Source: Desulfobulbaceae bacterium (lineage in GTDB: Bacteria > Desulfobacterota > Desulfobulbia > Desulfobulbales > SURF-16). From it: a DNA stretch of 64,000 bases. The notes beneath the pieces are model-generated. The model was not told the DNA's origin. It did not search any database and saw only the letters and a program-made list of their open reading frames with translations. The stretch lies in the NCBI GenBank assembly GCA_020444175.1, contig JAHLLM010000026.1, forward strand, positions 1-64,000, read 5' to 3'. Of the stretch, positions 1 to 64,000 are shown piece after piece (positions within the stretch are counted from its first letter, which is position 1; each line of letters starts with the position of its first letter). The position numbers and the translations under genes are program-made.

Positions 1-276
1 ATTACCCGGCCGGATAACTTCGGAATGAGTGGCCGAATTCATTGGAATATGCATACGATGGCTCCATGTGAAATAATGCGTCGAATCAAGGGGCGTAGTT
101 CTAGTAAATTGTTTGCAGATTTTCCTCATCTGCGTAAGAGGTTTTGGGGACGTCATTTTTGGGCTCGTGGCTATTTTTGTGCATCATCAGGGAATGTTAC
201 CGATGAAATGATCAAAACATATCTCGATCATCACTTTGAGCCGAAGAAAGACGATGGTTTTCGGACTGAGTCATAA
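1..276 (+). pseudogene. tnpA: IS200/IS605-family TnpA transposase, 3' portion
   Basis: Open from the window edge to a TAA at 274-276, so the 5' part is outside the window or lost. The segment IKGRSSSKLF, the KRFWGRHFWARGYF block and GNVTDEMIKTYLDHH match the C-terminal half of the Y1 (HUH) transposases of IS200/IS605. The Tyr of IKTYLDHH sits where the catalytic tyrosine is expected. The HUH histidine pair should lie just before IKGRSS; the sequence there (RIHWNMHTMAP) is a poor match, which suggests decay. Hairpins follow directly downstream, as at the right end of such elements. Identity is fairly certain; whether the full gene is intact cannot be seen. Confidence 0.8.
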
Positions 277-350
277 CGGGTCTATATGACCCGTATCCGG
301 ACTTGCAGTCCATATTTTCAACCCACCGTCTTCAAGACGGTGGTTGTTGA
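277..350. repeat. Hairpins at probable right end of IS200/IS605 element
   Basis: Directly after the transposase stop there is an ACGGGT...ACCCGT inverted repeat (about 278-296) and then a strong hairpin at 323-343 with a 9-bp stem, CCACCGTCT / AGACGGTGG, and a TCA loop. IS200/IS605 elements are bounded by subterminal imperfect hairpins rather than inverted repeats, so this is the likely right end. It could also act as a terminator, but only a short T-rich stretch follows. Confidence 0.55.
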
Positions 351-1059
351 GTTTACATATTGTTTCACTGTTTGGTGATACTAACGAAGAAGCGATTTTT
401 CACATTTGCTTCAAGTTCTTGGACCGCATAAACAATGCAATTACCAATCTCAATCATTTAAGCAATTATGCAAATTGATATATATCGTAACCGCCCGTGA
501 AATAACTTCAGCGTCAACACTGAAGAACAATTCACTTCTTGGTCCATAACAAGCAATATGCGCACCGTCAACTATTTGTTATGGATTTTTTTGCTTTACC
601 ATAGAATTACAGCATGTTACGCAGATTTGGTGTCGATATACCTTTTGACACAAAGAGTCCGAATTCCGGGAATATGAACAAAACAGTGCAGAAAAACGGA
701 ATTTTGGAAAAAAATAAGATTGGACAAAATGTTGCCCGATGTAAGGTCAACTCCGAGAAGGCAACTGTAAAAATTTACATACTTCCTGAGTCTCGAAAGA
801 AATGATTCTTCGTTAAAACTCATTGTAAACAGCTTCACTCTGTCTTGAAAATACCCCTCCTCAAAGCTTATTTCTGAGTCTTGCTCCTCAGTCCGGGGAG
901 AACTCAACAGACTTGATGCAAGGAACGTTCTGACATGGTATATTCTCATGTTTTATTGTCAGTATTGACGTATTTTCGGGCTGTAAGGATTCACTGATTT
1001 TTAATTATCATATTTGAATGGGCAAAAGCTGTCTGCCCTGTCTAGAGAAGGAGAAAGCA
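351..1059. other. Intergenic region without recognisable gene
   Basis: About 700 bases between the transposase remnant and acnB. Short open frames exist on both strands near 614-949, but they overlap each other, have no ribosome binding site and resemble nothing known to me. The acnB promoter must lie here; no convincing -35/-10 pair was identified. Confidence 0.5.
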
Positions 1060-3597
1060 ATGCTTGAAGCATATCTGATACATGAAAAGGAGCGAAATGA
1101 GCAGGGCATCCCCGCTCTTCCCCTGTCACCGGAGCAAACAGCTGATTTATGTGGTCTGCTGCAGAAACCGCCGCAAGGAAAAGAGGAACTTCTGCTGCAT
1201 CTCTTCACGGAACGGGTGTCGCCCGGCGTTGACCCGGCCGCAGAGGTCAAGGCGGATTTTCTTGGTGCCCTCCTTGCTGGAGAGAAGACCTGTCCGTTTA
1301 TTGATAAGAAAAAGGCAATTGAAATACTTGGCACCATGATCGGCGGCTATAATATCCAGTATCTTGTTGCCTCCCTTGGAGACAGCGAGGTGGCGGATGC
1401 TGCTGCATGCGCTCTTTCCGGCATTACCCTTGTATATGACGCCTTTGATGAAGTGCTGGAGCTTTCCGGCAGGAACGATTACGCAAAAAAAGTGGTCGAA
1501 AGCTGGGCGCGGGGTGACTGGTTCACGTCAAAGCCTGAAATGCCCGAGACCTTTACGGTCAAGGTTTTCAAGGTTGACGGCGAGATCAATACCGATGATT
1601 TTTCCCCGGCCGGAGATGCCTGGAGCCGTCCGGATATCCCGCTTCATGCCCTGGCAATGGGAAAAACCCGCTTCCCCGGCGGCATAAATGAGATGGTGAA
1701 GTGGCGTGAAGAGGGGCATCAGGTTGCCTTTGTCGGTGATGTGGTTGGCACCGGTTCTTCCCGAAAATCCGCCTGTAATTCCGTTTTGTGGTTCATAGGC
1801 GAGGATATCCCAGCAGTTCCCAATAAAAGGCGGGCCGGGGTGATTATCGGAGGCGTTATTGCTCCGATTTTCTTTAATACTGCCGAGGATTCCGGCGCTC
1901 TGCCCATCAGGATGGATGTGAGCGGCATCAACCATGGTGATGTGATAACGGTTCACACCAGAAAGGGAGAGGCAAACCGCGAAGATGGCAGTTTGATAGC
2001 CCGTTTTGACTTGAAGCCCAATACCCTGGCCGATGAATATCGGGCCGGCGGACGTATCCCCCTCATCATCGGACGTTCCCTTACCGCCAAGGCACGTCAG
2101 GCCCTTGCTATGCCTGAAGCGGATTTTTTTGCTGAGCCGGAAAATCCGGAGATCAGTGAGGGGCAGTCTTTTACCCAGGCACAGAAAATTGTCGGCAAGG
2201 CCTGCGGTCTTCCAGGCGTTCTGCCCGGTGCTTCCTGTGAACCCGGGATGGCCACTGTGGGTTCACAGGATACAACCGGGCCCATGACAGCCGACGAGCT
2301 TAAGGAGTTGGCGTGTCTGCGCTTCCAGGCGCCCATGTTCATGCAGTCTTTCTGCCATACTGCCGCTTATCCGAAACCGTCAGATGTTGCCATGCACAGA
2401 AATCTGCCGGGATTTATCAGTGAGCGCGGCGGGGTCGCCCTGCGGCCGGGAGACGGAGTCATCCATACCTGGCTGAACCGCCTGCTGCTGCCCGACACCG
2501 TGGGCACCGGCGGCGACTCCCATACCCGTTTCCCCATTGGCATCAGTTTCCCGGCCGGTTCCGGACTGGTTGCCTTTGCCGGAGCACTTGGCTTTATGCC
2601 CCTTGATATGCCGGAATCAGTCCTGATCCGTTTCAAGGGGAAGCTTCATCCTGGTATTACCCTGCGCGATGTCGTGAACGCCATACCTTACTTTGCCATC
2701 AAGGCCGGCAAGCTCACCGTGCCCAAGAAAAACAAAATCAATATTTTCAACGGACGTATCCTGGAATTTCAAGGACTGCCTGATTTGACAGTTGAGCAGG
2801 CTTTTGAACTGACCAATTCCACTGCCGAAAGGAGTGCCGCTGCCGCCTGCATAGAGCTTTCTGAAGAAAAGGTTGTTGCCTTTATGCGCTCCAATGCAGC
2901 CCTGATGCGGAAACTGATTGCTGATGGCTATCAAGATGCAGAAACGCTGCAGAAACGCATCGACGATGTGGAAGCGTGGCTGGCGAACCCGACATTACTG
3001 AAGGCAGACAAGGATGCTGAGTATGCGGACATTTTTGAGATTGACTTGTCAGAGATCACGGAGCCCATTTTGGCCTGCCCCAATGATCCGGATGATGTCC
3101 GGCTGCTCTCAGAGGTTGCCGGGACAGCCGTTCAGGACGTTTTTATCGGTTCGTGCATGAGCAATATCGGACATTACCGAGCGGCCGCTGAAATCTGGCG
3201 CAACAGGAAGTTCAACCATGATGTGCGCACCTGGATCTGTCCGCCCACCCGCATGGATCAGGCCCAATTGAAAGCCGAAGCCCTTTTCTGCGTTTTCGGT
3301 TCGGTTGGAGCCCGTATAGAGATTGCCGGCTGCTCCCTGTGTATGGGCAACCAGCTGCGGGTGCCGGATGGCGATACTGTCTACGCCACCAGTACCCGTA
3401 ACTTTGATAACCGAGTTGGTAATGATACAAAGGTATTTCTTGGCAGTGCCGAGGTTGGTGCTGTTATTTCCACCCTGGGCAAGATTCCCACCCCGGAAGA
3501 GTACTTTGCTACGTATAATGAACGGGTGGTGCCGAAATCAAGCGAAGTATATCAGTATCTTCAGTTTGACGAGCTTCCGGAGTATCAGGGCTCATAG
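1060..3597 (+). CDS. acnB: Aconitate hydratase B (AcnB)
   Basis: Interconverts citrate and isocitrate through cis-aconitate in the cytosolic TCA cycle, using a [4Fe-4S] cluster. The protein is 845 residues, near the usual 865 for AcnB. Its N-terminus (MLEAYLIHEKERNEQGIPAL) and GTMIGGYNI match the AcnB-specific HEAT-like domain; the swivel domain comes before the catalytic domains, the domain order peculiar to AcnB. Cluster ligands are visible as Cys699 in FIGSCMSN and Cys758/Cys761 in GCSLCMGNQ. The start at 1060 is chosen over an upstream in-frame ATG at 1018 because AAGGAGA lies 7 bases before it and the family begins there. It is transcribed alone and ends before a strong terminator. Confidence 0.97.
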   Translation: MLEAYLIHEKERNEQGIPALPLSPEQTADLCGLLQKPPQGKEELLLHLFTERVSPGVDPAAEVKADFLGALLAGEKTCPFIDKKKAIEILGTMIGGYNIQYLVASLGDSEVADAAACALSGITLVYDAFDEVLELSGRNDYAKKVVESWARGDWFTSKPEMPETFTVKVFKVDGEINTDDFSPAGDAWSRPDIPLHALAMGKTRFPGGINEMVKWREEGHQVAFVGDVVGTGSSRKSACNSVLWFIGEDIPAVPNKRRAGVIIGGVIAPIFFNTAEDSGALPIRMDVSGINHGDVITVHTRKGEANREDGSLIARFDLKPNTLADEYRAGGRIPLIIGRSLTAKARQALAMPEADFFAEPENPEISEGQSFTQAQKIVGKACGLPGVLPGASCEPGMATVGSQDTTGPMTADELKELACLRFQAPMFMQSFCHTAAYPKPSDVAMHRNLPGFISERGGVALRPGDGVIHTWLNRLLLPDTVGTGGDSHTRFPIGISFPAGSGLVAFAGALGFMPLDMPESVLIRFKGKLHPGITLRDVVNAIPYFAIKAGKLTVPKKNKINIFNGRILEFQGLPDLTVEQAFELTNSTAERSAAAACIELSEEKVVAFMRSNAALMRKLIADGYQDAETLQKRIDDVEAWLANPTLLKADKDAEYADIFEIDLSEITEPILACPNDPDDVRLLSEVAGTAVQDVFIGSCMSNIGHYRAAAEIWRNRKFNHDVRTWICPPTRMDQAQLKAEALFCVFGSVGARIEIAGCSLCMGNQLRVPDGDTVYATSTRNFDNRVGNDTKVFLGSAEVGAVISTLGKIPTPEEYFATYNERVVPKSSEVYQYLQFDELPEYQGS

Positions 3598-3630
3598 CAG
3601 GCGAGACAGATATTCCGTTGCCACAAATAG

Positions 3631-3667
3631 AAAAGGCTGCTTTTCGGAAAGAAAAGCAGCCTTTTTT
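3631..3667. terminator. Bidirectional rho-independent terminator
   Basis: A perfect 15-bp inverted repeat (AAAAGGCTGCTTTTC at 3631-3645 and its complement at 3651-3665) with a short loop. It has T-runs on the plus strand and A-runs giving T-runs on the minus strand. It separates convergent acnB and the VKOR gene and should serve both. Confidence 0.9.
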
Positions 3668-3694
3668 ATTGTTTTAACAGGGAGGACTGCAGGT

Positions 3695-4636
3695 TTATTT
3701 CACCTCTTCTTCATCGCACTCGATGGTCAGTGAGCATTCGCCTTCCTCACTGAAAATCGGGATGTTCTCCTGCTGACTCTGGCCTTCATTGTCAAGGTAA
3801 AGGAGGGGGTCAGTCAGATAACATGCCTGCTCAATGTAATGGATAATTTGCTGCTCTCCCTTGATGATTGAAAATCCTGATTTATTTTTTTCAAGCAGAA
3901 CAGGGATAGCGTCGATTCCCAGTAATTTGAGTAACAGTTTATTGAGCTCAGGATCGTATGAGTCAGAAAGTTTCGTGCCGGCCAGGTCAAAGTCATCCAG
4001 TTTTTCAATGGGATTAAAGTGGAAATCGCAACTGTTGCAACCTTCCAGGGCCTGCAGGACATTTTTACAGTGGGGACAATCGGCTGAAAAAAAGAGGTAA
4101 AGCTCTTTTTGCGGATTAAGGCAGACCCTGGTTCCGTATGTGCCGCTGTTTATGGTTTTTTGTTTGGATAAAAGGGCGTTGGGCCCGAAGCTGAGGAAAG
4201 AAGAGATAACAATGATGCCGGAAAAAATGCTTAATCCCGTAACAAGTTGTTTCCAGCCGGCCAGAGCATTGAGCAACAGAATGATTGTAAATAAAATGAG
4301 GCAGTAGGAGCAGAGCGCATCGGCAATATGGAGTTGATAAGCTACCAGCGTACCTTCAACGGCCAGTCCTGTGAGGAGGACGAGTCTGGAAAGGTCGGTA
4401 AGAAAGCCCCCCTTTTTGCGGGCCAGGAAAAAGAGCCAGCAGAGTGCCTGAAAATAAAAAAAACCGATCAGGTTGAAGTATAAGGGCGGGATAGTTGTCA
4501 GGCTTTCAACGATTTCGCAGCCCTGGTTCAGGCATGCCGCTTCTCCACTCAAGCTAATGTATATGACTTGAATAATTATAAGGATGCTGGCGGCAAAGGA
4601 AAGTATGGAGATCAGCTTGGAGTTTCTTTCAGTCAT
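3695..4636 (-). CDS. VKOR-thioredoxin fusion, disulfide-forming membrane protein
   Basis: Predicted 313-residue inner-membrane protein. The first ~150 residues form about five membrane segments of the vitamin K epoxide reductase family, with the loop cysteine pair Cys35/Cys40 (ACLNQGC) and the active-site pair CSYC at 109-112. A thioredoxin-like domain follows, with CPHC at 187-190. In known bacterial VKOR fusions the Trx domain passes electrons from folding substrates to VKOR and then to quinone, replacing DsbB. The tail (residues ~285-313) is acidic, has two extra cysteines and is not part of either domain. Transcribed alone; ends convergently with acnB. Confidence 0.88.
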   Translation of the reverse strand: MTERNSKLISILSFAASILIIIQVIYISLSGEAACLNQGCEIVESLTTIPPLYFNLIGFFYFQALCWLFFLARKKGGFLTDLSRLVLLTGLAVEGTLVAYQLHIADALCSYCLILFTIILLLNALAGWKQLVTGLSIFSGIIVISSFLSFGPNALLSKQKTINSGTYGTRVCLNPQKELYLFFSADCPHCKNVLQALEGCNSCDFHFNPIEKLDDFDLAGTKLSDSYDPELNKLLLKLLGIDAIPVLLEKNKSGFSIIKGEQQIIHYIEQACYLTDPLLYLDNEGQSQQENIPIFSEEGECSLTIECDEEEVK

Positions 4637-5047
4637 GGATCACTCATTGCAGTTTCGGTTATTGGATAAAAAAACGTTGCACATCGACCTGGGTAAAGAA
4701 AGAAATTGCAACCGTATTGAAAAAAATATGAAGTCGCAAGAAGTTCTAATGCTTACCATCCGCCAACGTAATATCAACAGTTTCCATGCGTTCCGGCGGC
4801 GGGCGAGTGTTTTCTGTGAGACCGTCAAAAAATATGACAAAGACTTCATCAAGAAGTTCCCCATGAAAACACGAATTCCTGAAATCGCCTGGCTCAAAAT
4901 GATATCATCAGTTAGTTACATTTTTTCTTTTTTTGCAAGATTCGCAGGGCCGTGGTAGATCATTGGTTGTCAGGTTGCATGAAGCTGGCAAAGTAATGCA
5001 AAGAAGTCTCGTTGCAAAAAACAATTTTAAGGAAGATGGAGAAAACC
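4637..5047. other. Divergent intergenic region
   Basis: About 410 bases between the divergent VKOR and hydroxylase genes. It must hold both promoters. The open frames it contains overlap one another on opposite strands and have no recognisable product. No structured RNA or repeat was noticed. Confidence 0.4.
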
Positions 5048-5890
5048 ATGGAAAATGAAGCAACAATTCGACTCGGTTTCTTCTTTGGTATTCTTGCTCT
5101 TGTTGCCCTTGGTGAACTGGTTTCTCCGCGCAGGGCTTTGACAACATCAAAGACTGTGCGTTGGCTGAGCAATCTTGGTGTTGTTGTGGTTGATACGGTT
5201 ACAGTTCGTCTTCTGTTTCCGCTAATCGGTGTCCATGTGGCTGCTGCAGCCCGTGACAAGGGCTGGGGGCTTCTCAATATCCTCGATCTGCCTGACTGGC
5301 TTTCCATTGTCCTCGGCATACTTGTCCTTGATCTCGTTGTCTACCTGCAGCATGTCATGTTCCACACAGTACCGCTTCTCTGGCGGGTGCATATGATGCA
5401 TCACGCGGACATGGATATTGATACGACAACCGGACTGCGTTTTCATCCCATCGAAATAGTCATCAGCATGCTTATCAAGATGACGGCCATCGCTGCTTTG
5501 GGGCCGTCGGTTCTTGCTGTGATTCTTTTTGAAATAATCCTGAACGGGGCGGCCATGTTTAACCACGGCAACCTCAAGCTTCCTGAGGCCCTGGACCGTT
5601 ACCTGCGGTTTCTTATCGTGACGCCGGACATGCACAGGGTGCACCATTCGGTCATCATCAGGGAAACAAACAGTAATTTCGGGTTTAATTTTCCATGGTG
5701 GGACCGCCTTTTCGGTACATACCGCGCCCAGCCTGCTGCAGGCCATGAGAAAATGACTATTGGTCTCGCGCAATTCCGGGATTCCACCAGGAATCACCTG
5801 TTCCGAATGTTGATCATGCCTTTTACCGGGAAACCGGGAGATTATTCAATCAACAGACATGGCGCAGACCCGGAAAAAATTATGAAGTGA
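5048..5890 (+). CDS. Sterol desaturase / fatty acid hydroxylase family membrane protein
   Basis: Di-iron membrane oxidoreductase of 280 residues. The histidine clusters expected for the family are visible: HVMFH (HX3H), HMMHH (HX2HH) and MHRVHHS (HX2HH), between hydrophobic segments. NFPWWDRLFGTYR near the C-terminus is typical of the bacterial subgroup. The substrate (lipid, hopanoid or carotenoid) cannot be read from sequence. An O2-using enzyme in a putative sulfate-reducer relative is worth noting. The start at 5048 is preferred over upstream TTG/ATG codons because GGAG lies 6 bases before it. The last 11 bases overlap the convergent acyl-CoA synthetase beta gene. Confidence 0.88.
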   Translation: MENEATIRLGFFFGILALVALGELVSPRRALTTSKTVRWLSNLGVVVVDTVTVRLLFPLIGVHVAAAARDKGWGLLNILDLPDWLSIVLGILVLDLVVYLQHVMFHTVPLLWRVHMMHHADMDIDTTTGLRFHPIEIVISMLIKMTAIAALGPSVLAVILFEIILNGAAMFNHGNLKLPEALDRYLRFLIVTPDMHRVHHSVIIRETNSNFGFNFPWWDRLFGTYRAQPAAGHEKMTIGLAQFRDSTRNHLFRMLIMPFTGKPGDYSINRHGADPEKIMK

Positions 5891-6572
5891 GAAGTGAGGC
5901 ATCAAGCATAATTCTGGCATCAGCAATAAGGCAGCCGTCGTTTGAACATAAGAGCGGATTCAAGTCGATTGACTCTATATAGGGGCCGATTTCCATGAGC
6001 AGCTCGGAAAAGAGCAGAAGCACCTCGCTGAGCGCCTCCATATTGATGGCCTTGTTGCCACGGTAGCCGGTGAGCAGTTTTGTTCCCTTCAGCTCCCGGA
6101 CCATGGAATCGATATCCTTCCCCGTGAGAGGTGCCATGCGAATTGCAACATCCTGATAGATCTCAACACCTGTTCCGCCGATACCGAGAAGCACGATGGG
6201 TCCGAACTGGTAATCCGTTTTCGCTCCCACAATAAGCTCAAGTCCCTCGGCCATTTCCTCAATGTGAATACCTGCAAAATCAGGGAGGGAACTGACCTGC
6301 TCATAAAAAGCAGACAGTTCCTCAATACTGTTAATACCAACTGCCACGCCCTGGACATCGGATTTATGGATAACAGAAGGGGAAACGACTTTAGCGGCCA
6401 GGGGAAAGCCGATCTCTGCAGCGATTTCTTGGAGCTGGCTTGCTTGTTTGGCCCAGCCGAAACGGGGAACGGGAAGACCGGCTTCCCGGAACAGCAGTTT
6501 GGCATCCGGCTCCAGAATCCAACCTGTCTTGCGGGATGCGAGAAAAATTTCCTTCATTAGTTTGCTTAACAT
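5880..6572 (-). CDS. ADP-forming acyl-CoA synthetase, beta subunit (ATP-grasp)
   Basis: Small subunit of the nucleoside-diphosphate-forming acetate/acyl-CoA synthetase, which converts acyl-CoA + ADP + Pi to acid + CoA + ATP. The 230-residue product carries the ATP-grasp_5 features: FPLAAKVVSPSVIHKSDVQGV, GAKTDYQFGPIVLLGIGG and a closing SIDLNPLL. The start at 6572 has a perfect AGGAGGT six bases upstream; a longer frame to 6605 lacks one. It overlaps the alpha gene by 7 bases, so translational coupling and equal dosage are likely. Confidence 0.9.
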   Translation of the reverse strand: MLSKLMKEIFLASRKTGWILEPDAKLLFREAGLPVPRFGWAKQASQLQEIAAEIGFPLAAKVVSPSVIHKSDVQGVAVGINSIEELSAFYEQVSSLPDFAGIHIEEMAEGLELIVGAKTDYQFGPIVLLGIGGTGVEIYQDVAIRMAPLTGKDIDSMVRELKGTKLLTGYRGNKAINMEALSEVLLLFSELLMEIGPYIESIDLNPLLCSNDGCLIADARIMLDASLLTS

Positions 6573-7936
6573 GGACGGCACCTCCTGAGGACTCTGGTCA
6601 TGCAAACCGCGCTTTCTATGGAGGATGCCACAGGGACCCGGTTAAGCTCAAAGCCTTCAATCAGCATCTGATATTTTTCCACATGGGGCACGTAGGCAAT
6701 AAGCGGTTTTTTAAAACGCCGGTAAACCTGGCTGAGCCGGGCGCCGAGGTCGGAGCTGAGCCCAGGCAGATAGGGCAGCATCAACAGGAGAATGCAGTCA
6801 ATCTCCTCTATCCGGCAAAATTGTTCAACAGCGGCGACAAAGTCAATTTCAAGGGCACTTCCTGTCAGATCGACAGGATTGGCAACAGAGGCAATTGCTC
6901 GTATGCTTTCAGAAAGAGCTGCTTGCAGCGATTTCTGCACAGGTTGGGAAAACGGGGGAACATTCAACCCTTTTGATATACAGGCGTCAACCGCCAGGGC
7001 GCCGTGACCGCCGCTGCCGGAAATGATGCCGACATTTCCCTCTGTTCTGGTATTTGGATAACAGCTCAATGCTTCGCAGTAGGAAACGAGTTCGTTTTCA
7101 TTGGATGCCTCGATAATGCCATGCTGGGCCAGAACGGAACTGAAAACTTGGTAATCACCGGCCAGAGAGGCGGTGTGACTTGAAACGGCCCGGCTTCCCT
7201 CCTTTGTTTTCCCTGATTTCAGGACAATAACCGGTTTGCCGCATGTCCGCGCAAAACGGACAAAATCCCGTCCTTCATTTTGAGCAAATCCTTCAATATA
7301 AAAGGCAATGACCTTGGTCCGGGGGTCTGATGTGAGAAATTCCAGAAGCTGTATTTCCCGGATCAGGGCCTTGTTGCCAATGCTGATGGCACTGGAGACG
7401 CCTACTCCTTCGCCTGCGAATTTTACCAGCAGGTCAACGAGGATTCCACCGCTCTGACTGACAACGGCAACATCGCCGCTGGGGGGCTGCACCATGCGTT
7501 CGGTTGGCAGAAAAAAGGTGTCGACCATTGTCGGGGAGTAGAGGCCGAGACAGTTGGGGCCGACAAAAGGGAAATTATGGCGGCCGGCAATTTCAGTCAG
7601 CTCCTGCTGCAAGTCATTTTTACCCGCCTCGGCAAAACCGCCGGAAATAATAATTGCGCTTTTTACGCCTGCGTCAATACATTCCTGAAGAACAGAGGGT
7701 ACGAAATCAGCCCGCACGGCAATGACGGCAAGATCGACAGCTTCAGGAATATCGGCAACAGAGGAAAAAAGCTGTTCTCCGTTAAGCGTCCCTCCCTTCG
7801 GATTGACAGCATAGGACCTCACCGGATAACGCAGTAGATTTTTGTTAAAGATGACGTTGGCGGGGTGATATTCGTTGCTGGTTGAAAGGCCGATTACAGC
7901 TAAAGATTTCGGTAAAAACAAAGGAGCAAGATCCAC
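6566..7936 (-). CDS. ADP-forming acyl-CoA synthetase, alpha subunit
   Basis: Large subunit (456 residues): CoA-binding Rossmann domain (FLPKSLAVIGLS, YAVNPKGG), then two succinyl-CoA-ligase-like domains (FVGPNCLGLYSP, VSQSGGILVDLL). His254 in SRAVSSHTASLAG is the residue phosphorylated in this family and passes the phosphate to the beta subunit. The start is GTG at 7936 with GGGAG eight bases before. The pair lets acetate or other acids be made with ATP gain, common in anaerobes. Paired with the beta gene by a 7-base overlap. Confidence 0.93.
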   Translation of the reverse strand: MDLAPLFLPKSLAVIGLSTSNEYHPANVIFNKNLLRYPVRSYAVNPKGGTLNGEQLFSSVADIPEAVDLAVIAVRADFVPSVLQECIDAGVKSAIIISGGFAEAGKNDLQQELTEIAGRHNFPFVGPNCLGLYSPTMVDTFFLPTERMVQPPSGDVAVVSQSGGILVDLLVKFAGEGVGVSSAISIGNKALIREIQLLEFLTSDPRTKVIAFYIEGFAQNEGRDFVRFARTCGKPVIVLKSGKTKEGSRAVSSHTASLAGDYQVFSSVLAQHGIIEASNENELVSYCEALSCYPNTRTEGNVGIISGSGGHGALAVDACISKGLNVPPFSQPVQKSLQAALSESIRAIASVANPVDLTGSALEIDFVAAVEQFCRIEEIDCILLLMLPYLPGLSSDLGARLSQVYRRFKKPLIAYVPHVEKYQMLIEGFELNRVPVASSIESAVCMTRVLRRCRPC

Positions 7937-8139
7937 AGGTTACTCTCCCAGGCTGGAGTTTTTTTGACTCTTCGAAGAACAGTTCCTCAAATAGTATGGG
8001 AAGTCAGCCCAAATAGCAAGTTTAGGATAGGCGGTCTCGGGAATTGCTTGATATCAAGTATGTCTTTATGATTTTATGAAAAGACAACATTTATAATACA
8101 AATTCAGGAGTTGAGTTGCTATTCTAGCGAGATCGCATC

Positions 8140-10086
8140 ATGATAGACCCTGTTCGATACCGGTTTCAGTTTTATCTGGAGAGATTCCTGCTCCGCGGCG
8201 CCCACTACCGATTACTGTTCATTGCCGCTCTGATCGGTCTGATCAGCATTGTTTTCGGCGGAGCGGCCCGCTATTTTTCAAATGATTTTGCCACAAACGG
8301 CGAGGCCTTCTGGTGGGCCTTTCTGCGCCTGACCGATCCGGGCTATCTGGGAGATGACAAGGGCATGTCCCTGCGGATCATTTCCACCATTGTCACAGTG
8401 CTCGGCTATGTGATTTTCATGGGTTCCCTGATCGCCATTATGACCCAGTGGCTCAATGAGACGATCAGAAAGCTGGAAGCGGGCCTGACACCGATTTCCA
8501 TACACGGTCATGTTATCATTCTTGGCTGGACCAGTCTGACGCCTTCCATTGTCCGGGAGTTGGTGCAGTCCGAATCGCGTGTAAAACGCTTTCTGGAGAG
8601 AACCGGCTCCAGACGACTGCGCATTGCCATACTGTCTGAATCCGCTTCTCCGGCCCAGCGACATGAGCTGGAAGTGCACCTGGGAGAAGACTGGGATGAG
8701 CGGCAGGTTATTTTCCGCTCCGGTACGCCGCTCCGTAACGAACACCTGATTCGGGTCGACTATCTCCATGCCGCAGCCATTATCCTGCCTGGCCATGATT
8801 TTGCGCCAGGCGGCTCTGATACTGCGGATATGAGAACCGTCAAAACCCTTATGTCCATCGCCAACTATGCCCGGCAGCAAGATGTTACACTGCCATACAT
8901 GGTGGCTGAGATTTTCGATGCCCGTAAAGTGGAGGTTGCCAAGTCCGCCTATCCGGGGCATCTTGAAACCGTTGCCAGTGATGCCACCATAAGCCTGCTG
9001 GTGGCACAGAATATTCGCCATCCCTGGCTCTCCTATATTTACACGGAACTGCTCTCCCACTCAAACGGCGATGAAATTCGCATACGCCGTCTGCCCGAAT
9101 TGAAGGGCGCTACTGCGGAGAGCCTGACTGATCTCTTCCCAAAGGCCATTCTTCTCGGAGTATTACGAAAACAAGGGGACAGCCTGACCCCTGTTCTAAA
9201 TCCTCCTGCCGGCTTTGTCATCCAGGAACACGACTGGCTGGTATTTATGGCCTGTAACCATGCAGACACCAATCCGGATCCGTCGAAAAAACCGACAAAT
9301 TTTCCCCGCGGCGAATACAAAAATCCTTCCAGCCGGATTCAAAGATGCCAGCGTGTCCTGCTTCTGGGCTGGAATGATATGATTCCTGCCCTGATCCATG
9401 AGCTTGATAACTATGAAAATGAAATTTTCGAGGTGGATGTTTTTTCTTCCCTGCCGACTGAGCAAAGGCAGGAAAGGTTGAATCGTTTTGCTTTGAATCC
9501 GGAAAAGGTGACAGTGGAACTGCTTGAGGGAGATTATACGGTACCCTCAAGTCTGCTGCGAATTGATGTCCTGTCCTATGACAATATCGTTATACTGGGC
9601 TGCGATTGGCTGCCATCGCCGGAAGAGGCGGATGCCAGGACAATCCTGGGTTTCATGATGCTCCGCAATCTGCTGGTCAATGAAACAGATCCACCCAAAG
9701 TCCTGCTGGAACTGCTGGATCCGGAGAATCAGGCGCTCTTCACCAATTCCCATGAAGAGGTCATTTTAAGCCCTCATATCCTCAGTCATATTATGGCCCA
9801 TGTGGCGCTTATGCCGGAACTGAACCTGGTTTTCAAAGAGCTCTTTGGTTCCGGCGGCGCTGAGATTTATCTGCGCTCCTGCGCTCATTACGGGCTTGAT
9901 GCAAAGGATGTGAGTTTTACAGAGATCCAGAAGCAGGTGTCACGTCAAGGAGAGATTGCTTTGGGCGTCAGGATGTATGGCAAAGAATCCCTGCCGGACG
10001 GAGGTATTGAGTTGAATCCTCCACGCCACAGGAGCTGGCATTTCAGAAAAGATGATGAGATCGTCGTGCTGACAACGTCGGTTTGA
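8140..10086 (+). CDS. CASTOR/POLLUX-like ion channel with RCK domains
   Basis: A 648-residue membrane protein. Two main hydrophobic segments (about 24-45 and 90-110) flank a pore-like stretch FWWAFLRLTDPGYLGDD. Residue ~125 onward holds two TrkA-N-like Rossmann/RCK modules: HGHVIILGWTSLTPSIVREL and the second QRVLLLGWNDMIPALIHEL. This arrangement is that of the CASTOR/POLLUX/DMI1 family, Ca2+- or K+-conducting channels known from plants and many bacteria. Ion preference and ligand are not readable here. The next gene begins 126 bases downstream with its own ribosome binding site. Confidence 0.85.
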   Translation: MIDPVRYRFQFYLERFLLRGAHYRLLFIAALIGLISIVFGGAARYFSNDFATNGEAFWWAFLRLTDPGYLGDDKGMSLRIISTIVTVLGYVIFMGSLIAIMTQWLNETIRKLEAGLTPISIHGHVIILGWTSLTPSIVRELVQSESRVKRFLERTGSRRLRIAILSESASPAQRHELEVHLGEDWDERQVIFRSGTPLRNEHLIRVDYLHAAAIILPGHDFAPGGSDTADMRTVKTLMSIANYARQQDVTLPYMVAEIFDARKVEVAKSAYPGHLETVASDATISLLVAQNIRHPWLSYIYTELLSHSNGDEIRIRRLPELKGATAESLTDLFPKAILLGVLRKQGDSLTPVLNPPAGFVIQEHDWLVFMACNHADTNPDPSKKPTNFPRGEYKNPSSRIQRCQRVLLLGWNDMIPALIHELDNYENEIFEVDVFSSLPTEQRQERLNRFALNPEKVTVELLEGDYTVPSSLLRIDVLSYDNIVILGCDWLPSPEEADARTILGFMMLRNLLVNETDPPKVLLELLDPENQALFTNSHEEVILSPHILSHIMAHVALMPELNLVFKELFGSGGAEIYLRSCAHYGLDAKDVSFTEIQKQVSRQGEIALGVRMYGKESLPDGGIELNPPRHRSWHFRKDDEIVVLTTSV

Positions 10087-10212
10087 ATAATATAATTTTG
10101 GCGATAGTGAATCAAGAATTCGACTATGTATGGCACGTGCGTGAAATTTATACCTGAGCACACCTATGCAAAGTCTATTCAGCAGTAAAAATATTTGTTT
10201 CAGGAGGCTGCC

Positions 10213-10773
10213 ATGAAGAATGAATTTTCCGATTTGAGTAAAATTATTCTCGGTGATAAGCAGAGGGAACCACTGCTTCATCATCTTCATAATCTTATCA
10301 AACTGGGTGTTCGCATCCTTGCAATTCTCATGGCTCTTATCATTTTCTGGGGGATTGGGGATGTCGTTTGGGTAACCGTCCAACGATTGCAAACTCCTCC
10401 GGTTATGATTCTAAAAATAAATGATATTCTTTATATATTCGGGGCCTTCCTGGCTGTGCTCATTGCAATCGAAATTTATGAAAATATCATCATGTACCTG
10501 CGGCAGGATGTTATTCATGTGCAACTTGTTGTTGCCACAGCTCTCATGGCTATTGCCCGGAAGGTAATAGTTTTCGATTTTAAGGAAATAAAAGCAGAAT
10601 TTATTTTGGGAACTGCTTCGGTTATACTTGCCCTCGGTGTTACATACTGGCTGATAAGCAAGAAGAATATCGAAATGATCCCCGCTCATGATAATAATGA
10701 TCATGCACAATTTTCAGAAAAATGTGTTCATGGCAAAACTGAAAACAAGGACATTCGATCTGAAAATAAGTAA
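10213..10773 (+). CDS. PsiE-family (phosphate-starvation-inducible E) membrane protein
   Basis: A 186-residue protein with four hydrophobic segments (about residues 29-50, 70-92, 100-118 and 132-152). The arrangement, with LFGAFLAVLIAIEIYENI-type helices and ARKVIVFDFKEI between helices 3 and 4, fits PsiE. Function of the family is unknown beyond phosphate-starvation induction in E. coli. The start at 10213 follows AGGAGG by 6 bases. A His/Asp-rich tail follows the last helix. It probably belongs with the channel gene upstream. Confidence 0.75.
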   Translation: MKNEFSDLSKIILGDKQREPLLHHLHNLIKLGVRILAILMALIIFWGIGDVVWVTVQRLQTPPVMILKINDILYIFGAFLAVLIAIEIYENIIMYLRQDVIHVQLVVATALMAIARKVIVFDFKEIKAEFILGTASVILALGVTYWLISKKNIEMIPAHDNNDHAQFSEKCVHGKTENKDIRSENK

Positions 10774-10902
10774 CAATATACGTTTTTTGCCGCTCAATAA
10801 GCAGAAACCTTCATTCTCTTTTATGGAGCCCCTGTTTGCTGACAAAATTTTGCTGAAAAAAAGAGATAATTTTTATATTTTATTTTGTCATTGCTGGCCT
10901 TT

Positions 10903-11622
10903 CTAAAACGGAAGAATCAGGTTATGGGCCGCGCCTGATGCATCTTTGAGCTGCAATCGTAATTCTTTGGCTGTCTTGGCTTCAGCCGGAAAAAAGAGAA
11001 AGCCATTGGCAAGGCTCTGGTCTGGAAATGGTTTTCCTTCAAGTCCCTTTTCCTTAATATCATCGGAAATGGTCCAGCGGTGCTGGGGATCGGAAATTTT
11101 TTGGCCTCCACCAATGACCGCCCCGCCTGCACCTCCTAATGCGGCTCCTTTGCCGGCTGCTGCTGCCACGTTTTCACCGGTGAGTATGCCAAAGGCAGCG
11201 CCGAGAATGGCTCCGCCTGCAGCACCAAGAACGGCACTTTTTCCTGCGCCGGAAGCGATTTCGCCAGCGGAGGTGGCTTTTGCAACACGATCCACGGCAA
11301 CCTCATTGGGGATGAGTTGCCAGTAGCGATTGGAGTTGTCCACCAGAAATGTCTGTCCGCTGATAACCACCATGCTTCCGCCTGACTTGTTATCCATAAC
11401 TACCTGAACGGGCAGAAGTCCCGCCTTTTTGATGTCAAAACCAAAAGCCTGTTTCGCGGCTTTTGCGTCGGCAAAAGCCTCTGCTCCGACAGTGGCGCCG
11501 GAAACGATTTGGCTGTTCATATAGTCGGAAGGAGGTCTGAAGCCCGTATAGTGACTTTTATAGGTAGCACATCCAGCCAGCATGAAGACACTGAAGATAA
11601 TAAGAAGTAGGCGGCGTATCAT
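10903..11622 (-). CDS. Glycine-zipper lipoprotein
   Basis: A 239-residue predicted lipoprotein: signal peptide with lipobox LAGC (Cys18). The middle (about 118-172) is a Gly/Ala-rich glycine-zipper region (SGAGKSAVLGAAGGAILGAA), as in YMGG/Rick17kDa-type outer-membrane lipoproteins that insert or oligomerise in membranes. The flanking domains are not recognised. The start at 11622 follows AAGGAG. Stands alone, convergent to the PsiE-like gene. Confidence 0.8.
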   Translation of the reverse strand: MIRRLLLIIFSVFMLAGCATYKSHYTGFRPPSDYMNSQIVSGATVGAEAFADAKAAKQAFGFDIKKAGLLPVQVVMDNKSGGSMVVISGQTFLVDNSNRYWQLIPNEVAVDRVAKATSAGEIASGAGKSAVLGAAGGAILGAAFGILTGENVAAAAGKGAALGGAGGAVIGGGQKISDPQHRWTISDDIKEKGLEGKPFPDQSLANGFLFFPAEAKTAKELRLQLKDASGAAHNLILPF

Positions 11623-11773
11623 TTTTTTCTCCTTTCCAGGGATTATGGTGAAGTTTGCAATCTCTATTATGACAAGGGTATGGAGTTTTTTGTTCTGTCG
11701 ATTTTCGGAAAGCTCGGTGTAATTTTGAGCCGCAACGTAGCTTTTTAACTCCCATTTTTAGAACGTTAATCCG

Positions 11774-14041
11774 TTAATTTTCAGAAGAGGTAACAAGGCC
11801 TCCAATAAAAAGACTGCCGTTATGGACCAGAAAGCATGAGGGAAGACAGTCAACCAGGTTTTGGATACGAACGGCATACTCTGCTTCGCTTCCTTCTTCC
11901 GGTGCGGCAAGCCCAAGGAAAACAACATCTGCGGCAAAGCTTTTCTGGCGAATGATTTCGGTAATATTATCCGTGTCGTTTTTCACCATTACCTCAATGT
12001 CCGCCTCAATGCGAATTTCCGGCATAAGCCTGGCCAGGGCTTCCTCTGTTTGAGCTTTCATTAAGTCGTTTGAGGCGACACTTAACACATGAATGCGGCT
12101 TTCACGCCACTCAGCGTTGCAGGTGAGAAGATAGGCCAGCAAAAGCATGAGATCGCTGTTTCTTTTCAGCCCGCCCCACCAGACATGGATAATGCGTGGA
12201 ACTCCTTCACGGGCTGGGCGAAGCGGTTCGAGTTTGCCGATAATCATGCTGCGGTTGATCTGTTCCAGATGGCGGAGAACTTTTAAAAAAACAGCAAGTC
12301 GCTTGTTGTCGTCCGGCAGGCCAACCAGGATTGTATTGCTGTCCATGCCGGCCAGACCGTTTGCCTGGGCCACGGTCAGGATGCCGCGTCCAAGGCTTGA
12401 AACGATATTGACCTCGCCGAATGCCACGATTCCTTCACGGCTGAGAATCTGATCAATATGATGCTGCCGGGCGGATATATCCACATCAAGGTTGAGGATG
12501 TCGCCTTCAATAAGCTCGGTAACCGTCACCACGCCGCGATCTTCACTGAACCAGGAGGCAAAACGGACCAGATCAAGCCTCTGTTCAATATCCCGTACAA
12601 AAACAAGAGGATGGGGACGCCAGTTTCTGGCGGTTAATGGATAGCCTGAAAGCCGGATGAGGGCCCAGCGAATAAACGCCTCATAGATGTCCCGGCGCAG
12701 GTCGCCCCAGGATGCGTGTCGTATATGATGCCTGAACCAGAGCCACAGTAAAAGTTCAATGGAGCCTGCAGCCAGGGTTGATGGCCAGTGGATGAGCAGC
12801 ATAACCGCAAAACAGCCAAAACCGCCAAGCAGGCTGACGCTCCAGTGTATATCAAGGGTTGGTCGCCAGGAAGAATTTCCTGTGAGGTTTTCCAGGGCGG
12901 CAACGAGGTTCAACATGCCGTAGACGCTGAGGAAAAACATGGTAACAACAGTGGCAACGGTGTTGAGATCTCCAAGAAAAACGGCAAGCAGGCTGATAAA
13001 AAGAGTAAGGGTAATTCCCAGAACAGGTTCCTTTCCTTTGGGGACATTCCGTCCAAAAAAACGGGGAACAAGGCGGTCCAGGGAAAGGGCCTGGAGGGTG
13101 CGTGGGGCGCCCAGCATTGAACCCACTGCTGAAGAGAAAATTGCACCCCAGAGGCCGGGAAGTATAAGCCATGGACCGAAAAGGGCTATGCGTGTCCAGA
13201 TAAGTGGGTCCTCAATGAGTGACGTTCGTTCCGCCCCCATGTGCAGGAGGAAGGGGATTGTGAGATAGACGGTAAAACCTGTGAGTGCGGCAAGCAGTGT
13301 TCCTTTGGGGATTGCTTTGCGGGGATCGAACAAGTCGCCGGAGAGGCTCAGTCCTGCCATGATTCCGGTTACGGCAGGAAAGAAAACCGCAAAGACCGTC
13401 CAGAAGGAGGCCATCTCCACAGACAGAGTAACGTGCTGAGATGATGGGGATTTTGTGGACATGAAAGCACCGGCGGCAAGGGCTGCAAGAGAGAGGGCTA
13501 TAAGAGCCAGCACCGGAATTTGTGTTTTCAGGGCAGAGCTTGCCCCACGGAAGGACAGCAGGCCGACAATAATTATGATGATAAAAGCCGTTGAGGCAAT
13601 ATGCATTCCCGGCCAGACAATACGCAGGGATTCGGCCAGACCAAAGGCGTACAGCGTCACTGAAAGAGCCTGGGAAAGAAACAGTGGAATGCCGATGGCG
13701 CCGCCTATTTCAAGCCCTAAGCTTCGAGAGATAATATAGTAAGCCCCGCCGACACCGACACGTGTATTGGTTGCCACGGCGGAAAGGCTTAAGGCCGTGG
13801 CCAGGGTAATGACATTGGCCAGGATAACAATAACAAGCGTGGAGCCAAGACCGACCTGACCGACAACCCAGCCAAAGCGCAGGTACATGATGACGCCGAG
13901 AATGGTAAGGATTGTTGGAGTGAAAACCCCGAGAAAGGCGCCAAGGGTCCCTTGTTTTGCCTGCTGGCCTAGACCGAGGGGTGGTTTTGCTTCTGAGTTG
14001 CTGCCCTGCATGGGATACCCGTTTGGCAAGGGAATTGTCAT
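11774..14041 (-). CDS. APC-superfamily permease, cation-chloride-cotransporter-like
   Basis: A 755-residue transporter. Residues ~30-440 contain about twelve hydrophobic segments, opening with GTLGAFLGVFTPTILTILGVIMYLRFGWVVG and GVGGAYYIISRSLG, the signature of amino-acid permeases and Na-K-Cl cotransporters. The C-terminal ~300 residues are soluble with an alternating alpha/beta pattern (VVTVTELIEGDILNLD, IIHVWWGGLKRNSDLMLLLA), as in the cytosolic domain of cation-chloride cotransporters. Substrate unknown. No clear Shine-Dalgarno before 14041; an internal ATG 10 residues later is an alternative start. Transcribed alone. Confidence 0.85.
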   Translation of the reverse strand: MTIPLPNGYPMQGSNSEAKPPLGLGQQAKQGTLGAFLGVFTPTILTILGVIMYLRFGWVVGQVGLGSTLVIVILANVITLATALSLSAVATNTRVGVGGAYYIISRSLGLEIGGAIGIPLFLSQALSVTLYAFGLAESLRIVWPGMHIASTAFIIIIIVGLLSFRGASSALKTQIPVLALIALSLAALAAGAFMSTKSPSSQHVTLSVEMASFWTVFAVFFPAVTGIMAGLSLSGDLFDPRKAIPKGTLLAALTGFTVYLTIPFLLHMGAERTSLIEDPLIWTRIALFGPWLILPGLWGAIFSSAVGSMLGAPRTLQALSLDRLVPRFFGRNVPKGKEPVLGITLTLFISLLAVFLGDLNTVATVVTMFFLSVYGMLNLVAALENLTGNSSWRPTLDIHWSVSLLGGFGCFAVMLLIHWPSTLAAGSIELLLWLWFRHHIRHASWGDLRRDIYEAFIRWALIRLSGYPLTARNWRPHPLVFVRDIEQRLDLVRFASWFSEDRGVVTVTELIEGDILNLDVDISARQHHIDQILSREGIVAFGEVNIVSSLGRGILTVAQANGLAGMDSNTILVGLPDDNKRLAVFLKVLRHLEQINRSMIIGKLEPLRPAREGVPRIIHVWWGGLKRNSDLMLLLAYLLTCNAEWRESRIHVLSVASNDLMKAQTEEALARLMPEIRIEADIEVMVKNDTDNITEIIRQKSFAADVVFLGLAAPEEGSEAEYAVRIQNLVDCLPSCFLVHNGSLFIGGLVTSSEN

Positions 14042-14125
14042 GAATTAATTTGCTAGATGCTTATAGATATATATAATGATGTATAATGAAATGAAACAAA
14101 AAGTAAATGTAAATATCTATATGCC

Positions 14126-14266
14126 TAGTGTCATGTCAAATGTCTTTTGACGCATGCTGCTGGTCGGGAGATAGCGAACAAGGAGAGACTTCGACCCCTT
14201 CCCGACACTGCAGAGTCGCCATGGATATGGCGACCTGCACGACAATTGAAGCTTGACATGACACCA
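14126..14266. mobile_element. MITE-like element with 14-bp terminal inverted repeats
   Basis: About 141 bases bounded by TAGTGTCATGTCAA (14126-14139) and TTGACATGACACCA (14253-14266), inverted repeats with one mismatch. It encodes nothing. It lies just upstream of cbpA and probably displaced that promoter. The end resembles the TAGTGTC start of the other MITE family in this window, but the interior differs. Confidence 0.65.
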
Positions 14267-14324
14267 GGGGGGCTCTCTCGCGAACCCGTGGGAGCAGTGG
14301 CTGGAATAACATGGAACCTTGGCG

Positions 14325-15284
14325 ATGAAATATAAAGACTATTACAAAATACTTGGCGTATCCCGGGAAGCGGGTCAGGATGAAATAAAACGGGCTTACC
14401 GGAAGCTGGCCAGGAAATATCATCCTGATGTAAATAAGGATTCCAACGCTGAAGAGCTTTTTAAGGAAGCTGGTGAGGCCTATGAAGTTTTAAAGGATCC
14501 TGAAAAAAAAGCGGCATATGATAAATTCGGCGCGGACTGGCAGGAGGGACAGGATTTTCAAGCGCCACCGAACTGGAAGCAAGATTTCAGCTTTCAGGGG
14601 GGTGGGCATACTGATGGTGATTTCTCCCATTTCAGCGATTTTTTCGAGGATCTTTTCGGCAGAGGGCATCATGCTCCGGGGGCAGGCGGCAGGGCAACAC
14701 ATACTTCTTTCAGTATGAAAGGGGAAGACCTGGACGCCAGGGTGGAGATTTCTCTTGAGGACGCTTATAACGGTGCCACGGTAGCTCTGAGTCTGGTCGT
14801 TCCTGCTCTGGATACTGATGGAAGAATCAATCAAAAAAAACAGCAACTTAATGTCAATATTCCAAAGGGAATTATCGAAGGCCAGCGAATCCGCCTTGCC
14901 GGAAAAGGAGGGCCGGGTTTAGGGCAGGGAGGAAACGGCGATCTCTTCCTGGAGGTTGTTTTCAGGCCCCATCATCTTTTCCGTCCTGTCCGACGCGATA
15001 TCTATCTTGATCTGCCGGTTGCCCCATGGGAAGCGGCCCTTGGTAAAAGAATCAAGGTTCCCACACTGGGTGGGAAAGTTGATATGAAGATTCCCCCTAA
15101 TTCACAGGCCGGTAAAAAAATGAGGCTGAAAGGAAGAGGGCTTGGCAGGAAAAATCCGGGGGACCAGTATGTGGTTCTTCGCATCGTCAACCCTCCGGCG
15201 GTTGAATCCCCTGAAGCAAAAGCATTCTTTGAAAAAATGGAGCACGAATTTCCATTTAATCCAAGAAGCGGGATGGGAGTGTAA
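14325..15284 (+). CDS. cbpA: DnaJ-class co-chaperone CbpA
   Basis: Co-chaperone that stimulates DnaK ATPase; 319 residues. The J domain (2-70) has the HPD motif in YHPDVNKD. A Gly/Phe-rich linker follows (residues ~75-130, [11 protein letters not shown]), then the two C-terminal substrate-binding beta domains ([30 protein letters not shown]). No zinc-finger cysteines, so CbpA/type II rather than DnaJ. The start at 14325 is where the family begins ([10 protein letters not shown]); a TTG six bases earlier is less likely. The partner cbpM follows after 2 bases. Confidence 0.93.
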
Positions 15285-15286
15285 AC

Positions 15287-15598
15287 ATGGTCAAGGATAT
15301 AATCGTGATTTCCGGAGAAGTACTTGATAGGCACAGGGTTTACAGCCTTTATGAACTTTGCAGCCTGTGCCGTGCCAGTGCTGAAGCCATATGTGATATG
15401 GTGGAAGAAGGAATCGTTGAGCCCTTTGATGGGCGAGAACCCCATGAATGGATCTTTATCGGTACGGATGTGTACAGAATAAAGTTAGCGTTACGACTGC
15501 AGAAGGATTTGAAGGTAAATTTACCCGGTGCAGCGCTGGCCATTGAGCTTATCGAAGAACTCAATGAACTCAAGCGGCGCTTTCGGCATTTTAAATGA
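15287..15598 (+). CDS. cbpM: Chaperone modulator CbpM
   Basis: A 103-residue MerR-like winged-helix protein of the CbpM family, which binds the J domain of CbpA and blocks its interaction with DnaK. YSLYELCSLCRASAEAICDMVEEGIVEP is the typical HTH-like start. The second half is a helical MerR-type arm (LRLQKDLKVNLPGAALAIELI). Starts 2 bases after cbpA stops, with GGGAG upstream, so the two are cotranscribed. Confidence 0.9.
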   Translation: MVKDIIVISGEVLDRHRVYSLYELCSLCRASAEAICDMVEEGIVEPFDGREPHEWIFIGTDVYRIKLALRLQKDLKVNLPGAALAIELIEELNELKRRFRHFK

Positions 15599-15665
15599 AG
15601 TGGGGTAGCTGTTCAGGCAAGGCACGAAACGAGCCTTCACTGCAGGCTGCAATTGAATAGTTACA

Positions 15666-15920
15666 ATGATGGAGGATATTTTGAAAGACACGGAAAGGAA
15701 AGGACTGCAGCCAAAGGTGAAGTTGAGTCTTGCCTTATCACTTTTGCTTGTTGTGGTGATTTTCACTCTTCAGAACGTGGAAACCGTGACAATAACGTTT
15801 TTTTTCTGGCAGTTTTCCCTCTCGCGTGCCTTGATGCTCTTTCTTGTGTTCGCAGTCGGCGTTCTTACCGGATTTGTTCTCGGCCTCCTTCAGAATCGAA
15901 GTGAAAAGCAGGATATATGA
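15666..15920 (+). CDS. LapA-domain small membrane protein
   Basis: An 84-residue protein with two hydrophobic helices (about 20-40 and 52-75) separated by VTITFFFWQFSLSRALML. This is the LapA/DUF1049 pattern (NVETVTITFFFWQ...ALMLFLVFAVGVLTGF), a family involved in LPS assembly in E. coli. Start could be either of two adjacent ATGs (15666 or 15669); neither has a strong ribosome binding site. It may ride on the cbpAM transcript. Confidence 0.8.
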   Translation: MMEDILKDTERKGLQPKVKLSLALSLLLVVVIFTLQNVETVTITFFFWQFSLSRALMLFLVFAVGVLTGFVLGLLQNRSEKQDI

Positions 15921-16035
15921 TTTTTATTGCCGCGGTTTCGTAAAAAGCCTCTAAGCGAGCCGGAGCAATACGGGGAAGTCAGCAACCGAAGCCTGGACCT
16001 GACAAAGGCGTGTTTTTTACGATTTTGTCAATTGT

Positions 16036-16659
16036 TTACTCATCGCTATCCGGCGCTTTATCACGTAAGCCGCTCAAAAGTTCGTCAAAGGTTTTCTTGG
16101 ACAGAAAGCTGTCAAACTGGCTTCTATAGTTTGCCACAAGGCTCACGCCTTCGATGACCACATCATAAATTTTCCAGGTCTCTCCGGATTGCCTCATCCT
16201 GTATTCAATGTCGAACTCCGGGTATTTTTGACCGCTGACCCTGGTCAGTACCGCAGCTTTTTGCCCTGAAATTTTTTCTCTTATGTAGTGCACTTTTTCA
16301 TTGGAATAGGTTTCGACCTTGAGGATGTAGAAAGTATAGAGCCGCCAGTAGAATAATTTGATAAATTCCTGTCGTTTTTCCTCGGATAGATCCTTCCAGT
16401 TTTTGCCGAGCGCTCGCATTGACATTTCAACGGAATCAAAATTTGCATCGATTATTTTCCTGATGGACCCTCGCCGTATCTGCAGGTTGTCGGGCGTGCC
16501 GTCAACCGGGTAGGTCTTTAAGGCGTGAAATGTCTGCTCCACAACGCTCTTAATCATGTCGGTCGGGGAAATAGAAGTGGCGCTTGCTCTTGCTGCAATA
16601 AAAAAGGAGAGAAAAAGACAGGCAGTAAGCAGAGTGATTTGTACAGATTTTCCTTTCAT
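16036..16659 (-). CDS. MlaC/Ttg2D-like periplasmic phospholipid-binding protein
   Basis: A 207-residue protein with an N-terminal signal peptide (to about ARASA, residue 27). The following domain matches MlaC: SPTDMIKSVVEQTFHAL, ALGKNWKDLSEEKRQEFIKLF and WKIYDVVIEGVSLVANYRSQF. MlaC carries phospholipids between outer- and inner-membrane Mla complexes. No other mla genes are adjacent, so it is an orphan copy here or a member of a relative family (toluene tolerance Ttg2). The start follows AAGGAG. Confidence 0.88.
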   Translation of the reverse strand: MKGKSVQITLLTACLFLSFFIAARASATSISPTDMIKSVVEQTFHALKTYPVDGTPDNLQIRRGSIRKIIDANFDSVEMSMRALGKNWKDLSEEKRQEFIKLFYWRLYTFYILKVETYSNEKVHYIREKISGQKAAVLTRVSGQKYPEFDIEYRMRQSGETWKIYDVVIEGVSLVANYRSQFDSFLSKKTFDELLSGLRDKAPDSDE

Positions 16660-16886
16660 GTTGTCTCCTTGTTTATTATCACCTTCATGAAGGCGTCTTT
16701 GGACTTTTTATCTCCTCCCGTGACGGGCAGGGAATTGTCAAGCATAATACCATGGAACTGTTTGAGAAAATAATCTTTTTTACAGATGATTCATGGGATA
16801 TAGTATGTTGATTTTCACATCCTGACTGAATGTGATCAGGATGAATTCTGAGAAAGACAATAACGAAAACAGCAAAGAGAGGTTCT

Positions 16887-17813
16887 GTGCAAGTCAACAC
16901 AAATGTCGTTCGCGTTGAGGGGCTGACAAAGTTTTTCGGCAGTCGCTGCGCGGTTGATAAAATCAGTTTTGCCATCCAGCAGGGAGAATGCGTCGGTTTT
17001 CTGGGCCCCAATGGTGCCGGGAAAACAACATCAATCAATATGCTGCTCGGTCTTGTCCAAAAGAGCGGGGGGACAATGCACATTCTTGACATGGAAGTGC
17101 CGGATGAGCAGAGAAGCGCCAAGCATTTTATCGGAGTTGTTCCCCAGGCAGACAGCCTTGATCCCGATCTCTCGGTGGAAGAAAATCTCTTCACCTATGC
17201 CAGCTACTTTAATATCCCGGTCAGAAAGGCCAGAAAAAAATCTGAGGAGCTGCTTGAATTTTTTGCCCTTGCCAACAGGCGCGATGAAATTATCGATCAT
17301 CTTTCAGGGGGGCAGCGCCGTCGATTGCTTCTGGCCCGAGCTCTCATTAATGAGCCCAAATTGCTCATACTGGATGAACCCACAGTGGGTCTGGATCCCC
17401 AGGCCAGGTATCTCATCTGGGAAAGGCTTGAAATTCTGAAGGAACAGGGCACCACCATGATGCTGACCAGCCATTATATGGAAGAGGTGGAGCGTCTGAG
17501 CGACAGGCTGCTTATCCTTGATCATGGTCATATCGTGGCCCAGGGCAAACCGCAGGACCTCATAACCGAGTTTGTGGGTATTGATGTTTTTGAGGTGGAA
17601 GGCAGTAAAACGGAACTGGATGCCCTTGAAAATTCCTTCAAGGAGTGCAAAGCCAAAACAGAGAGGGTATCTGATAAACTCTTTGCCTACACCCTGGAGG
17701 ATTGCAGCCGCCTTGAAACATTGCTCTATAGCTCACGTCACTGGATCAGGCGCAAGGCAAATCTTGAGGATCTTTTTATTAAACTTACGGGCCGCTCGTT
17801 AAGGGAGTCATAG
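16887..17813 (+). CDS. ABC transporter ATP-binding protein, NodI-like
   Basis: A 308-residue ATPase with Walker A GPNGAGKTT (residues ~40-48), Q-loop VPQAD, signature LSGGQRRR and Walker B LLILDEPTVGLD, followed by the H-loop in LTSHYMEEVERL. The closest class is DrrA/NodI-type exporters, whose C-terminal extension is also present (residues ~225-308). Start is GTG at 16887. The permease follows 10 bases after the stop. Cargo is not inferable. Confidence 0.92.
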   Translation: MQVNTNVVRVEGLTKFFGSRCAVDKISFAIQQGECVGFLGPNGAGKTTSINMLLGLVQKSGGTMHILDMEVPDEQRSAKHFIGVVPQADSLDPDLSVEENLFTYASYFNIPVRKARKKSEELLEFFALANRRDEIIDHLSGGQRRRLLLARALINEPKLLILDEPTVGLDPQARYLIWERLEILKEQGTTMMLTSHYMEEVERLSDRLLILDHGHIVAQGKPQDLITEFVGIDVFEVEGSKTELDALENSFKECKAKTERVSDKLFAYTLEDCSRLETLLYSSRHWIRRKANLEDLFIKLTGRSLRES

Positions 17814-17823
17814 GGAGTCTGGT

Positions 17824-18582
17824 ATGAAAAATCTGCGTTTCCGGACAGTATGGCTGCGCAATGCACGGGTCTGGCGGAAAAATATCATGGCCACCCTAGT
17901 TGGAAACCTTGGCCAGCCATTGCTTTTTCTGCTTGCCATGGGGTATGGGCTGGGGCGCACCATTGAGCCCATTGAAGGATTGACCTATTTGCAATTTCTT
18001 GCCCCAGGTCTGGTTGCCTCTTCTGTTATGTACAGTGCCGCTTTTGAGACAACCTACGGCTCCTACACGAGGCTTTCCGTGCAGAAAACCTATGAAGGGA
18101 TGCTTATGACGCCGCTTGGCATAACAGACATCGCTCTGGGGGAAATATTCTGGGGAGCAACAAAGGGACTTCTTTCCGGAATTATCATGCTTGCCGCCCT
18201 GCCGCTTTTTGGTGTCTGGCCTTCGGCCTGGACAGTTGTTCTGCTGCCGATCCTGTTTCTGTCCGGGATGTTTTTTGCCGCATCAGGTCTGATCATGACT
18301 TCTCTTGCCGCAAACTATGAGTTTTTTAATTATTTTGTGTCTCTGATTCTCACACCGTTTTTTCTTTTTTCTGGAATTTTCTTTCCACTCAGCACCATCC
18401 CGGAAAATGTACGGACTGTTTTCGAGTTTCTGCCGCTTACCCCTGTTGTCAGCCTGTCACGCATGTTTTGCTATGGCCGGTTCCAGGAACCGCTGCTTCT
18501 TAAACTGATCGGTACCATTCTCGTGACCGTGCTCATCTGTTACTGGGCAGCGATTTTGTTGAAAAGAAGGTTGATTCAGTAG
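17824..18582 (+). CDS. ABC-2 type permease, NodJ-like
   Basis: A 252-residue inner-membrane permease with six hydrophobic segments. ARVWRKNIMATLVGNLGQPLLFLLAMGYGLG and the closing PLSTIPENVRTVFEFLPLTPVVSLSR are typical of the NodJ/DrrB ABC-2 family. With the ATPase just upstream it forms a complete two-gene exporter. Starts 10 bases after the ATPase stop with AGGGAG upstream. Confidence 0.9.
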   Translation: MKNLRFRTVWLRNARVWRKNIMATLVGNLGQPLLFLLAMGYGLGRTIEPIEGLTYLQFLAPGLVASSVMYSAAFETTYGSYTRLSVQKTYEGMLMTPLGITDIALGEIFWGATKGLLSGIIMLAALPLFGVWPSAWTVVLLPILFLSGMFFAASGLIMTSLAANYEFFNYFVSLILTPFFLFSGIFFPLSTIPENVRTVFEFLPLTPVVSLSRMFCYGRFQEPLLLKLIGTILVTVLICYWAAILLKRRLIQ

Positions 18583-18721
18583 TTTTCCATGTCACCACCC
18601 TTGGGTCGATCTCGCCCTTGGCAAATCGTTTGTTGAGAATGTCCATGGCCGATTCTTCCGGACCATTATAGGGGCCGAATCCGCACATCCTCCTGTTGCC
18701 ACATATTCCCGTGAATGACAT
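18533..18721 (-). pseudogene. SHOCT-domain small protein remnant
   Basis: The translated stretch SAMDILNKRFAKGEI closely matches the SHOCT motif (DILkeRyArGEI), usually the C-terminus of small membrane proteins. The normal continuation (a short acidic helix) is replaced by unrelated residues that run into the end of the permease gene on the other strand, and no membrane segment precedes the motif. An AGGAGG is present but abuts an ATG at zero spacing. I read it as a decayed fragment. Divergent from the arsR operon promoter. Confidence 0.4.
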
Positions 18722-18738
18722 AATTTTTAAAATAACTA

Positions 18739-18779
18739 TTGACGATTTGTCATATCAGTATATAAATGTATATTTATAT
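18739..18779 (+). promoter_or_regulatory. Promoter and probable ArsR-type operator of the selenoprotein operon
   Basis: A -35 TTGACG (18739-18744), a 16-base spacer and a -10 TATAAA (18761-18766). Overlapping the -10 is a perfect inverted repeat, ATATAAAT (18760-18767) and ATTTATAT (18772-18779), 8-4-8. ArsR-family repressors usually bind AT-rich dyads over the -10, so this is the likely autoregulatory operator. A MITE now separates it from the arsR start. Confidence 0.6.
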
Positions 18780-18826
18780 ATCTATGAAAAGGGCCGGGTT
18801 AGGTTTAAGGTCTGCAGATTGTTAGG

Positions 18827-18971
18827 TAGTGTCTGTCCAGAAATAGGGTATTTTGTTTGAGATCAAGGACTGCGCAAAAAATTACCGGAGGCATATATGC
18901 GATATTCCGAGGATAATTTTTTAAGCATGACGCAGATATCAGGCAAAAGGAGCATTTGTGGACAGACACTA
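18827..18971. mobile_element. MITE-like element, copy 1
   Basis: 145 bases bounded by perfect 13-bp inverted repeats, TAGTGTCTGTCCA (18827-18839) and TGGACAGACACTA (18959-18971). A copy differing at only a few positions lies at 63657-63800 in opposite orientation. No transposase is encoded, so it depends on one elsewhere. It sits in the leader between the operon promoter and arsR. Confidence 0.8.
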
Positions 18972-18997
18972 GGTAAAGAGTGAGAGAATCGCGTTCC

Positions 18998-19315
18998 ATG
19001 GTAGAAAATTTCAACGAGATGAACCTGCAGACACTGGTCTACCTTGCTAAGTGCCTGGCGGATGAAAACCGGCTGAGAATTTTATTCTGCGTGAGTAAAG
19101 AGAAAAAGTCTGTTTCCACTATTGTGGAAGAACTGCAATTATCTCAGCCTCTGATTTCCCACCATCTCAAAGAACTAAAAAGATCGCTGCTCGTCACTGT
19201 CGAACGAAGCGGCCCCTTTGTTTATTATGAATTGTCTGATGAGCGAATCCTCTCAATACTTGGGAAGCTGAACGAATTAGGAGACGATCTGCTCAAAGCC
19301 AGAGTGAGTTTCTGA
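18998..19315 (+). CDS. ArsR-family winged-helix repressor
   Basis: A 105-residue transcription regulator. LAKCLADENRLRILFCVS is the ArsR N-terminal helix pair. The recognition helix region is LQLSQPLISHHLKELKRSLL, and the wing is VTVERSGPFVYYELSD. Metal-binding cysteines are limited to one in KCLAD and one in ILFCVS, so it may sense redox or a soft ligand rather than classical As/Cd. The first gene of the selenoprotein operon; its TGA stop is followed at once by AGGAGG for the next gene and lacks the downstream hairpin seen at the Sec codons. Confidence 0.88.
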   Translation: MVENFNEMNLQTLVYLAKCLADENRLRILFCVSKEKKSVSTIVEELQLSQPLISHHLKELKRSLLVTVERSGPFVYYELSDERILSILGKLNELGDDLLKARVSF

Positions 19316-19336
19316 GCCAGGAGGATGTCTGAGCGA

Positions 19337-19783
19337 ATGACTGAAATTGAAAAACTAATAAATCGAATGGAGCCTGAAAATGCTCTGGTGGCAATAGCCG
19401 CAGTTGCTCACAAACTGCTTTCTCATGCCAGCGATGCGGCCCGCCTTGATTTTGTTGTCTCGCTGATTGGGGAGAACGGGGCAGACAAGATCTCCAGCAT
19501 GGTCAATCTCTGACTGGCTGAATGTATGGACGAAGGTGTCGATCCAACAAGCATGTGTCAAAGCCTGGTTCACAAAGTTGCCCAGTCAAAACAGTTGATG
19601 GCGGTTGCAGACCCCGAGATTCTCATATTGTTTGAGAGCTGGCTTGATGAGCTTGAGGAAGAGGTGCTGAATTTTTTGAAAACAAATCATGGTGCCGACG
19701 CGCGAGACATTGCAAAAAAACTTGGCATATCTAAAAGCGGCGCTTCTTTCCTGCTTGCAAAATTAACAAAAGAAGCGACTTAA
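19337..19783 (+). CDS. Small helical HTH selenoprotein, Sec59 (TGA at 19511-19513)
   Basis: Read through the in-frame TGA at 19511 this is one 148-residue protein; read conventionally it would be two tiny same-frame ORFs. The N-terminal part is helical (EKLINRMEPENALVAIAAVAHKLL). The Sec sits in MVNL-U-LAEC, a UxxxC pair. After a helical middle, the last ~35 residues look like a winged or HTH fold (ARDIAKKLGISKSGASFLLAKL). Bases after the TGA can form ATGGAC/GTCGAT (one mismatch) with loop GAAGGT, GGT being bases 25-27 from the T of TGA. The start is set at 19337 because AGGAGG (19319-19324) abuts the ATG at 19325 with no spacing. Function unknown; a redox-sensing partner of ArsR is one guess. 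Confidence 0.72.
19511..19543 (+). promoter_or_regulatory. Sec codon and predicted bacterial SECIS hairpin 1
   Basis: TGA followed by a stem ATGGAC/GTCGAT (19526-19531 and 19538-19543, one G-G mismatch) and a 6-base loop GAAGGT. GGT occupies bases 25-27 counting T of TGA as 1, close to the essential GU of the E. coli fdhF element. Confidence 0.65.
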
Positions 19784-19794
19784 AGGAGACTGTT

Positions 19795-20049
19795 ATGCAC
19801 ACATTAACTGTTTTTCACAGCGGCAACCCGTCATGAGTAACCTGCAAAAAGGCTATAGGTGTAGCCAATGAAATAAAAGAAAAATTTGGCAGCAACCTTG
19901 AGGTAAGGATTCTTTCCACCGACTCTGCGGAAGCTAAATCTCATAATTTCAGGGCTTCAACCAATGTTTTATTGAACGATGAGTTGATACCACTTGATGT
20001 AGCAGTGGATAGAAATAAATTAGATCAGTTTTTATCGAATCATATTTAG
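19795..20049 (+). CDS. Thioredoxin-like selenoprotein with UxxC active site, Sec14
   Basis: An 84-residue protein, seen only if the TGA at 19834-19836 is decoded as Sec. It begins MHTLTVFHSGNPS-U-VTC, a beta strand leading into a UVTC redox motif (Sec14, Cys17) where thioredoxins and glutaredoxins have CxxC. KKAIGVANEIKEKFG (helix 1) and LEVRIFSTDS-like strand follow, and DELIPLDVAVDRNKLDQFL closes a minimal Trx fold. The frame after TGA runs 71 codons to a TAG. AAGGAG lies 6 bases before the ATG, and the hairpin after TGA is a good SECIS. Likely cytosolic thiol/selenol oxidoreductase. Third gene of the operon, 11 bases after the previous stop. Confidence 0.88.
19834..19866 (+). promoter_or_regulatory. 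Sec codon and predicted bacterial SECIS hairpin 2
   Basis: TGA at 19834-19836; perfect 5-bp stem GGCTA (19851-19855) / TAGCC (19862-19866), loop TAGGTG, with GGT at bases 25-27 from the TGA. Confidence 0.8.
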
Positions 20050-20067
20050 GGAAAGAGAGGAAAGAAT

Positions 20068-20379
20068 ATGAATATGCTTATTATCATCAGTACAAGCGAT
20101 GGCGAAACTATTTACAATGCAATGCGCCTGGCGAATGTCGGAGTAAAAAAAGGCGACCACATAAGTGTTTTCATGCTAGGTAAAGGAGTGCTCTTTTCTC
20201 AGGTCGGTACCGAAGAATTTGATGTAATGGAGCAGGTCAACCAATTTGAGGGAGATTTTTATGTCTGAGGCGTGTGCATGAAATCCCACGGTCTGGAGGG
20301 ATCAAGCACTTGTCCTATTGGTTGGATGGACGACCTTTATGAAATAGCAAAAAAGGCTGATACGGTCTTAACTTTTTAG
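20068..20379 (+). CDS. DsrE-family selenoprotein, Sec67 (TGA at 20266-20268)
   Basis: A 103-residue DsrE/DsrF-like protein. MNMLIIISTSDGETIYNAMRLANVGVKKGD and VFMLGKGVLF are the family's N-terminal Rossmann-like half. After the in-frame TGA the match resumes with U-GVC, then SSTCPIGWMDDLYEIAKKADTVLTF. The usual active-site Cys is thus Sec67, followed by Cys70 and Cys82. Without Sec decoding the protein would lose its whole C-terminal third and all its cysteines. DsrE-family proteins carry or transfer sulfane sulfur; Sec forms of DsrE-like proteins are known from deltaproteobacteria. Fourth gene of the operon. Confidence 0.92.
20266..20302 (+). promoter_or_regulatory. Sec codon and predicted bacterial SECIS hairpin 3
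   Basis: TGA at 20266-20268. Stem ATCCC (20283-20287) / GGGAT (20298-20302), or the alternative TCC/GGA inside it, places CGGT in the loop. GGT is again at bases 25-27 from the TGA. Confidence 0.75.
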
Positions 20380-20425
20380 CCTGTTAAAGGGAGATTTTAA
20401 AACAGTCAAGCTCGGAGTCCCGCAA

Positions 20426-21556
20426 ATGAAATTTACCCCTTTGAAATTTCAGGGAACACTGGCAGCAGCCGGCGTTGCACTGATGCCCTATATCTTTTTG
20501 AAAGTTAATATTTTTAAAAGCGACGGGCAGATTTCCCTATCTGACCTGTCGCTTCTGACAAAACCGAGTCTAGAGTATGTGGCAGCCTTGTTGTTGATTG
20601 CTGTGATGGGAAGTTTTGTTGTTATCCATCTCAGCCTTTCGGTTTTTTTTCTTCGTGAACTTATTAAGTGGGTCGCCACCTCCAGCTCCTTTAAAGAGAT
20701 ACTGAACAATCCACTGACGAATGCATCGCTGTTTTCTCCGCTCATCTCCGTGCCCATGACCATGATTGTCCTTTTTGGTCCAGTGAGCTTTTTTGTGCCG
20801 CAGATAACGGAAAATATGCAGCTACTGATGGCTCCGGCATTTGCGGTGTTCTGTCTTTTGTGGCTCCCTTTGGTTATTCTCGAAATCAAAGCCGTCCAGG
20901 TCTTTTTGACAAACCAGGTTGATTATCTGAGCTTGAACTTCGGCTGGCTCCTTGACGTGCTGGCCCTGGGAGCAGTGTCGTTGTTTGGTTCGAGCTTGGT
21001 CAACGCCTCGGAAAATCATCTGATTTCCAATGCTGCAGCAATCATGGTTTCCATCTCTTTAGCTGTAGGGGTGGTCATTTTTGCCTTTAAGATGTCTGTC
21101 CTCGTTTACCTGCAGGTAAAATCGGTGGCCAAGCCCACTGTTAACATTCTTCCGGCGTATTTTTTATTCATACCACCAATGTGTCTTCTTGGTTTCAGCT
21201 CTTTTAAGATCATGATGTTTACCAGTAAGAGTTATGGGGTTGATCTGTCTACCGCCTCATTTTTGACCATGGTTTTTTCATACGCAGGAGCAATGACGTG
21301 GTTTGTTTTCGCTATATACCGGCTGAGGGAATATTTGGGAAAGGAGTTCTTGTCTGCCGATTTCTCCCCGGCTCAATGGGGCATGGTCTGAGGCTTTGTT
21401 GGTACCCAAGTTTTGGGTACAATGGTTTATAAACTTTACTTCGCCAGTGCCTTTCTGGGGGCTGTCAATTTCTTGAGCATCATTTTTGTCACTGTCGTGT
21501 TCTTTTTGATATTTAAAAAGTTTATTGCCGCATCACGGAGGGCAGTATCTGCGTAA
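20426..21556 (+). CDS. Polytopic membrane selenoprotein, Sec322 (TGA at 21389-21391)
   Basis: A 376-residue membrane protein if the TGA at 21389 is Sec; 321 residues if it is a stop. About eight hydrophobic segments precede the TGA (for instance YVAALLLIAVMGSFVVIHLS and PAYFLFIPPMCLLGFSSF). The 54 codons after it encode a ninth clear segment (NFLSIIFVTVVFFLIF) ending in a basic KKFIAASRR tail, just what a genuine transporter C-terminus looks like. The segment pattern faintly recalls the TDT/SLAC1-like family, which I cannot confirm. Sec lies at a predicted membrane boundary (GMV-U-GFVGT). A perfect 8-bp hairpin follows the TGA. Last gene of the operon; it may export or import the operon's substrate. 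Confidence 0.68.
21389..21420 (+). promoter_or_regulatory. Sec codon and predicted bacterial SECIS hairpin 4
   Basis: TGA at 21389-21391; perfect 8-bp stem GTACCCAA (21402-21409) / TTGGGTAC (21413-21420) with loop GTT at bases 22-24. The geometry differs by three bases from the other hairpins here but is close to fdhF. No T-run follows, so a terminator is less likely. Confidence 0.55.
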
Positions 21557-21596
21557 TTTGAGGCGGGGAAAAATTAAAAAACCAATATGCTTATAA

Positions 21597-21736
21597 ACAA
21601 TTCTCAGTTAAAAATTGTCATGTTCCTTGTCGCCAAGCTTCTAATACTGGATTCCCGCCTCCGCGGGAATGACATTGTCCAGCCCGCCGTCACTCCCGCG
21701 GAGGCGGGAGTCTAGAGGTTAACAACTGAGAATTGT
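21597..21736. repeat. Palindromic MITE/REP-like element
   Basis: Ends are a perfect 13-bp inverted repeat, ACAATTCTCAGTT (21597-21609) and AACTGAGAATTGT (21724-21736). Inside are two GC-rich hairpins built from CCCGCCTCCGCGGG and its complement, which are themselves inverted relative to each other. AAAAAACCAATAT occurs just outside both ends (about 21576-21588 and 21745-21757) as a possible target-site relic. Such elements are common between bacterial genes and may stop the selenoprotein operon transcript. Confidence 0.7.
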
Positions 21737-21828
21737 ATAGAGGCAAAAAAACCAATATTAAACTCATAAATCCTTCCCTCATTTAGGATGTCAACTTTCT
21801 TCAATCGTCAGATTGGCTCTGAACTTGT

Positions 21829-22971
21829 TTAGGATTTCTTGCAGCTCTCCATGGCCCTGTTTTCCAGGTTGAAAATATGGGTGATTGCAGCCTCAATGGA
21901 AACATTTCGTTCAAACCAGCCCCTGAAGCATTGGGCCTCAAGACCCCATTCGGAATGGCTTAACTCCAATTCCGCCTTGATCTGACCCAGGAACTCGGCC
22001 AGATCCTCTTCGCTGTTGGCCTCCGAGTAAATCATGTAATCGCAGTGCTTGCGGAAGAGCATGATGGAGCCGTCATATCGTTTTCGTTTTTTCTGAAAGC
22101 AGGCAACCGTCTCTTTGAGCCTCTGCCCTATTTCGTCATGTACCTGGCTTGCAACGATAAAGCCGTAGTCCCGCTGGAATTTTCCATAATCTCCAAAGTT
22201 GATCAATTGCAGCTCATATCCCATGCTGCCATCTTCACCAAGAATATTCAGGTCATCAAGAACAAGGAGGTAACGGTAGTTATACAGTTCGCTCAAGGTG
22301 TCCCTGAAAAAGGTGTCCCTGCGGAAGTTTTCTATTTCTTCCATAAAGCCGGCAGTGGAATACAGGTGGATATTATCCAGTATCAGGGAATCGGCTATTG
22401 TGCAGAGGGCGTTTACTGCCTCCCCATCAAGGTGATGAAGGCTGACCTCATGCTTGAGTATTTCCAGCACACTTTGTTGGGGAAGGGCTTTTTTATAGGG
22501 TCGCTTGGCGCTCATGGCCTCAAACACATCGGCCACGGCAGTGATCCGGGACAGCCGGTCGATTTGATTTCCCTTCAAGCCAAGGGGATAGCCGCTGCCA
22601 TCCAGGCGTTCATGGTGGCGAAGAATGATGTAGGTTATTGAATCGTCCAGCAGCCTTCTGGCGAAAAATTTGGCGCCGATCAGGGGGTGATACTCCATTA
22701 TGCGCCGGTCCTGGAGGTTAAAGAGATTTGGTTTCAGGAGAATGTCATCGGGAATGGCAGTCTTGCCGATATCGTGGACAAGGCCTGCCAGCTCAAGGAT
22801 ATCAAGTTGTTCTGCCGGTAAACCCATTGCTTCACCTATTTTTTTGGCAATTCGGGATACCCTGATGGTGTGCACATAGGTGGGATAGTCTCTATAGGCC
22901 AGAACTTCGCTCATAATGGCAAAAAGGTCGTGAATGAGCATTTTATTGTCAAAGCTGAGTGTTGGTTCCAT
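21829..22971 (-). CDS. HD-GYP protein with degenerate GGDEF-like C-terminal domain
   Basis: A 380-residue cytosolic protein. Residues ~10-200 are an HD-GYP phosphodiesterase domain: ELAGLVHDIGKTAIPDDILLK holds the HD dyad, and RHHERLDGSGYPLGL the second histidine pair and GYP motif. The C-terminal half begins FFRDTLSELYNYRYLL, resembling the start of GGDEF domains, but no GGDEF signature follows, so it is probably a non-catalytic binding domain. Expected to hydrolyse cyclic di-GMP or a related dinucleotide. Confidence 0.88.
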   Translation of the reverse strand: MEPTLSFDNKMLIHDLFAIMSEVLAYRDYPTYVHTIRVSRIAKKIGEAMGLPAEQLDILELAGLVHDIGKTAIPDDILLKPNLFNLQDRRIMEYHPLIGAKFFARRLLDDSITYIILRHHERLDGSGYPLGLKGNQIDRLSRITAVADVFEAMSAKRPYKKALPQQSVLEILKHEVSLHHLDGEAVNALCTIADSLILDNIHLYSTAGFMEEIENFRRDTFFRDTLSELYNYRYLLVLDDLNILGEDGSMGYELQLINFGDYGKFQRDYGFIVASQVHDEIGQRLKETVACFQKKRKRYDGSIMLFRKHCDYMIYSEANSEEDLAEFLGQIKAELELSHSEWGLEAQCFRGWFERNVSIEAAITHIFNLENRAMESCKKS

Positions 22972-23006
22972 TGTGTTGTTTGTCCGTTGCCTCTTGCTTT
23001 TTCTGT

Positions 23007-23996
23007 TCAGCCTGGCTGTTGTTCGATCGTTGTGCCGTCTTCAGGGTTAATGCAGGGTTTACCGGTACCGAGGTTGACTTCAACGGTAATATGGGAAAGC
23101 CATGTCAGGTGTTTGACTAATTTTTTATAGTGTTCCGTTTTTTGAGGGAAGTGGGTGACAAGGGAGATGATTGCCGCATAATCGTTGGCCCCTACTTTCC
23201 AGACATGGAGATCGGCAATCCGATTATCCGCATCATTTTCGATTACCCCTTTGATTTCTGTTGTCAGGTCGCTTTTGACGCTGCTGTCCAGAAGAACGGG
23301 GCCTGTTTCCTTAATCAGCCCGTAGGCCCAATAGGTAATGACCATTGCCCCGACAATACCCATGGTTGGGTCCAGCCATCCCCAGCCGAAGTATTTGCCG
23401 GAAAGCAGGGCGACGATTGCCAGCAGCGATGTCAGGGCGTCAGCCAGAACATGGAAATAGGCGGCCCTGAGATTATGGTCATGATGATGATTGTGGCCCG
23501 AATGTTCATCGTGGTGTCCATGGTGAGAGTGGCCGTGGTCATGTTTGATGTCCAGCAGGAATGCGCTTGCAATGTTAACAACAAGGCCGATAACAGCAAC
23601 AATTATTGCCTGGTTGAAGTAGATTTCTTCGGGAGAATAGAGGCGCTGGATTGATTCGATGGCCATTACCATGGCAACCACGGCCAGAGCAATTGAGCTG
23701 GCAAATCCTCCAAGGATGCTGACCTTGCCGGTACCAAAGGTGAAATCAGGGTCATGGGCATGCTTTCTGGCATAGCGGTAGGCAAAGATGGTGATGAAAA
23801 AGGCGGCAACATGGGTGCCCATATGCCAGCCGTCCGCGAGCAGTGCCATGGAGCCGAAAAGAAGGCCTGCTGCTATTTCCACGGTCATGGTAACAGCGGT
23901 AAGGGCCAGCACCAGCCTGGTTCTTTGCTCGCCAAGCTCATTTATCACAGCAAAGTCATGTTCATGCTGCCATTGAGTTAGATTATATTTATGCAT
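23007..23996 (-). CDS. dmeF: CDF-family metal exporter, DmeF-like
   Basis: Cation diffusion facilitator of 329 residues with six membrane helices. The metal-site motifs are LLADGWHMGTHV in helix 2 and YFHVLADALTSLLA in helix 5. Between helices 4 and 5 lies a histidine-rich loop (DIKHDHGHSHHGHHDEHSGHNHHHDH, about residues 150-175, here partly quoted). The ADGWHMGTH form and CDHEH-type N-terminus are those of DmeF, which exports Co2+ and other divalent ions. Transcribed alone. Confidence 0.88.
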   Translation of the reverse strand: MHKYNLTQWQHEHDFAVINELGEQRTRLVLALTAVTMTVEIAAGLLFGSMALLADGWHMGTHVAAFFITIFAYRYARKHAHDPDFTFGTGKVSILGGFASSIALAVVAMVMAIESIQRLYSPEEIYFNQAIIVAVIGLVVNIASAFLLDIKHDHGHSHHGHHDEHSGHNHHHDHNLRAAYFHVLADALTSLLAIVALLSGKYFGWGWLDPTMGIVGAMVITYWAYGLIKETGPVLLDSSVKSDLTTEIKGVIENDADNRIADLHVWKVGANDYAAIISLVTHFPQKTEHYKKLVKHLTWLSHITVEVNLGTGKPCINPEDGTTIEQQPG

Positions 23997-24189
23997 GTGT
24001 TCCTTTGCCTGTTTGGCGGAAGATGAAAAGGATTTCGGTTATGGCTTTGCCGCACGATCACGGCAAAGGCCATGGGGTTGCGAGGTGCCTGCAGGGCAGA
24101 ATGTCATGATCTGCAATTCCAGGTCTTTTTAGTTTTCATAATGAAATTAAAAATCATTTTCAATAGGTAGGTTGAAAAAAGTGTCTCAA

Positions 24190-24256
24190 ACCAGAAAAAG
24201 CCATAATGACCACGAAAATTATTGGGGGATTCGTGGTCATTATGGCCTTTTCTGGT
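24190..24256. repeat. 27-bp inverted repeat, long hairpin
   Basis: Positions 24190-24216 and 24230-24256 are complementary over 27 bases with one mismatch (arms contain CCATAATGACCACGAA). The 13-base loop is TT/GGGGG-rich. No T-run follows on either strand, so it is not a standard terminator. It lies 45 bases past the stop of the truncated secreted-protein gene in a 300-base gap otherwise without features. Confidence 0.8.
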
Positions 24257-24300
24257 TCTGGACGAATAAATCGTCCATTGGCAGACGTTCGTCGCTGAGA

Positions 24301-26562
24301 TTATGGCGCGGTAAATACGAACCAGTCTGTTTCGCCGGGAGAGAAGGAATGATCCTGTACTGTATCCAGCACAAGCGGTGTGGCCTCAGCCGAATCATCA
24401 TCTTCTTCATAGGCGTCGGGCAGGGAAACGGTCGCCGTGGAGCTGCCGACATATCCGCTGGTTGAAATCAGAGTGGAGTAAGCACCGCCATAACCGTAGG
24501 CATCTTCAATGGCAATATAGTATGTTTCTCCCGAGGTAAAAGGCATTTTCAGACCTGCCTGGTATTCGTCACGACCTCCGTCGTCATTGATGGCGATCCA
24601 GTGATCCGTGTCCGGGGAGAGGAAGACTTTGATAAGCGGATCGGTTCGGACACCTGCGCTTGACCCGTTGGGGAAGGTTTCAATATAGTAATAGCTCGCA
24701 GCGGCAGGTGGCGTGTAATCCTGGCCAGGTGTTTCCTGGCTGATAAATCCTGATGCAGCGTATCCTGAACTGGTGACAATGTTAAGTTCATAAGGGTCAT
24801 AGGGACTGCCGGTCTGAAAAATCGAGCTGCTGCCATCATCCATAACAGTCTCAATCCTGGATATCCACCAGATCCCGCCGTCAGCAGGCTGAGGTAAAGT
24901 CCAGGAGGCTGCCCCCCATTCCCCGCGTTCAGGAAAAGAGGTAAGTTCGATATTCTGATAAGAAACTGCAGGTCCGGAAAGTTCGACTGTCACGCTGCTG
25001 ATGTGGTCAAGCATGTCCTGCATAAAAAAGGAGGCAAAGGAGACATATATTGCCGCCGTTTCCGGGCTGTTGTGAAACCCGAGTCCCGCGTATTCCAGTT
25101 GCGGAAAAGTGCCGTGACCGATTGCCAGGGCGTCATTGGCAACAGGCATTAAGGTGTATGTTTCTTCTTCATCATCAAAATCGCCATCCCCGTTTTTGTC
25201 CATGCGGGCCACCATATTGCCGGCTTCAAGGGATGGGGTGACAACCAGGGTGGAAACACCCCAGTAGCCGTCCAGAATTTCTTTAAAAACAGGATCACCC
25301 TCGCTGAACCAGATACCCGGATCGGTAATGAGAGGCCGGAAAAAGATATCCGTCATGGTCATAAACGCCGGGCCGGAAGTCGGAATGAGTTCGCCTTCGG
25401 CCATGAAAATTTCCACCCAGCCGGTGTCCATTTTCGCCAGCCAGTGTTGCTCAAAGGTTTCACTGGTAAAGCGCATTTCCTCCCTGATCTCAGCAAAACC
25501 CATGAAATTTGACTGGTAGCGATACCAGCTGCCGATAAAAGGATGGGTGTGTCCGATGCTGGAAAACAGGGCAACAAAGGAGCCGAGGTCTGTCGTGTCA
25601 GAGGTTTGGGCCGCAACATCCAAGCCGTCGATATCTCCATCGCCGTCTGCATCGCCGGGTATGGGCGGATAAACGGAAAGCCGCATGGTGTCGCTGGCAC
25701 TCAGTCCCGTCTCATCTGTCACGAACAGAGTGACATCGTAGACCCCTGGCGGCAGTTCATTGGTTGTCGGAGTGACTCCGCGTAATTTTGTGTTCAGGTC
25801 GGGATTGGTTGGGTCGGTGCGGTAGATGACGTCCCAGGCGTAGTTGGTGATAGTGCCGTTCTGGGATACGGAATTGCCGCCGTCCAGGGTCACGCTGCCG
25901 TAGAATTTTTGATCAGGACCGGCATCGGCCTGTATGAGCGCATTATAAAAATCAGTGAGCTGAATGTCATCATCGGAATCCAGCGAGGCAATAATACCGA
26001 GATCGTCCACCGCCCAAAATGTTTCAGTGGAGAAACCCATAGTGGCTGTAAATTTCAGGGCCGTATAGGTTCCATGGGGGACTGTTATCGTTTCATAACC
26101 AATAATGTTGATTGTTGCTGTATAGCTATTGGTGATGCCGTCAGCGGTGTAGGTTCCTGAGGTTTCCAGTATGTCGCCTATGTCCATAACGGGAGCGGCT
26201 ATTTGTTTGGCCGGATTGAAGGTAAGGGTAGAGGAAAGAACATAGTTTCCATCTCCGGGGTCTGTATATTTTTTCATTCCAAGCTCATAAAACCCAGTGT
26301 CGTCTTTAAAATAGTAACGTTTATAATATTGATCTGTTGAACTCGCTTTGACGACTTTGGCTGTATAGCCGTTAAAATCCTCTGTCCCTGGCAATACGTT
26401 TAAAACTTCCTGGTCTGTCTGGTTTTTCTGGTAAACCCAGGTGTTGCCGTCAACAAACATTGGATCATAGAAATTTGTCATATCAAGAGCAGCCCAGCCA
26501 CTTGTCGGGCAACCGAGAAAAAGGGAAAAAAGCCATAAAAGCGTGATTGTTATTTTCTGCAT
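24301..26562 (-). CDS. Secreted PKD/dockerin-like protein, C-terminal PPC domain cut short
   Basis: A 753-residue exported protein with a signal peptide (TLLWLFSLFLGCPTSGWAA). Features in order: an N-terminal beta-rich domain, a PKD-like domain (QADAGPDQKFYGSVTLDGG, residues ~215-300), and a calcium-binding dockerin-like motif (GDADGDGDIDGLDVAAQ, ~305). Further unrecognised beta domains follow, and then the start of a bacterial PPC domain (DAYEEDDDSAEATPL...DWFVFTAP). A PPC domain normally continues 40-50 residues beyond DWFVF, so the gene appears truncated at its 3' end. The start at 26562 follows GAGGA; the frame extends 12 codons further up without a ribosome site. Confidence 0.75.
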   Translation of the reverse strand: MQKITITLLWLFSLFLGCPTSGWAALDMTNFYDPMFVDGNTWVYQKNQTDQEVLNVLPGTEDFNGYTAKVVKASSTDQYYKRYYFKDDTGFYELGMKKYTDPGDGNYVLSSTLTFNPAKQIAAPVMDIGDILETSGTYTADGITNSYTATINIIGYETITVPHGTYTALKFTATMGFSTETFWAVDDLGIIASLDSDDDIQLTDFYNALIQADAGPDQKFYGSVTLDGGNSVSQNGTITNYAWDVIYRTDPTNPDLNTKLRGVTPTTNELPPGVYDVTLFVTDETGLSASDTMRLSVYPPIPGDADGDGDIDGLDVAAQTSDTTDLGSFVALFSSIGHTHPFIGSWYRYQSNFMGFAEIREEMRFTSETFEQHWLAKMDTGWVEIFMAEGELIPTSGPAFMTMTDIFFRPLITDPGIWFSEGDPVFKEILDGYWGVSTLVVTPSLEAGNMVARMDKNGDGDFDDEEETYTLMPVANDALAIGHGTFPQLEYAGLGFHNSPETAAIYVSFASFFMQDMLDHISSVTVELSGPAVSYQNIELTSFPERGEWGAASWTLPQPADGGIWWISRIETVMDDGSSSIFQTGSPYDPYELNIVTSSGYAASGFISQETPGQDYTPPAAASYYYIETFPNGSSAGVRTDPLIKVFLSPDTDHWIAINDDGGRDEYQAGLKMPFTSGETYYIAIEDAYGYGGAYSTLISTSGYVGSSTATVSLPDAYEEDDDSAEATPLVLDTVQDHSFSPGETDWFVFTAP

Positions 26563-26782
26563 CGCATTCCTCGTTATGGAATTGTTTTTGTCATTCAATA
26601 TAAATAAACCAAATAGATATTTAAGACAGCTACAAGGTGTTGCAAAAAATAAGCCACCCTCTATGTGTTGCGGATGAGCTTTCTTTTCAGGTGGTTATGT
26701 TTAGCTGTTGGGCGTGACAATGATTGCCTTTGCTGGGGATTCCGGAAAGAAGGAGAGGGATTTCCTGAAAAATGGAAAAAAT

Positions 26783-27658
26783 TTATCGAAAGGAGCGCTC
26801 CACCGCCTGCGCCATTTTCTCCATGTTGGCAAAATAATCCCTGGCCAGGGGATCAATGGCCACCACAGTGCCGTCAATGGCTCTGGCAATGATTTGAGCA
26901 CTTTTCTGCGAGAACTGGGGCTGGACAAAAAGGACGTGAACTCCCTGTCGCCTGGCTGACTCGATGAGCTGAGCAAGATGCCGGCCGCTTGGTTTTTTCC
27001 CGCCGGTTTCAACGGCTATCTGTTGCAGACCGTATGCCCTGGCAAAATAGCCGAAGGCGGGATGAAAAACAAAAAAGCTTTTTCCTTTAACAGGGGCAAG
27101 TTGCTTTTTGAGACGGGCGTTCAGGTCATCGAGGGCTTGTGAAAAAGAGAGGAAGTTGGCTTTGTAGTCAGGCTCCCCTTCAGGGTCAATTTGTACCAGG
27201 GTATTATAAATGATTGCAGCTTGTTTTTTGACCAGCAAAGGATCAAGCCAGATGTGGGGATCAAGCTCGTTTTCATGATGATGCCCGTCATCGTCGTGTA
27301 CCTCGCTTTGCCTCTCCAGTCTGATTCCCTTTCGGGTATCAACAATGTTGAGATGCGGCATGGAGTTTTGGATTTTAGGGATGAGCACATTTTCAAAGGC
27401 AACGCCGATCCTGAAAAAGACACTTGATTGCGCAAGTTTCGTCATCTGTTTCGGGGTCGGTCCATAGGTGGCGGGACTTTGTCCCGGTTGAACCAGGACA
27501 TCTACCGCCACTCTTTTGCCGCCAACCTGTTCGACAAAAAAGGCCTGGGGCAGGATGGAGACAAAAACCGGGACTTGAGCAGTGCCATCTGCCCCTGCAT
27601 TGCCGGTATGTACTGCCAGGAGCAGGAGCAGTGCCGCAAGGATCGAGAAAAATTTCAT
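26783..27658 (-). CDS. Metal ABC transporter substrate-binding protein, ZnuA-like
   Basis: A 291-residue periplasmic protein of cluster A-I (ZnuA/TroA) with signal peptide to about NAGADG. SILPQAFFVEQVGGKRVAVDVLV and PHLNIVDTRKGI are family stretches. A His/Asp loop (HDDDGHHHENE) precedes DPHIWLDP, the second metal His; a further His is in FVFHPAFGYFA. The first ligand His is replaced (SPATYGPTPKQ). Starts 6 bases after the NlpC/P60 gene stops, so they are probably cotranscribed. No permease or ATPase partner is adjacent. Confidence 0.87.
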   Translation of the reverse strand: MKFFSILAALLLLLAVHTGNAGADGTAQVPVFVSILPQAFFVEQVGGKRVAVDVLVQPGQSPATYGPTPKQMTKLAQSSVFFRIGVAFENVLIPKIQNSMPHLNIVDTRKGIRLERQSEVHDDDGHHHENELDPHIWLDPLLVKKQAAIIYNTLVQIDPEGEPDYKANFLSFSQALDDLNARLKKQLAPVKGKSFFVFHPAFGYFARAYGLQQIAVETGGKKPSGRHLAQLIESARRQGVHVLFVQPQFSQKSAQIIARAIDGTVVAIDPLARDYFANMEKMAQAVERSFR

Positions 27659-27664
27659 GATTTT

Positions 27665-28486
27665 TTATAAGTAAGTCCTGGCGCCAATAAAGCGCTTTTG
27701 GAAATAGCTGTTTGACAGAGAGGTCGTCTGGATGCGTTTTCCGGTGCGTGGGGCATGAATAAAGGTATTGTTGCCCGTGTATATGCCGACATGTGAAACT
27801 TTTCTTCCTCCGTTTGTGGCAAAAAAAACAAGGTCGCCCTTTTGAAGTTCCTCTTTGGCAACTGGCCTGCCAACCTGGAACTGACTGCGTGAGGTCCGGG
27901 GCAGGTTGAGCCCGTTCAAACGATAGACAGCCATGGTCAGTCCGCTGCAGTCAAATCCCTGGGCCGTTGAAGTGCCTCCCCACTTGTAGGGAATGCCGAG
28001 AAAATCGGCTGCAGTCACCGTCAGTTCTTGTCTCAAAAGGCCAAGGCCGCCTTTATGAGCTGTGATATATGACTCAGGCCGAACAATATAAAAATCTGCT
28101 ATAATGGCATCATTAAGAAGCTTCCGGGCTTTTCTGCGTGCATCCTCCTGGCTGGAAAAATTGCCGAAGCGGACTTTGTAGAGTCCCGAATTGTGGCGGA
28201 AATAATACGCTGTTAAGCCCTTTTTTGTCAATTTTTCAGTTAAGCCGGCGGCATTTTCCACTCTGGAGAAGGCTCCGACCTGAATGGTGTACCCAAGGCG
28301 TGGTATGCTCTTCCTTGCCCTCGGGGTTAATGTTTTCACCGGAGGACGAGAAAGAGTCGGAGCCCCGCCTGTTCCTTTACCTGTATGGGTGCTGCATCCT
28401 CCTGCCAGAAGCAGCAGGATCATTCCCAGAAAACAGGAGTGGAAGGAGCATATTTTTGGCGAAAAATACTTTTCAGAGCACCTCAT
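27665..28486 (-). CDS. SPOR-NlpC/P60 lipoprotein, peptidoglycan endopeptidase
   Basis: A 273-residue lipoprotein (LAGGC lipobox near residue 31) with a SPOR domain (GYTIQVGAFSRVENAAGLTEKL, ~64-140) that binds denuded glycan strands. A NlpC/P60 domain follows (~150-273) with the catalytic Cys in GFDCSGLTM, His in VSHVGIYTG and a third polar residue in FIHAPRTG. Expected to cleave stem peptides at division or during growth. Confidence 0.9.
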   Translation of the reverse strand: MRCSEKYFSPKICSFHSCFLGMILLLLAGGCSTHTGKGTGGAPTLSRPPVKTLTPRARKSIPRLGYTIQVGAFSRVENAAGLTEKLTKKGLTAYYFRHNSGLYKVRFGNFSSQEDARRKARKLLNDAIIADFYIVRPESYITAHKGGLGLLRQELTVTAADFLGIPYKWGGTSTAQGFDCSGLTMAVYRLNGLNLPRTSRSQFQVGRPVAKEELQKGDLVFFATNGGRKVSHVGIYTGNNTFIHAPRTGKRIQTTSLSNSYFQKRFIGARTYL

Positions 28487-28575
28487 GACTATTTTTCCTT
28501 ATTTGACTTTGCTTTCTATAGTCTAATAAGTGTTCGTAAAGAAGGAAAGATGTTATTTTTTAGTAAAGGAGTAAC

Positions 28576-29682
28576 ATGAACTGGAATGGGGGAAAGGTGG
28601 AAAAAGTATATTCTGTTGCCGGGCGATTTTTTTCGGAGGACGAAATCGTTTCCGTTGAGCCGTACGGAAGCGGCAAAGTGAATGATACTTTCCTTGTCAC
28701 AACAGGCAAAGCGCAGCATGACTTATTTATGCTGCAACGCCTCAGTCCCGTAGCCTTTAGCCGTCCTGAGCATGTTATGGAGAATCTGCGCATTGTCTCC
28801 GACCATGTGCACAAAAAAATTCAAAATCAGCAGGCCGGTGGTTGGAAAATGCCCGTGCTTCATCAAACCCTGGGCGGTGATGATTTTTACCGGGACAGTG
28901 AAAGCGCAGTCTGGCGGGTTATGAGTTTCATAGACCAGACTACGAATTCTGATACGATCGAAGATGAGCAGCAGGCCGGCCAGGCGGGTTTTGCCCTTGG
29001 GCTTTTCCACAGACTTATCAGTGATATTGATCCGATCGGACTCCACGATACCCTGCCGGGATTTCATATAACTCCCGCTTATCTGGCTGAATATGACAAA
29101 ATTTCCATTCAAAACCAAAAGATGAACGCCGACATTCGTTTTTGTCATGGGTTTATTGCCTCACGAAGAGGAATGGCCCATGTGCTTGAGAAGGCAAAAA
29201 AGGCAGGGCATCTTTTCCTGCGGCCCATTCACGGTGACCCCAAGCTGAGTAATATTCTTTTTGATAAAATAAGCGGCAAGGCGGTCAGTCTCATTGACCT
29301 TGATACGGTCAAGCCGGGTCTTGTCCATTATGATATCGGTGATTGCCTGCGCTCCTGCTGCAACCCGGCGGGCGAAGAAAAGTCTTTGTCCATGGTCACC
29401 TTTGACACGGATTTATGCCGGGCCATCCTGCAGGGCTATTTTAAAGAGGGGAAAACATTTTTCAGCGCCCGGGATTTTGACTATCTTTTTGAGGCGGTGC
29501 AACTCATTTCCTTTGAGCTTGGTTTGCGGTTTTTTTCAGATTTTCTTCTTGGAAACAGATATTTCAAAACAGACCGTCCCGATCAGAATCTGCATAGGGC
29601 TCTTGTGCAGTTTGCCTTGACGGAAAGCATTGAGGAGCAGAAAAAAGAAATACGGATGATCATAAAAGAAGTCAGCCTCTGA
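28576..29682 (+). CDS. APH-family kinase resembling N-acetylhexosamine 1-kinase
   Basis: A 368-residue cytosolic kinase of the aminoglycoside-phosphotransferase fold. The catalytic loop is IHGDPKLSNILFD and the metal-binding motif VSLIDLDTVKPGLVHYDIGDCLRS. This run is the one found in NahK-type anomeric sugar kinases (HxDPKxSNxLFD...IDLDTVMPGL). It may phosphorylate GlcNAc/GalNAc or a related sugar; no sugar-metabolism neighbours confirm that. AAGGAG precedes the ATG. Confidence 0.8.
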   Translation: MNWNGGKVEKVYSVAGRFFSEDEIVSVEPYGSGKVNDTFLVTTGKAQHDLFMLQRLSPVAFSRPEHVMENLRIVSDHVHKKIQNQQAGGWKMPVLHQTLGGDDFYRDSESAVWRVMSFIDQTTNSDTIEDEQQAGQAGFALGLFHRLISDIDPIGLHDTLPGFHITPAYLAEYDKISIQNQKMNADIRFCHGFIASRRGMAHVLEKAKKAGHLFLRPIHGDPKLSNILFDKISGKAVSLIDLDTVKPGLVHYDIGDCLRSCCNPAGEEKSLSMVTFDTDLCRAILQGYFKEGKTFFSARDFDYLFEAVQLISFELGLRFFSDFLLGNRYFKTDRPDQNLHRALVQFALTESIEEQKKEIRMIIKEVSL

Positions 29683-29845
29683 AGGTTGGATCTGGAGGGA
29701 GCGTATCGCGGTAACGAAAAAGGCCCATGGCAATTTTTTTAGAAAATTTCCTGGTATAATAAAAAATCATAATTGTCCTATCAGGTTGGAATTTGCTAAC
29801 ATGAAAAATGTTATCCATTTTCACGAGCATAAAGAGAGGGTCATC

Positions 29846-30292
29846 ATGCAAAAAATTCTGTTTTTTCTGCTGCTCATTCTGGTGTCTGTGGTTGGACCGG
29901 TTTTTGCCCAGGGAAATCTTGCCGGCAGCGTCAAAAATATCAAAGGGGATGTATCGGTGAAACGCGAGGGAAGTGTTCATCCCCTTCAAAAGGGGATGAA
30001 GATTTACACTGAAGATCTTGTTATGACCGGGAAGACAGGAGCCGTAGGCATCATTTTGCAGGACAACACGATCTTTTCCCTTGGTCCGGAAACGCAACTG
30101 ACCATAAAAGAATTTGTTTTTATCCCGGATCAAAGCAAATTTTCCCTGCTGGCTAAAATGATCAAAGGAACCTTTGTCTATATTTCAGGTGTGATCGGCA
30201 AACTGGCCCCTGAGTCAATTCAGCTGGAAACCCCGGCAGGAACGATTGCCATCAGGGGAACAAAATTTGCCGCAAAGATTGCCGGAAATTAG
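29846..30292 (+). CDS. FecR-domain secreted protein
   Basis: A 148-residue exported protein with signal peptide ending near VFAQG. The rest is a FecR domain: GSVKNIKGDVSVKREGS, MKIYTEDLVMTGKTGAVGI, FSLGPETQLTIKEFVF and a closing GTIAIRGTKFAAKI. In other bacteria stand-alone FecR-domain proteins lie next to CHASE2 signalling proteins, as here. The start at 29846 follows GAGAGG; a frame 20 codons longer lacks a signal peptide. Followed by the OmpA gene after 22 bases. Confidence 0.85.
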   Translation: MQKILFFLLLILVSVVGPVFAQGNLAGSVKNIKGDVSVKREGSVHPLQKGMKIYTEDLVMTGKTGAVGIILQDNTIFSLGPETQLTIKEFVFIPDQSKFSLLAKMIKGTFVYISGVIGKLAPESIQLETPAGTIAIRGTKFAAKIAGN

Positions 30293-30314
30293 ATTCGAAA
30301 TTGAGGAATGTGAT

Positions 30315-30920
30315 ATGAAAAGAATACTTTCAGCTTTACCTTTTTTTATCTTGCTTTTGCTGCTTTCGGCCTGTTCCAGTCGCCAGAATGTTATCGTTTT
30401 GTTGCCTGACAGTGACGGAACTGTCGGGGCCATCGAATTTTCCAATGAAAAAGGAACAGTTGTGGTGGATGAGGAAGGTGAGGCTATCACTGTGGGCAGT
30501 AGTAAAAGTGCCCCAAAGGAAGCGCCGGTGATGAGCCGGGAAGAAATTAAGCAGACCTTCCGGGAAGCGCTTGAAGTTGAACCGCTGCTGCCGAAAAGCT
30601 TTCTTCTCTATTTCAAAACAGGAAAAGTTATCCTGACCCCTGAATCCGAGCAGCTTGTGCCGGAAATACTCTCGGAGATTAAGAAACGACAGTCCGATAA
30701 TATCAGTGTTATCGGACACTCGGATCGTTATGGATCAAAAACGTATAACTTCAGGTTGTCCACCAGGCGCGCTGAAAAAATACGCGATTTTCTTGTTTCC
30801 AAGGGAGTGGATGCCGCCTTGATCGATGTCAGTTCACATGGTGAAGGAAATCCTCTTATCCCCACAAAAGACGGGGTCAGAGAACAAAAAAACAGGCGGG
30901 TTGAGGTTGTTGTGCGATGA
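30315..30920 (+). CDS. OmpA-family peptidoglycan-binding lipoprotein
   Basis: A 201-residue lipoprotein (lipobox LSAC). Residues ~95-201 form an OmpA-like domain: LLYFKTGKVILTPESEQL, ISVIGHSDRYGSKTYNFRLSTRRAEKIRDFL and GEGNPLIPTKDGVREQKNRRVEVVV, with the Asp and Arg residues that hold diaminopimelate. Start at 30315 follows GAGGA. Its stop overlaps the next ATG by 4 bases (ATGA), so it is translationally coupled to the CHASE2/HD-GYP gene. Confidence 0.9.
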   Translation: MKRILSALPFFILLLLLSACSSRQNVIVLLPDSDGTVGAIEFSNEKGTVVVDEEGEAITVGSSKSAPKEAPVMSREEIKQTFREALEVEPLLPKSFLLYFKTGKVILTPESEQLVPEILSEIKKRQSDNISVIGHSDRYGSKTYNFRLSTRRAEKIRDFLVSKGVDAALIDVSSHGEGNPLIPTKDGVREQKNRRVEVVVR

Positions 30921-32959
30921 CATATCGGCGTCAGCAATCGCGCTGGCAGAAGTTTGTTGTCCTGTACGGAGCGGTTTTTACTGTTTTTTTTGCATTCCTC
31001 TTTATTTTTCAACCCACCTTTTTGTCGCTTGTCGGCTTGAAGGTTTATGATTCAATGGTTCGTTCATTGCCTCAAGGCAATGGCGCCATCAAGCCTCTTA
31101 TTATCGATATCGATGAAAAATCCCTGGATGAATTCGGCCAGTGGCCCTGGCCGCGTTATCGTATTGCCTTTCTCCTGGACAAACTGAACAGTTTTGGTGC
31201 CAAATCCGTTGCCCTGGATGTTCTTTTTGCCGAAGAGGATCGGACCTCGCTCCATGTTCTGCAGCGTGAGTTATTACGGGATACCGGTGTAAAACTGTCC
31301 TTTGACGGCCTGGTCGATGAGTCAAGAAGCAACAATGATCATATTCTGGCAAGGTCCCTTGCCAAGGGGCCATTTGTTCTGGGCTATAAATTTCTCTTTG
31401 AAGAAAATTCCCATTCCCCTGAAGCCAGTCTTTACCCCCTGGAAGTGATTATCCGGCAGAATGGGGCATTCTCAACTGAATTGCCGTCATTATATTCAGC
31501 TCTGGATGTTACTGCCAATATCCCTGAACTTTCCACTGCTGCCCGGGCTTCCGGTTTTCTCAATTACCCGGGGGACGAGGATGGAGTGATCAGGCGTGTT
31601 CCCTTGCTGATGGGTTATCATGGGAAAATTTATCCCAGCCTGGCTCTGGCCGCTGCCATGAAGGTTGTGGGGACAAATAAAATTGTACTTGAGACCAGTG
31701 AAAATAAGGTCGAGTCTCTGAACTTACAGGGGCGCCGCATACCAGTGGATGCAAAAGGAAACCTGCTCCTGTCCTATAAAGGACGGAGTCATTTTTTTGA
31801 ATATATTTCTGCTGCGGATGTTTTAAATGACAGCGTGGATAAAGAGCGTCTGGCTGGAAAAATTTTTCTGGTGGGAACCTCTGCCGCAGGATTGCAGGAT
31901 ATTCATCCGACACCCCTTGATCCTGTATATCCGGGGGTGGAAGTCCATGCCACTATTATTGAAAATATTCTGAACGAAGACTTTTTATCCCGTCCACTGT
32001 GGAGCAGGGGAGCAGAACTGTTTTCGATTCTGTTCTGGGGTTTTGCGTCAACCCTGATTCTAGCCGGGACAAGGCCGCTGACAAGTATCGTTTTTTTCTT
32101 CCTTGGATCTGCCGGAGCCTGGTGCGGCTCTTATCTCCTGCTTGCCCAAAAAGGAATTTTCCTCAATCCTCTCTTTGCCATTCTTATTTTGATTATTAAT
32201 TTTGCGGTGCTGAGTCTGCTCAAGTATTGGCGGGAAGAAAAAAGGCTGCAAAAGCGAAACAGAGAACTGCTGCTTGCCCAGAATACCACCATCGTGAGCA
32301 TGACTGCATTGGCAGAGACCAGGGACAATGAAACAGGCAGCCATATCCTGCGTACCCAGCATTATGTCAGGGCTCTGGCAGAAGCGCTTTCCAGTCTTCC
32401 CAAGTTTGAAAAAGAGTTGAACTGGAGTTCAATAGACCTGCTTTTCAGGTCAGCGCCTCTCCATGACATAGGCAAAGTCGGGGTGCCTGACCATATACTC
32501 CTTAACCCCGGAAAATTGACTGCTGAAGAATTTGAGCAGATGAAAGGGCATACCCGTCTGGGTTATGAGACTCTTGTCAGGGCAGAGGGCCTTTTAGAGG
32601 ACAAGGGGGAGCATACTTTTTTAAGTTTTGCCAAGGATATCACCTATTGTCATCATGAGAAATGGGATGGATCAGGATACCCAAGGGGGCTGCAGGGAAA
32701 TGACATCCCCATTGCCGGACGTTTGATGGCTTTGGCAGATGTGTATGATGCCCTGATAACCAAAAGACGATACAAGCGCGCTTTCTCCCATGAGGAAGCA
32801 ATGGAAATAATCGTGGCTGGCCGGGACAGACATTTTGATCCTGATGTTGTTGACGCTTTTCTGGCTCTGGAAGAGTCATTCAGGCTCATTGCCGAGCATT
32901 TCAAGGATGAGGAATTTGGTCTGAAACCACCGGTTGATATACGATTTGCAACTGAATAG
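30917..32959 (+). CDS. CHASE2 sensor with HD-GYP output
   Basis: A 680-residue membrane sensor. One N-terminal helix leads into a periplasmic CHASE2 domain (PLIIDIDEKSLDEFGQWPWPR; VALDVLFAEEDR; HPTPLDPVYPGVEVHATIIENIL). Three more membrane helices follow (~355-440), a short coiled linker, and then HD-GYP (~455-650; SAPLHDIGKVGVPDHILL and HHEKWDGSGYPRGLQ). Output is probably c-di-GMP hydrolysis in response to an envelope signal. Operon FecR-OmpA-CHASE2/HD-GYP suggests the two exported proteins sense or shape the signal. Confidence 0.93.
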   Translation: MTYRRQQSRWQKFVVLYGAVFTVFFAFLFIFQPTFLSLVGLKVYDSMVRSLPQGNGAIKPLIIDIDEKSLDEFGQWPWPRYRIAFLLDKLNSFGAKSVALDVLFAEEDRTSLHVLQRELLRDTGVKLSFDGLVDESRSNNDHILARSLAKGPFVLGYKFLFEENSHSPEASLYPLEVIIRQNGAFSTELPSLYSALDVTANIPELSTAARASGFLNYPGDEDGVIRRVPLLMGYHGKIYPSLALAAAMKVVGTNKIVLETSENKVESLNLQGRRIPVDAKGNLLLSYKGRSHFFEYISAADVLNDSVDKERLAGKIFLVGTSAAGLQDIHPTPLDPVYPGVEVHATIIENILNEDFLSRPLWSRGAELFSILFWGFASTLILAGTRPLTSIVFFFLGSAGAWCGSYLLLAQKGIFLNPLFAILILIINFAVLSLLKYWREEKRLQKRNRELLLAQNTTIVSMTALAETRDNETGSHILRTQHYVRALAEALSSLPKFEKELNWSSIDLLFRSAPLHDIGKVGVPDHILLNPGKLTAEEFEQMKGHTRLGYETLVRAEGLLEDKGEHTFLSFAKDITYCHHEKWDGSGYPRGLQGNDIPIAGRLMALADVYDALITKRRYKRAFSHEEAMEIIVAGRDRHFDPDVVDAFLALEESFRLIAEHFKDEEFGLKPPVDIRFATE

Positions 32960-32969
32960 AGAACGGGGC

Positions 32970-33584
32970 TCAGTCGTCTGGGAATGCTAAATCGGGATAA
33001 TATTTATTTCGACAGTCAGGGCAGAGGCTGTGACTGACATCTGCACCGGAATACTTGCGGATGTAGACGTCAACCTGTTCCCAGTAGCCTTTGTCGTCCC
33101 TGATCTTTTTGCAGTAGGAACAGAGCGGCAGGATGCCGCGTAATGTTTTAATTTCCTTTAAGGCCTGTTCGAGTTCCCTGTTCAGCCTCCAGCATTTCAT
33201 CATGTCGTCATGTCTGGCCATGGCCATGATAATCGCCCGCTCGATATCCTTTGTTTTGAGTGGTTTGATGAGATAGGCCGATACGCCGACTTTGCTTGCC
33301 TTTTCAACAAAATCCTCACCTTCGTGGGAGGTGAGAACAACAACGGGAACAGAGAACTTCTGGCGTATCTGCAAGGTTGCCTCAAGACCGTTCAGTTCCG
33401 GCATCTCAATATCCATGAGAATGACATCCGGGCGCAGAGATAAGGCGAGATTCACCGCATCAAGGCCGGTTGCGGCCATGCCGACCAGTTCAAAGCCTAT
33501 CTCCTGCAAAGAACGCTTGATCGTCTCTCTGGTGACGATGTTGTCCTCCGCAACAAGGATTCTAACGTGTTCTTTTGTTCTCAT
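32970..33584 (-). CDS. Response regulator with C-terminal cysteine-rich tail
   Basis: A 204-residue protein: CheY-like receiver (residues 6-122; phospho-acceptor Asp in DVILMDIEMP, Thr in VVLTSHEG, Lys in LIKPLKT), a short coiled coil, and a ~50-residue tail LPLCSYCKKIRDDKGYWEQV...HSLCPDC. This CxxC...CxxC tail recurs at the C-terminus of many sensor/regulator proteins in this group and also ends the cyclic-nucleotide-binding protein at 59420-60022. It may bind zinc or iron. No DNA-binding domain. Convergent with the CHASE2 gene. Confidence 0.9.
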   Translation of the reverse strand: MRTKEHVRILVAEDNIVTRETIKRSLQEIGFELVGMAATGLDAVNLALSLRPDVILMDIEMPELNGLEATLQIRQKFSVPVVVLTSHEGEDFVEKASKVGVSAYLIKPLKTKDIERAIIMAMARHDDMMKCWRLNRELEQALKEIKTLRGILPLCSYCKKIRDDKGYWEQVDVYIRKYSGADVSHSLCPDCRNKYYPDLAFPDD

Positions 33585-33631
33585 TATAAAATTATGCTAC
33601 CAGAAGAGAGAGAAGGAACCAAAGAATATTT

Positions 33632-34522
33632 TTACCATTTCATCTGCAGGAACTTTTTCACAACCTGCGGATCCAGGTGCGTGCCTGACAGGGATTGAAT
33701 ATGGTCACGCGTTTCGTTTTTTGTCCAGGCCTCATGATATCGGCGATCATTTGTCAAGGCGTCCCAGATGTCGGCCACAGCAAAAATTCTGGCGGCCATG
33801 GGGATCTCATCTCCTTTCAGGCCGCGCGGATAGCCTGTCCCATCCCATTTTTCATGATGACAGTATGGAATATCCAGAGCAGGTCTGAGATAGTCGATAT
33901 GGGCCAGCATCTGGAAGGCATACACCGGATGTTTTTGCATTATCTGCCTTTCTTTATCTGTAAAGGAGCCGGTGTTCAGCAGAATTTCGTCGGATATGGC
34001 CATCTTGCCGATGTCGTGAAGCAGGGCGCCTCTTCTGGCCTGAATGCAGGACTCCTCATCCATGCCCAGCGCTCTGCATAATCGCATGGTCATTTCCGTC
34101 ACACGTTGCGTGTGCCCTTCTGTTTCCTGGTCACGGAGCTCCAGCGCTTTACCCCAGCCCTCGATGGTGGAATCATAGGCAAGGGCAAGTGCATTATTGG
34201 CCTTGCGGGTTTCTTCCTCGCTCTTACTGATTTTTTTTATTGCTCCCTGGGTCACGCGGATAACAAGAAAAACGTAAAGAGAGCCTCCGAAAAAAACCGA
34301 ACTTGTTATGAGTTCCAGGGGAAAATGAAATTGCTGTATCTGCAGAACAAGATAAAAGACATATCCGCAGGAAAAGAAGGCCAGCAGGCAGGACATGGCA
34401 AGCCATTTTCTCTGGGATGCCTCCGGAAGAACGCTTTGCATCTTGAGCCCCATAAAAAAAGCGGCAATCATGAAAAAGGTGCCGGGCAGCATGAGAAGTA
34501 GGGAAAGATTGTGGATTGACAC
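33632..34522 (-). CDS. Membrane-anchored HD-GYP protein
   Basis: A 296-residue protein with three N-terminal hydrophobic segments (about 8-26, 38-58, 72-92) and a short coiled linker. An HD-GYP domain follows (RRGALLHDIGKMAISDEILL; YCHHEKWDGTGYPRGLK; ARIFAVADIWDALTNDRRYH). Likely a c-di-GMP phosphodiesterase. It lies 47 bases downstream of the response regulator in transcription order reversed (HD-GYP first), so the two may share an operon. Confidence 0.9.
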   Translation of the reverse strand: MSIHNLSLLLMLPGTFFMIAAFFMGLKMQSVLPEASQRKWLAMSCLLAFFSCGYVFYLVLQIQQFHFPLELITSSVFFGGSLYVFLVIRVTQGAIKKISKSEEETRKANNALALAYDSTIEGWGKALELRDQETEGHTQRVTEMTMRLCRALGMDEESCIQARRGALLHDIGKMAISDEILLNTGSFTDKERQIMQKHPVYAFQMLAHIDYLRPALDIPYCHHEKWDGTGYPRGLKGDEIPMAARIFAVADIWDALTNDRRYHEAWTKNETRDHIQSLSGTHLDPQVVKKFLQMKW

Positions 34523-34701
34523 GATAAAAAGTTTCCAGTTTATGATCTTGTTGTACCAGGTATTAACAGGTCATATAAAATTCTATCCTCTATCTTGAGT
34601 GAATACAATGAAAACCGGTACCTGAGCGATGGAGTAGGTATTTTGAGCGAAGCGAGCGCTTTGTCGGGAGTAGCTAGTGGTTCAGAAAATTGCAGAAAAC
34701 T

Positions 34702-34745
34702 CCCCTGGTTCCCTCGGATATTCGTCGGAACCAGGGGCTTTTTTG
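34702..34745. terminator. Rho-independent terminator
   Basis: An 11-bp perfect stem CCCCTGGTTCC (34702-34712) / GGAACCAGGGG (34727-34737) with C then six Ts on the plus side and GTTTTC on the minus side. Ends the large peptidase transcript. Confidence 0.85.
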
Positions 34746-34764
34746 CCAAAATGAAGGAAGGATA

Positions 34765-37700
34765 TTACTGGACGGAGCAGTCTGTTATGCCAAACATAGC
34801 GGCGAACTCCTCGATTTCCGATTCGTTAACCCCCTGATCCGTCAGGGCTGCCAGATCGACGCCGTCCACATCGCCGTCCGGTTCTGAATCAAAACTGCAT
34901 AACCGGGGAACTTGCGTGTTGTTTAAAAGCAGGCTGTTCTGGCCCACATTGGCATTAAAGAGGTCGGGTGCGCCGTCGCCGTTGACGTCGGCAAGCTCCA
35001 TTCCGTATGAGTTTTCCGTGGAGGCAGGCAGCATGCCTGCCGTGTAATGCAACTGGCCCGGATTTGCATCGTCATTGGTCAGCAGGAAGTTCTGGCTGGA
35101 GGTATTGCGCCCGATAAGGATATCCTCGTCACCATCCAGGTCAACGTCCCGGCTGATACCTGTAGTCCAGTATTTATAATCATTACGGCTGTATGTCCAG
35201 ACAAGCTCAGTTGGCAGCCAGTCATCCCCGTACTGGGAATGGTCAACAAAACCGGTATCTGTCTGGGTAAAATAGAGCGGATAGTCGTAATCCTGGGGGC
35301 CGAAGATGTCGAGCATTCTATTGGTGTCAGAGTCAAAGTCTGCCAGCAGCAGTGAGACCACCGAGTATTCTCCTGAGAGATAGGGCTCCACCAGGGTGAA
35401 CAGTCCGTCTACATTTTCATAGAGCCAGGTTCGGAGATAACTGTAGTTATACCCGCAGCGCACCAGGTCAAGGTCTCCGTCCTGATCCATATCTCCCAGG
35501 GCGATGGCTCTGGTGCCGCCGCCGTTATGGCTTCTGCCGTATTGATCGGTGCTGACACTTATATCCGTAGCATCGACAAAAATTCCTGATCCGGCGTTGA
35601 GGTAAAAACGGTCTTTACTGCGCAGGGGGTGATAGTAGTCATTGCAGCCCGGGTTGTCAGGGCAGTCGGCGCAGTCATTACAGCAGTCCGGACAGGAGTT
35701 ACAGGTGCCGTCACAGCAGACAACACACGACGTCTCTCCTTCGCATTCCCAGCAGTCACCATTACAGCACGGATGATTTTCGTAACCCGGCTGTTCGCAG
35801 TACCCGTATTCCCAATAAAATTCACAATTTGTACAGAGGCTGCAGTCAGGACAATCATCACAACTGAACCAGGGTGCGCTGCATTCGCCGCAGGAATAAC
35901 AACACTCATCCTCATAAACAGGCCAGTCTCCGGACTGAAAAATGCAGTCCTGGTCATTGGCAAAGATAAGGTCTGGAAGACTGTCGTCGTTGATATGACC
36001 CACGGCAACCTGAACACTGTTGTCTGCAAGGGCCGGCAGGCGGCTGAGGGTTTCATCACTGAAATGACCGCTGCCGTCATTGATGTAAATTTTGTTCTGA
36101 CCGCCTGCCATGACGCATTCCAGCCGGTCCTCTATGCCGACATTCTGCCACCAGGCACGGAAGGCGCCAAAGTTGGCAATGACCATATCAAGGTCATTGT
36201 CATTATCAATGTCCACGAGTTCGACATCAATGGACTGATCAGTGTCAACAGGCAGATAATCATCAGCCGTTGACGCAAGAGTGTCCGGGCCGAAAGTCAT
36301 ATCAACAAATGAACCATTGCCATCGTTGATATAGAGCCTGTTCTGGGGATTCATGCTCTGGCAGGCCGGGTCCGGGTAATCCATGTTGTCAGCAGTTTCG
36401 CCGCCCATATTGGCCACTACAATATCAATATCATTATCACCGTCAACATCGCCCATGGCCACAGCCCTGCTGCAGTCATCAAGCTCGGGCAGCGATCCTG
36501 CCGGGGCAGGGGAGAAGCTTCCTGCTGGCATGCTTATGCCTGATGGAAAGCTGTTTGACTGTTTGTCGTTCACCGTGACAACGACATCACCGGCGCCGCA
36601 GCCATCGGGCACGGTCACCTGAAGTTCGTCATAAGCGGCAGAGGTCACCGTGGCGGGAACGCCGTCAATGGTGACGGTGTTATCCGATAAATCAACGTCA
36701 AAGCCAAGGCCGCTGATGGTCAACGTATCTCCCCAGGTGACGCCTTGGGGCTGCACATCAGATATTGTATGCTGGACATGGACGCTCACCGTGGACAACT
36801 CGCTCCAGACCCAGTCCTCAGCCGGATCTTTACGGACTTTGAGGCTGATAATATAGTCGCCGCCAACAGAGGCGTGCAAATCAGGCTGGTCCGCTCCATC
36901 CGATGCCGTTCCATAGGAAGGCTGCACCCCTCCGGCCCATTCACTCATCGATGTTGTCACGCTCCAGGCAAAGTAGAGTGGATCGCCTTTGGGATGGCTG
37001 CTGCCTGTGCCGTCGAGAGTGATCAGGGTCAAGCCTCCCGGAGCGGCACTGACCCATTGCTCGCTGCCTGCATCGGCAACGGGTTTGTTGTCCCATGGGT
37101 CAAGGGGATTGTCGCCTATGGCCACTTCGTCGCCATCGTTTACCCCGTCGTCATCGCTGTCAGCATCGTTTGGGTCAAAATCAACTGCCGGTGTGTAGGA
37201 TGACGGGTCGCCGTCCTGGTTTATTTCATCAAAATCACTGATGCCGTCATCATCGGTGTCGTCTTTCCTGGGGTTGGTGTTTATTGTCATGACCTCTGCA
37301 TAGTCGCTGAGCCCGTCATTATCCGTATCAGGGTCATTAAAGATGTTAAGCCCGTCTCCGTCAACGTCCACTGTCCAGTAGCCTTTGAGAAAAATCAGTT
37401 CCTCTCCGTCATCAAGCCCGTCAGCATCGCTGTCTGCAAGGGCTGGGTTTGACTGATAGATATAACGCTCTTCATCGTCTGGCAGTCCGTCTCCGTCTGT
37501 GTCGGTTTTCGTGAAGGCCGGAGGCAGCAGTTTTACGGAAGGATCGCCATAGATATTCATGCCGAAATTGTTGACCCAGGAAACCTCTGAGTCGGTTTTC
37601 GACTGCTTGGCATAAAACAGGGCATCGCCTGCCGGCATGTCCTGACTGAGCTGCTGGGCATAATAAAAGGCCGTTGCCCTGTTATCGGCATAGGTAATGG

Positions 37701-39660
37701 TCTGGGGAAGATAGCCGTCATCGTCTTCGGCAAAATCTCCCACATAATACCAGCCCTCCCGGCTTGCAGCCAGGGAGACAAGGGCGCCGCTTTCAAGAAG
37801 CGTCGCGCCGAGATTGCCTGCTGTCTCAGGCCTGCCGATGTTGCAGGAATCCGAAATGGTAAAGGCCGGAGTTGCATTGGAAAGCTGGCTGGTGGAACTT
37901 GTTCCGAAATAGGTGGAAAAACTGGGGCAATAGATGAGAGGGTTTGCCGTTTTATGGAGTTTACGCCACAGTGCACTTGTGCTGCCATGCAGGGACCAGA
38001 AGACAATGCCGTATGGATTTGCTGCATTCCAATGGTCATCAAGATATTTTGTTGTTGATTCGGGGTCTAAAGAATCTTTTGACAGCGGGGCATCACCGTC
38101 GATATCCGAGGTGCTGAGCCACAACCCATCGGGATCGCCTTCCTTTTCGGTGAGCAGCCAGGTGTCGAACCCGGCAGGGTTCAAGGCGTGGATTTCCGCA
38201 GACCGGCCAAGATAGGCATCGTCCGACATCTGCATTCCGTCTCCGTCACAACTGAACCAGCCCTCCCCGAAATTCAGGATGCTCATGGGCAGCAGTGCTT
38301 TTTTACGCCACAGGAGATTGGAGTTGTCTGCCTCAGAATAGCTCACGTTCTCATAATCCATTACCTTTTGCAGAACCGGAGTGATGGCGGCTTCATCGGA
38401 AAATGGAATGCGGCCCACATAAATCTCGGGCAGAAACTCTACGCCCCCGGTTCCCCTGTCTCCTGAATACTCGCAATAGCGGTTGTCGCCATCAAGGTCC
38501 CAGTTGCCGGACAATTCAGCAAAGAAATAATCGGTGGGTGCCTCCAGGGTGCTCCCGCCGCTTGCCGTGCCGCTGTCGAGTTCCGGAAAGCACATCATCA
38601 TGGGCAGGTCGCCGTAACTGTCTGTTTCATCAGGATGGTCCGGATCGGGATTTCCTATGAGCAGGGCGTAGCGAAGGTTTTTGGCTGCAGCAATGTGGTT
38701 GCTTATAAGCCAGGAGCGAATATTAACTGCCCGCTGCTGTCCCGTGTCGCTGCCATAGCCTGCCTCCATTGTTGAACTGCCATGTTGATGGGCCTCGTTT
38801 TGCGTGACAATGTAGACCGTAAATCCTAAAGCGGTTTTGTGCTCTGCAAATTGGTAAAGGATCGAGGCGGGATCAGGAGAACCCAGTCCGTCTTCATAAA
38901 GGGATTCTTTGAGCAGATCAGTGGTGATTACGGCAAAGCCGTTTCCGCTTGCTGCGTCCAGTTCGCTTGAAGATGAGGTGCCGCTGTCATACCAGCTTTC
39001 AGCTTCTGCGCTGTTTAAAAGGGGGAGGGCTAAAGTCGTGCTCAGTACTTTTTCCGGAGCTTGCTGCATCTTTTTTGATTCTGATTTCTGGTTGTAAGAA
39101 AGGATGATGCGCACCTCTTTTATCCATTCCGCCTGGCCTGTGAACGGGTTGTAACGCAGGGGGAAGTAGTGCAGGCTTCCTATCTTGCGGTCTCGTGAAG
39201 AAGAGAGCTGGCCTTTTTCAACGGCTTTTTCCGGGAACCATTGGTTGCTCCCGTAGATATCTGCATCCCGGTTGTTGACTATTTTTTTATCCTTTCCATA
39301 AAAAACAGAGCCGCTCCCCTGGGAAAGATAAGGCGCTACCGGAGACAGGGTTATTTTTTGAGGAATCGTTTCTCTGGCGATGATTTCCTCGGCAAGGCTG
39401 AGCGATTCAGGGATGACATTGGCAGGCAGGCTGAACCAGAAAACCTTCGCGGGCACGGCGGGAGCTCCCGGCTGGTCAATATGGTGGAAGCCTTTCATGT
39501 TGATTCGCTGCTCGCCGGTTTTGCCGATAATCGCAGGCTGAGGACTGCTCAGGGAAAATTCAAGCTGGCCAGCCATAGCGGGCTGGTAAAAGATGAGTGA
39601 GAAAAAGGAAATAAGAAAACAGGCGGTGATGGAAGGCAACAGGTGATTTCTGCCCGGCAT
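34765..39660 (-). CDS. Secreted C25-family (gingipain-type) cysteine peptidase, multidomain
   Basis: A 1631-residue exported protein. After a signal peptide (to about MAG, residue 31) and a propeptide-like region, the C25 catalytic domain spans ~260-700. The general-base His is in FWSLHGSTSAL (~555) and the nucleophile Cys in ISDSCNIG (~605). Next come thrombospondin type-3 calcium repeats (DTDGDGLPDDEE etc., ~715-855), a PKD/Ig-like domain, an IPT/TIG domain (~960-1045), and VCBS/FG-GAP-like repeats. These repeats are interrupted by a cysteine-rich insert (~1250-1340) with about 24 Cys in under 90 residues. The C-terminus is a dockerin-like motif (EPDGDVDGVDLAALT). Likely degrades extracellular protein. 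Transcribed alone. Confidence 0.85.
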   Translation of the reverse strand: MPGRNHLLPSITACFLISFFSLIFYQPAMAGQLEFSLSSPQPAIIGKTGEQRINMKGFHHIDQPGAPAVPAKVFWFSLPANVIPESLSLAEEIIARETIPQKITLSPVAPYLSQGSGSVFYGKDKKIVNNRDADIYGSNQWFPEKAVEKGQLSSSRDRKIGSLHYFPLRYNPFTGQAEWIKEVRIILSYNQKSESKKMQQAPEKVLSTTLALPLLNSAEAESWYDSGTSSSSELDAASGNGFAVITTDLLKESLYEDGLGSPDPASILYQFAEHKTALGFTVYIVTQNEAHQHGSSTMEAGYGSDTGQQRAVNIRSWLISNHIAAAKNLRYALLIGNPDPDHPDETDSYGDLPMMMCFPELDSGTASGGSTLEAPTDYFFAELSGNWDLDGDNRYCEYSGDRGTGGVEFLPEIYVGRIPFSDEAAITPVLQKVMDYENVSYSEADNSNLLWRKKALLPMSILNFGEGWFSCDGDGMQMSDDAYLGRSAEIHALNPAGFDTWLLTEKEGDPDGLWLSTSDIDGDAPLSKDSLDPESTTKYLDDHWNAANPYGIVFWSLHGSTSALWRKLHKTANPLIYCPSFSTYFGTSSTSQLSNATPAFTISDSCNIGRPETAGNLGATLLESGALVSLAASREGWYYVGDFAEDDDGYLPQTITYADNRATAFYYAQQLSQDMPAGDALFYAKQSKTDSEVSWVNNFGMNIYGDPSVKLLPPAFTKTDTDGDGLPDDEERYIYQSNPALADSDADGLDDGEELIFLKGYWTVDVDGDGLNIFNDPDTDNDGLSDYAEVMTINTNPRKDDTDDDGISDFDEINQDGDPSSYTPAVDFDPNDADSDDDGVNDGDEVAIGDNPLDPWDNKPVADAGSEQWVSAAPGGLTLITLDGTGSSHPKGDPLYFAWSVTTSMSEWAGGVQPSYGTASDGADQPDLHASVGGDYIISLKVRKDPAEDWVWSELSTVSVHVQHTISDVQPQGVTWGDTLTISGLGFDVDLSDNTVTIDGVPATVTSAAYDELQVTVPDGCGAGDVVVTVNDKQSNSFPSGISMPAGSFSPAPAGSLPELDDCSRAVAMGDVDGDNDIDIVVANMGGETADNMDYPDPACQSMNPQNRLYINDGNGSFVDMTFGPDTLASTADDYLPVDTDQSIDVELVDIDNDNDLDMVIANFGAFRAWWQNVGIEDRLECVMAGGQNKIYINDGSGHFSDETLSRLPALADNSVQVAVGHINDDSLPDLIFANDQDCIFQSGDWPVYEDECCYSCGECSAPWFSCDDCPDCSLCTNCEFYWEYGYCEQPGYENHPCCNGDCWECEGETSCVVCCDGTCNSCPDCCNDCADCPDNPGCNDYYHPLRSKDRFYLNAGSGIFVDATDISVSTDQYGRSHNGGGTRAIALGDMDQDGDLDLVRCGYNYSYLRTWLYENVDGLFTLVEPYLSGEYSVVSLLLADFDSDTNRMLDIFGPQDYDYPLYFTQTDTGFVDHSQYGDDWLPTELVWTYSRNDYKYWTTGISRDVDLDGDEDILIGRNTSSQNFLLTNDDANPGQLHYTAGMLPASTENSYGMELADVNGDGAPDLFNANVGQNSLLLNNTQVPRLCSFDSEPDGDVDGVDLAALTDQGVNESEIEEFAAMFGITDCSVQ

Positions 39661-40031
39661 AGCTCCTCCTTTATTTTTTTGCTGTATCGAATGAAATGCG
39701 GCGAACTCGAAAAAAATATAATGCGGGGAATCCGCCTGTCTGGAAGAAACAAATTATATCCGGTGGGCGGTGCGCAGTTTTTTACCCTAAAGGGCATAAA
39801 TACGAGAACGTCAAATATGGTTTTGGGAGTAATAAAAATAAATAAGCAAAAAACGGACCTGTGGAAAGGAAAGCGAGAAGAAAAAAATATGTTTCACTTC
39901 AGTATGTTATGAGGGGCGGATATGGCGGGGATGTGTACAAGTGTCCGCATTTCCGGAAAACTGACGTGAATTCCCGGAAATGCGGAAAATATAATCTTTT
40001 CGATGTGTTACATAGTGGTTGTTTGTATGGG
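39661..40031. other. Intergenic region upstream of the C25 peptidase
   Basis: About 370 A/T-rich bases between divergent-to-tandem minus-strand genes (peptidase start, dapL stop). It must contain the peptidase promoter; AGGAGGA-type ribosome site lies just before the peptidase ATG. An inverted repeat-like pair TTTCCGGAAA/TTCCCGGAAAT occurs near 39950-39980. No gene recognised. Confidence 0.4.
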
Positions 40032-41258
40032 TTATTTTAGGGCATCGCTGATCCTGGCCATGGCTTTTTCGACATTTTCGTAACTGTTGAAGGCGGAAAG
40101 CCGGATGTATCCCTGCCCGCATTTTCCGAAACCTGCTCCCGGAGTACAGACCACGCCGGCCTTGTTGAGCAGCATGTCAAAGAACTCCCAGGAGTCGCGT
40201 CCCTGGCCGTCAATCCAGATATAGGGCGAGTTGTCGCCGCCCACTGAATCAAAACCGAGATTGGTGATCTCCTTTCTGATCAGTGCTGCATTTTTCAGGT
40301 AATAATCGGTCAGTTCGCGGATCTGGGCTTTGCCGTTTTCGCTGTAGACTGCTGCCGCGGCTTTCTGGATAGGATAGGAAACGCCGTTAAATTTTGTGCA
40401 GTGCCTCCTGTTCCACAGGGGGTGGATGAGGTGCTTGCCCCCCTTGCTGTCAAAGGCGGCGCATTCTTTGGGAACAACGGTGAAAGCGCAGCGGGTGCCT
40501 GTAAAACCGGCGTTTTTGGAGAAGCTGCGAAATTCTATTGCCACCTCTTTGGCGCCGTCTACCTCATAGATCGATTTGGGCAGGGATTCGTCCCTGATAA
40601 AGGCCTCGTAGGCTGCATCAAAAAGAATAAGGGCCTTGTTGGCGTGGGCATAATCGACCCATTTCTGCAACTGCTCCTTGGTTATGCTTGATCCGGTGGG
40701 ATTATTGGGGAAGCAGAGATAGATCAGATCAACAGGTTCAGCGGGAAGTTCGGGAACAAAATTGTTTTCCCTGGTGGAATCAAGATAGCAGATTCCCTGG
40801 TAGCGGCCATCGGCAAAGGTTCCGGTGCGGCCGGCCATGACATTGGTGTCGAGATAAACTGGGTAAACCGGGTCAGGAATTGCTATTTTGGCGTCTGTTG
40901 AAAAAATTTCCTGGATATTGCCTGTATCGCATTTGGCCCCGTCGCTGACAAAAATCTCATCAGCGGCAATATCGGCACCACGGGACTGGAAGTCATTTTC
41001 CGCAATGGCCTCCCGCAAAAAACCATAGCCCTGTTCCGGGCCATAACCGCGAAAAGAGGCATCGCGCGCCATTTCATCCACTGCCTCATGCAGTGCCTCG
41101 ACGCAGGCCTGCGGGAGAGCGCGGGTCACATCGCCAATACCGAGCTTGATTACTTCCATTTCAGGATTTTTTTCCTGGAAAGCGGCAACACGCTTGGCGA
41201 TATCTGAAAACAAATAGGAGGCCTGCAGTTTAAGATAATGTTCGTTGATGGTGATCAT
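40032..41258 (-). CDS. dapL: LL-diaminopimelate aminotransferase DapL
   Basis: A 408-residue PLP enzyme converting tetrahydrodipicolinate directly to LL-diaminopimelate in lysine/peptidoglycan synthesis, bypassing the succinylase and acetylase routes. The N-terminus ([21 protein letters not shown]) and [10 protein letters not shown] are diagnostic of Dap[18 protein letters not shown] and the PLP-lysine motif [12 protein letters not shown] are visible. The C-terminus [17 protein letters not shown] is full length. Common in Desulfobacterota. Monocistronic. Confidence 0.96.
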
Positions 41259-41540
41259 GTATTTTTTATCCTCTTGTTACCTGGAATTGTGAAGTTGAAG
41301 AGGAGGAGTTAAAAATGGATTTTTCAAGGGAAAAGGCATGTGCCGCAACCGGGCACTTTAAACTCCGCACTTCAAGCTGTTATTTTCTTTTATCAGGTCT
41401 TTATACACAATGTGTTTTTTCTGTCAATTGTTGGTTGTTTGTTGCAGGTAGAGGAAAAGGCATGTAAATTAATCTGCTGGTAGCGTTTGCAATTTGATTC
41501 TGGTCCTGATTCGGGCCACTGCTATATAAAAGGTATTACA

Positions 41541-43118
41541 ATGATTACTTTACTCGATTATGGGGCGGGCAATGTTCGCAGTGTGCGCAATGCCATTCGC
41601 AAGCTTGGTTATGAGGTGAAAGATGTAGCCAGGCCTGAAGATATCCTGGCGGCCGAAAGGCTTGTTTTTCCGGGGGTGGGAAGTTATGGCAATGCCGTGC
41701 ATCGTCTGCATGAGTTAGGTTTTATCGACCCCCTGTTGGAGTATATTCGGGCTGACCGACCTTTCCTGGGTATATGCGTGGCCCTGCAGCTTCTTTTTGA
41801 GGGAAGCGAGGAGTCCCTGGGGGTAACGGGACTGGGAATTATTCCAGGCCAGGTAAAGCGATTTGTGACCCCTGATCTTTCCGTGCCGCAGATCGGCTGG
41901 AACGGCATTGTTCGCCGCAAATCCTCCCCTCTTTTTACCGGTTATAACGGCGAAAAACTCTATTTTGTCCACTCCTTCCGGGCGATGCCGGATGATACCA
42001 ATAAAGACTGGGTTCTCAGCACCACGAATTATGGTGAAGAGTTTATCAGCAGTGTGCAGAAGGGCAATGTGGCCGCAACCCAGTTCCACCCTGAAAAAAG
42101 TGGAGAGGCCGGGCTAAATATCCTGAAAAATTTCCTTTCCGCCTCTTCTCTGCAGGATTCCGAGGGAGGGGAAAGCGGCGAGACCCACCTTGCCAAAAGG
42201 GTCATTGCTTGCCTTGACGTGCGCACAAACGACGCCGGCGATCTTGTGGTCACCAAGGGCGACCAGTATGACGTGCGTGATGAGGGAGAGGTTCGCAATC
42301 TCGGCAAACCGGTGGAACTGGCCGGCCGTTATTTTGCCGAAGGTGCGGATGAGATTACTTTTTTAAATATCACCGGTTTCCGGGATTTCCCCATGAAGGA
42401 CCAGCCCATGCTCGAAGTGCTGCAGCGCACCTCTGAGCAGGTTTTCGTACCGCTGACCATTGGCGGCGGAATCCGCGAGTTTACAGATTCCGAAGGCAAA
42501 TATTACACATCCCTTGATGTTGCATCCGAGTATTTCCGCTCCGGCGCGGACAAGGTCTCCATTGGCTCCGATGCCGTCTACACGGTGGAAGAGTATCTGA
42601 AAACTGGAGAGAAAACCGGGAAAAGTTCCATTGAGCAGATTTCCATCGTCTACGGAGCCCAGGCCGTGGTCATTTCCATTGATCCGAGACGTGTTTATGT
42701 CAAGAGCCCGGATGAGACGCAGCATGCCACCATAAAAACCGCTTTCCCCGGTCCTGACGGCGAGCAGTACTGCTGGTACCAGTGTACGGTAAAAGGCGGC
42801 AGGGAAGGCCGCGACGTGGATGCCGTGCAATTGGCAACCGTCTGCGAGAAGCTCGGGGCCGGAGAGATACTGTTAAACTGTATTGATAAGGATGGCACCA
42901 ACAGCGGTTTTGACATAGAACTGATCAACCAGGTGAGCCAGGCTGTTTCCATTCCGGTGATCGCCTCGAGCGGAGCCGGAAAGGTTGAGCATTTTTCCGA
43001 GGTCTTTGCAAAAACTTCGGCAGAAGCTGCCTTGGCGGCAGGTATTTTCCATCGGCAGGAGGTTCCCATTTCCGCAGTCAAAGAGCATTTAAAAAGTAAA
43101 AACATAGAAACCCGCTAA
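41541..43118 (+). CDS. hisHF: Fused imidazole glycerol phosphate synthase HisHF
   Basis: A 525-residue bifunctional enzyme of histidine synthesis. The N-terminal glutaminase (HisH, 1-205) has Cys79 in [12 protein letters not shown] and the His/Glu pair in QFHPEKSG. After a short linker the HisF barrel (~220-525) begins [13 protein letters not shown], and ends with [10 protein letters not shown] and [13 protein letters not shown]. Insertions such as [16 protein letters not shown] are those of eukaryotic HIS7, where both activities are also fused. Start at 41541 is where HisH begins; the longer frame from 41487 has no ribosome site. The last ~117 codons (from 42770) lie in the direct repeat bounding the integrated element, so the 3' end may have been supplied by the element. 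Confidence 0.93.
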
Positions 43119-43229
43119 GCGTCTTTTATATAAACAAAGGTGTAGGGAAGGTCACATGTGCGCTCAAGCAGGTTCCTCTTCCGGGCAGTCAATTGAAGAT
43201 GTTGCCAGGAAGCAGAATCATTACGTATC
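42770..43229. repeat. Left 460-bp direct repeat of the integrated element
   Basis: Collinear without gaps with 54668-55127 (offset 11898). In the hisF part (42770-43112) I count about 43 mismatches in 343 bases, nearly all at third codon positions and changing four residues. The next 117 bases (43113-43229), covering the hisF stop, spacer and first codons of the HD-GYP gene, are identical. Homology starts sharply at CTGCTGGTA and stops sharply after CGTATC. Confidence 0.95.
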
Positions 43230-43233
43230 GTAA
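43156..43233 (+). pseudogene. 5' fragment of the HD-GYP gene (first 25 codons)
   Basis: ATG TGC GCT... identical to the first 25 codons of the intact gene at 55054 except for the last, then TAA. It is a by-product of the duplication at the element boundary. It keeps the native ribosome binding site region and may still be translated as a 25-residue peptide, but no function is expected. Confidence 0.9.
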
Positions 43234-43267
43234 TGTTTAATAGATTTTTTTTAAAATCTTGAATCGA

Positions 43268-44830
43268 TTATTTTCCAAACTCACTGGAGAATATTGCCAA
43301 ATCTTGACCATCGACAAAACCACTGAGGTTAAGATCGCCTTTGCGCAGTTTTTCCATATCAGTGGCAATACCATTAACTAGTTGGGTTAATTCCATGTTT
43401 GCAAGCTCTAGAGCACTAATTTTATCTTTGATTGTTTGAATTTCTGAAGAGGTAATGCTCACGCCTGGATTAAAAATTGTCAAAATATCGGAAGAACTTG
43501 CCCCTGAGTCGTCGGTAACTATTAACTGAACAACTTCTTCGGCTAATCCTAAAGCTTTATGCTCACATATCGGATTGGCAGAAATGCAAAGAGGTTCATT
43601 TTTGGGTAGCACATACCATTCATAATTAGTTATTGTCCCATCTGTATCATAGGATTGACTGCCATCCAAGATAACTGTTTGATTTGCATTAGCGAACAAA
43701 TCATTGCCCGCGTTTGCTATAGGGAGAACTGTATCCCCATACGATTGAAACCAAAAATCTGTGCTTCCAGTGTCTCCGTAATCATCAGTGACTGTCAATG
43801 TTCCTGAATAATTCCCTCTTGTAAGCCCTGTAATAGTTACAAAATTCCCCTCTGCGAAATACTCATTGCTGTCATTATTATTCTTTAAGAACCAACTATA
43901 CATCACAATTGAACCATCCTTGTCTGAAGACAACGATCCATCTACAGTAATTTCAGCACCAATAGGCATTGTAGGAATTTCTCCAGCATTAGCGACGGGG
44001 TAAATGTTAAAATAGGGAGTGTCTGGGTGATGAGTAGTTAGCATTGGAAGATACTCAACATAATATGGATATTGGTAATAATCATTTTTGTCATAAATTA
44101 TTGTGTCAACAAGAGTTGTATCTGTTGTTGTTCCCCAATAATTGTTTATTAGGGTAAATCCATCAATTCCACCACCATTAATATCGAAATGGCTCCAGTC
44201 AGGTTTTAGTGAAATAATGAAACTATTAAATTCTATTACGGGTGCCTTTGTTCCTGAAAAAGATAATCCTCCACAAGTTGGATTATCAGCGTTATAAAAA
44301 ACATTATTTATCATCACAGCGGAAGTCTGATTGCTTATTATTCGTATTGTCCCTCCCATGTTGTAGAAAATATTTCTCTCGATATTGCAACTCAAAGCAT
44401 TTAGTTCCATATATGGTCCACCACAACCAATGCCACCTGGATGAATTATTGAATCGAGTAATGTTACTGAACCAATTTCTCCTCCATTGCTTGTGATAAT
44501 AGGAATGCCAGACCGGTTAAATACTGAATATTGAATATATGCATTTTGTCCGTTTCCGGAAAAATTGATATAGGTATCCTTGAAGGTTATTTTTTTGTCT
44601 GGTGTTCCAATCGCCGTGAGACTACCCATCAAAGAGATATATCCTGAAATTTCAACCCCTGGCTCTATCGTCAATGTTACTCCTTCAGCGACTTCGACAT
44701 TCACATCGTAAGGACTCTCGGCTAGAGTCCATGTTGTATTTGTGTCAATGTAGCCATCAATTTCCGTTGCGTTTACACGCCAAGGGATTAAGCACAATAA
44801 GCTCGCAAATAAAAATGATAACATTCTCAT
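43268..44830 (-). CDS. Secreted right-handed beta-helix protein with PKD domains and dockerin-like end
   Basis: A 520-residue exported protein with signal peptide (FASLLCLIPWRVNA). Residues ~25-265 look like a parallel beta helix (repeating hydrophobic turns, NNVFYNADNP, LINNYWGTTTD as in NosD-like copper-nitrous-oxide accessory or periplasmic repeat proteins). Two PKD-like domains follow (VANAGEIPTMPIG; IANAGNDLFANANQ), then a short coiled coil (SALELANMELTQLVNGI) and a final calcium-loop motif KGDLNLSGFVDGQDLAIFSSEFG. The closing motif resembles those of the two large chromosomal secreted proteins in this window. AT-richer than its neighbours outside the element. Confidence 0.7.
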   Translation of the reverse strand: MRMLSFLFASLLCLIPWRVNATEIDGYIDTNTTWTLAESPYDVNVEVAEGVTLTIEPGVEISGYISLMGSLTAIGTPDKKITFKDTYINFSGNGQNAYIQYSVFNRSGIPIITSNGGEIGSVTLLDSIIHPGGIGCGGPYMELNALSCNIERNIFYNMGGTIRIISNQTSAVMINNVFYNADNPTCGGLSFSGTKAPVIEFNSFIISLKPDWSHFDINGGGIDGFTLINNYWGTTTDTTLVDTIIYDKNDYYQYPYYVEYLPMLTTHHPDTPYFNIYPVANAGEIPTMPIGAEITVDGSLSSDKDGSIVMYSWFLKNNNDSNEYFAEGNFVTITGLTRGNYSGTLTVTDDYGDTGSTDFWFQSYGDTVLPIANAGNDLFANANQTVILDGSQSYDTDGTITNYEWYVLPKNEPLCISANPICEHKALGLAEEVVQLIVTDDSGASSSDILTIFNPGVSITSSEIQTIKDKISALELANMELTQLVNGIATDMEKLRKGDLNLSGFVDGQDLAIFSSEFGK

Positions 44831-44948
44831 TTAAAATTACCTTTATGTAAGAGATACTAAGGGTGAAGGTTCTTTCAGCTACAAGCTTAAGTGGTCCTTG
44901 CTTATAGTGTTTGTTCGGAAGAAGGTTCAATAAATTTCGCATTCCCCA

Positions 44949-45653
44949 TCATTCTGTTTTGCTTGTGTCTGGTGTTTGGTCAATAAATTTAACCTGTTGA
45001 TCTTTATTGTGTTGAGCGTGGTATTTACCATACGGCATAGTTGATAATGCTCTATAATTAGCTTGCTGAGCATATGGAACATAATCTGCCATTGCTGAAC
45101 TTACAGCACAGACAACGGCTTTTACTATTAGGCCTGCTATTCCTCCACCTGAATTCCCACCCGATAAATCAACAACGACAGTTCCTGTATATTTCCATAA
45201 TGTCTGATCCGATACCGTTGATTTTAATTTACAATCAACAGAAACCGTTAAGGTTGATGCTAATACCATATAGCTCAAGTCCCATTTTTTTATAGTTGTA
45301 AATAAAACAGCGTCAGCGCCAAAATATTCTCTGAATTTTGCTAGTGGCATATTTACTAAAAGTTCGGCGTCATAAATACCCTCCATTTTTAGAATATCTG
45401 CGGTGATTGGATAGGGGAATGTGTAATACCCCGAAAATACTAATGGCTCTTGAATAGTAGTTGAATAATATTCTTTTGCGTCTGCTGCAGTTGACTCATT
45501 TATTGGAGGAAGTATTAAAATTGATGCCGGATTTTCCTCATACATCAATGGAAATTCTGCCACCTTTGTACTCATTTTTGGCGCACAAGCTGTCATGAGC
45601 GGCATTATTAAAATGCCCAAAAGTAAGTATGTAAACTTTCTCAATTTAATCAC
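44949..45653 (-). CDS. DUF799 lipoprotein (GNA1162-like)
   Basis: A 234-residue lipoprotein (LMTAC lipobox). The DUF799 core is PASILILPPINESTAADAKEYYSTTIQEPLVFSGYYTFP, DAVLFTTIKKWD and a Gly-rich hydrophobic hairpin (SGGNSGGGIAGLIVKAVVCAVSSAMADYV) that may contact membrane. In Neisseria and others it is encoded with DUF4810 and CsgG-like lipoproteins, as here, forming a predicted outer-membrane complex of unknown role. Last gene of the operon. Confidence 0.85.
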   Translation of the reverse strand: MIKLRKFTYLLLGILIMPLMTACAPKMSTKVAEFPLMYEENPASILILPPINESTAADAKEYYSTTIQEPLVFSGYYTFPYPITADILKMEGIYDAELLVNMPLAKFREYFGADAVLFTTIKKWDLSYMVLASTLTVSVDCKLKSTVSDQTLWKYTGTVVVDLSGGNSGGGIAGLIVKAVVCAVSSAMADYVPYAQQANYRALSTMPYGKYHAQHNKDQQVKFIDQTPDTSKTE

Positions 45654-45662
45654 CTTGTAATT

Positions 45663-46073
45663 TTAATTAGAGATTGAATTTTTTGATGTGGGCAAACCAG
45701 AAACATCGGATTCTGTATTTTCTTTTGCTTCAGCGCTTTGAATTAACCTGTCCATCAAGTGTTTTGATTCTGGGTATAGCTGAGTTTCTGTTTGAAAAAG
45801 TTTAATCGCTTCCTGTGAATTATTCGCCTTGAAATTAATATAGCCCAACTCTGCGTATATACCTGGAGGTACAGGTAAATTCCGTACTTTAGACTCAGCA
45901 ACGATTTTTTCCAGTTCCTGTTTATGGTTAATAAGTGCTTCTTCCGTTTGATTTTTTTCCAAAGAATATAATGTCTTAGAATAATTGCCCAAATAGTACA
46001 TTTGTTGAGGAGCACACCCCCCGAAAAAGGCACTAGTTATAAATACAACAAGCAATAAAATTTTTCTTTTCAT
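45663..46073 (-). CDS. DUF4810 lipoprotein
   Basis: A 136-residue lipoprotein with lipobox FGGC. YYLGNYSKTLYSLEKNQTEEALINHKQELEKIV and PPGIYAELGYINFKANNSQEAIKLFQTE are typical of DUF4810, a TPR-like helical family always found with CsgG and DUF799. Its ATG overlaps the stop of the small lipoprotein upstream by 4 bases; DUF799 follows after 9 bases. Confidence 0.85.
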   Translation of the reverse strand: MKRKILLLVVFITSAFFGGCAPQQMYYLGNYSKTLYSLEKNQTEEALINHKQELEKIVAESKVRNLPVPPGIYAELGYINFKANNSQEAIKLFQTETQLYPESKHLMDRLIQSAEAKENTESDVSGLPTSKNSISN

Positions 46074-46381
46074 GGTATGTGTATCTCCTTTGTGATCCCA
46101 CTTCCTAGCAATATATTCCTGTTGACGACTTCTTCACCTGATCTTTTCACTACTATCACATGTTTCCCTGGAGATATCTCATAATGAATTGGGTCAAAAC
46201 CGCTATTATCGTTTAAATTTATGGGAGCAAGGTCATCGATGTAAACTATCGAATTTTTGATGTTTCCTGTGAACCATAAAGAGCTTTTTGATTCTTTCTG
46301 TATAACGCCTTCTTGGAGCCCACATCCTCCGCATAGCATTAAGAGAAGCAATCCTAAATATATGATTTTTTTAAATAACAT
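46070..46381 (-). CDS. Small lipoprotein in the CsgG operon
   Basis: A 103-residue lipoprotein (lipobox CGGC) with a short beta-rich body (SSLWFTGNIKNSIVYIDD, YEISPGKHVIVVKRSGEEVVNRNIL) reminiscent of PEGA domains, which sit in surface-associated proteins. Start at 46381 follows AGGGAG; the longer frame to 46510 overlaps the CsgG gene and has no signal peptide. Stop overlaps the DUF4810 start. An extra member not usual in the CsgG-DUF4810-DUF799 set. Confidence 0.65.
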   Translation of the reverse strand: MLFKKIIYLGLLLLMLCGGCGLQEGVIQKESKSSLWFTGNIKNSIVYIDDLAPINLNDNSGFDPIHYEISPGKHVIVVKRSGEEVVNRNILLGSGITKEIHIP

Positions 46382-46400
46382 AATGAAATTCTCCCTAGAA

Positions 46401-47381
46401 TTAATTTTGTTGAATGAACAGTTTGTCAAATTTTTGCGAGGCAATGTATTCTGAAAAATCCCCTTCAACAATATCGCACAATGTAATTTCTGTTTCCGGA
46501 GTGTCTCCAACGGACATGACAGCTTTGATTTTACCTACTTGTTTTCCAGGGAGAGTAATCATCATATTGGTTTGAGGATTTTTAACTTTTTTCCCCTCTT
46601 TTATTACAGTAAATATATCCTCATTTTTAATATTTTGTAATTTGCCGCCAGCCATAATAAGTCTTCCATCTTCGAATCCAAGGATATAGCTTCTCCAAGG
46701 TCGATCAAGAAGGTTTTCAATGATATTCGAAGCTAGATTTGTTATTGCTGCGTCAAGTGCTTTGTCGTTGATTGCTGAATCATAACCGGCTCTTTCTCCT
46801 ACACCGAATACTGAACCAGCTTCAGAAAAGGCTTCTCCTTCTCCTTCTTCTGAATATAATATTTGGCCTGTACGTACTTCAATAAGCCTCACATATACTT
46901 TCGCAAAAGCTATTTGACGCTTTGTACGACTGAATATGCCAACTTTCCCTTGTTCCTTCCGCCCAAATTCTGACACTGAACCGACGATTAGATAATCAGC
47001 CATATTTTTTAAAGGTTCATAGTTTTCCATATTTAATTCTTTGGATATTTTATCAAGGTCGGATCTTTCAAGAAGTATGAATTTTTCAGTTTCTACAAGC
47101 TTTGAAGAAAGGATATCTACAGCTTGCTTACCAATTCGGTCATTATTATTGTCAATGAAAAAACTTTGACCATATTTGGTCTCATTGGTAAATCGAGCAA
47201 TTGCAACTTTTCTTTTAAGTCCTTTTTTCTTGCCAATATTTATTTTGTCATGCTGAACGGTTTGGCTAATTTGGGGTTTTTCAGCAATTGGCTTAACTTC
47301 TGCTTTGTCAACAGTTGCACACGAACCCAACAATGTCACCATTGAGATTAGAGCAAGGGAGGTAAGAAATGGTTTTTTCAC
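46401..47381 (-). CDS. CsgG-family outer-membrane lipoprotein
   Basis: A 326-residue lipoprotein (LLGSC lipobox). RKVAIARFTNETKYGQ, AVDILSSKLVETEKFILLERSDLDKI and YLIVGSVSEFGRKEQGK are CsgG hallmarks. AKVYVRLIEVRTGQILYSEEGEGEAFSE supplies the beta strands that in CsgG form a secretion pore. The C-terminal part (~240-326) is an extra beta domain (DRPWRSYILGFEDGRLIMAGGK). First gene of the four-gene lipoprotein operon inside the element. Confidence 0.88.
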   Translation of the reverse strand: MKKPFLTSLALISMVTLLGSCATVDKAEVKPIAEKPQISQTVQHDKINIGKKKGLKRKVAIARFTNETKYGQSFFIDNNNDRIGKQAVDILSSKLVETEKFILLERSDLDKISKELNMENYEPLKNMADYLIVGSVSEFGRKEQGKVGIFSRTKRQIAFAKVYVRLIEVRTGQILYSEEGEGEAFSEAGSVFGVGERAGYDSAINDKALDAAITNLASNIIENLLDRPWRSYILGFEDGRLIMAGGKLQNIKNEDIFTVIKEGKKVKNPQTNMMITLPGKQVGKIKAVMSVGDTPETEITLCDIVEGDFSEYIASQKFDKLFIQQN

Positions 47382-47466
47382 TCTATGTTTTCTCCTGTTA
47401 TGTTTATTGAATTGGTTTGTAGTATTTTCTATATTTTATATAGGTTCTGCTGACTTTATATGCCAT

Positions 47467-48702
47467 TCATATAAAAGTGATGGTTTCATTGAATGATTTA
47501 ATTGCAAAATTATCTGTCATGCCAGAAATAAAATCAATTATTGCCATTTTGTAGCCAGCTTCTTTTGTTAAGTCGTATATCAATTTATTCTGATAAATGT
47601 TTCCTTCTTTTTTTCTCTCTGAAGGGATTCCGTATTTTAAAAGCCATTCGAGAAATGTCTTGCAAAGCACAGGATAGAACTCCATAGATTTCTTAATGCT
47701 ATATATTAGACGTTCAATGTCGGGAGAAAAATTTTCCACCAGAATTTGATACAAGCTTTGTATGATCAACTCAGCGTATTTTTTGAAAATATCCAGCCGT
47801 TTATGGACGTAGATATTTTTGTAGTTGAATTGCTTCACCATGTTCATGAGTTGAATATTTTGAGTTGATATTTTAATACCTTCCTCGGGGCTACTATTAC
47901 GGCACAAATCAATAATCAAACTGTGGATGAGAATTGTGTTGTTTATTTCTCGGATTTTCTTTCCCCCAAATTGTTGGGTTATTTTGAAAAGTTCTTTCTT
48001 CTCTGACATTGTGAGAATTCTCATCGTAAGAGCATCTTCAATATCTCTACCTAAGTATGCAATTTTGTCAGAGATTTTTACAACACATCCTTCCCAAGTG
48101 TATGGGCTGAATTCGTTCGCTTTGATAATGGATTTGAGGTCTATCGCTTCATCTCTTGGCTTTAAGGCATTTTCATTTATCTCGCCACAATGGCATACAA
48201 TTCCATCGCGAACGCCGTAAGTTAATCCTAGATTAATATGCTTACCGTGATGGTCTTCTAACGTCTCGATATCATCTACAAACCGAAGACTATTCCTTTC
48301 GTGCCAGAAATTTTCTCCAAGTTCATCTTTGGTAATTTTTTTTATGTAATCTTCTCCCGCATGGCCGAAAGGTGCATGACCCAAGTCATGGCCAATAGCT
48401 ATTGCACTGGTTAACTCAACGTTTAATCCAAGATACATTGCTATAGTATGGCTTACAGAGGATACATGATTGACATGTTCAATTCGCGTGCAGACATGAT
48501 CATTCGCAGTGGCAAAAAACACCTGAGTTTTATGTTTTAGTCGCCTATAGGCTGTCGAGTGAAGAATGCGATTATTGTCGCGTGCAAACTCTGACCGAAT
48601 ATCAGGTCCTCTATTAGGTAAAGCACATTCTCTTGAAATGGTCTGATCCCATTTCGGGCTTCTTTTAGTTGTAGCAACCGATTTAAACTTGTTTGTTTTC
48701 AT
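47467..48702 (-). CDS. dgt: dGTPase-type deoxynucleoside triphosphate triphosphohydrolase
   Basis: A 411-residue HD-superfamily enzyme. The N-terminal block RDNNRILHSTAYRRLKHKTQVF and TRIEHVNHVSSVSHTIA match dGTPases. The HD metal site is seen as AIGHDLGHAPFGHAGE, with further His in FWHERNSLR and Asp in VKISDKIAYLGRDIEDA. Cleaves dNTP (often dGTP) to nucleoside and triphosphate. Such enzymes can limit phage DNA synthesis, so as cargo of a mobile element this may be an anti-phage gene; that is inference. Stands alone, upstream of the CsgG operon. Confidence 0.88.
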   Translation of the reverse strand: MKTNKFKSVATTKRSPKWDQTISRECALPNRGPDIRSEFARDNNRILHSTAYRRLKHKTQVFFATANDHVCTRIEHVNHVSSVSHTIAMYLGLNVELTSAIAIGHDLGHAPFGHAGEDYIKKITKDELGENFWHERNSLRFVDDIETLEDHHGKHINLGLTYGVRDGIVCHCGEINENALKPRDEAIDLKSIIKANEFSPYTWEGCVVKISDKIAYLGRDIEDALTMRILTMSEKKELFKITQQFGGKKIREINNTILIHSLIIDLCRNSSPEEGIKISTQNIQLMNMVKQFNYKNIYVHKRLDIFKKYAELIIQSLYQILVENFSPDIERLIYSIKKSMEFYPVLCKTFLEWLLKYGIPSERKKEGNIYQNKLIYDLTKEAGYKMAIIDFISGMTDNFAIKSFNETITFI

Positions 48703-48873
48703 TTATGCTATTTTGAGGAATATTCTTGCTAATGGTATTATCTATACTGCAACATTAATGTTTCCTTATAGATGTTAGGTATTCGTGTGTCAACAATTGT
48801 TTGCTAGGAAGCTGGTTTTTATATCCAGCACTCCCTTCCTAATCTTTAATTTTCAGATCACTGCATCATAATT

Positions 48874-48905
48874 AAACCCTGTCTCCCTCAAGGAGGTGGG
48901 GTTTT
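48874..48905 (+). terminator. Terminator-like hairpin
   Basis: AAACCC..CTCC / GGAG..GGGGTTTT stem around a CTCAA loop, ending in a T-run on the plus strand. Lies in the 290-base gap between the dGTPase start and the small plus-strand genes. Confidence 0.55.
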
Positions 48906-48933
48906 CTCTTTTCAATCACATCATACCCCTCAC

Positions 48934-48968
48934 GCCCCTCTGGCCATCTCGGTCATTGGGGCTTTTTT
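48934..48968 (+). terminator. Rho-independent terminator
   Basis: GCCCC (48934-48938) pairs with GGGGC (48958-48962), with an inner TGGCC/GGTCA stem, followed by six Ts. It lies just before the ribosome binding site of the 48996 gene, so it could attenuate or insulate that transcript. Confidence 0.7.
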
Positions 48969-48995
48969 ATTCCCCCAACCTAAAAGGAGTATCAA

Positions 48996-49247
48996 ATGCA
49001 AAAACAAGAAATCATCAATCTACTTTCCCAAAATGCCGCCAATCCCTCAGAAATCATCTATGCAATCACCATGGAGAATCTTCTGTCTGCCATTGTCAAC
49101 CGCATGGGCGAGGAAGCCCTCAACCTGTCCGTAGAAGATCTGCACCTAGCAAGAGATGAAGTCCTGATTGCCATCCACCACAACCTTGATGAACGAGACT
49201 ACATTGAAATGGGTCTCGATGCCTGGGAAATCATGCGAAATCTGTAA
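48996..49247 (+). CDS. Small acidic helical protein, unknown
   Basis: An 83-residue protein with AAAGGAG upstream of its ATG. Predicted all-helical and acidic (LNLSVEDLHLARDEVLIAIHHNLDERDYIEMGLDAWEIM). No family recognised. Its position, just before the primase gene block on the element, fits a phage-like accessory or regulatory gene. Confidence 0.7.
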   Translation: MQKQEIINLLSQNAANPSEIIYAITMENLLSAIVNRMGEEALNLSVEDLHLARDEVLIAIHHNLDERDYIEMGLDAWEIMRNL

Positions 49248-49285
49248 AGCGGGAAACTAACCACCTTATATGAAAGGAGAAAATT

Positions 49286-49735
49286 GTGAATAAAGAAGAA
49301 ATAAGAATTTTAAAAACAGGTGAATGCCCATCACTATCAGGTCGCTCCAGTCTGACCTACAACATCGGATGCAAGGATGACAAGGAGGTGTATCTGCAAC
49401 TGACAGGAAACACAGGGCAAGGCATCTTCAACAAGGACTGGATTTCTCTGGTGGAACTTGATTCTGTACTGGCTTCAGGGGAGAAACCAATCACATCAGG
49501 AAAACTTCATTCGATGTTCAAGGGGAAATCAGCAAATTCATCAGGCTTTGTCCTTGCTGTGCTTTTGAATGAAGGACTCTTAAAAAGATCCAATGACAAC
49601 CTACGGCATTATGAACGGATTGATCCTGTGGAATTCAAGAAAATCATACAGGTGTTCATGACATCTACAAAGAAGGATACCACTCTGCCTCTGTCACCCA
49701 AGATCACCAAGAAACAGAAGAAGGAGGCCCTATGA
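49286..49735 (+). CDS. Hypothetical protein, possible winged-helix
   Basis: A 149-residue basic-tailed protein starting with GTG after AAAGGAG. The central part (WISLVELDSVLASGEKPITSGKLHSMFKGKSANSSGFVLAVLLNEGLLKRSND) could be a winged-helix DNA-binding unit; the last 25 residues are lysine-rich. No family recognised. It overlaps the next gene by 4 bases (ATGA). Confidence 0.65.
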   Translation: MNKEEIRILKTGECPSLSGRSSLTYNIGCKDDKEVYLQLTGNTGQGIFNKDWISLVELDSVLASGEKPITSGKLHSMFKGKSANSSGFVLAVLLNEGLLKRSNDNLRHYERIDPVEFKKIIQVFMTSTKKDTTLPLSPKITKKQKKEAL

Positions 49736-49953
49736 TCTCCATAACATGTGCTCTCGTCACTGCTGCTGTCCTTTGCATGTTGTTTGCTTCAACGCGCAAT
49801 ATGGGTGTCCTTTTTGTGACAATACTCTGTTTCTTGTACCCCATTCCCGTGATTCTGGTTCTGATTGGAGTTGGTATAGTTTTCTACAAAAAAAGAAAAT
49901 CACGAACGATACATCCCTTCAATGAAACTGCAAACAGGTGCCGTGGAAAATAG
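49732..49953 (+). CDS. Small two-helix membrane protein
   Basis: A 73-residue protein with two hydrophobic helices (about 3-20 and 26-49) and a basic cytosolic tail (KKRKSRTIH). Start overlaps the previous stop by 4 bases, indicating coupling. Function unknown; holin-like size and layout, but no supporting lysis genes are present. Confidence 0.6.
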   Translation: MISITCALVTAAVLCMLFASTRNMGVLFVTILCFLYPIPVILVLIGVGIVFYKKRKSRTIHPFNETANRCRGK

Positions 49954-49992
49954 TGCCAGAGGTGGCCAATTCAAAAAATAAAAAAAAGCACA

Positions 49993-50019
49993 TTGACACT
50001 TCCGATGATTGTGTATAAT
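49993..50019 (+). promoter_or_regulatory. Promoter of the primase-helicase gene
   Basis: Perfect consensus hexamers TTGACA (49993-49998) and TATAAT (50014-50019) separated by 15 bases, two short of optimal. It lies 124 bases before the primase start. Confidence 0.7.
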
Positions 50020-50063
50020 GTTCATTTCAAACTAAAACGTGACAGAGGCCGGGCCGGATAGTC

Positions 50064-50079
50064 TGCCGTATTTCCTTGA
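50064..50079. repeat. 16-bp direct repeat, copy 1 (TGCCGTATTTCCTTGA)
   Basis: Identical to 54619-54634. Lies between the primase promoter and start; the other copy is between the integrase stop and the right boundary. Could be a protein-binding site or a trace of internal rearrangement. Confidence 0.6.
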
Positions 50080-50142
50080 TAGCGTCAAGGATCTTTCATA
50101 AAGACTCACAAGACTCATGTGAATTTTATGGAGGTATCTGGC

Positions 50143-52704
50143 ATGATCTCAAAGTCACCATTTTCACCAACACCCAAAGATTTTCCACAAGTACCAATTG
50201 AACCGAAAAAGATTCAAGTAGGTCATTCTTTTCGGTCAACTCCACCAACACCACCTGCAACAATTGTGAGCAGTAAGCTTCTGTCTGAATGGCGAGGATC
50301 TGTCACTACATTCAAAGGCTTTACAGGCACCATTCTGGAAAAGGAGTTGAAAGACGCCAGCTGGAAGGACATCAGCAATCTGTTGTGCCCCTCAAAACCA
50401 TCAATTCTTCCTGTCAAAGAAAAAGGGCAATATTTCGTGCCTTGTCTTCTCAAGGAAGCAGCCTTGGTAGGCAAGACTCTGGAGACCGCAAAGAGCAATG
50501 GGACTTCTACCATCGGCAAGATGCGATCAAAAAGTCACGTCACCGAAGCCTCAATGCTTGTCATGGACGTCGATGGCCTTCCCGAAGCTGACGTCATAGT
50601 AGCTCTGGATACAATCAAAGCGGATGGGATTACCTATCTGGCCTACACTACACATTCACAAGGAAACATCATGAAACCCGGTCTGCGTGCTCGTTTGGTC
50701 ATACTGCTGGATCGCCTTGTGACAACTGAAGAGTATGCCGAAGTATGGCATGGGTTTGATAAAAAGTATTTCAATGGGGAAGTGAGCAAGGCAGATTCAT
50801 CCGGAGTAAAAATGTACCAACAACAGGGTACATGGTGCTGTCATCCGTCTCGGGTCGATAAGGCAAAGTCTTGGCGCTATGATGGCGGGATTGCATCCTC
50901 TGACAAACTGATTGAATTGGGTCGGGTCAATGAAGCACCGCATGTTTCTGTAGAGGAGTCTCTCCTTCCTCAAGAAACAAACGTCACCACCAGAAATTCA
51001 TTTCCACCATCTGATGCAAACAAAATTGCCGACAAATGTCCGCAAATAGGTACCTTCCGTAATGGTAAAGGTGCTGACCAAAGCGAGCCTCATTGGTTTG
51101 ACTGCATTGGCATTGTTGGTCATTGCCAAGGTGGTGAAAAAGTCTGCCAGGAATGGAGTAGTGGGTATTCAGGATATGACAAGACCGAAACAGAGAAAAA
51201 GATTGCTCATCGTTTGAAGACTCCACCCACAACTTGCGATCAGTTTCGGAAAACCAACCCAGCAGGCTGCGATGGGTGCACTCAGAGTTGTAAGAGTCCC
51301 ATAACTTTAGGGCATGACAAAACTGATGCCTTAGCCTCAATACAACAGCAGTTCGGGTTGCTCAACCTTCAAGGAAAAATTTGTGTGTTTGACCGAGAAT
51401 CACTGGATGCACGGACTGACCAGGGTATTGCAGAAAAACTAAATTTGTCAAACAGAAATGATGGCAAGTTACTGATAGAGCGGGCTCTAGAAGAGCAACA
51501 CCCCGGAGCCGATGCAAAGGAAATTCTTAAAAAGTTTTGGAAGAATCCAAATACAGTCTGCTACAAAGGGGTTGAGTTCAATCCGGAATATACATCTAGA
51601 AACTGTCTCAATTTATGGGTAGGTCCTACAATCATTCCCAAGGCGGGTCAGTGGCTTGTTATTAAAGCATTTTTGTTAGATGTTCTTTGCGATGGTGATC
51701 AAGAAGCTTTTGATTATCTGCTCAAGTATGTTGCACACGCCTTACAATGCCCATCAGAGAAGCCAGGTGTCATGATAATCTTGCTGGGTGGGCAAGGAAC
51801 CGGCAAAGGGACATTAGGTCGTATACTCCAAAAAATATGGAGTGCAACCTATGTCCAAGTAAACAACATAGATTCAGTGACAGGAAGTTTCAATGCTTCT
51901 CTGGAACGTTCATTCATCGTCTTCATGGATGAAGCTCTTTTCTCCGGAAATCGACGAGGGTCGGATGCACTGAAATCTCTTGTTACAGAGCCTCTTCTTC
52001 AGATCAATGAAAAATTCCAGCCAGCCAGACAGATTCGAAGTTACCACCGTTTCTTTGCCGCTACCAATGCTGATCACTTCAAAAACACAGAACATGATGA
52101 TCGGCGTGATTTTACTCTTCGTCTATCAGAGTCTCGGAAAGGTGATCATGCATACTGGAATGAACTGAACAACGAAGTCAACAACGGTGGTGTTGAGGCT
52201 ATGACGGATGATCTGCTTGCAATGGATTTGTCAAGTTTCAATGTTAGAAACAAGCCCAATACAAAAGAGTTGTTGGAACAGAAAATGCTCAGTTTAGACC
52301 CCATTGCCCGTTGGTGGCATGATTGTCTTGATAGTGGCTACATCTCTATGAAAACCCAATATGTGAACGTGGAGAGGCATCCCTATGAAGATGAAAGCAA
52401 ATGGCCAGATTTTGTTGGAACGAAAGAGGCTATTGAAGGAATTTCTGAAATTTCTGGCGGCAGAATGCACCGGAAACCAAGTTCAATTGATGTAGTGCAG
52501 CAAATGAAGAAACTTTGCCCAAGTGCGAAAAAAAAGCAGAAGCAGACAAAGCATGATCGTCGTCGTGGTCTATCCTTGCCTTCTCTCCAGCAAGCTCGCT
52601 TTGAGTTCGAGCAGTTTATCGGAGGGACTTTGCAATGGCCAGAGGAGATTGAAAACGCAGGGACTACTGGGGGACACTCGGACAGCAGTGTGGCGGAATT
52701 CTAG
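50143..52704 (+). CDS. Phage/plasmid primase-helicase (DUF5906-type)
   Basis: An 853-residue replication protein. The N-terminal half contains a primase-polymerase-like region (TEASMLVMDVDGLPEADVIVALD; ITYLAYTTHSQGN...RARLVILLDRLVTTEEY) and a Cys-rich zinc-binding stretch (PTTCDQFRKTNPAGCDGCTQSC). The C-terminal half is a superfamily 3-like helicase with Walker A GGQGTGKGT (~550), Walker B IVFMDEALF and sensor FAATNADHF. This is the P4/NrS-1 type that starts and drives replication of small elements. Start at 50143 follows GGAGGT by 7 bases; upstream in-frame GTG is less likely. Confidence 0.87.
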   Translation: MISKSPFSPTPKDFPQVPIEPKKIQVGHSFRSTPPTPPATIVSSKLLSEWRGSVTTFKGFTGTILEKELKDASWKDISNLLCPSKPSILPVKEKGQYFVPCLLKEAALVGKTLETAKSNGTSTIGKMRSKSHVTEASMLVMDVDGLPEADVIVALDTIKADGITYLAYTTHSQGNIMKPGLRARLVILLDRLVTTEEYAEVWHGFDKKYFNGEVSKADSSGVKMYQQQGTWCCHPSRVDKAKSWRYDGGIASSDKLIELGRVNEAPHVSVEESLLPQETNVTTRNSFPPSDANKIADKCPQIGTFRNGKGADQSEPHWFDCIGIVGHCQGGEKVCQEWSSGYSGYDKTETEKKIAHRLKTPPTTCDQFRKTNPAGCDGCTQSCKSPITLGHDKTDALASIQQQFGLLNLQGKICVFDRESLDARTDQGIAEKLNLSNRNDGKLLIERALEEQHPGADAKEILKKFWKNPNTVCYKGVEFNPEYTSRNCLNLWVGPTIIPKAGQWLVIKAFLLDVLCDGDQEAFDYLLKYVAHALQCPSEKPGVMIILLGGQGTGKGTLGRILQKIWSATYVQVNNIDSVTGSFNASLERSFIVFMDEALFSGNRRGSDALKSLVTEPLLQINEKFQPARQIRSYHRFFAATNADHFKNTEHDDRRDFTLRLSESRKGDHAYWNELNNEVNNGGVEAMTDDLLAMDLSSFNVRNKPNTKELLEQKMLSLDPIARWWHDCLDSGYISMKTQYVNVERHPYEDESKWPDFVGTKEAIEGISEISGGRMHRKPSSIDVVQQMKKLCPSAKKKQKQTKHDRRRGLSLPSLQQARFEFEQFIGGTLQWPEEIENAGTTGGHSDSSVAEF

Positions 52705-53228
52705 GTCTGGCAGGGGGGCACGGACTACTCGGAGGGCACTCGGGATGCCGTGCGCCAGAGTCCCTTTAGGGGCAAGGCTTTATTGGAAACGCACGTACTA
52801 CTCGGCAATTTTTGATTTTTTTTGAAGATATATTCTCTGCCCCTCTCTCCCGGCACACCGGCAAAAACACAAAAAGTTTTTGGAAAAGTCCGTGCCTCCG
52901 TGCGTTTCCCCCGAATTTCATGCCCTACAAGGATTTGTGGAGAACGTCATGCTGTGCGTATCCCGTGCGTGAAGAGAGCGTGGCCGTGGGGGTCAAGGAG
53001 CGCTCTAGACACTTACGCGGTCCGGATCCCACCACACCCTCATACAGGAGGTCCAAATGGTCTGTAGGGCGCCTCTCTGGGATCCTATAGCCCGCAACTG
53101 CGCCCCCCTCGTGCCCTGTCTTCCAAAACGAAACTCCTTGAAATGAAAGGAAAACAAAAGAAATGGAATGGGTTTCAGCATACTTTGAAGCCCATTATGA
53201 CCTCTATATTTAGAAAAGGAATCACATT
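52705..53228. other. Non-coding, repeat-rich region; candidate replication origin or attachment-related site
   Basis: About 520 bases between the primase and integrase genes. The first 100 are G-rich and contain ACTCGG four times (near 52676, 52727, 52737 and 52799), partly inside longer related words such as GGACTACTCGG. No convincing gene. Iteron-like repeats next to a replication protein suggest an origin, but this is a guess. Confidence 0.35.
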
Positions 53229-54431
53229 ATGCCAATAGTCAATTTGAATGCTCAATTTGTCAATACAGTTACTTGCCCTGAAGGCAAGAAGAAGGAAAAC
53301 TACTATGATACAGCAATCACTGGCTTCATCATCGAAGTGAGAGCCACAGGAGGCATGACATATGCTCTACGTTACAAAGATACACATGGACGTCAATGCC
53401 AATACAAAATTGGTGATTCAAAATCCATCTCCTTCGACAAAGCACGCAAAGCAGCACAAAAGATTCGATCCAGGGTTGTCTTAGGTGAAAATCCCAATGA
53501 AGAAAAACGTACAAAACGTATGGTGCCAACACTTACTGAATTTTGCCGTGAACGATACATGCCATTTGCAAAGGCAGAAAAACGCAGTTGGAAGTCTGAT
53601 GATAGTCTTTTGAGGAACCATATCTTGCCAAGGTTTGGAAAAATTCATCTTGATAGAATATCTCAACATGCCATATCCGAATTGCACCATTCCATGAAAA
53701 ATAGGGGATATGCTCTAGGGATGTGCAATCGTCCACTTGTGCTCCTGAAACATATTTTCAATCTAGCTCTACAGTGGAAAACACCCGGTGTTGATTCAAA
53801 TCCTGCAGCTGGGGTGAAGCTCTTCGATCCCAACAATGCCAGAGAACGCTTCTTGACACCTGAAGAAACTCAGCGTTTGTTCAATGTCCTGGGTAAGAAT
53901 GGGAATCGTGGAAATCCGCAATTGAAATACATTGTTCCACTTCTGTTGCTTCTAGGTTGCCGGAAAAGTGAACTGCTCAAAAGTCAATGGACTGAATTTG
54001 ATCTGGATCGTAGAACTTGGCGTATACCACTGGCAAAGTCAGGAAAGAGTCGTCATGTACCGCTTTCCAAAGCAGCACTTGAGATATTGAATCAATTGCC
54101 ACGCTGGGAAGGGTGCCCATATGTTGTTCCCAATCCATACACACGAAAGCCCTATGACAATATACATCGTAGTTGGGATGAAGCAAGAAAAGCAGCAGGT
54201 CTTCCTGATTTGCGTATGCATGATCTACGACATAGCATGGCATCAAACATGGTCAACTCTGGGCGATCTATCTATGAAGTTGCAAATGTCCTTGGCCATG
54301 CTCAACTGAAAACAACCCAACGCTATGCTCATCTCTCCCAGGAAACCCTGCTGGAAGCAGTCGATGCAGCAGCGGATGCCACAGGCACGAACTGGGGGCC
54401 AACAGACAGCAAGGGAGAGGCAACACCTTGA
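53229..54431 (+). CDS. int: Tyrosine recombinase/integrase
   Basis: A 400-residue phage-type integrase with an N-terminal DUF4102-like arm-binding domain (YYDTAITGFIIEVRATGGMTYALRY). A SAM-like core-binding domain (~100-195) and catalytic domain follow. All active-site residues are in place: Arg245 (LGCRKSELL), Lys270, His331/Arg334 (HDLRHSMAS), His357 (LGHAQLKTT) and Tyr366 (QRYAHLS). AAAAGGA precedes the ATG. It ends 237 bases before the right boundary repeat, as usual for integrase and attachment site. Most likely inserted the element next to or in hisF. Confidence 0.94.
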   Translation: MPIVNLNAQFVNTVTCPEGKKKENYYDTAITGFIIEVRATGGMTYALRYKDTHGRQCQYKIGDSKSISFDKARKAAQKIRSRVVLGENPNEEKRTKRMVPTLTEFCRERYMPFAKAEKRSWKSDDSLLRNHILPRFGKIHLDRISQHAISELHHSMKNRGYALGMCNRPLVLLKHIFNLALQWKTPGVDSNPAAGVKLFDPNNARERFLTPEETQRLFNVLGKNGNRGNPQLKYIVPLLLLLGCRKSELLKSQWTEFDLDRRTWRIPLAKSGKSRHVPLSKAALEILNQLPRWEGCPYVVPNPYTRKPYDNIHRSWDEARKAAGLPDLRMHDLRHSMASNMVNSGRSIYEVANVLGHAQLKTTQRYAHLSQETLLEAVDAAADATGTNWGPTDSKGEATP

Positions 54432-54618
54432 GAAACTCATCATCATCATCCGGCCCAACATTTGTAGCTGATTGCTATGTGTAGTTGGGTTGGGTGATTG
54501 CTGGGTCAATTTGGGTGGGCCAATTTAGGCAAAGAACTTCCACTTTGAAAATTGTGCAAAGACATACCTTGACCGGTTGGGTCGTGTGTGGGTAGAGTGA
54601 AAAAAGAGGCCATGAAAT

Positions 54619-54634
54619 TGCCGTATTTCCTTGA
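54619..54634. repeat. 16-bp direct repeat, copy 2
   Basis: Same TGCCGTATTTCCTTGA as at 50064-50079, 34 bases from the right boundary repeat. Confidence 0.6.
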
Positions 54635-54667
54635 AAATAATCAACTTCTAAATTAACTTTCCGTGAT

Positions 54668-55127
54668 CTGCTGGTATCAGTGTACGGTTAAAGGCGGCCG
54701 GGAAGGGCGCGACGTGGATGCCGTGCAACTGGCAACGGTGTGCGAAAAGCTTGGAGCCGGTGAAATACTGTTAAACTGTATTGACAAGGACGGCACCAAC
54801 AGCGGCTTTGATCTTGAACTCATCAACCAGGTGAGCCAGGCTGTTTCCATTCCGGTGATTGCCTCAAGCGGGGCGGGCAAGGTTGAGCATTTTTCCGAGG
54901 TCTTTGCAAAAACTTCAGCTGAAGCCGCCCTTGCCGCGGGAATTTTCCACCGTGAGGAAGTGCCCATTTCCGCAGTAAAAGAGCACTTAAGAAGCAAAAA
55001 CATAGAAATTCGCTAAGCGTCTTTTATATAAACAAAGGTGTAGGGAAGGTCACATGTGCGCTCAAGCAGGTTCCTCTTCCGGGCAGTCAATTGAAGATGT
55101 TGCCAGGAAGCAGAATCATTACGTATC
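54668..55127. repeat. Right 460-bp direct repeat of the integrated element
   Basis: Partner of 42770-43229; see there. Here the repeat continues without a break into the complete HD-GYP gene, so from the hisF stop onward this copy is the ancestral arrangement. Confidence 0.95.
54669..55016 (+). pseudogene. hisF 3' fragment (last ~116 codons)
   Basis: Open in the hisF frame from the boundary to the stop, encoding [20 protein letters not shown] through to NIEIR. It differs from the end of the intact hisHF by four residues (I/L, Q/E, K/R, T/I) but by about 43 bases. Mostly synonymous change shows that both copies evolved under selection as functional hisF ends before being brought together. It lacks a start and most of the barrel, so it is not functional alone. 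Confidence 0.92.
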
Positions 55128-56409
55128 CCACCTTGCTGATGTGAATAAAGAGACAGATGTTGTCTCCACGGAAGATATCTATAACAGTAACGGTGTGCTT
55201 GTCGTCCCCAAGGGCGTCCGGATAAATAAAAGCATTGCCAACAAGGTTCTGCGCCATAAACTTGAAAACCCCCTTGAAGAGCAGGTTCAGCTCGGCAACT
55301 CCATAGACAGGAAAACCATTCAGAGTGATCTGAAAAAGCTGTTTGCAAGCTATTCTGATCTACAACAGATACATGACAATAATAATTTTGAGCACCTGCT
55401 GTCCAAAATTATTCTGGGTTCCCGGCTTCATCCCATTCTCATTCAGAAACTGACCATTCTCCAGAAGCAGCTTCCCCAGGAGTACGAAAAATCTCTTTTT
55501 TGCGGGTGGCTGGCCGCCCTGCTTGCCCACGAGATGGAGCTTGACGAAGAAGCCGTCTCCGCCGCCTTTATTGCCGGCCTGGTGCATGATGTCGGCCTCT
55601 TGAATATCGCCCCGGAAACACTGAATAAGCAAGGCGGCTTAACTGCCGACGAGTGGCGTGCGATTCAAAGCCATGTGGTTATCTGCAAACTTATTCTCGT
55701 CAATATTCCCAAGCTTGACCCGCGTATAGCAGAGGCTGTCCAGGATCACCATGAGCGTTGTGACGGCAGCGGTTACCCTGCCAGGAAGATGGATAAAAAA
55801 GTGGGCGTGCTGGCAAATATTATTGGCATGGCCGACAGTATGCAGGCCATTCGCATAAAACAGTTCGAGCCGGTAGGCCGAAATCTGCTCGATGCTTTAC
55901 CCTATCTGCATATGAATTCGCAAACCCATTCCCAGGAAGTGTATGGGGCAATGTGTCATATTCTAAAAAAATCGAGGTTGACCCCTTCAAACGTCAATCC
56001 ATGCAAAGACTACCAGAAACTGGTTGGCCATCTGCTGCAAAGGGGACTGAAGCTGAAAAAGGCTCTCAAGGTTATTGATCATCTGGCGAAAATGGTCGAT
56101 GCCCTGAAGAGTAAACCGAGTTTTTGCAGACTGGCCAAGGTTGCCCTGCCGGTTGAAAGTATGATCAGGTCATCCGGAATTTTAGACAATGAAATGATGC
56201 AGTGGCTGAAAAAGTTGAAAGATGGCAAGCAAAAAGGGGAAATTGGCGAGCTTGCCGATATTGAGCTTATGCAGAATGAGCTTTACTGGCAGCTCAAAAA
56301 ACTTGAAAAATCGATGCGCTCCTGCCTTGATTCAGATCGGAAAATGCCAGACAGCCACCGCACGGAACTTGAGTCCTTTGCCACGGATATGGCAAAATTT
56401 CTGGCTTAA
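55054..56409 (+). CDS. HD-GYP domain protein
   Basis: A 451-residue cytosolic protein. The N-terminal ~130 residues are unrecognised. The HD-GYP domain (~150-290) has LVHDVGLLNIAPETLNK and DHHERCDGSGYPARKM; the second HD His pair is kept, but ALLAHEMELDEE replaces the usual signature upstream. The C-terminal ~150 residues are helical (LKKLKDGKQKGEIGELADIELM). Likely c-di-GMP phosphodiesterase or a degenerate receptor. Located 37 bases after the hisF fragment; its first 25 codons are duplicated at the left end of the element. Confidence 0.85.
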   Translation: MCAQAGSSSGQSIEDVARKQNHYVSHLADVNKETDVVSTEDIYNSNGVLVVPKGVRINKSIANKVLRHKLENPLEEQVQLGNSIDRKTIQSDLKKLFASYSDLQQIHDNNNFEHLLSKIILGSRLHPILIQKLTILQKQLPQEYEKSLFCGWLAALLAHEMELDEEAVSAAFIAGLVHDVGLLNIAPETLNKQGGLTADEWRAIQSHVVICKLILVNIPKLDPRIAEAVQDHHERCDGSGYPARKMDKKVGVLANIIGMADSMQAIRIKQFEPVGRNLLDALPYLHMNSQTHSQEVYGAMCHILKKSRLTPSNVNPCKDYQKLVGHLLQRGLKLKKALKVIDHLAKMVDALKSKPSFCRLAKVALPVESMIRSSGILDNEMMQWLKKLKDGKQKGEIGELADIELMQNELYWQLKKLEKSMRSCLDSDRKMPDSHRTELESFATDMAKFLA

Positions 56410-56474
56410 AGAAGAGTAAAAAATTGCAGAGCCCGTTTCCGGGCAGCGATGGGCAGATTTGTACTCTGCTTTTT

Positions 56475-56792
56475 TTACTTGGCGATTTCCCCTGTCTCAA
56501 CTTTATCAATAAAAAATCCAATCTGAGCCAGGTTTTCTTTTACCTTTTCCACGATTTTTTCTTCACTGATAACATCAGTGTCAAAGGTCACTTTTACCAG
56601 ATGTAAATCCCGGTCTGTTTCAACGCTTTTAATCTCTTTAATGGTTTTCAGGGCAGAACCTGCCTTTTCTGCGGATGAAGCTCACTTGACGCTGGGCACC
56701 GTCATGGTGGAAAGCACCATTGCCGCATGGCCAACTGATACCCAGAACAAAAAGAAACAGCTTAACAAAATACCTGGAAAAAATTTTCGCAT
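56475..56792 (-). CDS. Periplasmic HMA-domain selenoprotein, Sec37 (TGA at 56684-56682)
   Basis: A 105-residue protein if the in-frame TGA is Sec; as a stop it would leave a signal peptide and a dozen residues. Signal peptide: MRKFFPGILLSCFFLFWVS, cleaved near GHAA. The mature part is one heavy-metal-associated (HMA) domain: TMTVPSVK-U-ASSAEKAGSALKTI, SVETDRDLHLVKVTFDTDVI, EKVKENLAQIGFFIDKVE. Sec37 aligns with the first Cys of the usual CxxC, and the second Cys is Ser (UASS). The closest familiar relative is MerP. AGGGGAAGAG precedes the ATG. The hairpin after TGA matches those in the 19-20 kb operon. Confidence 0.87.
56652..56684 (-). promoter_or_regulatory. Sec codon and predicted bacterial SECIS hairpin 5
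   Basis: On the minus strand TGA is followed by a perfect stem GGCAG/CTGCC around GTT (or GGCA/TGCC around GGTTC). GGT is at bases 25-27 from TGA, exactly as in three hairpins 37 kb away. Confidence 0.78.
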
Positions 56793-56903
56793 TCTCTTCC
56801 CCCCTTCCCTTATTATACAGCTTTTGAAGATTCGACCGATTGTTGATTGGCAGTTTTCCTGCACCATTTACTCCAAACTCCGAACCCTTATTCATCTCAG
56901 ACA

Positions 56904-57341
56904 CTAACTGGTGCACTGGCCTTTCAGTTTAGGGTGTACGGCTTTGATTTCCGCAGGATAGACGTTCAGGATGTCCGGGTTCTTTTTAACCATTTTTGCC
57001 AGCCTGTTGCGTATTTCGACACGTTTCTGCCAGTCATTTTTTTCAGAATGAAATTCTTCAAACAGTGTCTCAAGTTGCAGGCGCAGGTCTTCCGGCAGCT
57101 CATCTTCCGGGATACCAAAAGGAAATGAGCGGGCCAGACGTTGAAATTCCAATGCCTGTTCCCCATATTGCTTCAGGAGCACGCTGCAGCCTCCTGAAAG
57201 CAGAGCAAGAAGAGTTAAAGAGAGCCGGCCCTTGACCAGTCCAATCACACCCATCACAAGCGTACAGATACAACAGGAAAGAAAAAGCACAAAAATAAGG
57301 CGGCGACGTATTTCTGTTGGTGAATTGAATTCGCGATGCAT
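56904..57341 (-). CDS. Membrane protein of unknown function
   Basis: A 145-residue protein with two closely spaced hydrophobic segments near the N-terminus (about 15-35 and 40-55) and a soluble helical C-terminus (LPEDLRLQLETLFEEFHSEKNDWQKRVEIRNRLAKMV). No family recognised. It may start 8 codons earlier at 57365. Lies just upstream of the HMA selenoprotein on the same strand with a 110-base gap. Confidence 0.6.
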   Translation of the reverse strand: MHREFNSPTEIRRRLIFVLFLSCCICTLVMGVIGLVKGRLSLTLLALLSGGCSVLLKQYGEQALEFQRLARSFPFGIPEDELPEDLRLQLETLFEEFHSEKNDWQKRVEIRNRLAKMVKKNPDILNVYPAEIKAVHPKLKGQCTS

Positions 57342-57515
57342 AAAATAAAGACCTTTATTACCCATACCAGGTTCCGCGATGTATGTGCTTTTTTAGAGCA
57401 TGCTATCGGGGAAAATTTCTTCTTTATCCTTAATCTTTTCCTGAAAACTGATCAAGAGGAAAGAGAAATGAATTGGTTGAGAGCCGTGATCTTTTTTTTG
57501 CTGAACCTTGCGCCA

Positions 57516-58301
57516 TTATTGTGCCGCTTTTTGTGTCACATAGGTTTGCGCTGCTGCAAAAGCTGCCTGGATTGTTGGGTCTTGGGGAAGGGAAAGTTGA
57601 AGAGAGCTCATATAGTCGCGCTTGATTATTTCTTTAAATGTCTGCTGGAAATTGACATCATACATCCAGCCAAGGCGCATCAGGGCAAAATCGTTTTTGC
57701 TTTCCACATGGCGAAAATCAACGATTTTTTTGGCCATGATGTCGGCAAGGGCTTTTTCCGAGAAGGATGACGTATCAGGAAGATCCTGATCAACAGTGCT
57801 GTTCTGTTCGTCTTTGGCCAGTTTGTTGTGTTCTGCAAAGACCCGCCATATATCAAGCTTGTCCGCATCCCGGATGATTCGCGAGAGCAGGAGAACATCA
57901 TCCTCTTCATTTGCGGGGATCGTTAGGCGATTATGATAAAGGATGGCTTTGATGATTCGATTCTCCTCCGCTTCGGCAAATTTTTGTAAAACCGAATTTT
58001 CTCGCAGCACCTCCACGCTGAGCTCGGCGTGGTTTATGGAAACAGCATCAACAAAGGTTTTATACCGACTGTACTGCTCAAAGCGACCGATGTCATGGAG
58101 GAGCCCTGCTGCTTCTGTCACGCACAGGTCCCGGCTATTCATGCCGAGTACCCTGCCCAGCATCAGCGCTTCGCGCCGGACACGCTGACAATGGATAATT
58201 TTCAGGGACACGGGGTATTGGTCATCCCTGTTTAGAAGAAGGTATTTTTTGGTATACCTGCCAAACCAGGAATGAATATGGCGATTGCAGCCTGCGTTCA
58301 T
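57516..58301 (-). CDS. HD-domain phosphohydrolase
   Basis: A 261-residue cytosolic protein with HD motif AAGLLHDIGRFEQYSRYKTF and further metal-site residues in INHAELSVEVL, ILYHNRL and IIRDADKLDIW. This is the HDc type without GYP. Substrate unknown, probably a nucleotide. Start at 58301 (ATG) is preferred to an upstream in-frame TTG. Confidence 0.82.
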   Translation of the reverse strand: MNAGCNRHIHSWFGRYTKKYLLLNRDDQYPVSLKIIHCQRVRREALMLGRVLGMNSRDLCVTEAAGLLHDIGRFEQYSRYKTFVDAVSINHAELSVEVLRENSVLQKFAEAEENRIIKAILYHNRLTIPANEEDDVLLLSRIIRDADKLDIWRVFAEHNKLAKDEQNSTVDQDLPDTSSFSEKALADIMAKKIVDFRHVESKNDFALMRLGWMYDVNFQQTFKEIIKRDYMSSLQLSLPQDPTIQAAFAAAQTYVTQKAAQ

Positions 58302-58973
58302 GAGCAAATGCACCTTGTCTGCGCTATTGAGCTTCAAAAAAATCTGGTTTACGTGTGAGAAATGCAGTCAGTCTCAGGGAAAAATTTGTGCACCACGAAG
58401 AACACGAAGATCACGGAGCAAAAGGATGAAAAATTTTGGTGCACTTCGTACGCTCTGTGGTGAAACAAATGAATATGCTTCTCATCCAGAGAGTTTAATA
58501 CTGTCAGTTCCATGGCAGTTCAAGGATATTTTTTCATGGTCACTCATGCCGGAGCACTTAATTCCGCTATTTTGCCCAGGTTCTTGATCCAGCTTTTTTT
58601 GAGAAGGAGATGGTGTAAATGTGGTTTTGTGTGCAATGGCACAAACTGTCATTTTGAGTAAAGGGCAAAGCAAATCAATAATTTCCCTTAGTTAAAGCCT
58701 GTCAGTCAATCGTTGACAAATTTATCCTGTCTTCCTATAACGATCAATATCTGTAGCAACAGGTTGGTTTAATTCGTGCGAAATTTTTGAATTCCAGGCC
58801 GGTTATCGCAGAATGCAATATTTCCCAAACTGTATCCATGACTTTGGTTTGGGTTGAGGCTGTAGAAAAGAGGTAAAAAGATTGATAAAATACGGGCACT
58901 TTGTGTTGTTTTATTGTAGTTTTACAACAGACAATAGGAGTACGACCGCTTAACTTCAGCACAAGGAATTGCA
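58302..58973. other. Intergenic region with a dispersed-repeat-like segment
   Basis: About 670 bases without a recognisable gene. Near 58390-58470 the sequence contains CACGAAGAACACGAAG, a word common in interspersed repeats of anaerobic bacteria, with a partly complementary segment about 60 bases on. The rest shows nothing I can name. Confidence 0.4.
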
Positions 58974-59389
58974 GTGGCCAAATACAAACCTAATTCCTAT
59001 GCCCAAGGCCAGCTCGTCCCGGTGATGTTTTCCAAGCAGATCCAGCCGGGCACCTTCGAGTTCACCCGGAGCCATCTTATTGACAATGAGCTTGACCTTT
59101 GATCCCCGTATTCTGTTACAAATTATTCTTTTCGCGTATTCCGGGGGCATTCCCTCCAGCCGCGAGATTGCCCGCTGCCGTGAAGAGATGTTGTCTTCAT
59201 GGCCCTTCCCGTCAATACCAGGCTCATTTCGGCATTCTTGCCGATTTTATCTCCTTCCTTGACAAAGAGGCCATTGCCATCTTTCGCGAAGTCCTGTTTT
59301 TCTGCAACGAAATGGGCCTGATCGGCAAGGAGATGTTTGCCGTTGAGTCAATGTTAAAACGGCTTGTTTCAGGCATGAGCCCCAATTAA
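58974..59389 (+). pseudogene. IS1182-type transposase remnant
   Basis: Three frames in turn encode consecutive parts of one transposase: KYKPNSYAQGQLVPVMFSKQ and TFEFTRSHLIDNELDL, then DPRILLQIILFAYSGGIPSS, then ILADFISFLDKEAIAIFREV and NEMGLIGKEMFAVESM. They match the N-terminal third of IS1182-family transposases. At least two frameshifts and loss of the catalytic DDE core mean it is dead. Confidence 0.85.
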
Positions 59390-59419
59390 TACCATACCTA
59401 AGGAGTGCAAACAGGAGAA

Positions 59420-60022
59420 ATGGATTACAGAGTGATATTGGCTAAAGTTTCTCTCTTTTCCCGTATGAAGGAAGATGATCTGAAGAGAATCGCGGAACTT
59501 GTCCGTGTAAACAACTACAATGAAGGAAATGTTATTATTCATGAGGAGGACCGCGATAGGCGTCTTTTTATAATAATGTTCGGCAATGTTGAGGTTATAA
59601 AGAATTTAGGAACTAAAAAAGAGACCATTATCGGTTCATTCGGTCCCTTAAGCTATTTTGGCGAGATGTCCCTCATTGATGATGCCGTAAGATCGGCAAG
59701 TGTTGTTGCAACGGAGGAAACCCGAGTCCTCACCATTGACCAGCTTGATCTCCTTGAGGAAATAAAGCGTTACCCGGAAATGGCGATTGAACTGCTTCAG
59801 GAGCTCAGCCAACGGATTCGCATGATGGAAAAAACCTTGATCAACACTTTAGGTTCTTTTTTGCCGGTATGCGCGAACTGTCGCAAGATCAGAGGAAAAG
59901 ACGGCGCCTGGACATCCATTGAAAAATACATTTCAGACCATTCTGATACAGAATTCAGTCACAGTTTATGTCCAAAATGCGCCACAATCCTTTATCCTGA
60001 GATAACTTTTGATGAACATTGA
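59420..60022 (+). CDS. Cyclic-nucleotide-binding protein with C-terminal Cys-rich tail
   Basis: A 200-residue protein. Residues ~5-130 are a cNMP-binding (Crp-type) beta roll (VNNYNEGNVIIHEEDRDRRLFIIMFGNVEV; LSYFGEMSLIDDAVRSASVVA). There is no HTH; instead it ends in LPVCANCRKIRGKDGAWTSIEKYI...HSLCPKC, the tail also seen on the response regulator at 32970-33584. It probably signals by protein contact rather than by binding DNA. Two Shine-Dalgarno-like sequences lie close upstream. Confidence 0.87.
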   Translation: MDYRVILAKVSLFSRMKEDDLKRIAELVRVNNYNEGNVIIHEEDRDRRLFIIMFGNVEVIKNLGTKKETIIGSFGPLSYFGEMSLIDDAVRSASVVATEETRVLTIDQLDLLEEIKRYPEMAIELLQELSQRIRMMEKTLINTLGSFLPVCANCRKIRGKDGAWTSIEKYISDHSDTEFSHSLCPKCATILYPEITFDEH

Positions 60023-60157
60023 TATAAAGTACAGTTTAACTGTTGTATTGCACTGATCTGAGATTTTGAAGTGGAGCTGGAGCAAGCTAACTCATTGTCC
60101 CTGTGAAAAAATAATCAATATTTAAATGGGGTTAACCGGCAAAAACAGGTGGATAAC

Positions 60158-60997
60158 ATGATAAAAAAATTGAAAGTAATGTCCAGTGTGGTTTCGGTGT
60201 TCTTTATTCTTATCCTTTCTGCGGTTTTTCTAACAAGCTGCACCAATCCCCACACCCCGGCCGGACATGAAGGGTATGTGTTCGAAGACCCGCGAATATT
60301 CGGAAAAGGTGGTTTTCGGGGAATTGTCAGTGGTCCGGGAAATTACGGGGTTTCATTGTGGAGAAACAGAGTCATAAATATTGACATACGCCCTGCTACC
60401 TACACGGAACAGTTTAAGATCCTTGCCAAGGATGATCTCAATGTCTCCTTTAATTTTCATGCCGTTATCGCGGTTTCAGCGGGAAAAGTACTTGATGTCG
60501 TCCAAAAATTCGGGGGTGAAAAGTGGTACATCCGGTTTGTACGAGAACCGTTTCGGACTTTTGTGCGCGATGCCGTGCAGCGAAATACCAGCAGGGACAT
60601 CAAGGCCAACAGAGAGATTATTGCCAGGGAAGTTGAAGGAAAACTTGCGGCACACTTGCAAACATCGCCATTCAATCTGGTCAGTCTTGTTGTTGGTGAC
60701 ATCAATTATCCTGATATCGTTGCCCATGCAGTTGAAAAGAAATTAGCGGCACAGCAGCTTTTGGAAGAAAAGTCTGTGCAAAAAGAGATTGCCCAGAAAG
60801 ATGCGGAAATAAAAATCGAAGAGGCAAAGGGCATTGCTGAAGCGCAAAAAATAATCAATCAAACCCTGACCACAAATTATCTGCAGCATGAAGCGATTAA
60901 GGCGCAGGAAAAAATGGCAGGTTCTCCAAATCACACAACAGTTTATATCCCGGTAGGTCCGAACGGCATGCCGGTAGTGTACACACCGAACAAATAA
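60158..60997 (+). CDS. SPFH/prohibitin-domain lipoprotein
   Basis: A 279-residue exported protein with lipobox LTSC. The SPFH (Band 7) domain (~45-215) has YEQFKILAKDDLNVSFNFHAVIAV-type strands (here TYTEQFKILAKDDLNVSF), and WYIRFVREPFRTFVRDAV. A charged coiled coil (LLEEKSVQKEIAQKDAEIKIEEAKGIAEAQ, ~195-230) follows. Members assemble as membrane-associated rings. AGGTGG lies 6 bases before the ATG. Confidence 0.85.
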   Translation: MIKKLKVMSSVVSVFFILILSAVFLTSCTNPHTPAGHEGYVFEDPRIFGKGGFRGIVSGPGNYGVSLWRNRVINIDIRPATYTEQFKILAKDDLNVSFNFHAVIAVSAGKVLDVVQKFGGEKWYIRFVREPFRTFVRDAVQRNTSRDIKANREIIAREVEGKLAAHLQTSPFNLVSLVVGDINYPDIVAHAVEKKLAAQQLLEEKSVQKEIAQKDAEIKIEEAKGIAEAQKIINQTLTTNYLQHEAIKAQEKMAGSPNHTTVYIPVGPNGMPVVYTPNK

Positions 60998-61150
60998 AAA
61001 GGTATCCAAGAATTCAAGGGAACAGACACGGGGAACTCCTTAGATTGAGAGTTGAGAGTCTGTGTTCATTGCCAAAACGAATATTTCAAGACCCGGCCCC
61101 GTAGTGCACGGCCCGTGATGTATGATCTTTCAGTTACCTGAGGAGAGACG

Positions 61151-62053
61151 ATGTTGACTGGAATCCACTTTATTTTGACATACACCTGCAACTTTGAATG
61201 TGATCATTGTTTTCTTTACTGCAGCCCTCGGTCACAAGGGACTTTCACCATAAGCCAAGTTGCAGAAGTTTTGGATGAGGCTAAAAAAACAGGCTCTGTT
61301 GAATGGATATATTTTGAAGGCGGAGAGCCATTTCTCTTTTTCCCTCTTTTGGTTGAATGCATCAGGCAAGCCAGAGGAATGGATTTCAAGGTCGGAGTTG
61401 TCACCAATGCCTACGGCGCTTTTACGGAGGAGGATGCTGCATTATGGCTGAAACCATTGGCTGAAGCAGGGTTGTCATATATGAATATCAGTAACGACTC
61501 CCTGCATTACGGAGACCAGGAAGCAACACCCGCATCCATTGCGATCCGGGTTGCTGAACGGCTGGGAATTGAAACCGCACCTATTTGCATCGACAAGCCG
61601 AAAGTTGAAGAGCAGCATGCCGAAGGAGGCACAAAGGGGCGACCCGTTATTGGCGGCAATGTAAAGTTCCGGGGCCGGGCGGTGGAGAAGCTCACCGGGA
61701 ATCTTCCCCTCAGGCTTAAGGAGCAACTTACCCAATGCCCATACGAGGATTTAGTCTCTCCGTCCAGGGTTCACGTGGACGCTTTTGGCAACGTGCATCT
61801 CTGCCAAGGAATCAGCATGGGAAACTGGCGGCAGACATCGCTGTCAGAACTGGTCAAAAATTATGAGGCCCAAAAGCATCCCATATGCGGACCACTGGTT
61901 CGCGGCGGACCGATGCGGCTCTGTGAAGAGTATGGTCTCGATATGAAAGATGAATATGTAGATGAGTGTCACCTGTGCTATGCCGCACGTCTGGCATTGC
62001 TTGACCAAATTCCTGCATATCTTGCCCCGAGACAAGTCTATGGACTTCTGTAG
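61151..62053 (+). CDS. Radical SAM protein with SPASM-like C-terminal cysteines
   Basis: A 300-residue enzyme. FILTYTCNFECDHCFLYCSP gives the CxxxCxxC that binds the SAM [4Fe-4S] cluster. FEGGEPFLFFPLL is the GGE motif and VVTNAYG the next strand. After residue ~195 come many Cys (QCPYEDLV, LCQGISMGNW, RLCEEYGLD, DECHLCYAAR), a SPASM-like auxiliary cluster site as in peptide- and protein-modifying maturases. No obvious peptide substrate is adjacent. AGGAGAG precedes the ATG. Confidence 0.88.
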   Translation: MLTGIHFILTYTCNFECDHCFLYCSPRSQGTFTISQVAEVLDEAKKTGSVEWIYFEGGEPFLFFPLLVECIRQARGMDFKVGVVTNAYGAFTEEDAALWLKPLAEAGLSYMNISNDSLHYGDQEATPASIAIRVAERLGIETAPICIDKPKVEEQHAEGGTKGRPVIGGNVKFRGRAVEKLTGNLPLRLKEQLTQCPYEDLVSPSRVHVDAFGNVHLCQGISMGNWRQTSLSELVKNYEAQKHPICGPLVRGGPMRLCEEYGLDMKDEYVDECHLCYAARLALLDQIPAYLAPRQVYGLL

Positions 62054-62117
62054 ATACAGGACGTAAACAAATACACGACGCAGGGCGTTTCCTGCCGACT
62101 CGCTTAAAGGAAAACAA

Positions 62118-62753
62118 ATGAACTCCATCAAAACTCTCTCTCTGGTATTTTTTTCATTGTTTCTGACCGCATGTTGCCCGCCAACCTCACTGCATCCGCT
62201 TTCCCCTCCGGAGGATGCCCAGTATGACAAGCGGCTTGAAGGCGCCTGGATTCATAAATCAGAAGGCGGGGATATTGCGTATCTGCATGTTGGAAAAGCA
62301 AAAGGAAATTTCACAAAAGCCATATCCACCGAAATTCAAAATGAAGGGGAGCTTGATTTTACTGTTTTTACAATGTTTCCGACCATCATAGATGGCAATC
62401 ATTATATGAATGTCAAAGCGGAAGAGGTGGTTGATGATCTTCCTGCGGATAAGGCAGGCTACATATTCGTCAGATATGAACTGACAGGAAAGGATAATCT
62501 GACTGTTTATTATATGGACGAGGACGAATTTACAAAAGGCATCCAGGCCGGAAAGGTAAAGGGAGAAATTTCCTATCGGAATAGAATCGTTCCTGAACAG
62601 GATGACAAAGAAAAGAAAGCCCATGACAGAAAGGTTATTGACTGCGTGCGGATTACCGATACATCGAAAAACATCCAGAACTTCATTCGCAACAGCTCCA
62701 TTCAGGCCCTGTTTCCTGAAGAGCTTCAATTAACAAGGGATCGTGTTGAATAA
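62118..62753 (+). CDS. Lipoprotein of unknown function
   Basis: A 211-residue lipoprotein: signal peptide and lipobox LTAC (Cys19-20). The body is mixed alpha/beta (EDAQYDKRLEGAWIHKSEGG; YIFVRYELTGKDNLTVYYMDEDEF). No family recognised, though the GAWIHKSE start resembles lipocalin-like/calycin-type folds. AAAGGA lies just upstream. Confidence 0.8.
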   Translation: MNSIKTLSLVFFSLFLTACCPPTSLHPLSPPEDAQYDKRLEGAWIHKSEGGDIAYLHVGKAKGNFTKAISTEIQNEGELDFTVFTMFPTIIDGNHYMNVKAEEVVDDLPADKAGYIFVRYELTGKDNLTVYYMDEDEFTKGIQAGKVKGEISYRNRIVPEQDDKEKKAHDRKVIDCVRITDTSKNIQNFIRNSSIQALFPEELQLTRDRVE

Positions 62754-62795
62754 AATGAGCTGATTACGCGGCAAAGATTTTGAGGGAGGAAAGAA

Positions 62796-63260
62796 ATGAT
62801 TCCAACTCAAGAAGCGATTACAGGCAAGGAAGAGCAGGGGGATCTGTTATCACCCTATGAGGCGCTTGTGCAGTTCTATTGTGCATTTAACTCCTGCAAC
62901 ATGGTTATGATGGCCGGTAATTGGGCGCAATCAGAAGACATTGCCATGGACAACCCCTTGGGTGGCATCAAGCGCGGGTGGCCCGCGATCCGCTCTGTTT
63001 ATGAGCGTATTTTCAGCGGTCCAGCCAGGGTGTATGTGGAGTATTTTGATTACACAATCCACGAGGCTGGGCAGATGTTTTATGCCGTTGGCCGCGAACG
63101 CGGCACCTTCAGCCTGGCTGACGAAAGTATAGAGCTGGCAATCCGTACAAGCCGTATTTTTCAGAAACAGGATGGCCGCTGGAAACAGGTGCACCATCAT
63201 GGCTCCATCGAAGAACCGCACCTGCTGGATCGTTACCAGAAGGCCGTTATGAAAAAATAA
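62796..63260 (+). CDS. NTF2/SnoaL-like protein
   Basis: A 154-residue cytosolic protein of the NTF2-like fold: YEALVQFYCAFNSCNMVMMAGNWAQSEDIAMDNPLGG (helix and strand), GWPAIRSVYERIFSG, and RTSRIFQKQDGRWKQVHHHGS closing strands typical of SnoaL/DUF4440-like proteins. Role unknown. GGAGG-type ribosome site 6 bases upstream. 42 bases after the lipoprotein gene. Confidence 0.85.
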   Translation: MIPTQEAITGKEEQGDLLSPYEALVQFYCAFNSCNMVMMAGNWAQSEDIAMDNPLGGIKRGWPAIRSVYERIFSGPARVYVEYFDYTIHEAGQMFYAVGRERGTFSLADESIELAIRTSRIFQKQDGRWKQVHHHGSIEEPHLLDRYQKAVMKK

Positions 63261-63292
63261 TTGCCCGCAGAGCCATTGAGAAAGCGATGGGA

Positions 63293-63604
63293 TCAGACGG
63301 GAAGATCTGCAATCGCCCCTTCGTAAATTACCGGCGTGATGCCAGCCTTTTCCAGTTCAAGACGCGGTTTGTCGCCGATTTTGGTGCAATAGACCTTTGT
63401 GCATCCTGCCAGGGCCATGCTGATTGCATCAAAGCGGGAGGCGTCAAATTTGTGTGACTTGTCTCCGGTTGAAAAGGGGGAAACAGGAATTTCGTCCAAC
63501 TTGGTTGTTCCTTCCGGTCCAGCTTCATATATCAGAAAACTTTCAGCCTTGCCGAAATGGTTGTTGACGTTTTGCCCGTCAGTTGAAACAACTGCTATCT
63601 TCAT
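63293..63604 (-). CDS. NifX/NifB-like iron-molybdenum cofactor-binding domain protein
   Basis: A 103-residue protein of the dinitrogenase FeMo-cofactor biosynthesis family (MKIAVVSTDGQNVNNHFGKAESFLI; DAISMALAGCTKVYCTKIGDKPR). Small members of this family are common in anaerobes next to Mrp/MinD-type ATPases and bind metal clusters. Start 63604 follows CAGGAG by 6 bases. The frame is open upstream through a MITE to 63757, offering a false longer N-terminus. Confidence 0.88.
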   Translation of the reverse strand: MKIAVVSTDGQNVNNHFGKAESFLIYEAGPEGTTKLDEIPVSPFSTGDKSHKFDASRFDAISMALAGCTKVYCTKIGDKPRLELEKAGITPVIYEGAIADLPV

Positions 63605-63656
63605 GATTTGCTCCTGAAAAAATTTGCATCGGTAACCAGAGGACACGGTCGTAGCT

Positions 63657-63800
63657 GGTGCCTGTCCATAAATGGCCCTTTTGACCGATATCTGCGTCAT
63701 GCTTAAAAAATTATCCTCGGAATATCGTATATATGCCTCCGGTAATTTTTTGCGCAATCCTTGATCTCGAACAAAATGACCTATTTCTGGACAGACACTA
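63657..63800. mobile_element. MITE-like element, copy 2 (inverted)
   Basis: Reverse complement closely matches 18827-18971, including the interior. Right end TGGACAGACACTA (63788-63800) is perfect; left end GGTGCCTGTCCA has one change. TAGCTGG occurs at both flanks (63652 and 63799), a possible target duplication. Confidence 0.8.
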
Positions 63801-63860
63801 GCTGGTACCGATGCATTTTTGATTTAAATTTTGCCTATTCAGACAACATTCACAACTTTA

Positions 63861-64000
63861 TCAACCGCACCCTGTACCGCCGCCGGTGCAGGCGCCTTTT
63901 GATGTGCACTTCTGGGTTCGTGATTTCAGTTTATTAAATCCCTTTCCTGTGTAGACCGCTTCCAGACCCATTTCGATAAAGCCCGACATGGTAATGGGTT
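63861..64000 (-). CDS. C-terminus of a protein with Cys/Gly-rich tail (partial)
   Basis: Open from the window edge to TGA-TAA at 63861. The visible 46 residues include ITMSGFIEMGLEAVYTGKGF and end KCTSKGACTGGGTGCG. Cys/Gly-rich endings of this type occur in cluster-binding proteins, and the NifX-like gene follows on the same strand, but I cannot name the family. Both may share an operon interrupted by the MITE. Confidence 0.45.
   Translation of the reverse strand, partial: PITMSGFIEMGLEAVYTGKGFNKLKSRTQKCTSKGACTGGGTGCG

Follow-up and report, generated by a model that had tools for sequence, protein, structure and literature searches.

The window, that is the whole stretch of 64,000 nucleotides that was analysed (positions 1 to 64,000 of contig JAHLLM010000026.1, Desulfobulbaceae bacterium), carries five consecutive plus-strand genes in the order tsoR-tsoA-tsoX-dsrE-tsoY (18998-21556), with four in-frame TGA codons at the positions given in a preliminary description of this DNA. 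The first gene, tsoR (18998-19315; alternative start GTG at 18980), encodes an ArsR/SmtB-family regulator (NF045707, 154.8 bits, cut-off 115), in agreement with the earlier statement that the operon is headed by an ArsR-family gene. It is followed by four predicted selenoprotein genes: tsoA (19325-19783; alternative start ATG at 19337), encoding a selenoprotein with Sec at 19511 (NF045695, 221.6 bits, cut-off 170), tsoX (19795-20049), encoding a thioredoxin-like selenoprotein with Sec at 19834 in a UxxC motif (NF045809, 122.7 bits, cut-off 52), dsrE (20068-20379), encoding a DsrE-like selenoprotein with Sec at 20266 in the motif UGVC (Pfam DsrE, PF02635, 37.0 bits, cut-off 22.7), and tsoY (20426-21556), encoding a membrane selenoprotein of probable SLAC1/TDT type with Sec at 21389 (NF047643, 467.5 bits, cut-off 250). 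The protein types read earlier from the DNA alone, namely DsrE-like and thioredoxin-like UxxC proteins, an HTH protein carrying a UxxxC motif and a membrane protein, were all borne out.

Relatives were collected with profiles, which replaced clustering of open frames with TGA read through because the clustering merged neighbouring genes. When TGA was read as Sec (U), each of the four genes gave a continuous protein with a single TGA (U63 in TsoA, U14 in TsoX, U67 in DsrE and U322 in TsoY). The Sec site was occupied by U in 45/45 aligned TsoA rows, in 14 of 15 TsoX rows (one gap), in all five TsoY rows and in 57 of 64 DsrE rows, the other DsrE rows having Cys (three; L135, L140 and L141), Ile (one, a fragment) or a gap (three). 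Outside these aligned rows, two further TsoA (L209, L210) and one further TsoY (L219) had U, two TsoY-family proteins had Cys, and the TsoX of L216 had Leu at the Sec site. Most TGA-bearing matches extended along the family both before and after the TGA, coverage being partial in two DsrE (G276, G227). Homologues ending at the TGA positions had been named as a possible objection; relatives continue past the Sec site, with Sec or Cys conserved there. The host genome, for which a check of the Sec machinery had been proposed, encodes SelB (profile match of 367.8 bits, cut-off 242.25) and a tRNA-Sec with anticodon TCA (67.2 bits, cut-off 47).

Candidate SECIS hairpins follow the four TGAs at 19527-19546 (tsoA, loop AGGUG), 19851-19866 (tsoX, loop UAGGUG), 20283-20302 (dsrE, loop GGUCUG) and 21402-21420 (tsoY, loop GUU), all on the plus strand. 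With structures drawn while the alignments were already in view, and sequences thinned until those kept differed from one another at more than 4 of 55 bases, standard pairs filled 97% of cells for TsoA (28 sequences), 93% for TsoX (11 sequences), 88% for DsrE (21 sequences) and 90% for TsoY (5 sequences), vs at most 43, 42, 54 and 55%, respectively, after one strand was slid by 1-3 columns. At least one pair was altered on both sides (compensatory change) in each of the four hairpins, TsoX being the weakest (covariation score reached in 56 of 500 shuffles) and TsoY resting on 5 sequences. Folding of the window sequence alone did not give significant hairpins (z +0.3 to -1.6), and single-sequence folding was dropped as proof of SECIS elements. 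This folding result would suit the alternative of ordinary stop codons, or of a degraded operon, with downstream frames open by chance; conservation of Sec or Cys, of the protein after the TGA and of the hairpins, together with the Sec machinery of the host, refutes chance read-through and leaves that alternative a negligible probability. There are thus strong signs that the four genes use selenocysteine, and the earlier observation of four consecutive selenoprotein genes with hairpins after their TGAs is real, the Sec site, read-through and hairpins being kept in relatives.

The same description had not recognised the four-gene set as a described system; on this point it has to be corrected, since TsoR, TsoA, TsoX and TsoY pass the NCBIfam models of the published Tso operon. 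A 2026 review (PMC13188914) names this operon, includes TsoA, TsoB, TsoC, TsoX, TsoY and the DsrE-like proteins in its list of selenoprotein families, also names TsoR, and cites Haft and Tolstoy 2025 for the 'three selenoprotein operon' (tsoA, tsoB, tsoC); where it names the tso operon, the review assigns it no function. The window operon differs in having a Sec-DsrE, while TsoB and TsoC are missing from the genome: the best match to TsoB, a fused rhodanese/DsbD double selenoprotein, in the host genome reached 62.8 bits vs a cut-off of 805, matches considered as a distant TsoB were rhodanese or CcdA-like pieces only, and the TsoC model (NEPxGxxU selenoprotein) gave no match there and 142.1 bits on locus L102. 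A DsrE-like selenoprotein family has been listed for Desulfovibrio vulgaris (PMC1794560). The window DsrE resembles it as a DsrE-family protein with a UxxC motif; unlike that family it sits inside a tsoR-tsoA operon, and it passes no NCBIfam model, including those for DsrE-like selenoproteins.

Immediately upstream of tsoA, tsoR was present in 47/47 loci. The tso promoter comprises a -35 element TTGACG (18739-18744, plus strand) upstream of a TATAAA -10 element, and the latter is overlapped by an exact palindrome, ATATAAATGTATATTTATAT (18760-18779), taken as a putative TsoR operator; a repeated inverted-repeat element with at least 40 genome copies (18827-18971), which lies outside the system, separates promoter and tsoR. 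At up to 3 mismatches the operator was found in 28 of 44 tsoR upstream regions, vs 0.34 in shuffles, in TsoB-type and DsrE-type loci alike; it was absent from the other 16, and L111, the closest relative with an identical five-gene order, had none that could be recognised (6 mismatches). In 20 of 29 operators, vs 3.3% of random anchors, a box no more than one mismatch away from TTGACA stood 15-19 nt ahead of the operator TATAAA; a generic promoter scan did not list the tso -35/-10 pair. In loci lacking TsoA, the operator was rejected as a general feature of the region upstream of DsrE or TsoX (2 of 39 regions). The putative palindromic operator supports control of the tso operon by TsoR, as originally proposed for the ArsR regulator. 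TsoR has no widely conserved Cys, the single column with Cys in at least 30% of rows holding it in 17 of 47; the idea that TsoR itself senses metals through thiolates is therefore unsupported, and sensing of the thiolate-based ArsR type was rejected for this lack of conserved Cys ligands.

TsoA, which shows the LULAxC selenoprotein feature above the NF045695 cut-off, consists of a helical region with U63, C67 and C78 and a C-terminal winged helix; besides the invariant Sec, the triad residues were Cys in 45/45 and 44/45 rows. Its predicted model (pLDDT 62.5) gave no PDB match at E <= 0.001, and the best partial matches were winged-helix domains. Seven shorter TsoA relatives below the family cut-off were read, and in all 7 a same-strand ArsR-type gene lay upstream; five (L231-L235) had a TsoA-like part without TGA, two (L236, L237) had a TGA inside a UxxxC motif, and most had a Met-rich or Cys-bearing stretch at the triad position.

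In the PDB, TsoX weakly matched a probable thioredoxin (E 0.034). The DsrE family profile matched YchN (1jx7, E 1.6e-4), and a PDB sequence search with the window DsrE alone returned nothing useful. When TsoB and DsrE were counted near tsoA (same strand, within 4.5 kb; L209 and L210, which have neither gene, left out), the 42 scorable rows comprised 20 with TsoB, 19 with DsrE, none with both and 3 with neither. The 19 counted DsrE were of a close type (11), intermediate and upstream of tsoR (2) or distant (6), one of them having Cys and one being unreadable at the Sec site. One genome (G358) carried TsoB and DsrE on different contigs. The state changed at least 7 times on the TsoA tree; under strict correction for descent the exclusion was not significant, the well-supported independent pairs being too few (4, of which none had the same state, about 2 were opposite and 2 showed no difference). 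One sulfur-handling protein appears to be swapped for another in a variant tso operon.

The SLAC1/TDT membrane family includes TehA and Ssu1, the latter acting in sulfite efflux. Among 7 TsoY-family members, 3 TsoY orthologues gave full-length matches passing Pfam SLAC1 (PF03595; 41.1, 32.1 and 30.0 bits, cut-off 27.9), 2 were below the cut-off and 2, the window TsoY and a Cys paralogue, had no match; TsoY also differs from that family in having Sec in a predicted membrane helix. Structure prediction for TsoY was unusable (pLDDT 44.5) and PDB sequence searches gave nothing useful.

Comparison of the loci thus documents four selenoprotein genes with conserved Sec and SECIS elements, a constant tsoR-tsoA core, an operator-like palindrome and TsoB and DsrE as alternatives, and by inference the operon would serve as a module against chalcogen or soft-metalloid stress that TsoR represses. 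We tentatively favour, at somewhat short of an even chance, a tso-family variant in which tsoX, Sec-DsrE and tsoY replace the tsoB and tsoC of the published form. TsoR would repress the operon until a stress signal arrives; TsoA, with its Sec-Cys-Cys triad and winged helix, would be a sensing partner of TsoR or a shared core enzyme; DsrE would act as a chalcogen carrier, doing the job done elsewhere by the Sec-rhodanese part of TsoB; TsoX would reduce DsrE; and TsoY would pass the small anion so formed through the membrane. The whole would serve to detoxify a reactive sulfur, selenium or soft-metalloid species. A bolder form of this proposal, which we think unlikely, is a modular chalcogen/metalloid defence in which TsoA is a Sec co-sensor of TsoR and one of a wider set of ArsR partners sharing the winged helix and differing in their soft-ligand stretches, TsoB (Sec-rhodanese/DsbD) and Sec-DsrE can stand in for each other as effectors governed by one shared operator, and TsoY works as an anion channel of SLAC1 type under the control of its membrane Sec.

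The near-invariant TsoA triad, and the Met-rich or Cys-bearing stretches of TsoA relatives adjoining ArsR-type genes, would also fit an arsenic or soft-metal system, in which the triad would be the binding site for As(III), Sb(III) or Hg(II), with the remaining proteins reducing, carrying and exporting the bound species. Two loci point the same way, L139 being near an arsenite-methyltransferase-type selenoprotein that passes NF041537 (625.2 bits, cut-off 510) and L122 near one below that cut-off (426.5 bits); however, these are just two of 47 loci, found by clustering, the four flanking genes scanned in the window encode an ABC ATPase, an ABC-2 permease, an HD-domain protein and a cation efflux protein, and TsoR has no conserved thiolate ligands, so that we regard this system as rather doubtful. 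Selenium homeostasis, with an operon that senses and handles selenide or selenite and a DsrE acting like YedF, is improbable. YedF was the commonest weak NCBIfam match of DsrE rows (12 of 15), and a 2015 paper (PMC5322559) connected Se transport with YedE and Se-related redox with YedF; a DsrE domain and a proposed membrane partner are common to both cases. The YedF matches nevertheless lay far below cut-off (best E 0.0015), the window DsrE is a lone DsrE domain, and no sel gene is among the five operon genes.

The tso set has already been described and DsrE-like selenoproteins are likewise known; added here are the constancy of tsoR-tsoA, the TsoB/DsrE alternation, the operator, the SLAC1 matches of TsoY, and the triad, winged helix and relatives of TsoA. 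With a candidate operator the inducer becomes directly testable, and the way TsoB alternates with a DsrE-type protein next to a single regulator restricts the range of compounds on which the pathway could act. Sec in a SLAC1-type membrane protein would be unusual if true, as would a winged-helix selenoprotein kept beside a repressor.

Against the favoured reading, 33 of 46 loci selected by DsrE, some on short contigs, had no TsoA, TsoX or TsoY. In Desulfosarcina widdelii (L074) the Sec-DsrE gene likewise had none of the three within the 12 kb that were read. Conserved partners of Sec-DsrE were sought in 8 such loci and rejected, the neighbours being mixed. In favour of the proposed reading, Sec-DsrE is followed in L125 by a gene for a TauE/SafE exporter, in L066 such a gene points towards it, and in L096 it is followed by a TauE/SafE fragment that scores below cut-off. 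Some of the Sec-DsrE loci outside the tso loci share an ArsR-type gene on the opposite strand.

The operon of the window almost certainly belongs to the tso family and contains four selenoprotein genes. Its genes are tightly packed from tsoR, which encodes the ArsR/SmtB-family regulator and ends at 19315, through tsoA (19325–19783), tsoX (19795–20049) and dsrE (20068–20379) to tsoY (20426–21556). The preliminary description had regarded the set as undescribed, and this was given up: NCBIfam assigns TsoR (154.8 bits, cut-off 115), TsoA (221.6 bits, cut-off 170), TsoX (122.7 bits, cut-off 52) and TsoY (467.5 bits, cut-off 250) by name, all above cut-off; no NCBIfam model passed for the DsrE-like protein, and Pfam DsrE matched it with 37.0 bits (cut-off 22.7). 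A 2026 review (PMC13188914) includes TsoA, TsoB, TsoC, TsoX, TsoY and DsrE-like proteins among the prokaryotic selenoproteins and states that three selenoprotein genes, with others adjoining them, form the Tso operon (source: Haft and Tolstoy 2025); the literature searched contained nothing else relevant under the Tso names. DsrE-like selenoproteins were on record by 2006 (PMC1794560). Unlike the published three-selenoprotein set, the operon of the window is without TsoB (a Sec-rhodanese/DsbD fusion) and TsoC (a NEPxGxxU selenoprotein), and it is therefore a variant rather than a plain member.

The four TGAs (19511, 19834, 20266 and 21389, in gene order) were in frame as originally placed, and every frame reaches a normal stop. 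From the host Sec machinery, the part looked at, SelB and tRNA-Sec (anticodon TCA), was found. In aligned rows the Sec site was U in 45/45 TsoA, 14/15 TsoX (one gap), 57/64 DsrE (three Cys, at loci L135, L140 and L141; one Ile, in a fragment; three gaps) and 5/5 TsoY; L209 and L210 (TsoA, U), L216 (TsoX, Leu), L219 (TsoY, U) and the below-cut-off TsoA relatives stood outside this alignment. Cys replaced Sec in an aligned TsoY-family protein above cut-off (L142) and in a partial one below it (L148/L220). The hairpins proposed after the TGAs were supported in all four genes by paired cells across relatives: 97% for TsoA (28 sequences; at most 43% when slid), 93% for TsoX (11; at most 42%), 88% for DsrE (21; at most 54%) and 90% for TsoY (5; at most 55%), with structures chosen after the alignments had been inspected and a thinned sequence set. 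Pairs altered on both sides numbered 1, 1, 3 and 3, and the covariation score was equalled by 0, 56, 1 and 7 per 500 shuffles, respectively. The loops were AGGUG, UAGGUG, GGUCUG and GUU; single-sequence folding of the four regions of the window gave no significance.

A survey of 395 genomes of the phylum found TsoA matches in 46 (33 above cut-off, 41 with TGA), DsrE at E ≤ 1e-15 in 46 (37 with TGA), TsoX above cut-off in 21 and TsoY in 5, each of which also has TsoA; with three candidates scored per genome, the TsoB fusion was found in 22 (21 above cut-off, and genome G083 as two pieces). Genome G278 carries a Sec-form TsoB and, on contig 128 (37540–39243), a match above cut-off without TGA, apparently a non-Sec form. 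The closest named relative of the DsrE protein of the window was from a Desulfocapsa MAG (89%), and names among the 46 DsrE relatives were Desulfo-, Syntropho-, deltaproteobacterial or plain proteobacterial.

Immediately 5′ of tsoA, tsoR was present at 47/47 tsoA loci (45 distinct); L209 agrees and L210 is cut at that point. Neighbours were scored on the same strand within 4.5 kb in 42 scorable rows, three further rows being cut by contig ends: TsoB occurred in 20, DsrE in 19, both in none and neither in 3, and L209 and L210, read separately, had no TsoB and no DsrE. The exclusion gave a Fisher p of 3.5e-9 (5.3e-8 in the 38 TsoA-found rows), both values ignoring descent. The TsoA tree required at least seven changes of state, and the well-supported sisters L084 and L118 differ; the independent pairs on well-supported branches were four (none same, about two opposite, two without difference), so few that the exclusion cannot reach significance on them. 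One of 41 TsoA genomes (G358) holds TsoB and DsrE, on different contigs. TsoC accompanied TsoB in 18/20 rows and was not strictly bound to it (exceptions L077/L114, L109, L115 and L122). By likeness to DsrE of the window, 11 of the 19 DsrE were close, 2 intermediate (L130 and L133, both upstream of tsoR) and 6 distant; 17 carried Sec, L135 Cys, and the site of L139 was not readable. The search for the same gene order elsewhere found tsoR-tsoA-tsoX-dsrE-tsoY exactly in the window and L111; tsoR-tsoA-tsoX-dsrE occurred in L078/L124, L091 and L125, tsoR-tsoA-tsoY-dsrE in L061, and DsrE adjoining TsoY in L219 and L130.

A palindrome, ATATAAAYNNNNRTTTATAT, lay 5′ of tsoR in 28/44 regions at ≤3 mismatches (0.34 in shuffles), the pattern having been set after inspection of part of the same regions; a tally by hand gave 9/19 DsrE and 15/20 TsoB rows (TsoB row L103 too short), and a contrast set of regions before DsrE or TsoX at loci without TsoA gave 2/39. 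A TTGACA-like box preceded its TATAAA by 15–19 nt at 20/29 sites, one of them added by extending the survey to 420 bp upstream (random anchors, 3.3%). The copy at 18760–18779 is exact, and the genome has no second exact copy; a copy with a single mismatch lies on contig 29, and a control pattern likewise gave one per strand. A generic promoter scan did not list the −35/−10 pair of this copy, the nearest relative (L111) had no such palindrome upstream of tsoR, and TsoR has no widely conserved Cys.

In the helical part of TsoA, U63 (45/45), C67 (45/45) and C78 (44/45) were conserved in aligned rows; its C-terminal winged helix matched Pfam HTH_24 (23.4 bits, cut-off 21.9), with a structure model of modest quality. 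Seven below-cut-off relatives (G062, G245, G288, G363, G324, G278 and G236) have the C-terminal half in common, and in 7/7 an ArsR-type gene precedes the relative on the same strand, which makes a role of TsoA beside such a regulator, as sensor or co-regulator with DNA binding only putative, more likely. Most of these relatives have Met-rich stretches with a Cys in the triad region; L236 and L237 retain UxxxC and have a membrane-protein gene between the ArsR-type gene and the relative. These short TsoA-like proteins 3′ of ArsR-type genes (L231–L237), with Met-rich or UxxxC N-terminal stretches, are possibly a wider family of ArsR partner proteins.

TsoX is probably thioredoxin-like, from weak matches, and DsrE resembles YchN. 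Pfam SLAC1 passed on three of seven TsoY-family members over nearly full length, fell below cut-off on two and did not match two, TsoY of the window among them. SLAC1/TDT proteins include TehA and the sulfite exporter Ssu1. TauE/SafE sulfite-exporter family genes lie 3′ of Sec-DsrE in L125, facing it in L066 and about 2 kb away in L130, with a below-cut-off fragment 3′ of it in L096; though few, they lead in the same direction as TsoY. Arsenite-methyltransferase-type selenoproteins near two tso loci (L139 above cut-off, L122 below) speak against a reading in terms of sulfur alone. The function put forward, tentatively, is a repressible stress module for chalcogens or soft metalloids that would comprise a carrier, a reductase and an exporter.

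The L139 gene (9991–11200) encodes an arsenite methyltransferase/AhpD-domain selenoprotein, contains several in-frame TGAs and lies 4.4 kb from a distant tsoA. Opposite-strand ArsR-type genes were seen near Sec-DsrE or TsoX at loci without TsoA (L176, L179, L180, L183, L188, L189, L197, L058, L064, L068 and L089, some possibly from the same genomes). At L218 (3623–6188, G145) a Cys-form TsoY paralogue lies 3′ of an HD-domain gene that, by eye, looks like 21829–22971 beside the tso operon of the window. Two tandem rhodanese genes on contig 20 of the same genome (L003 and L005, at 69501 and 70309) each carry a TGA, in frame, within the active-site loop and weakly match the rhodanese part of TsoB. 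An inverted-repeat element of about 145 bp, with ends GTGTCTGTCC...GGACAGACAC, occurs at 63652–63803 and at 18827–18971, between the tso promoter and tsoR; including the latter, the genome holds at least 40 copies of at least 117 bp (the others 83–97% identical); the figure is a minimum, since scoring covered 40 of 91 candidates.
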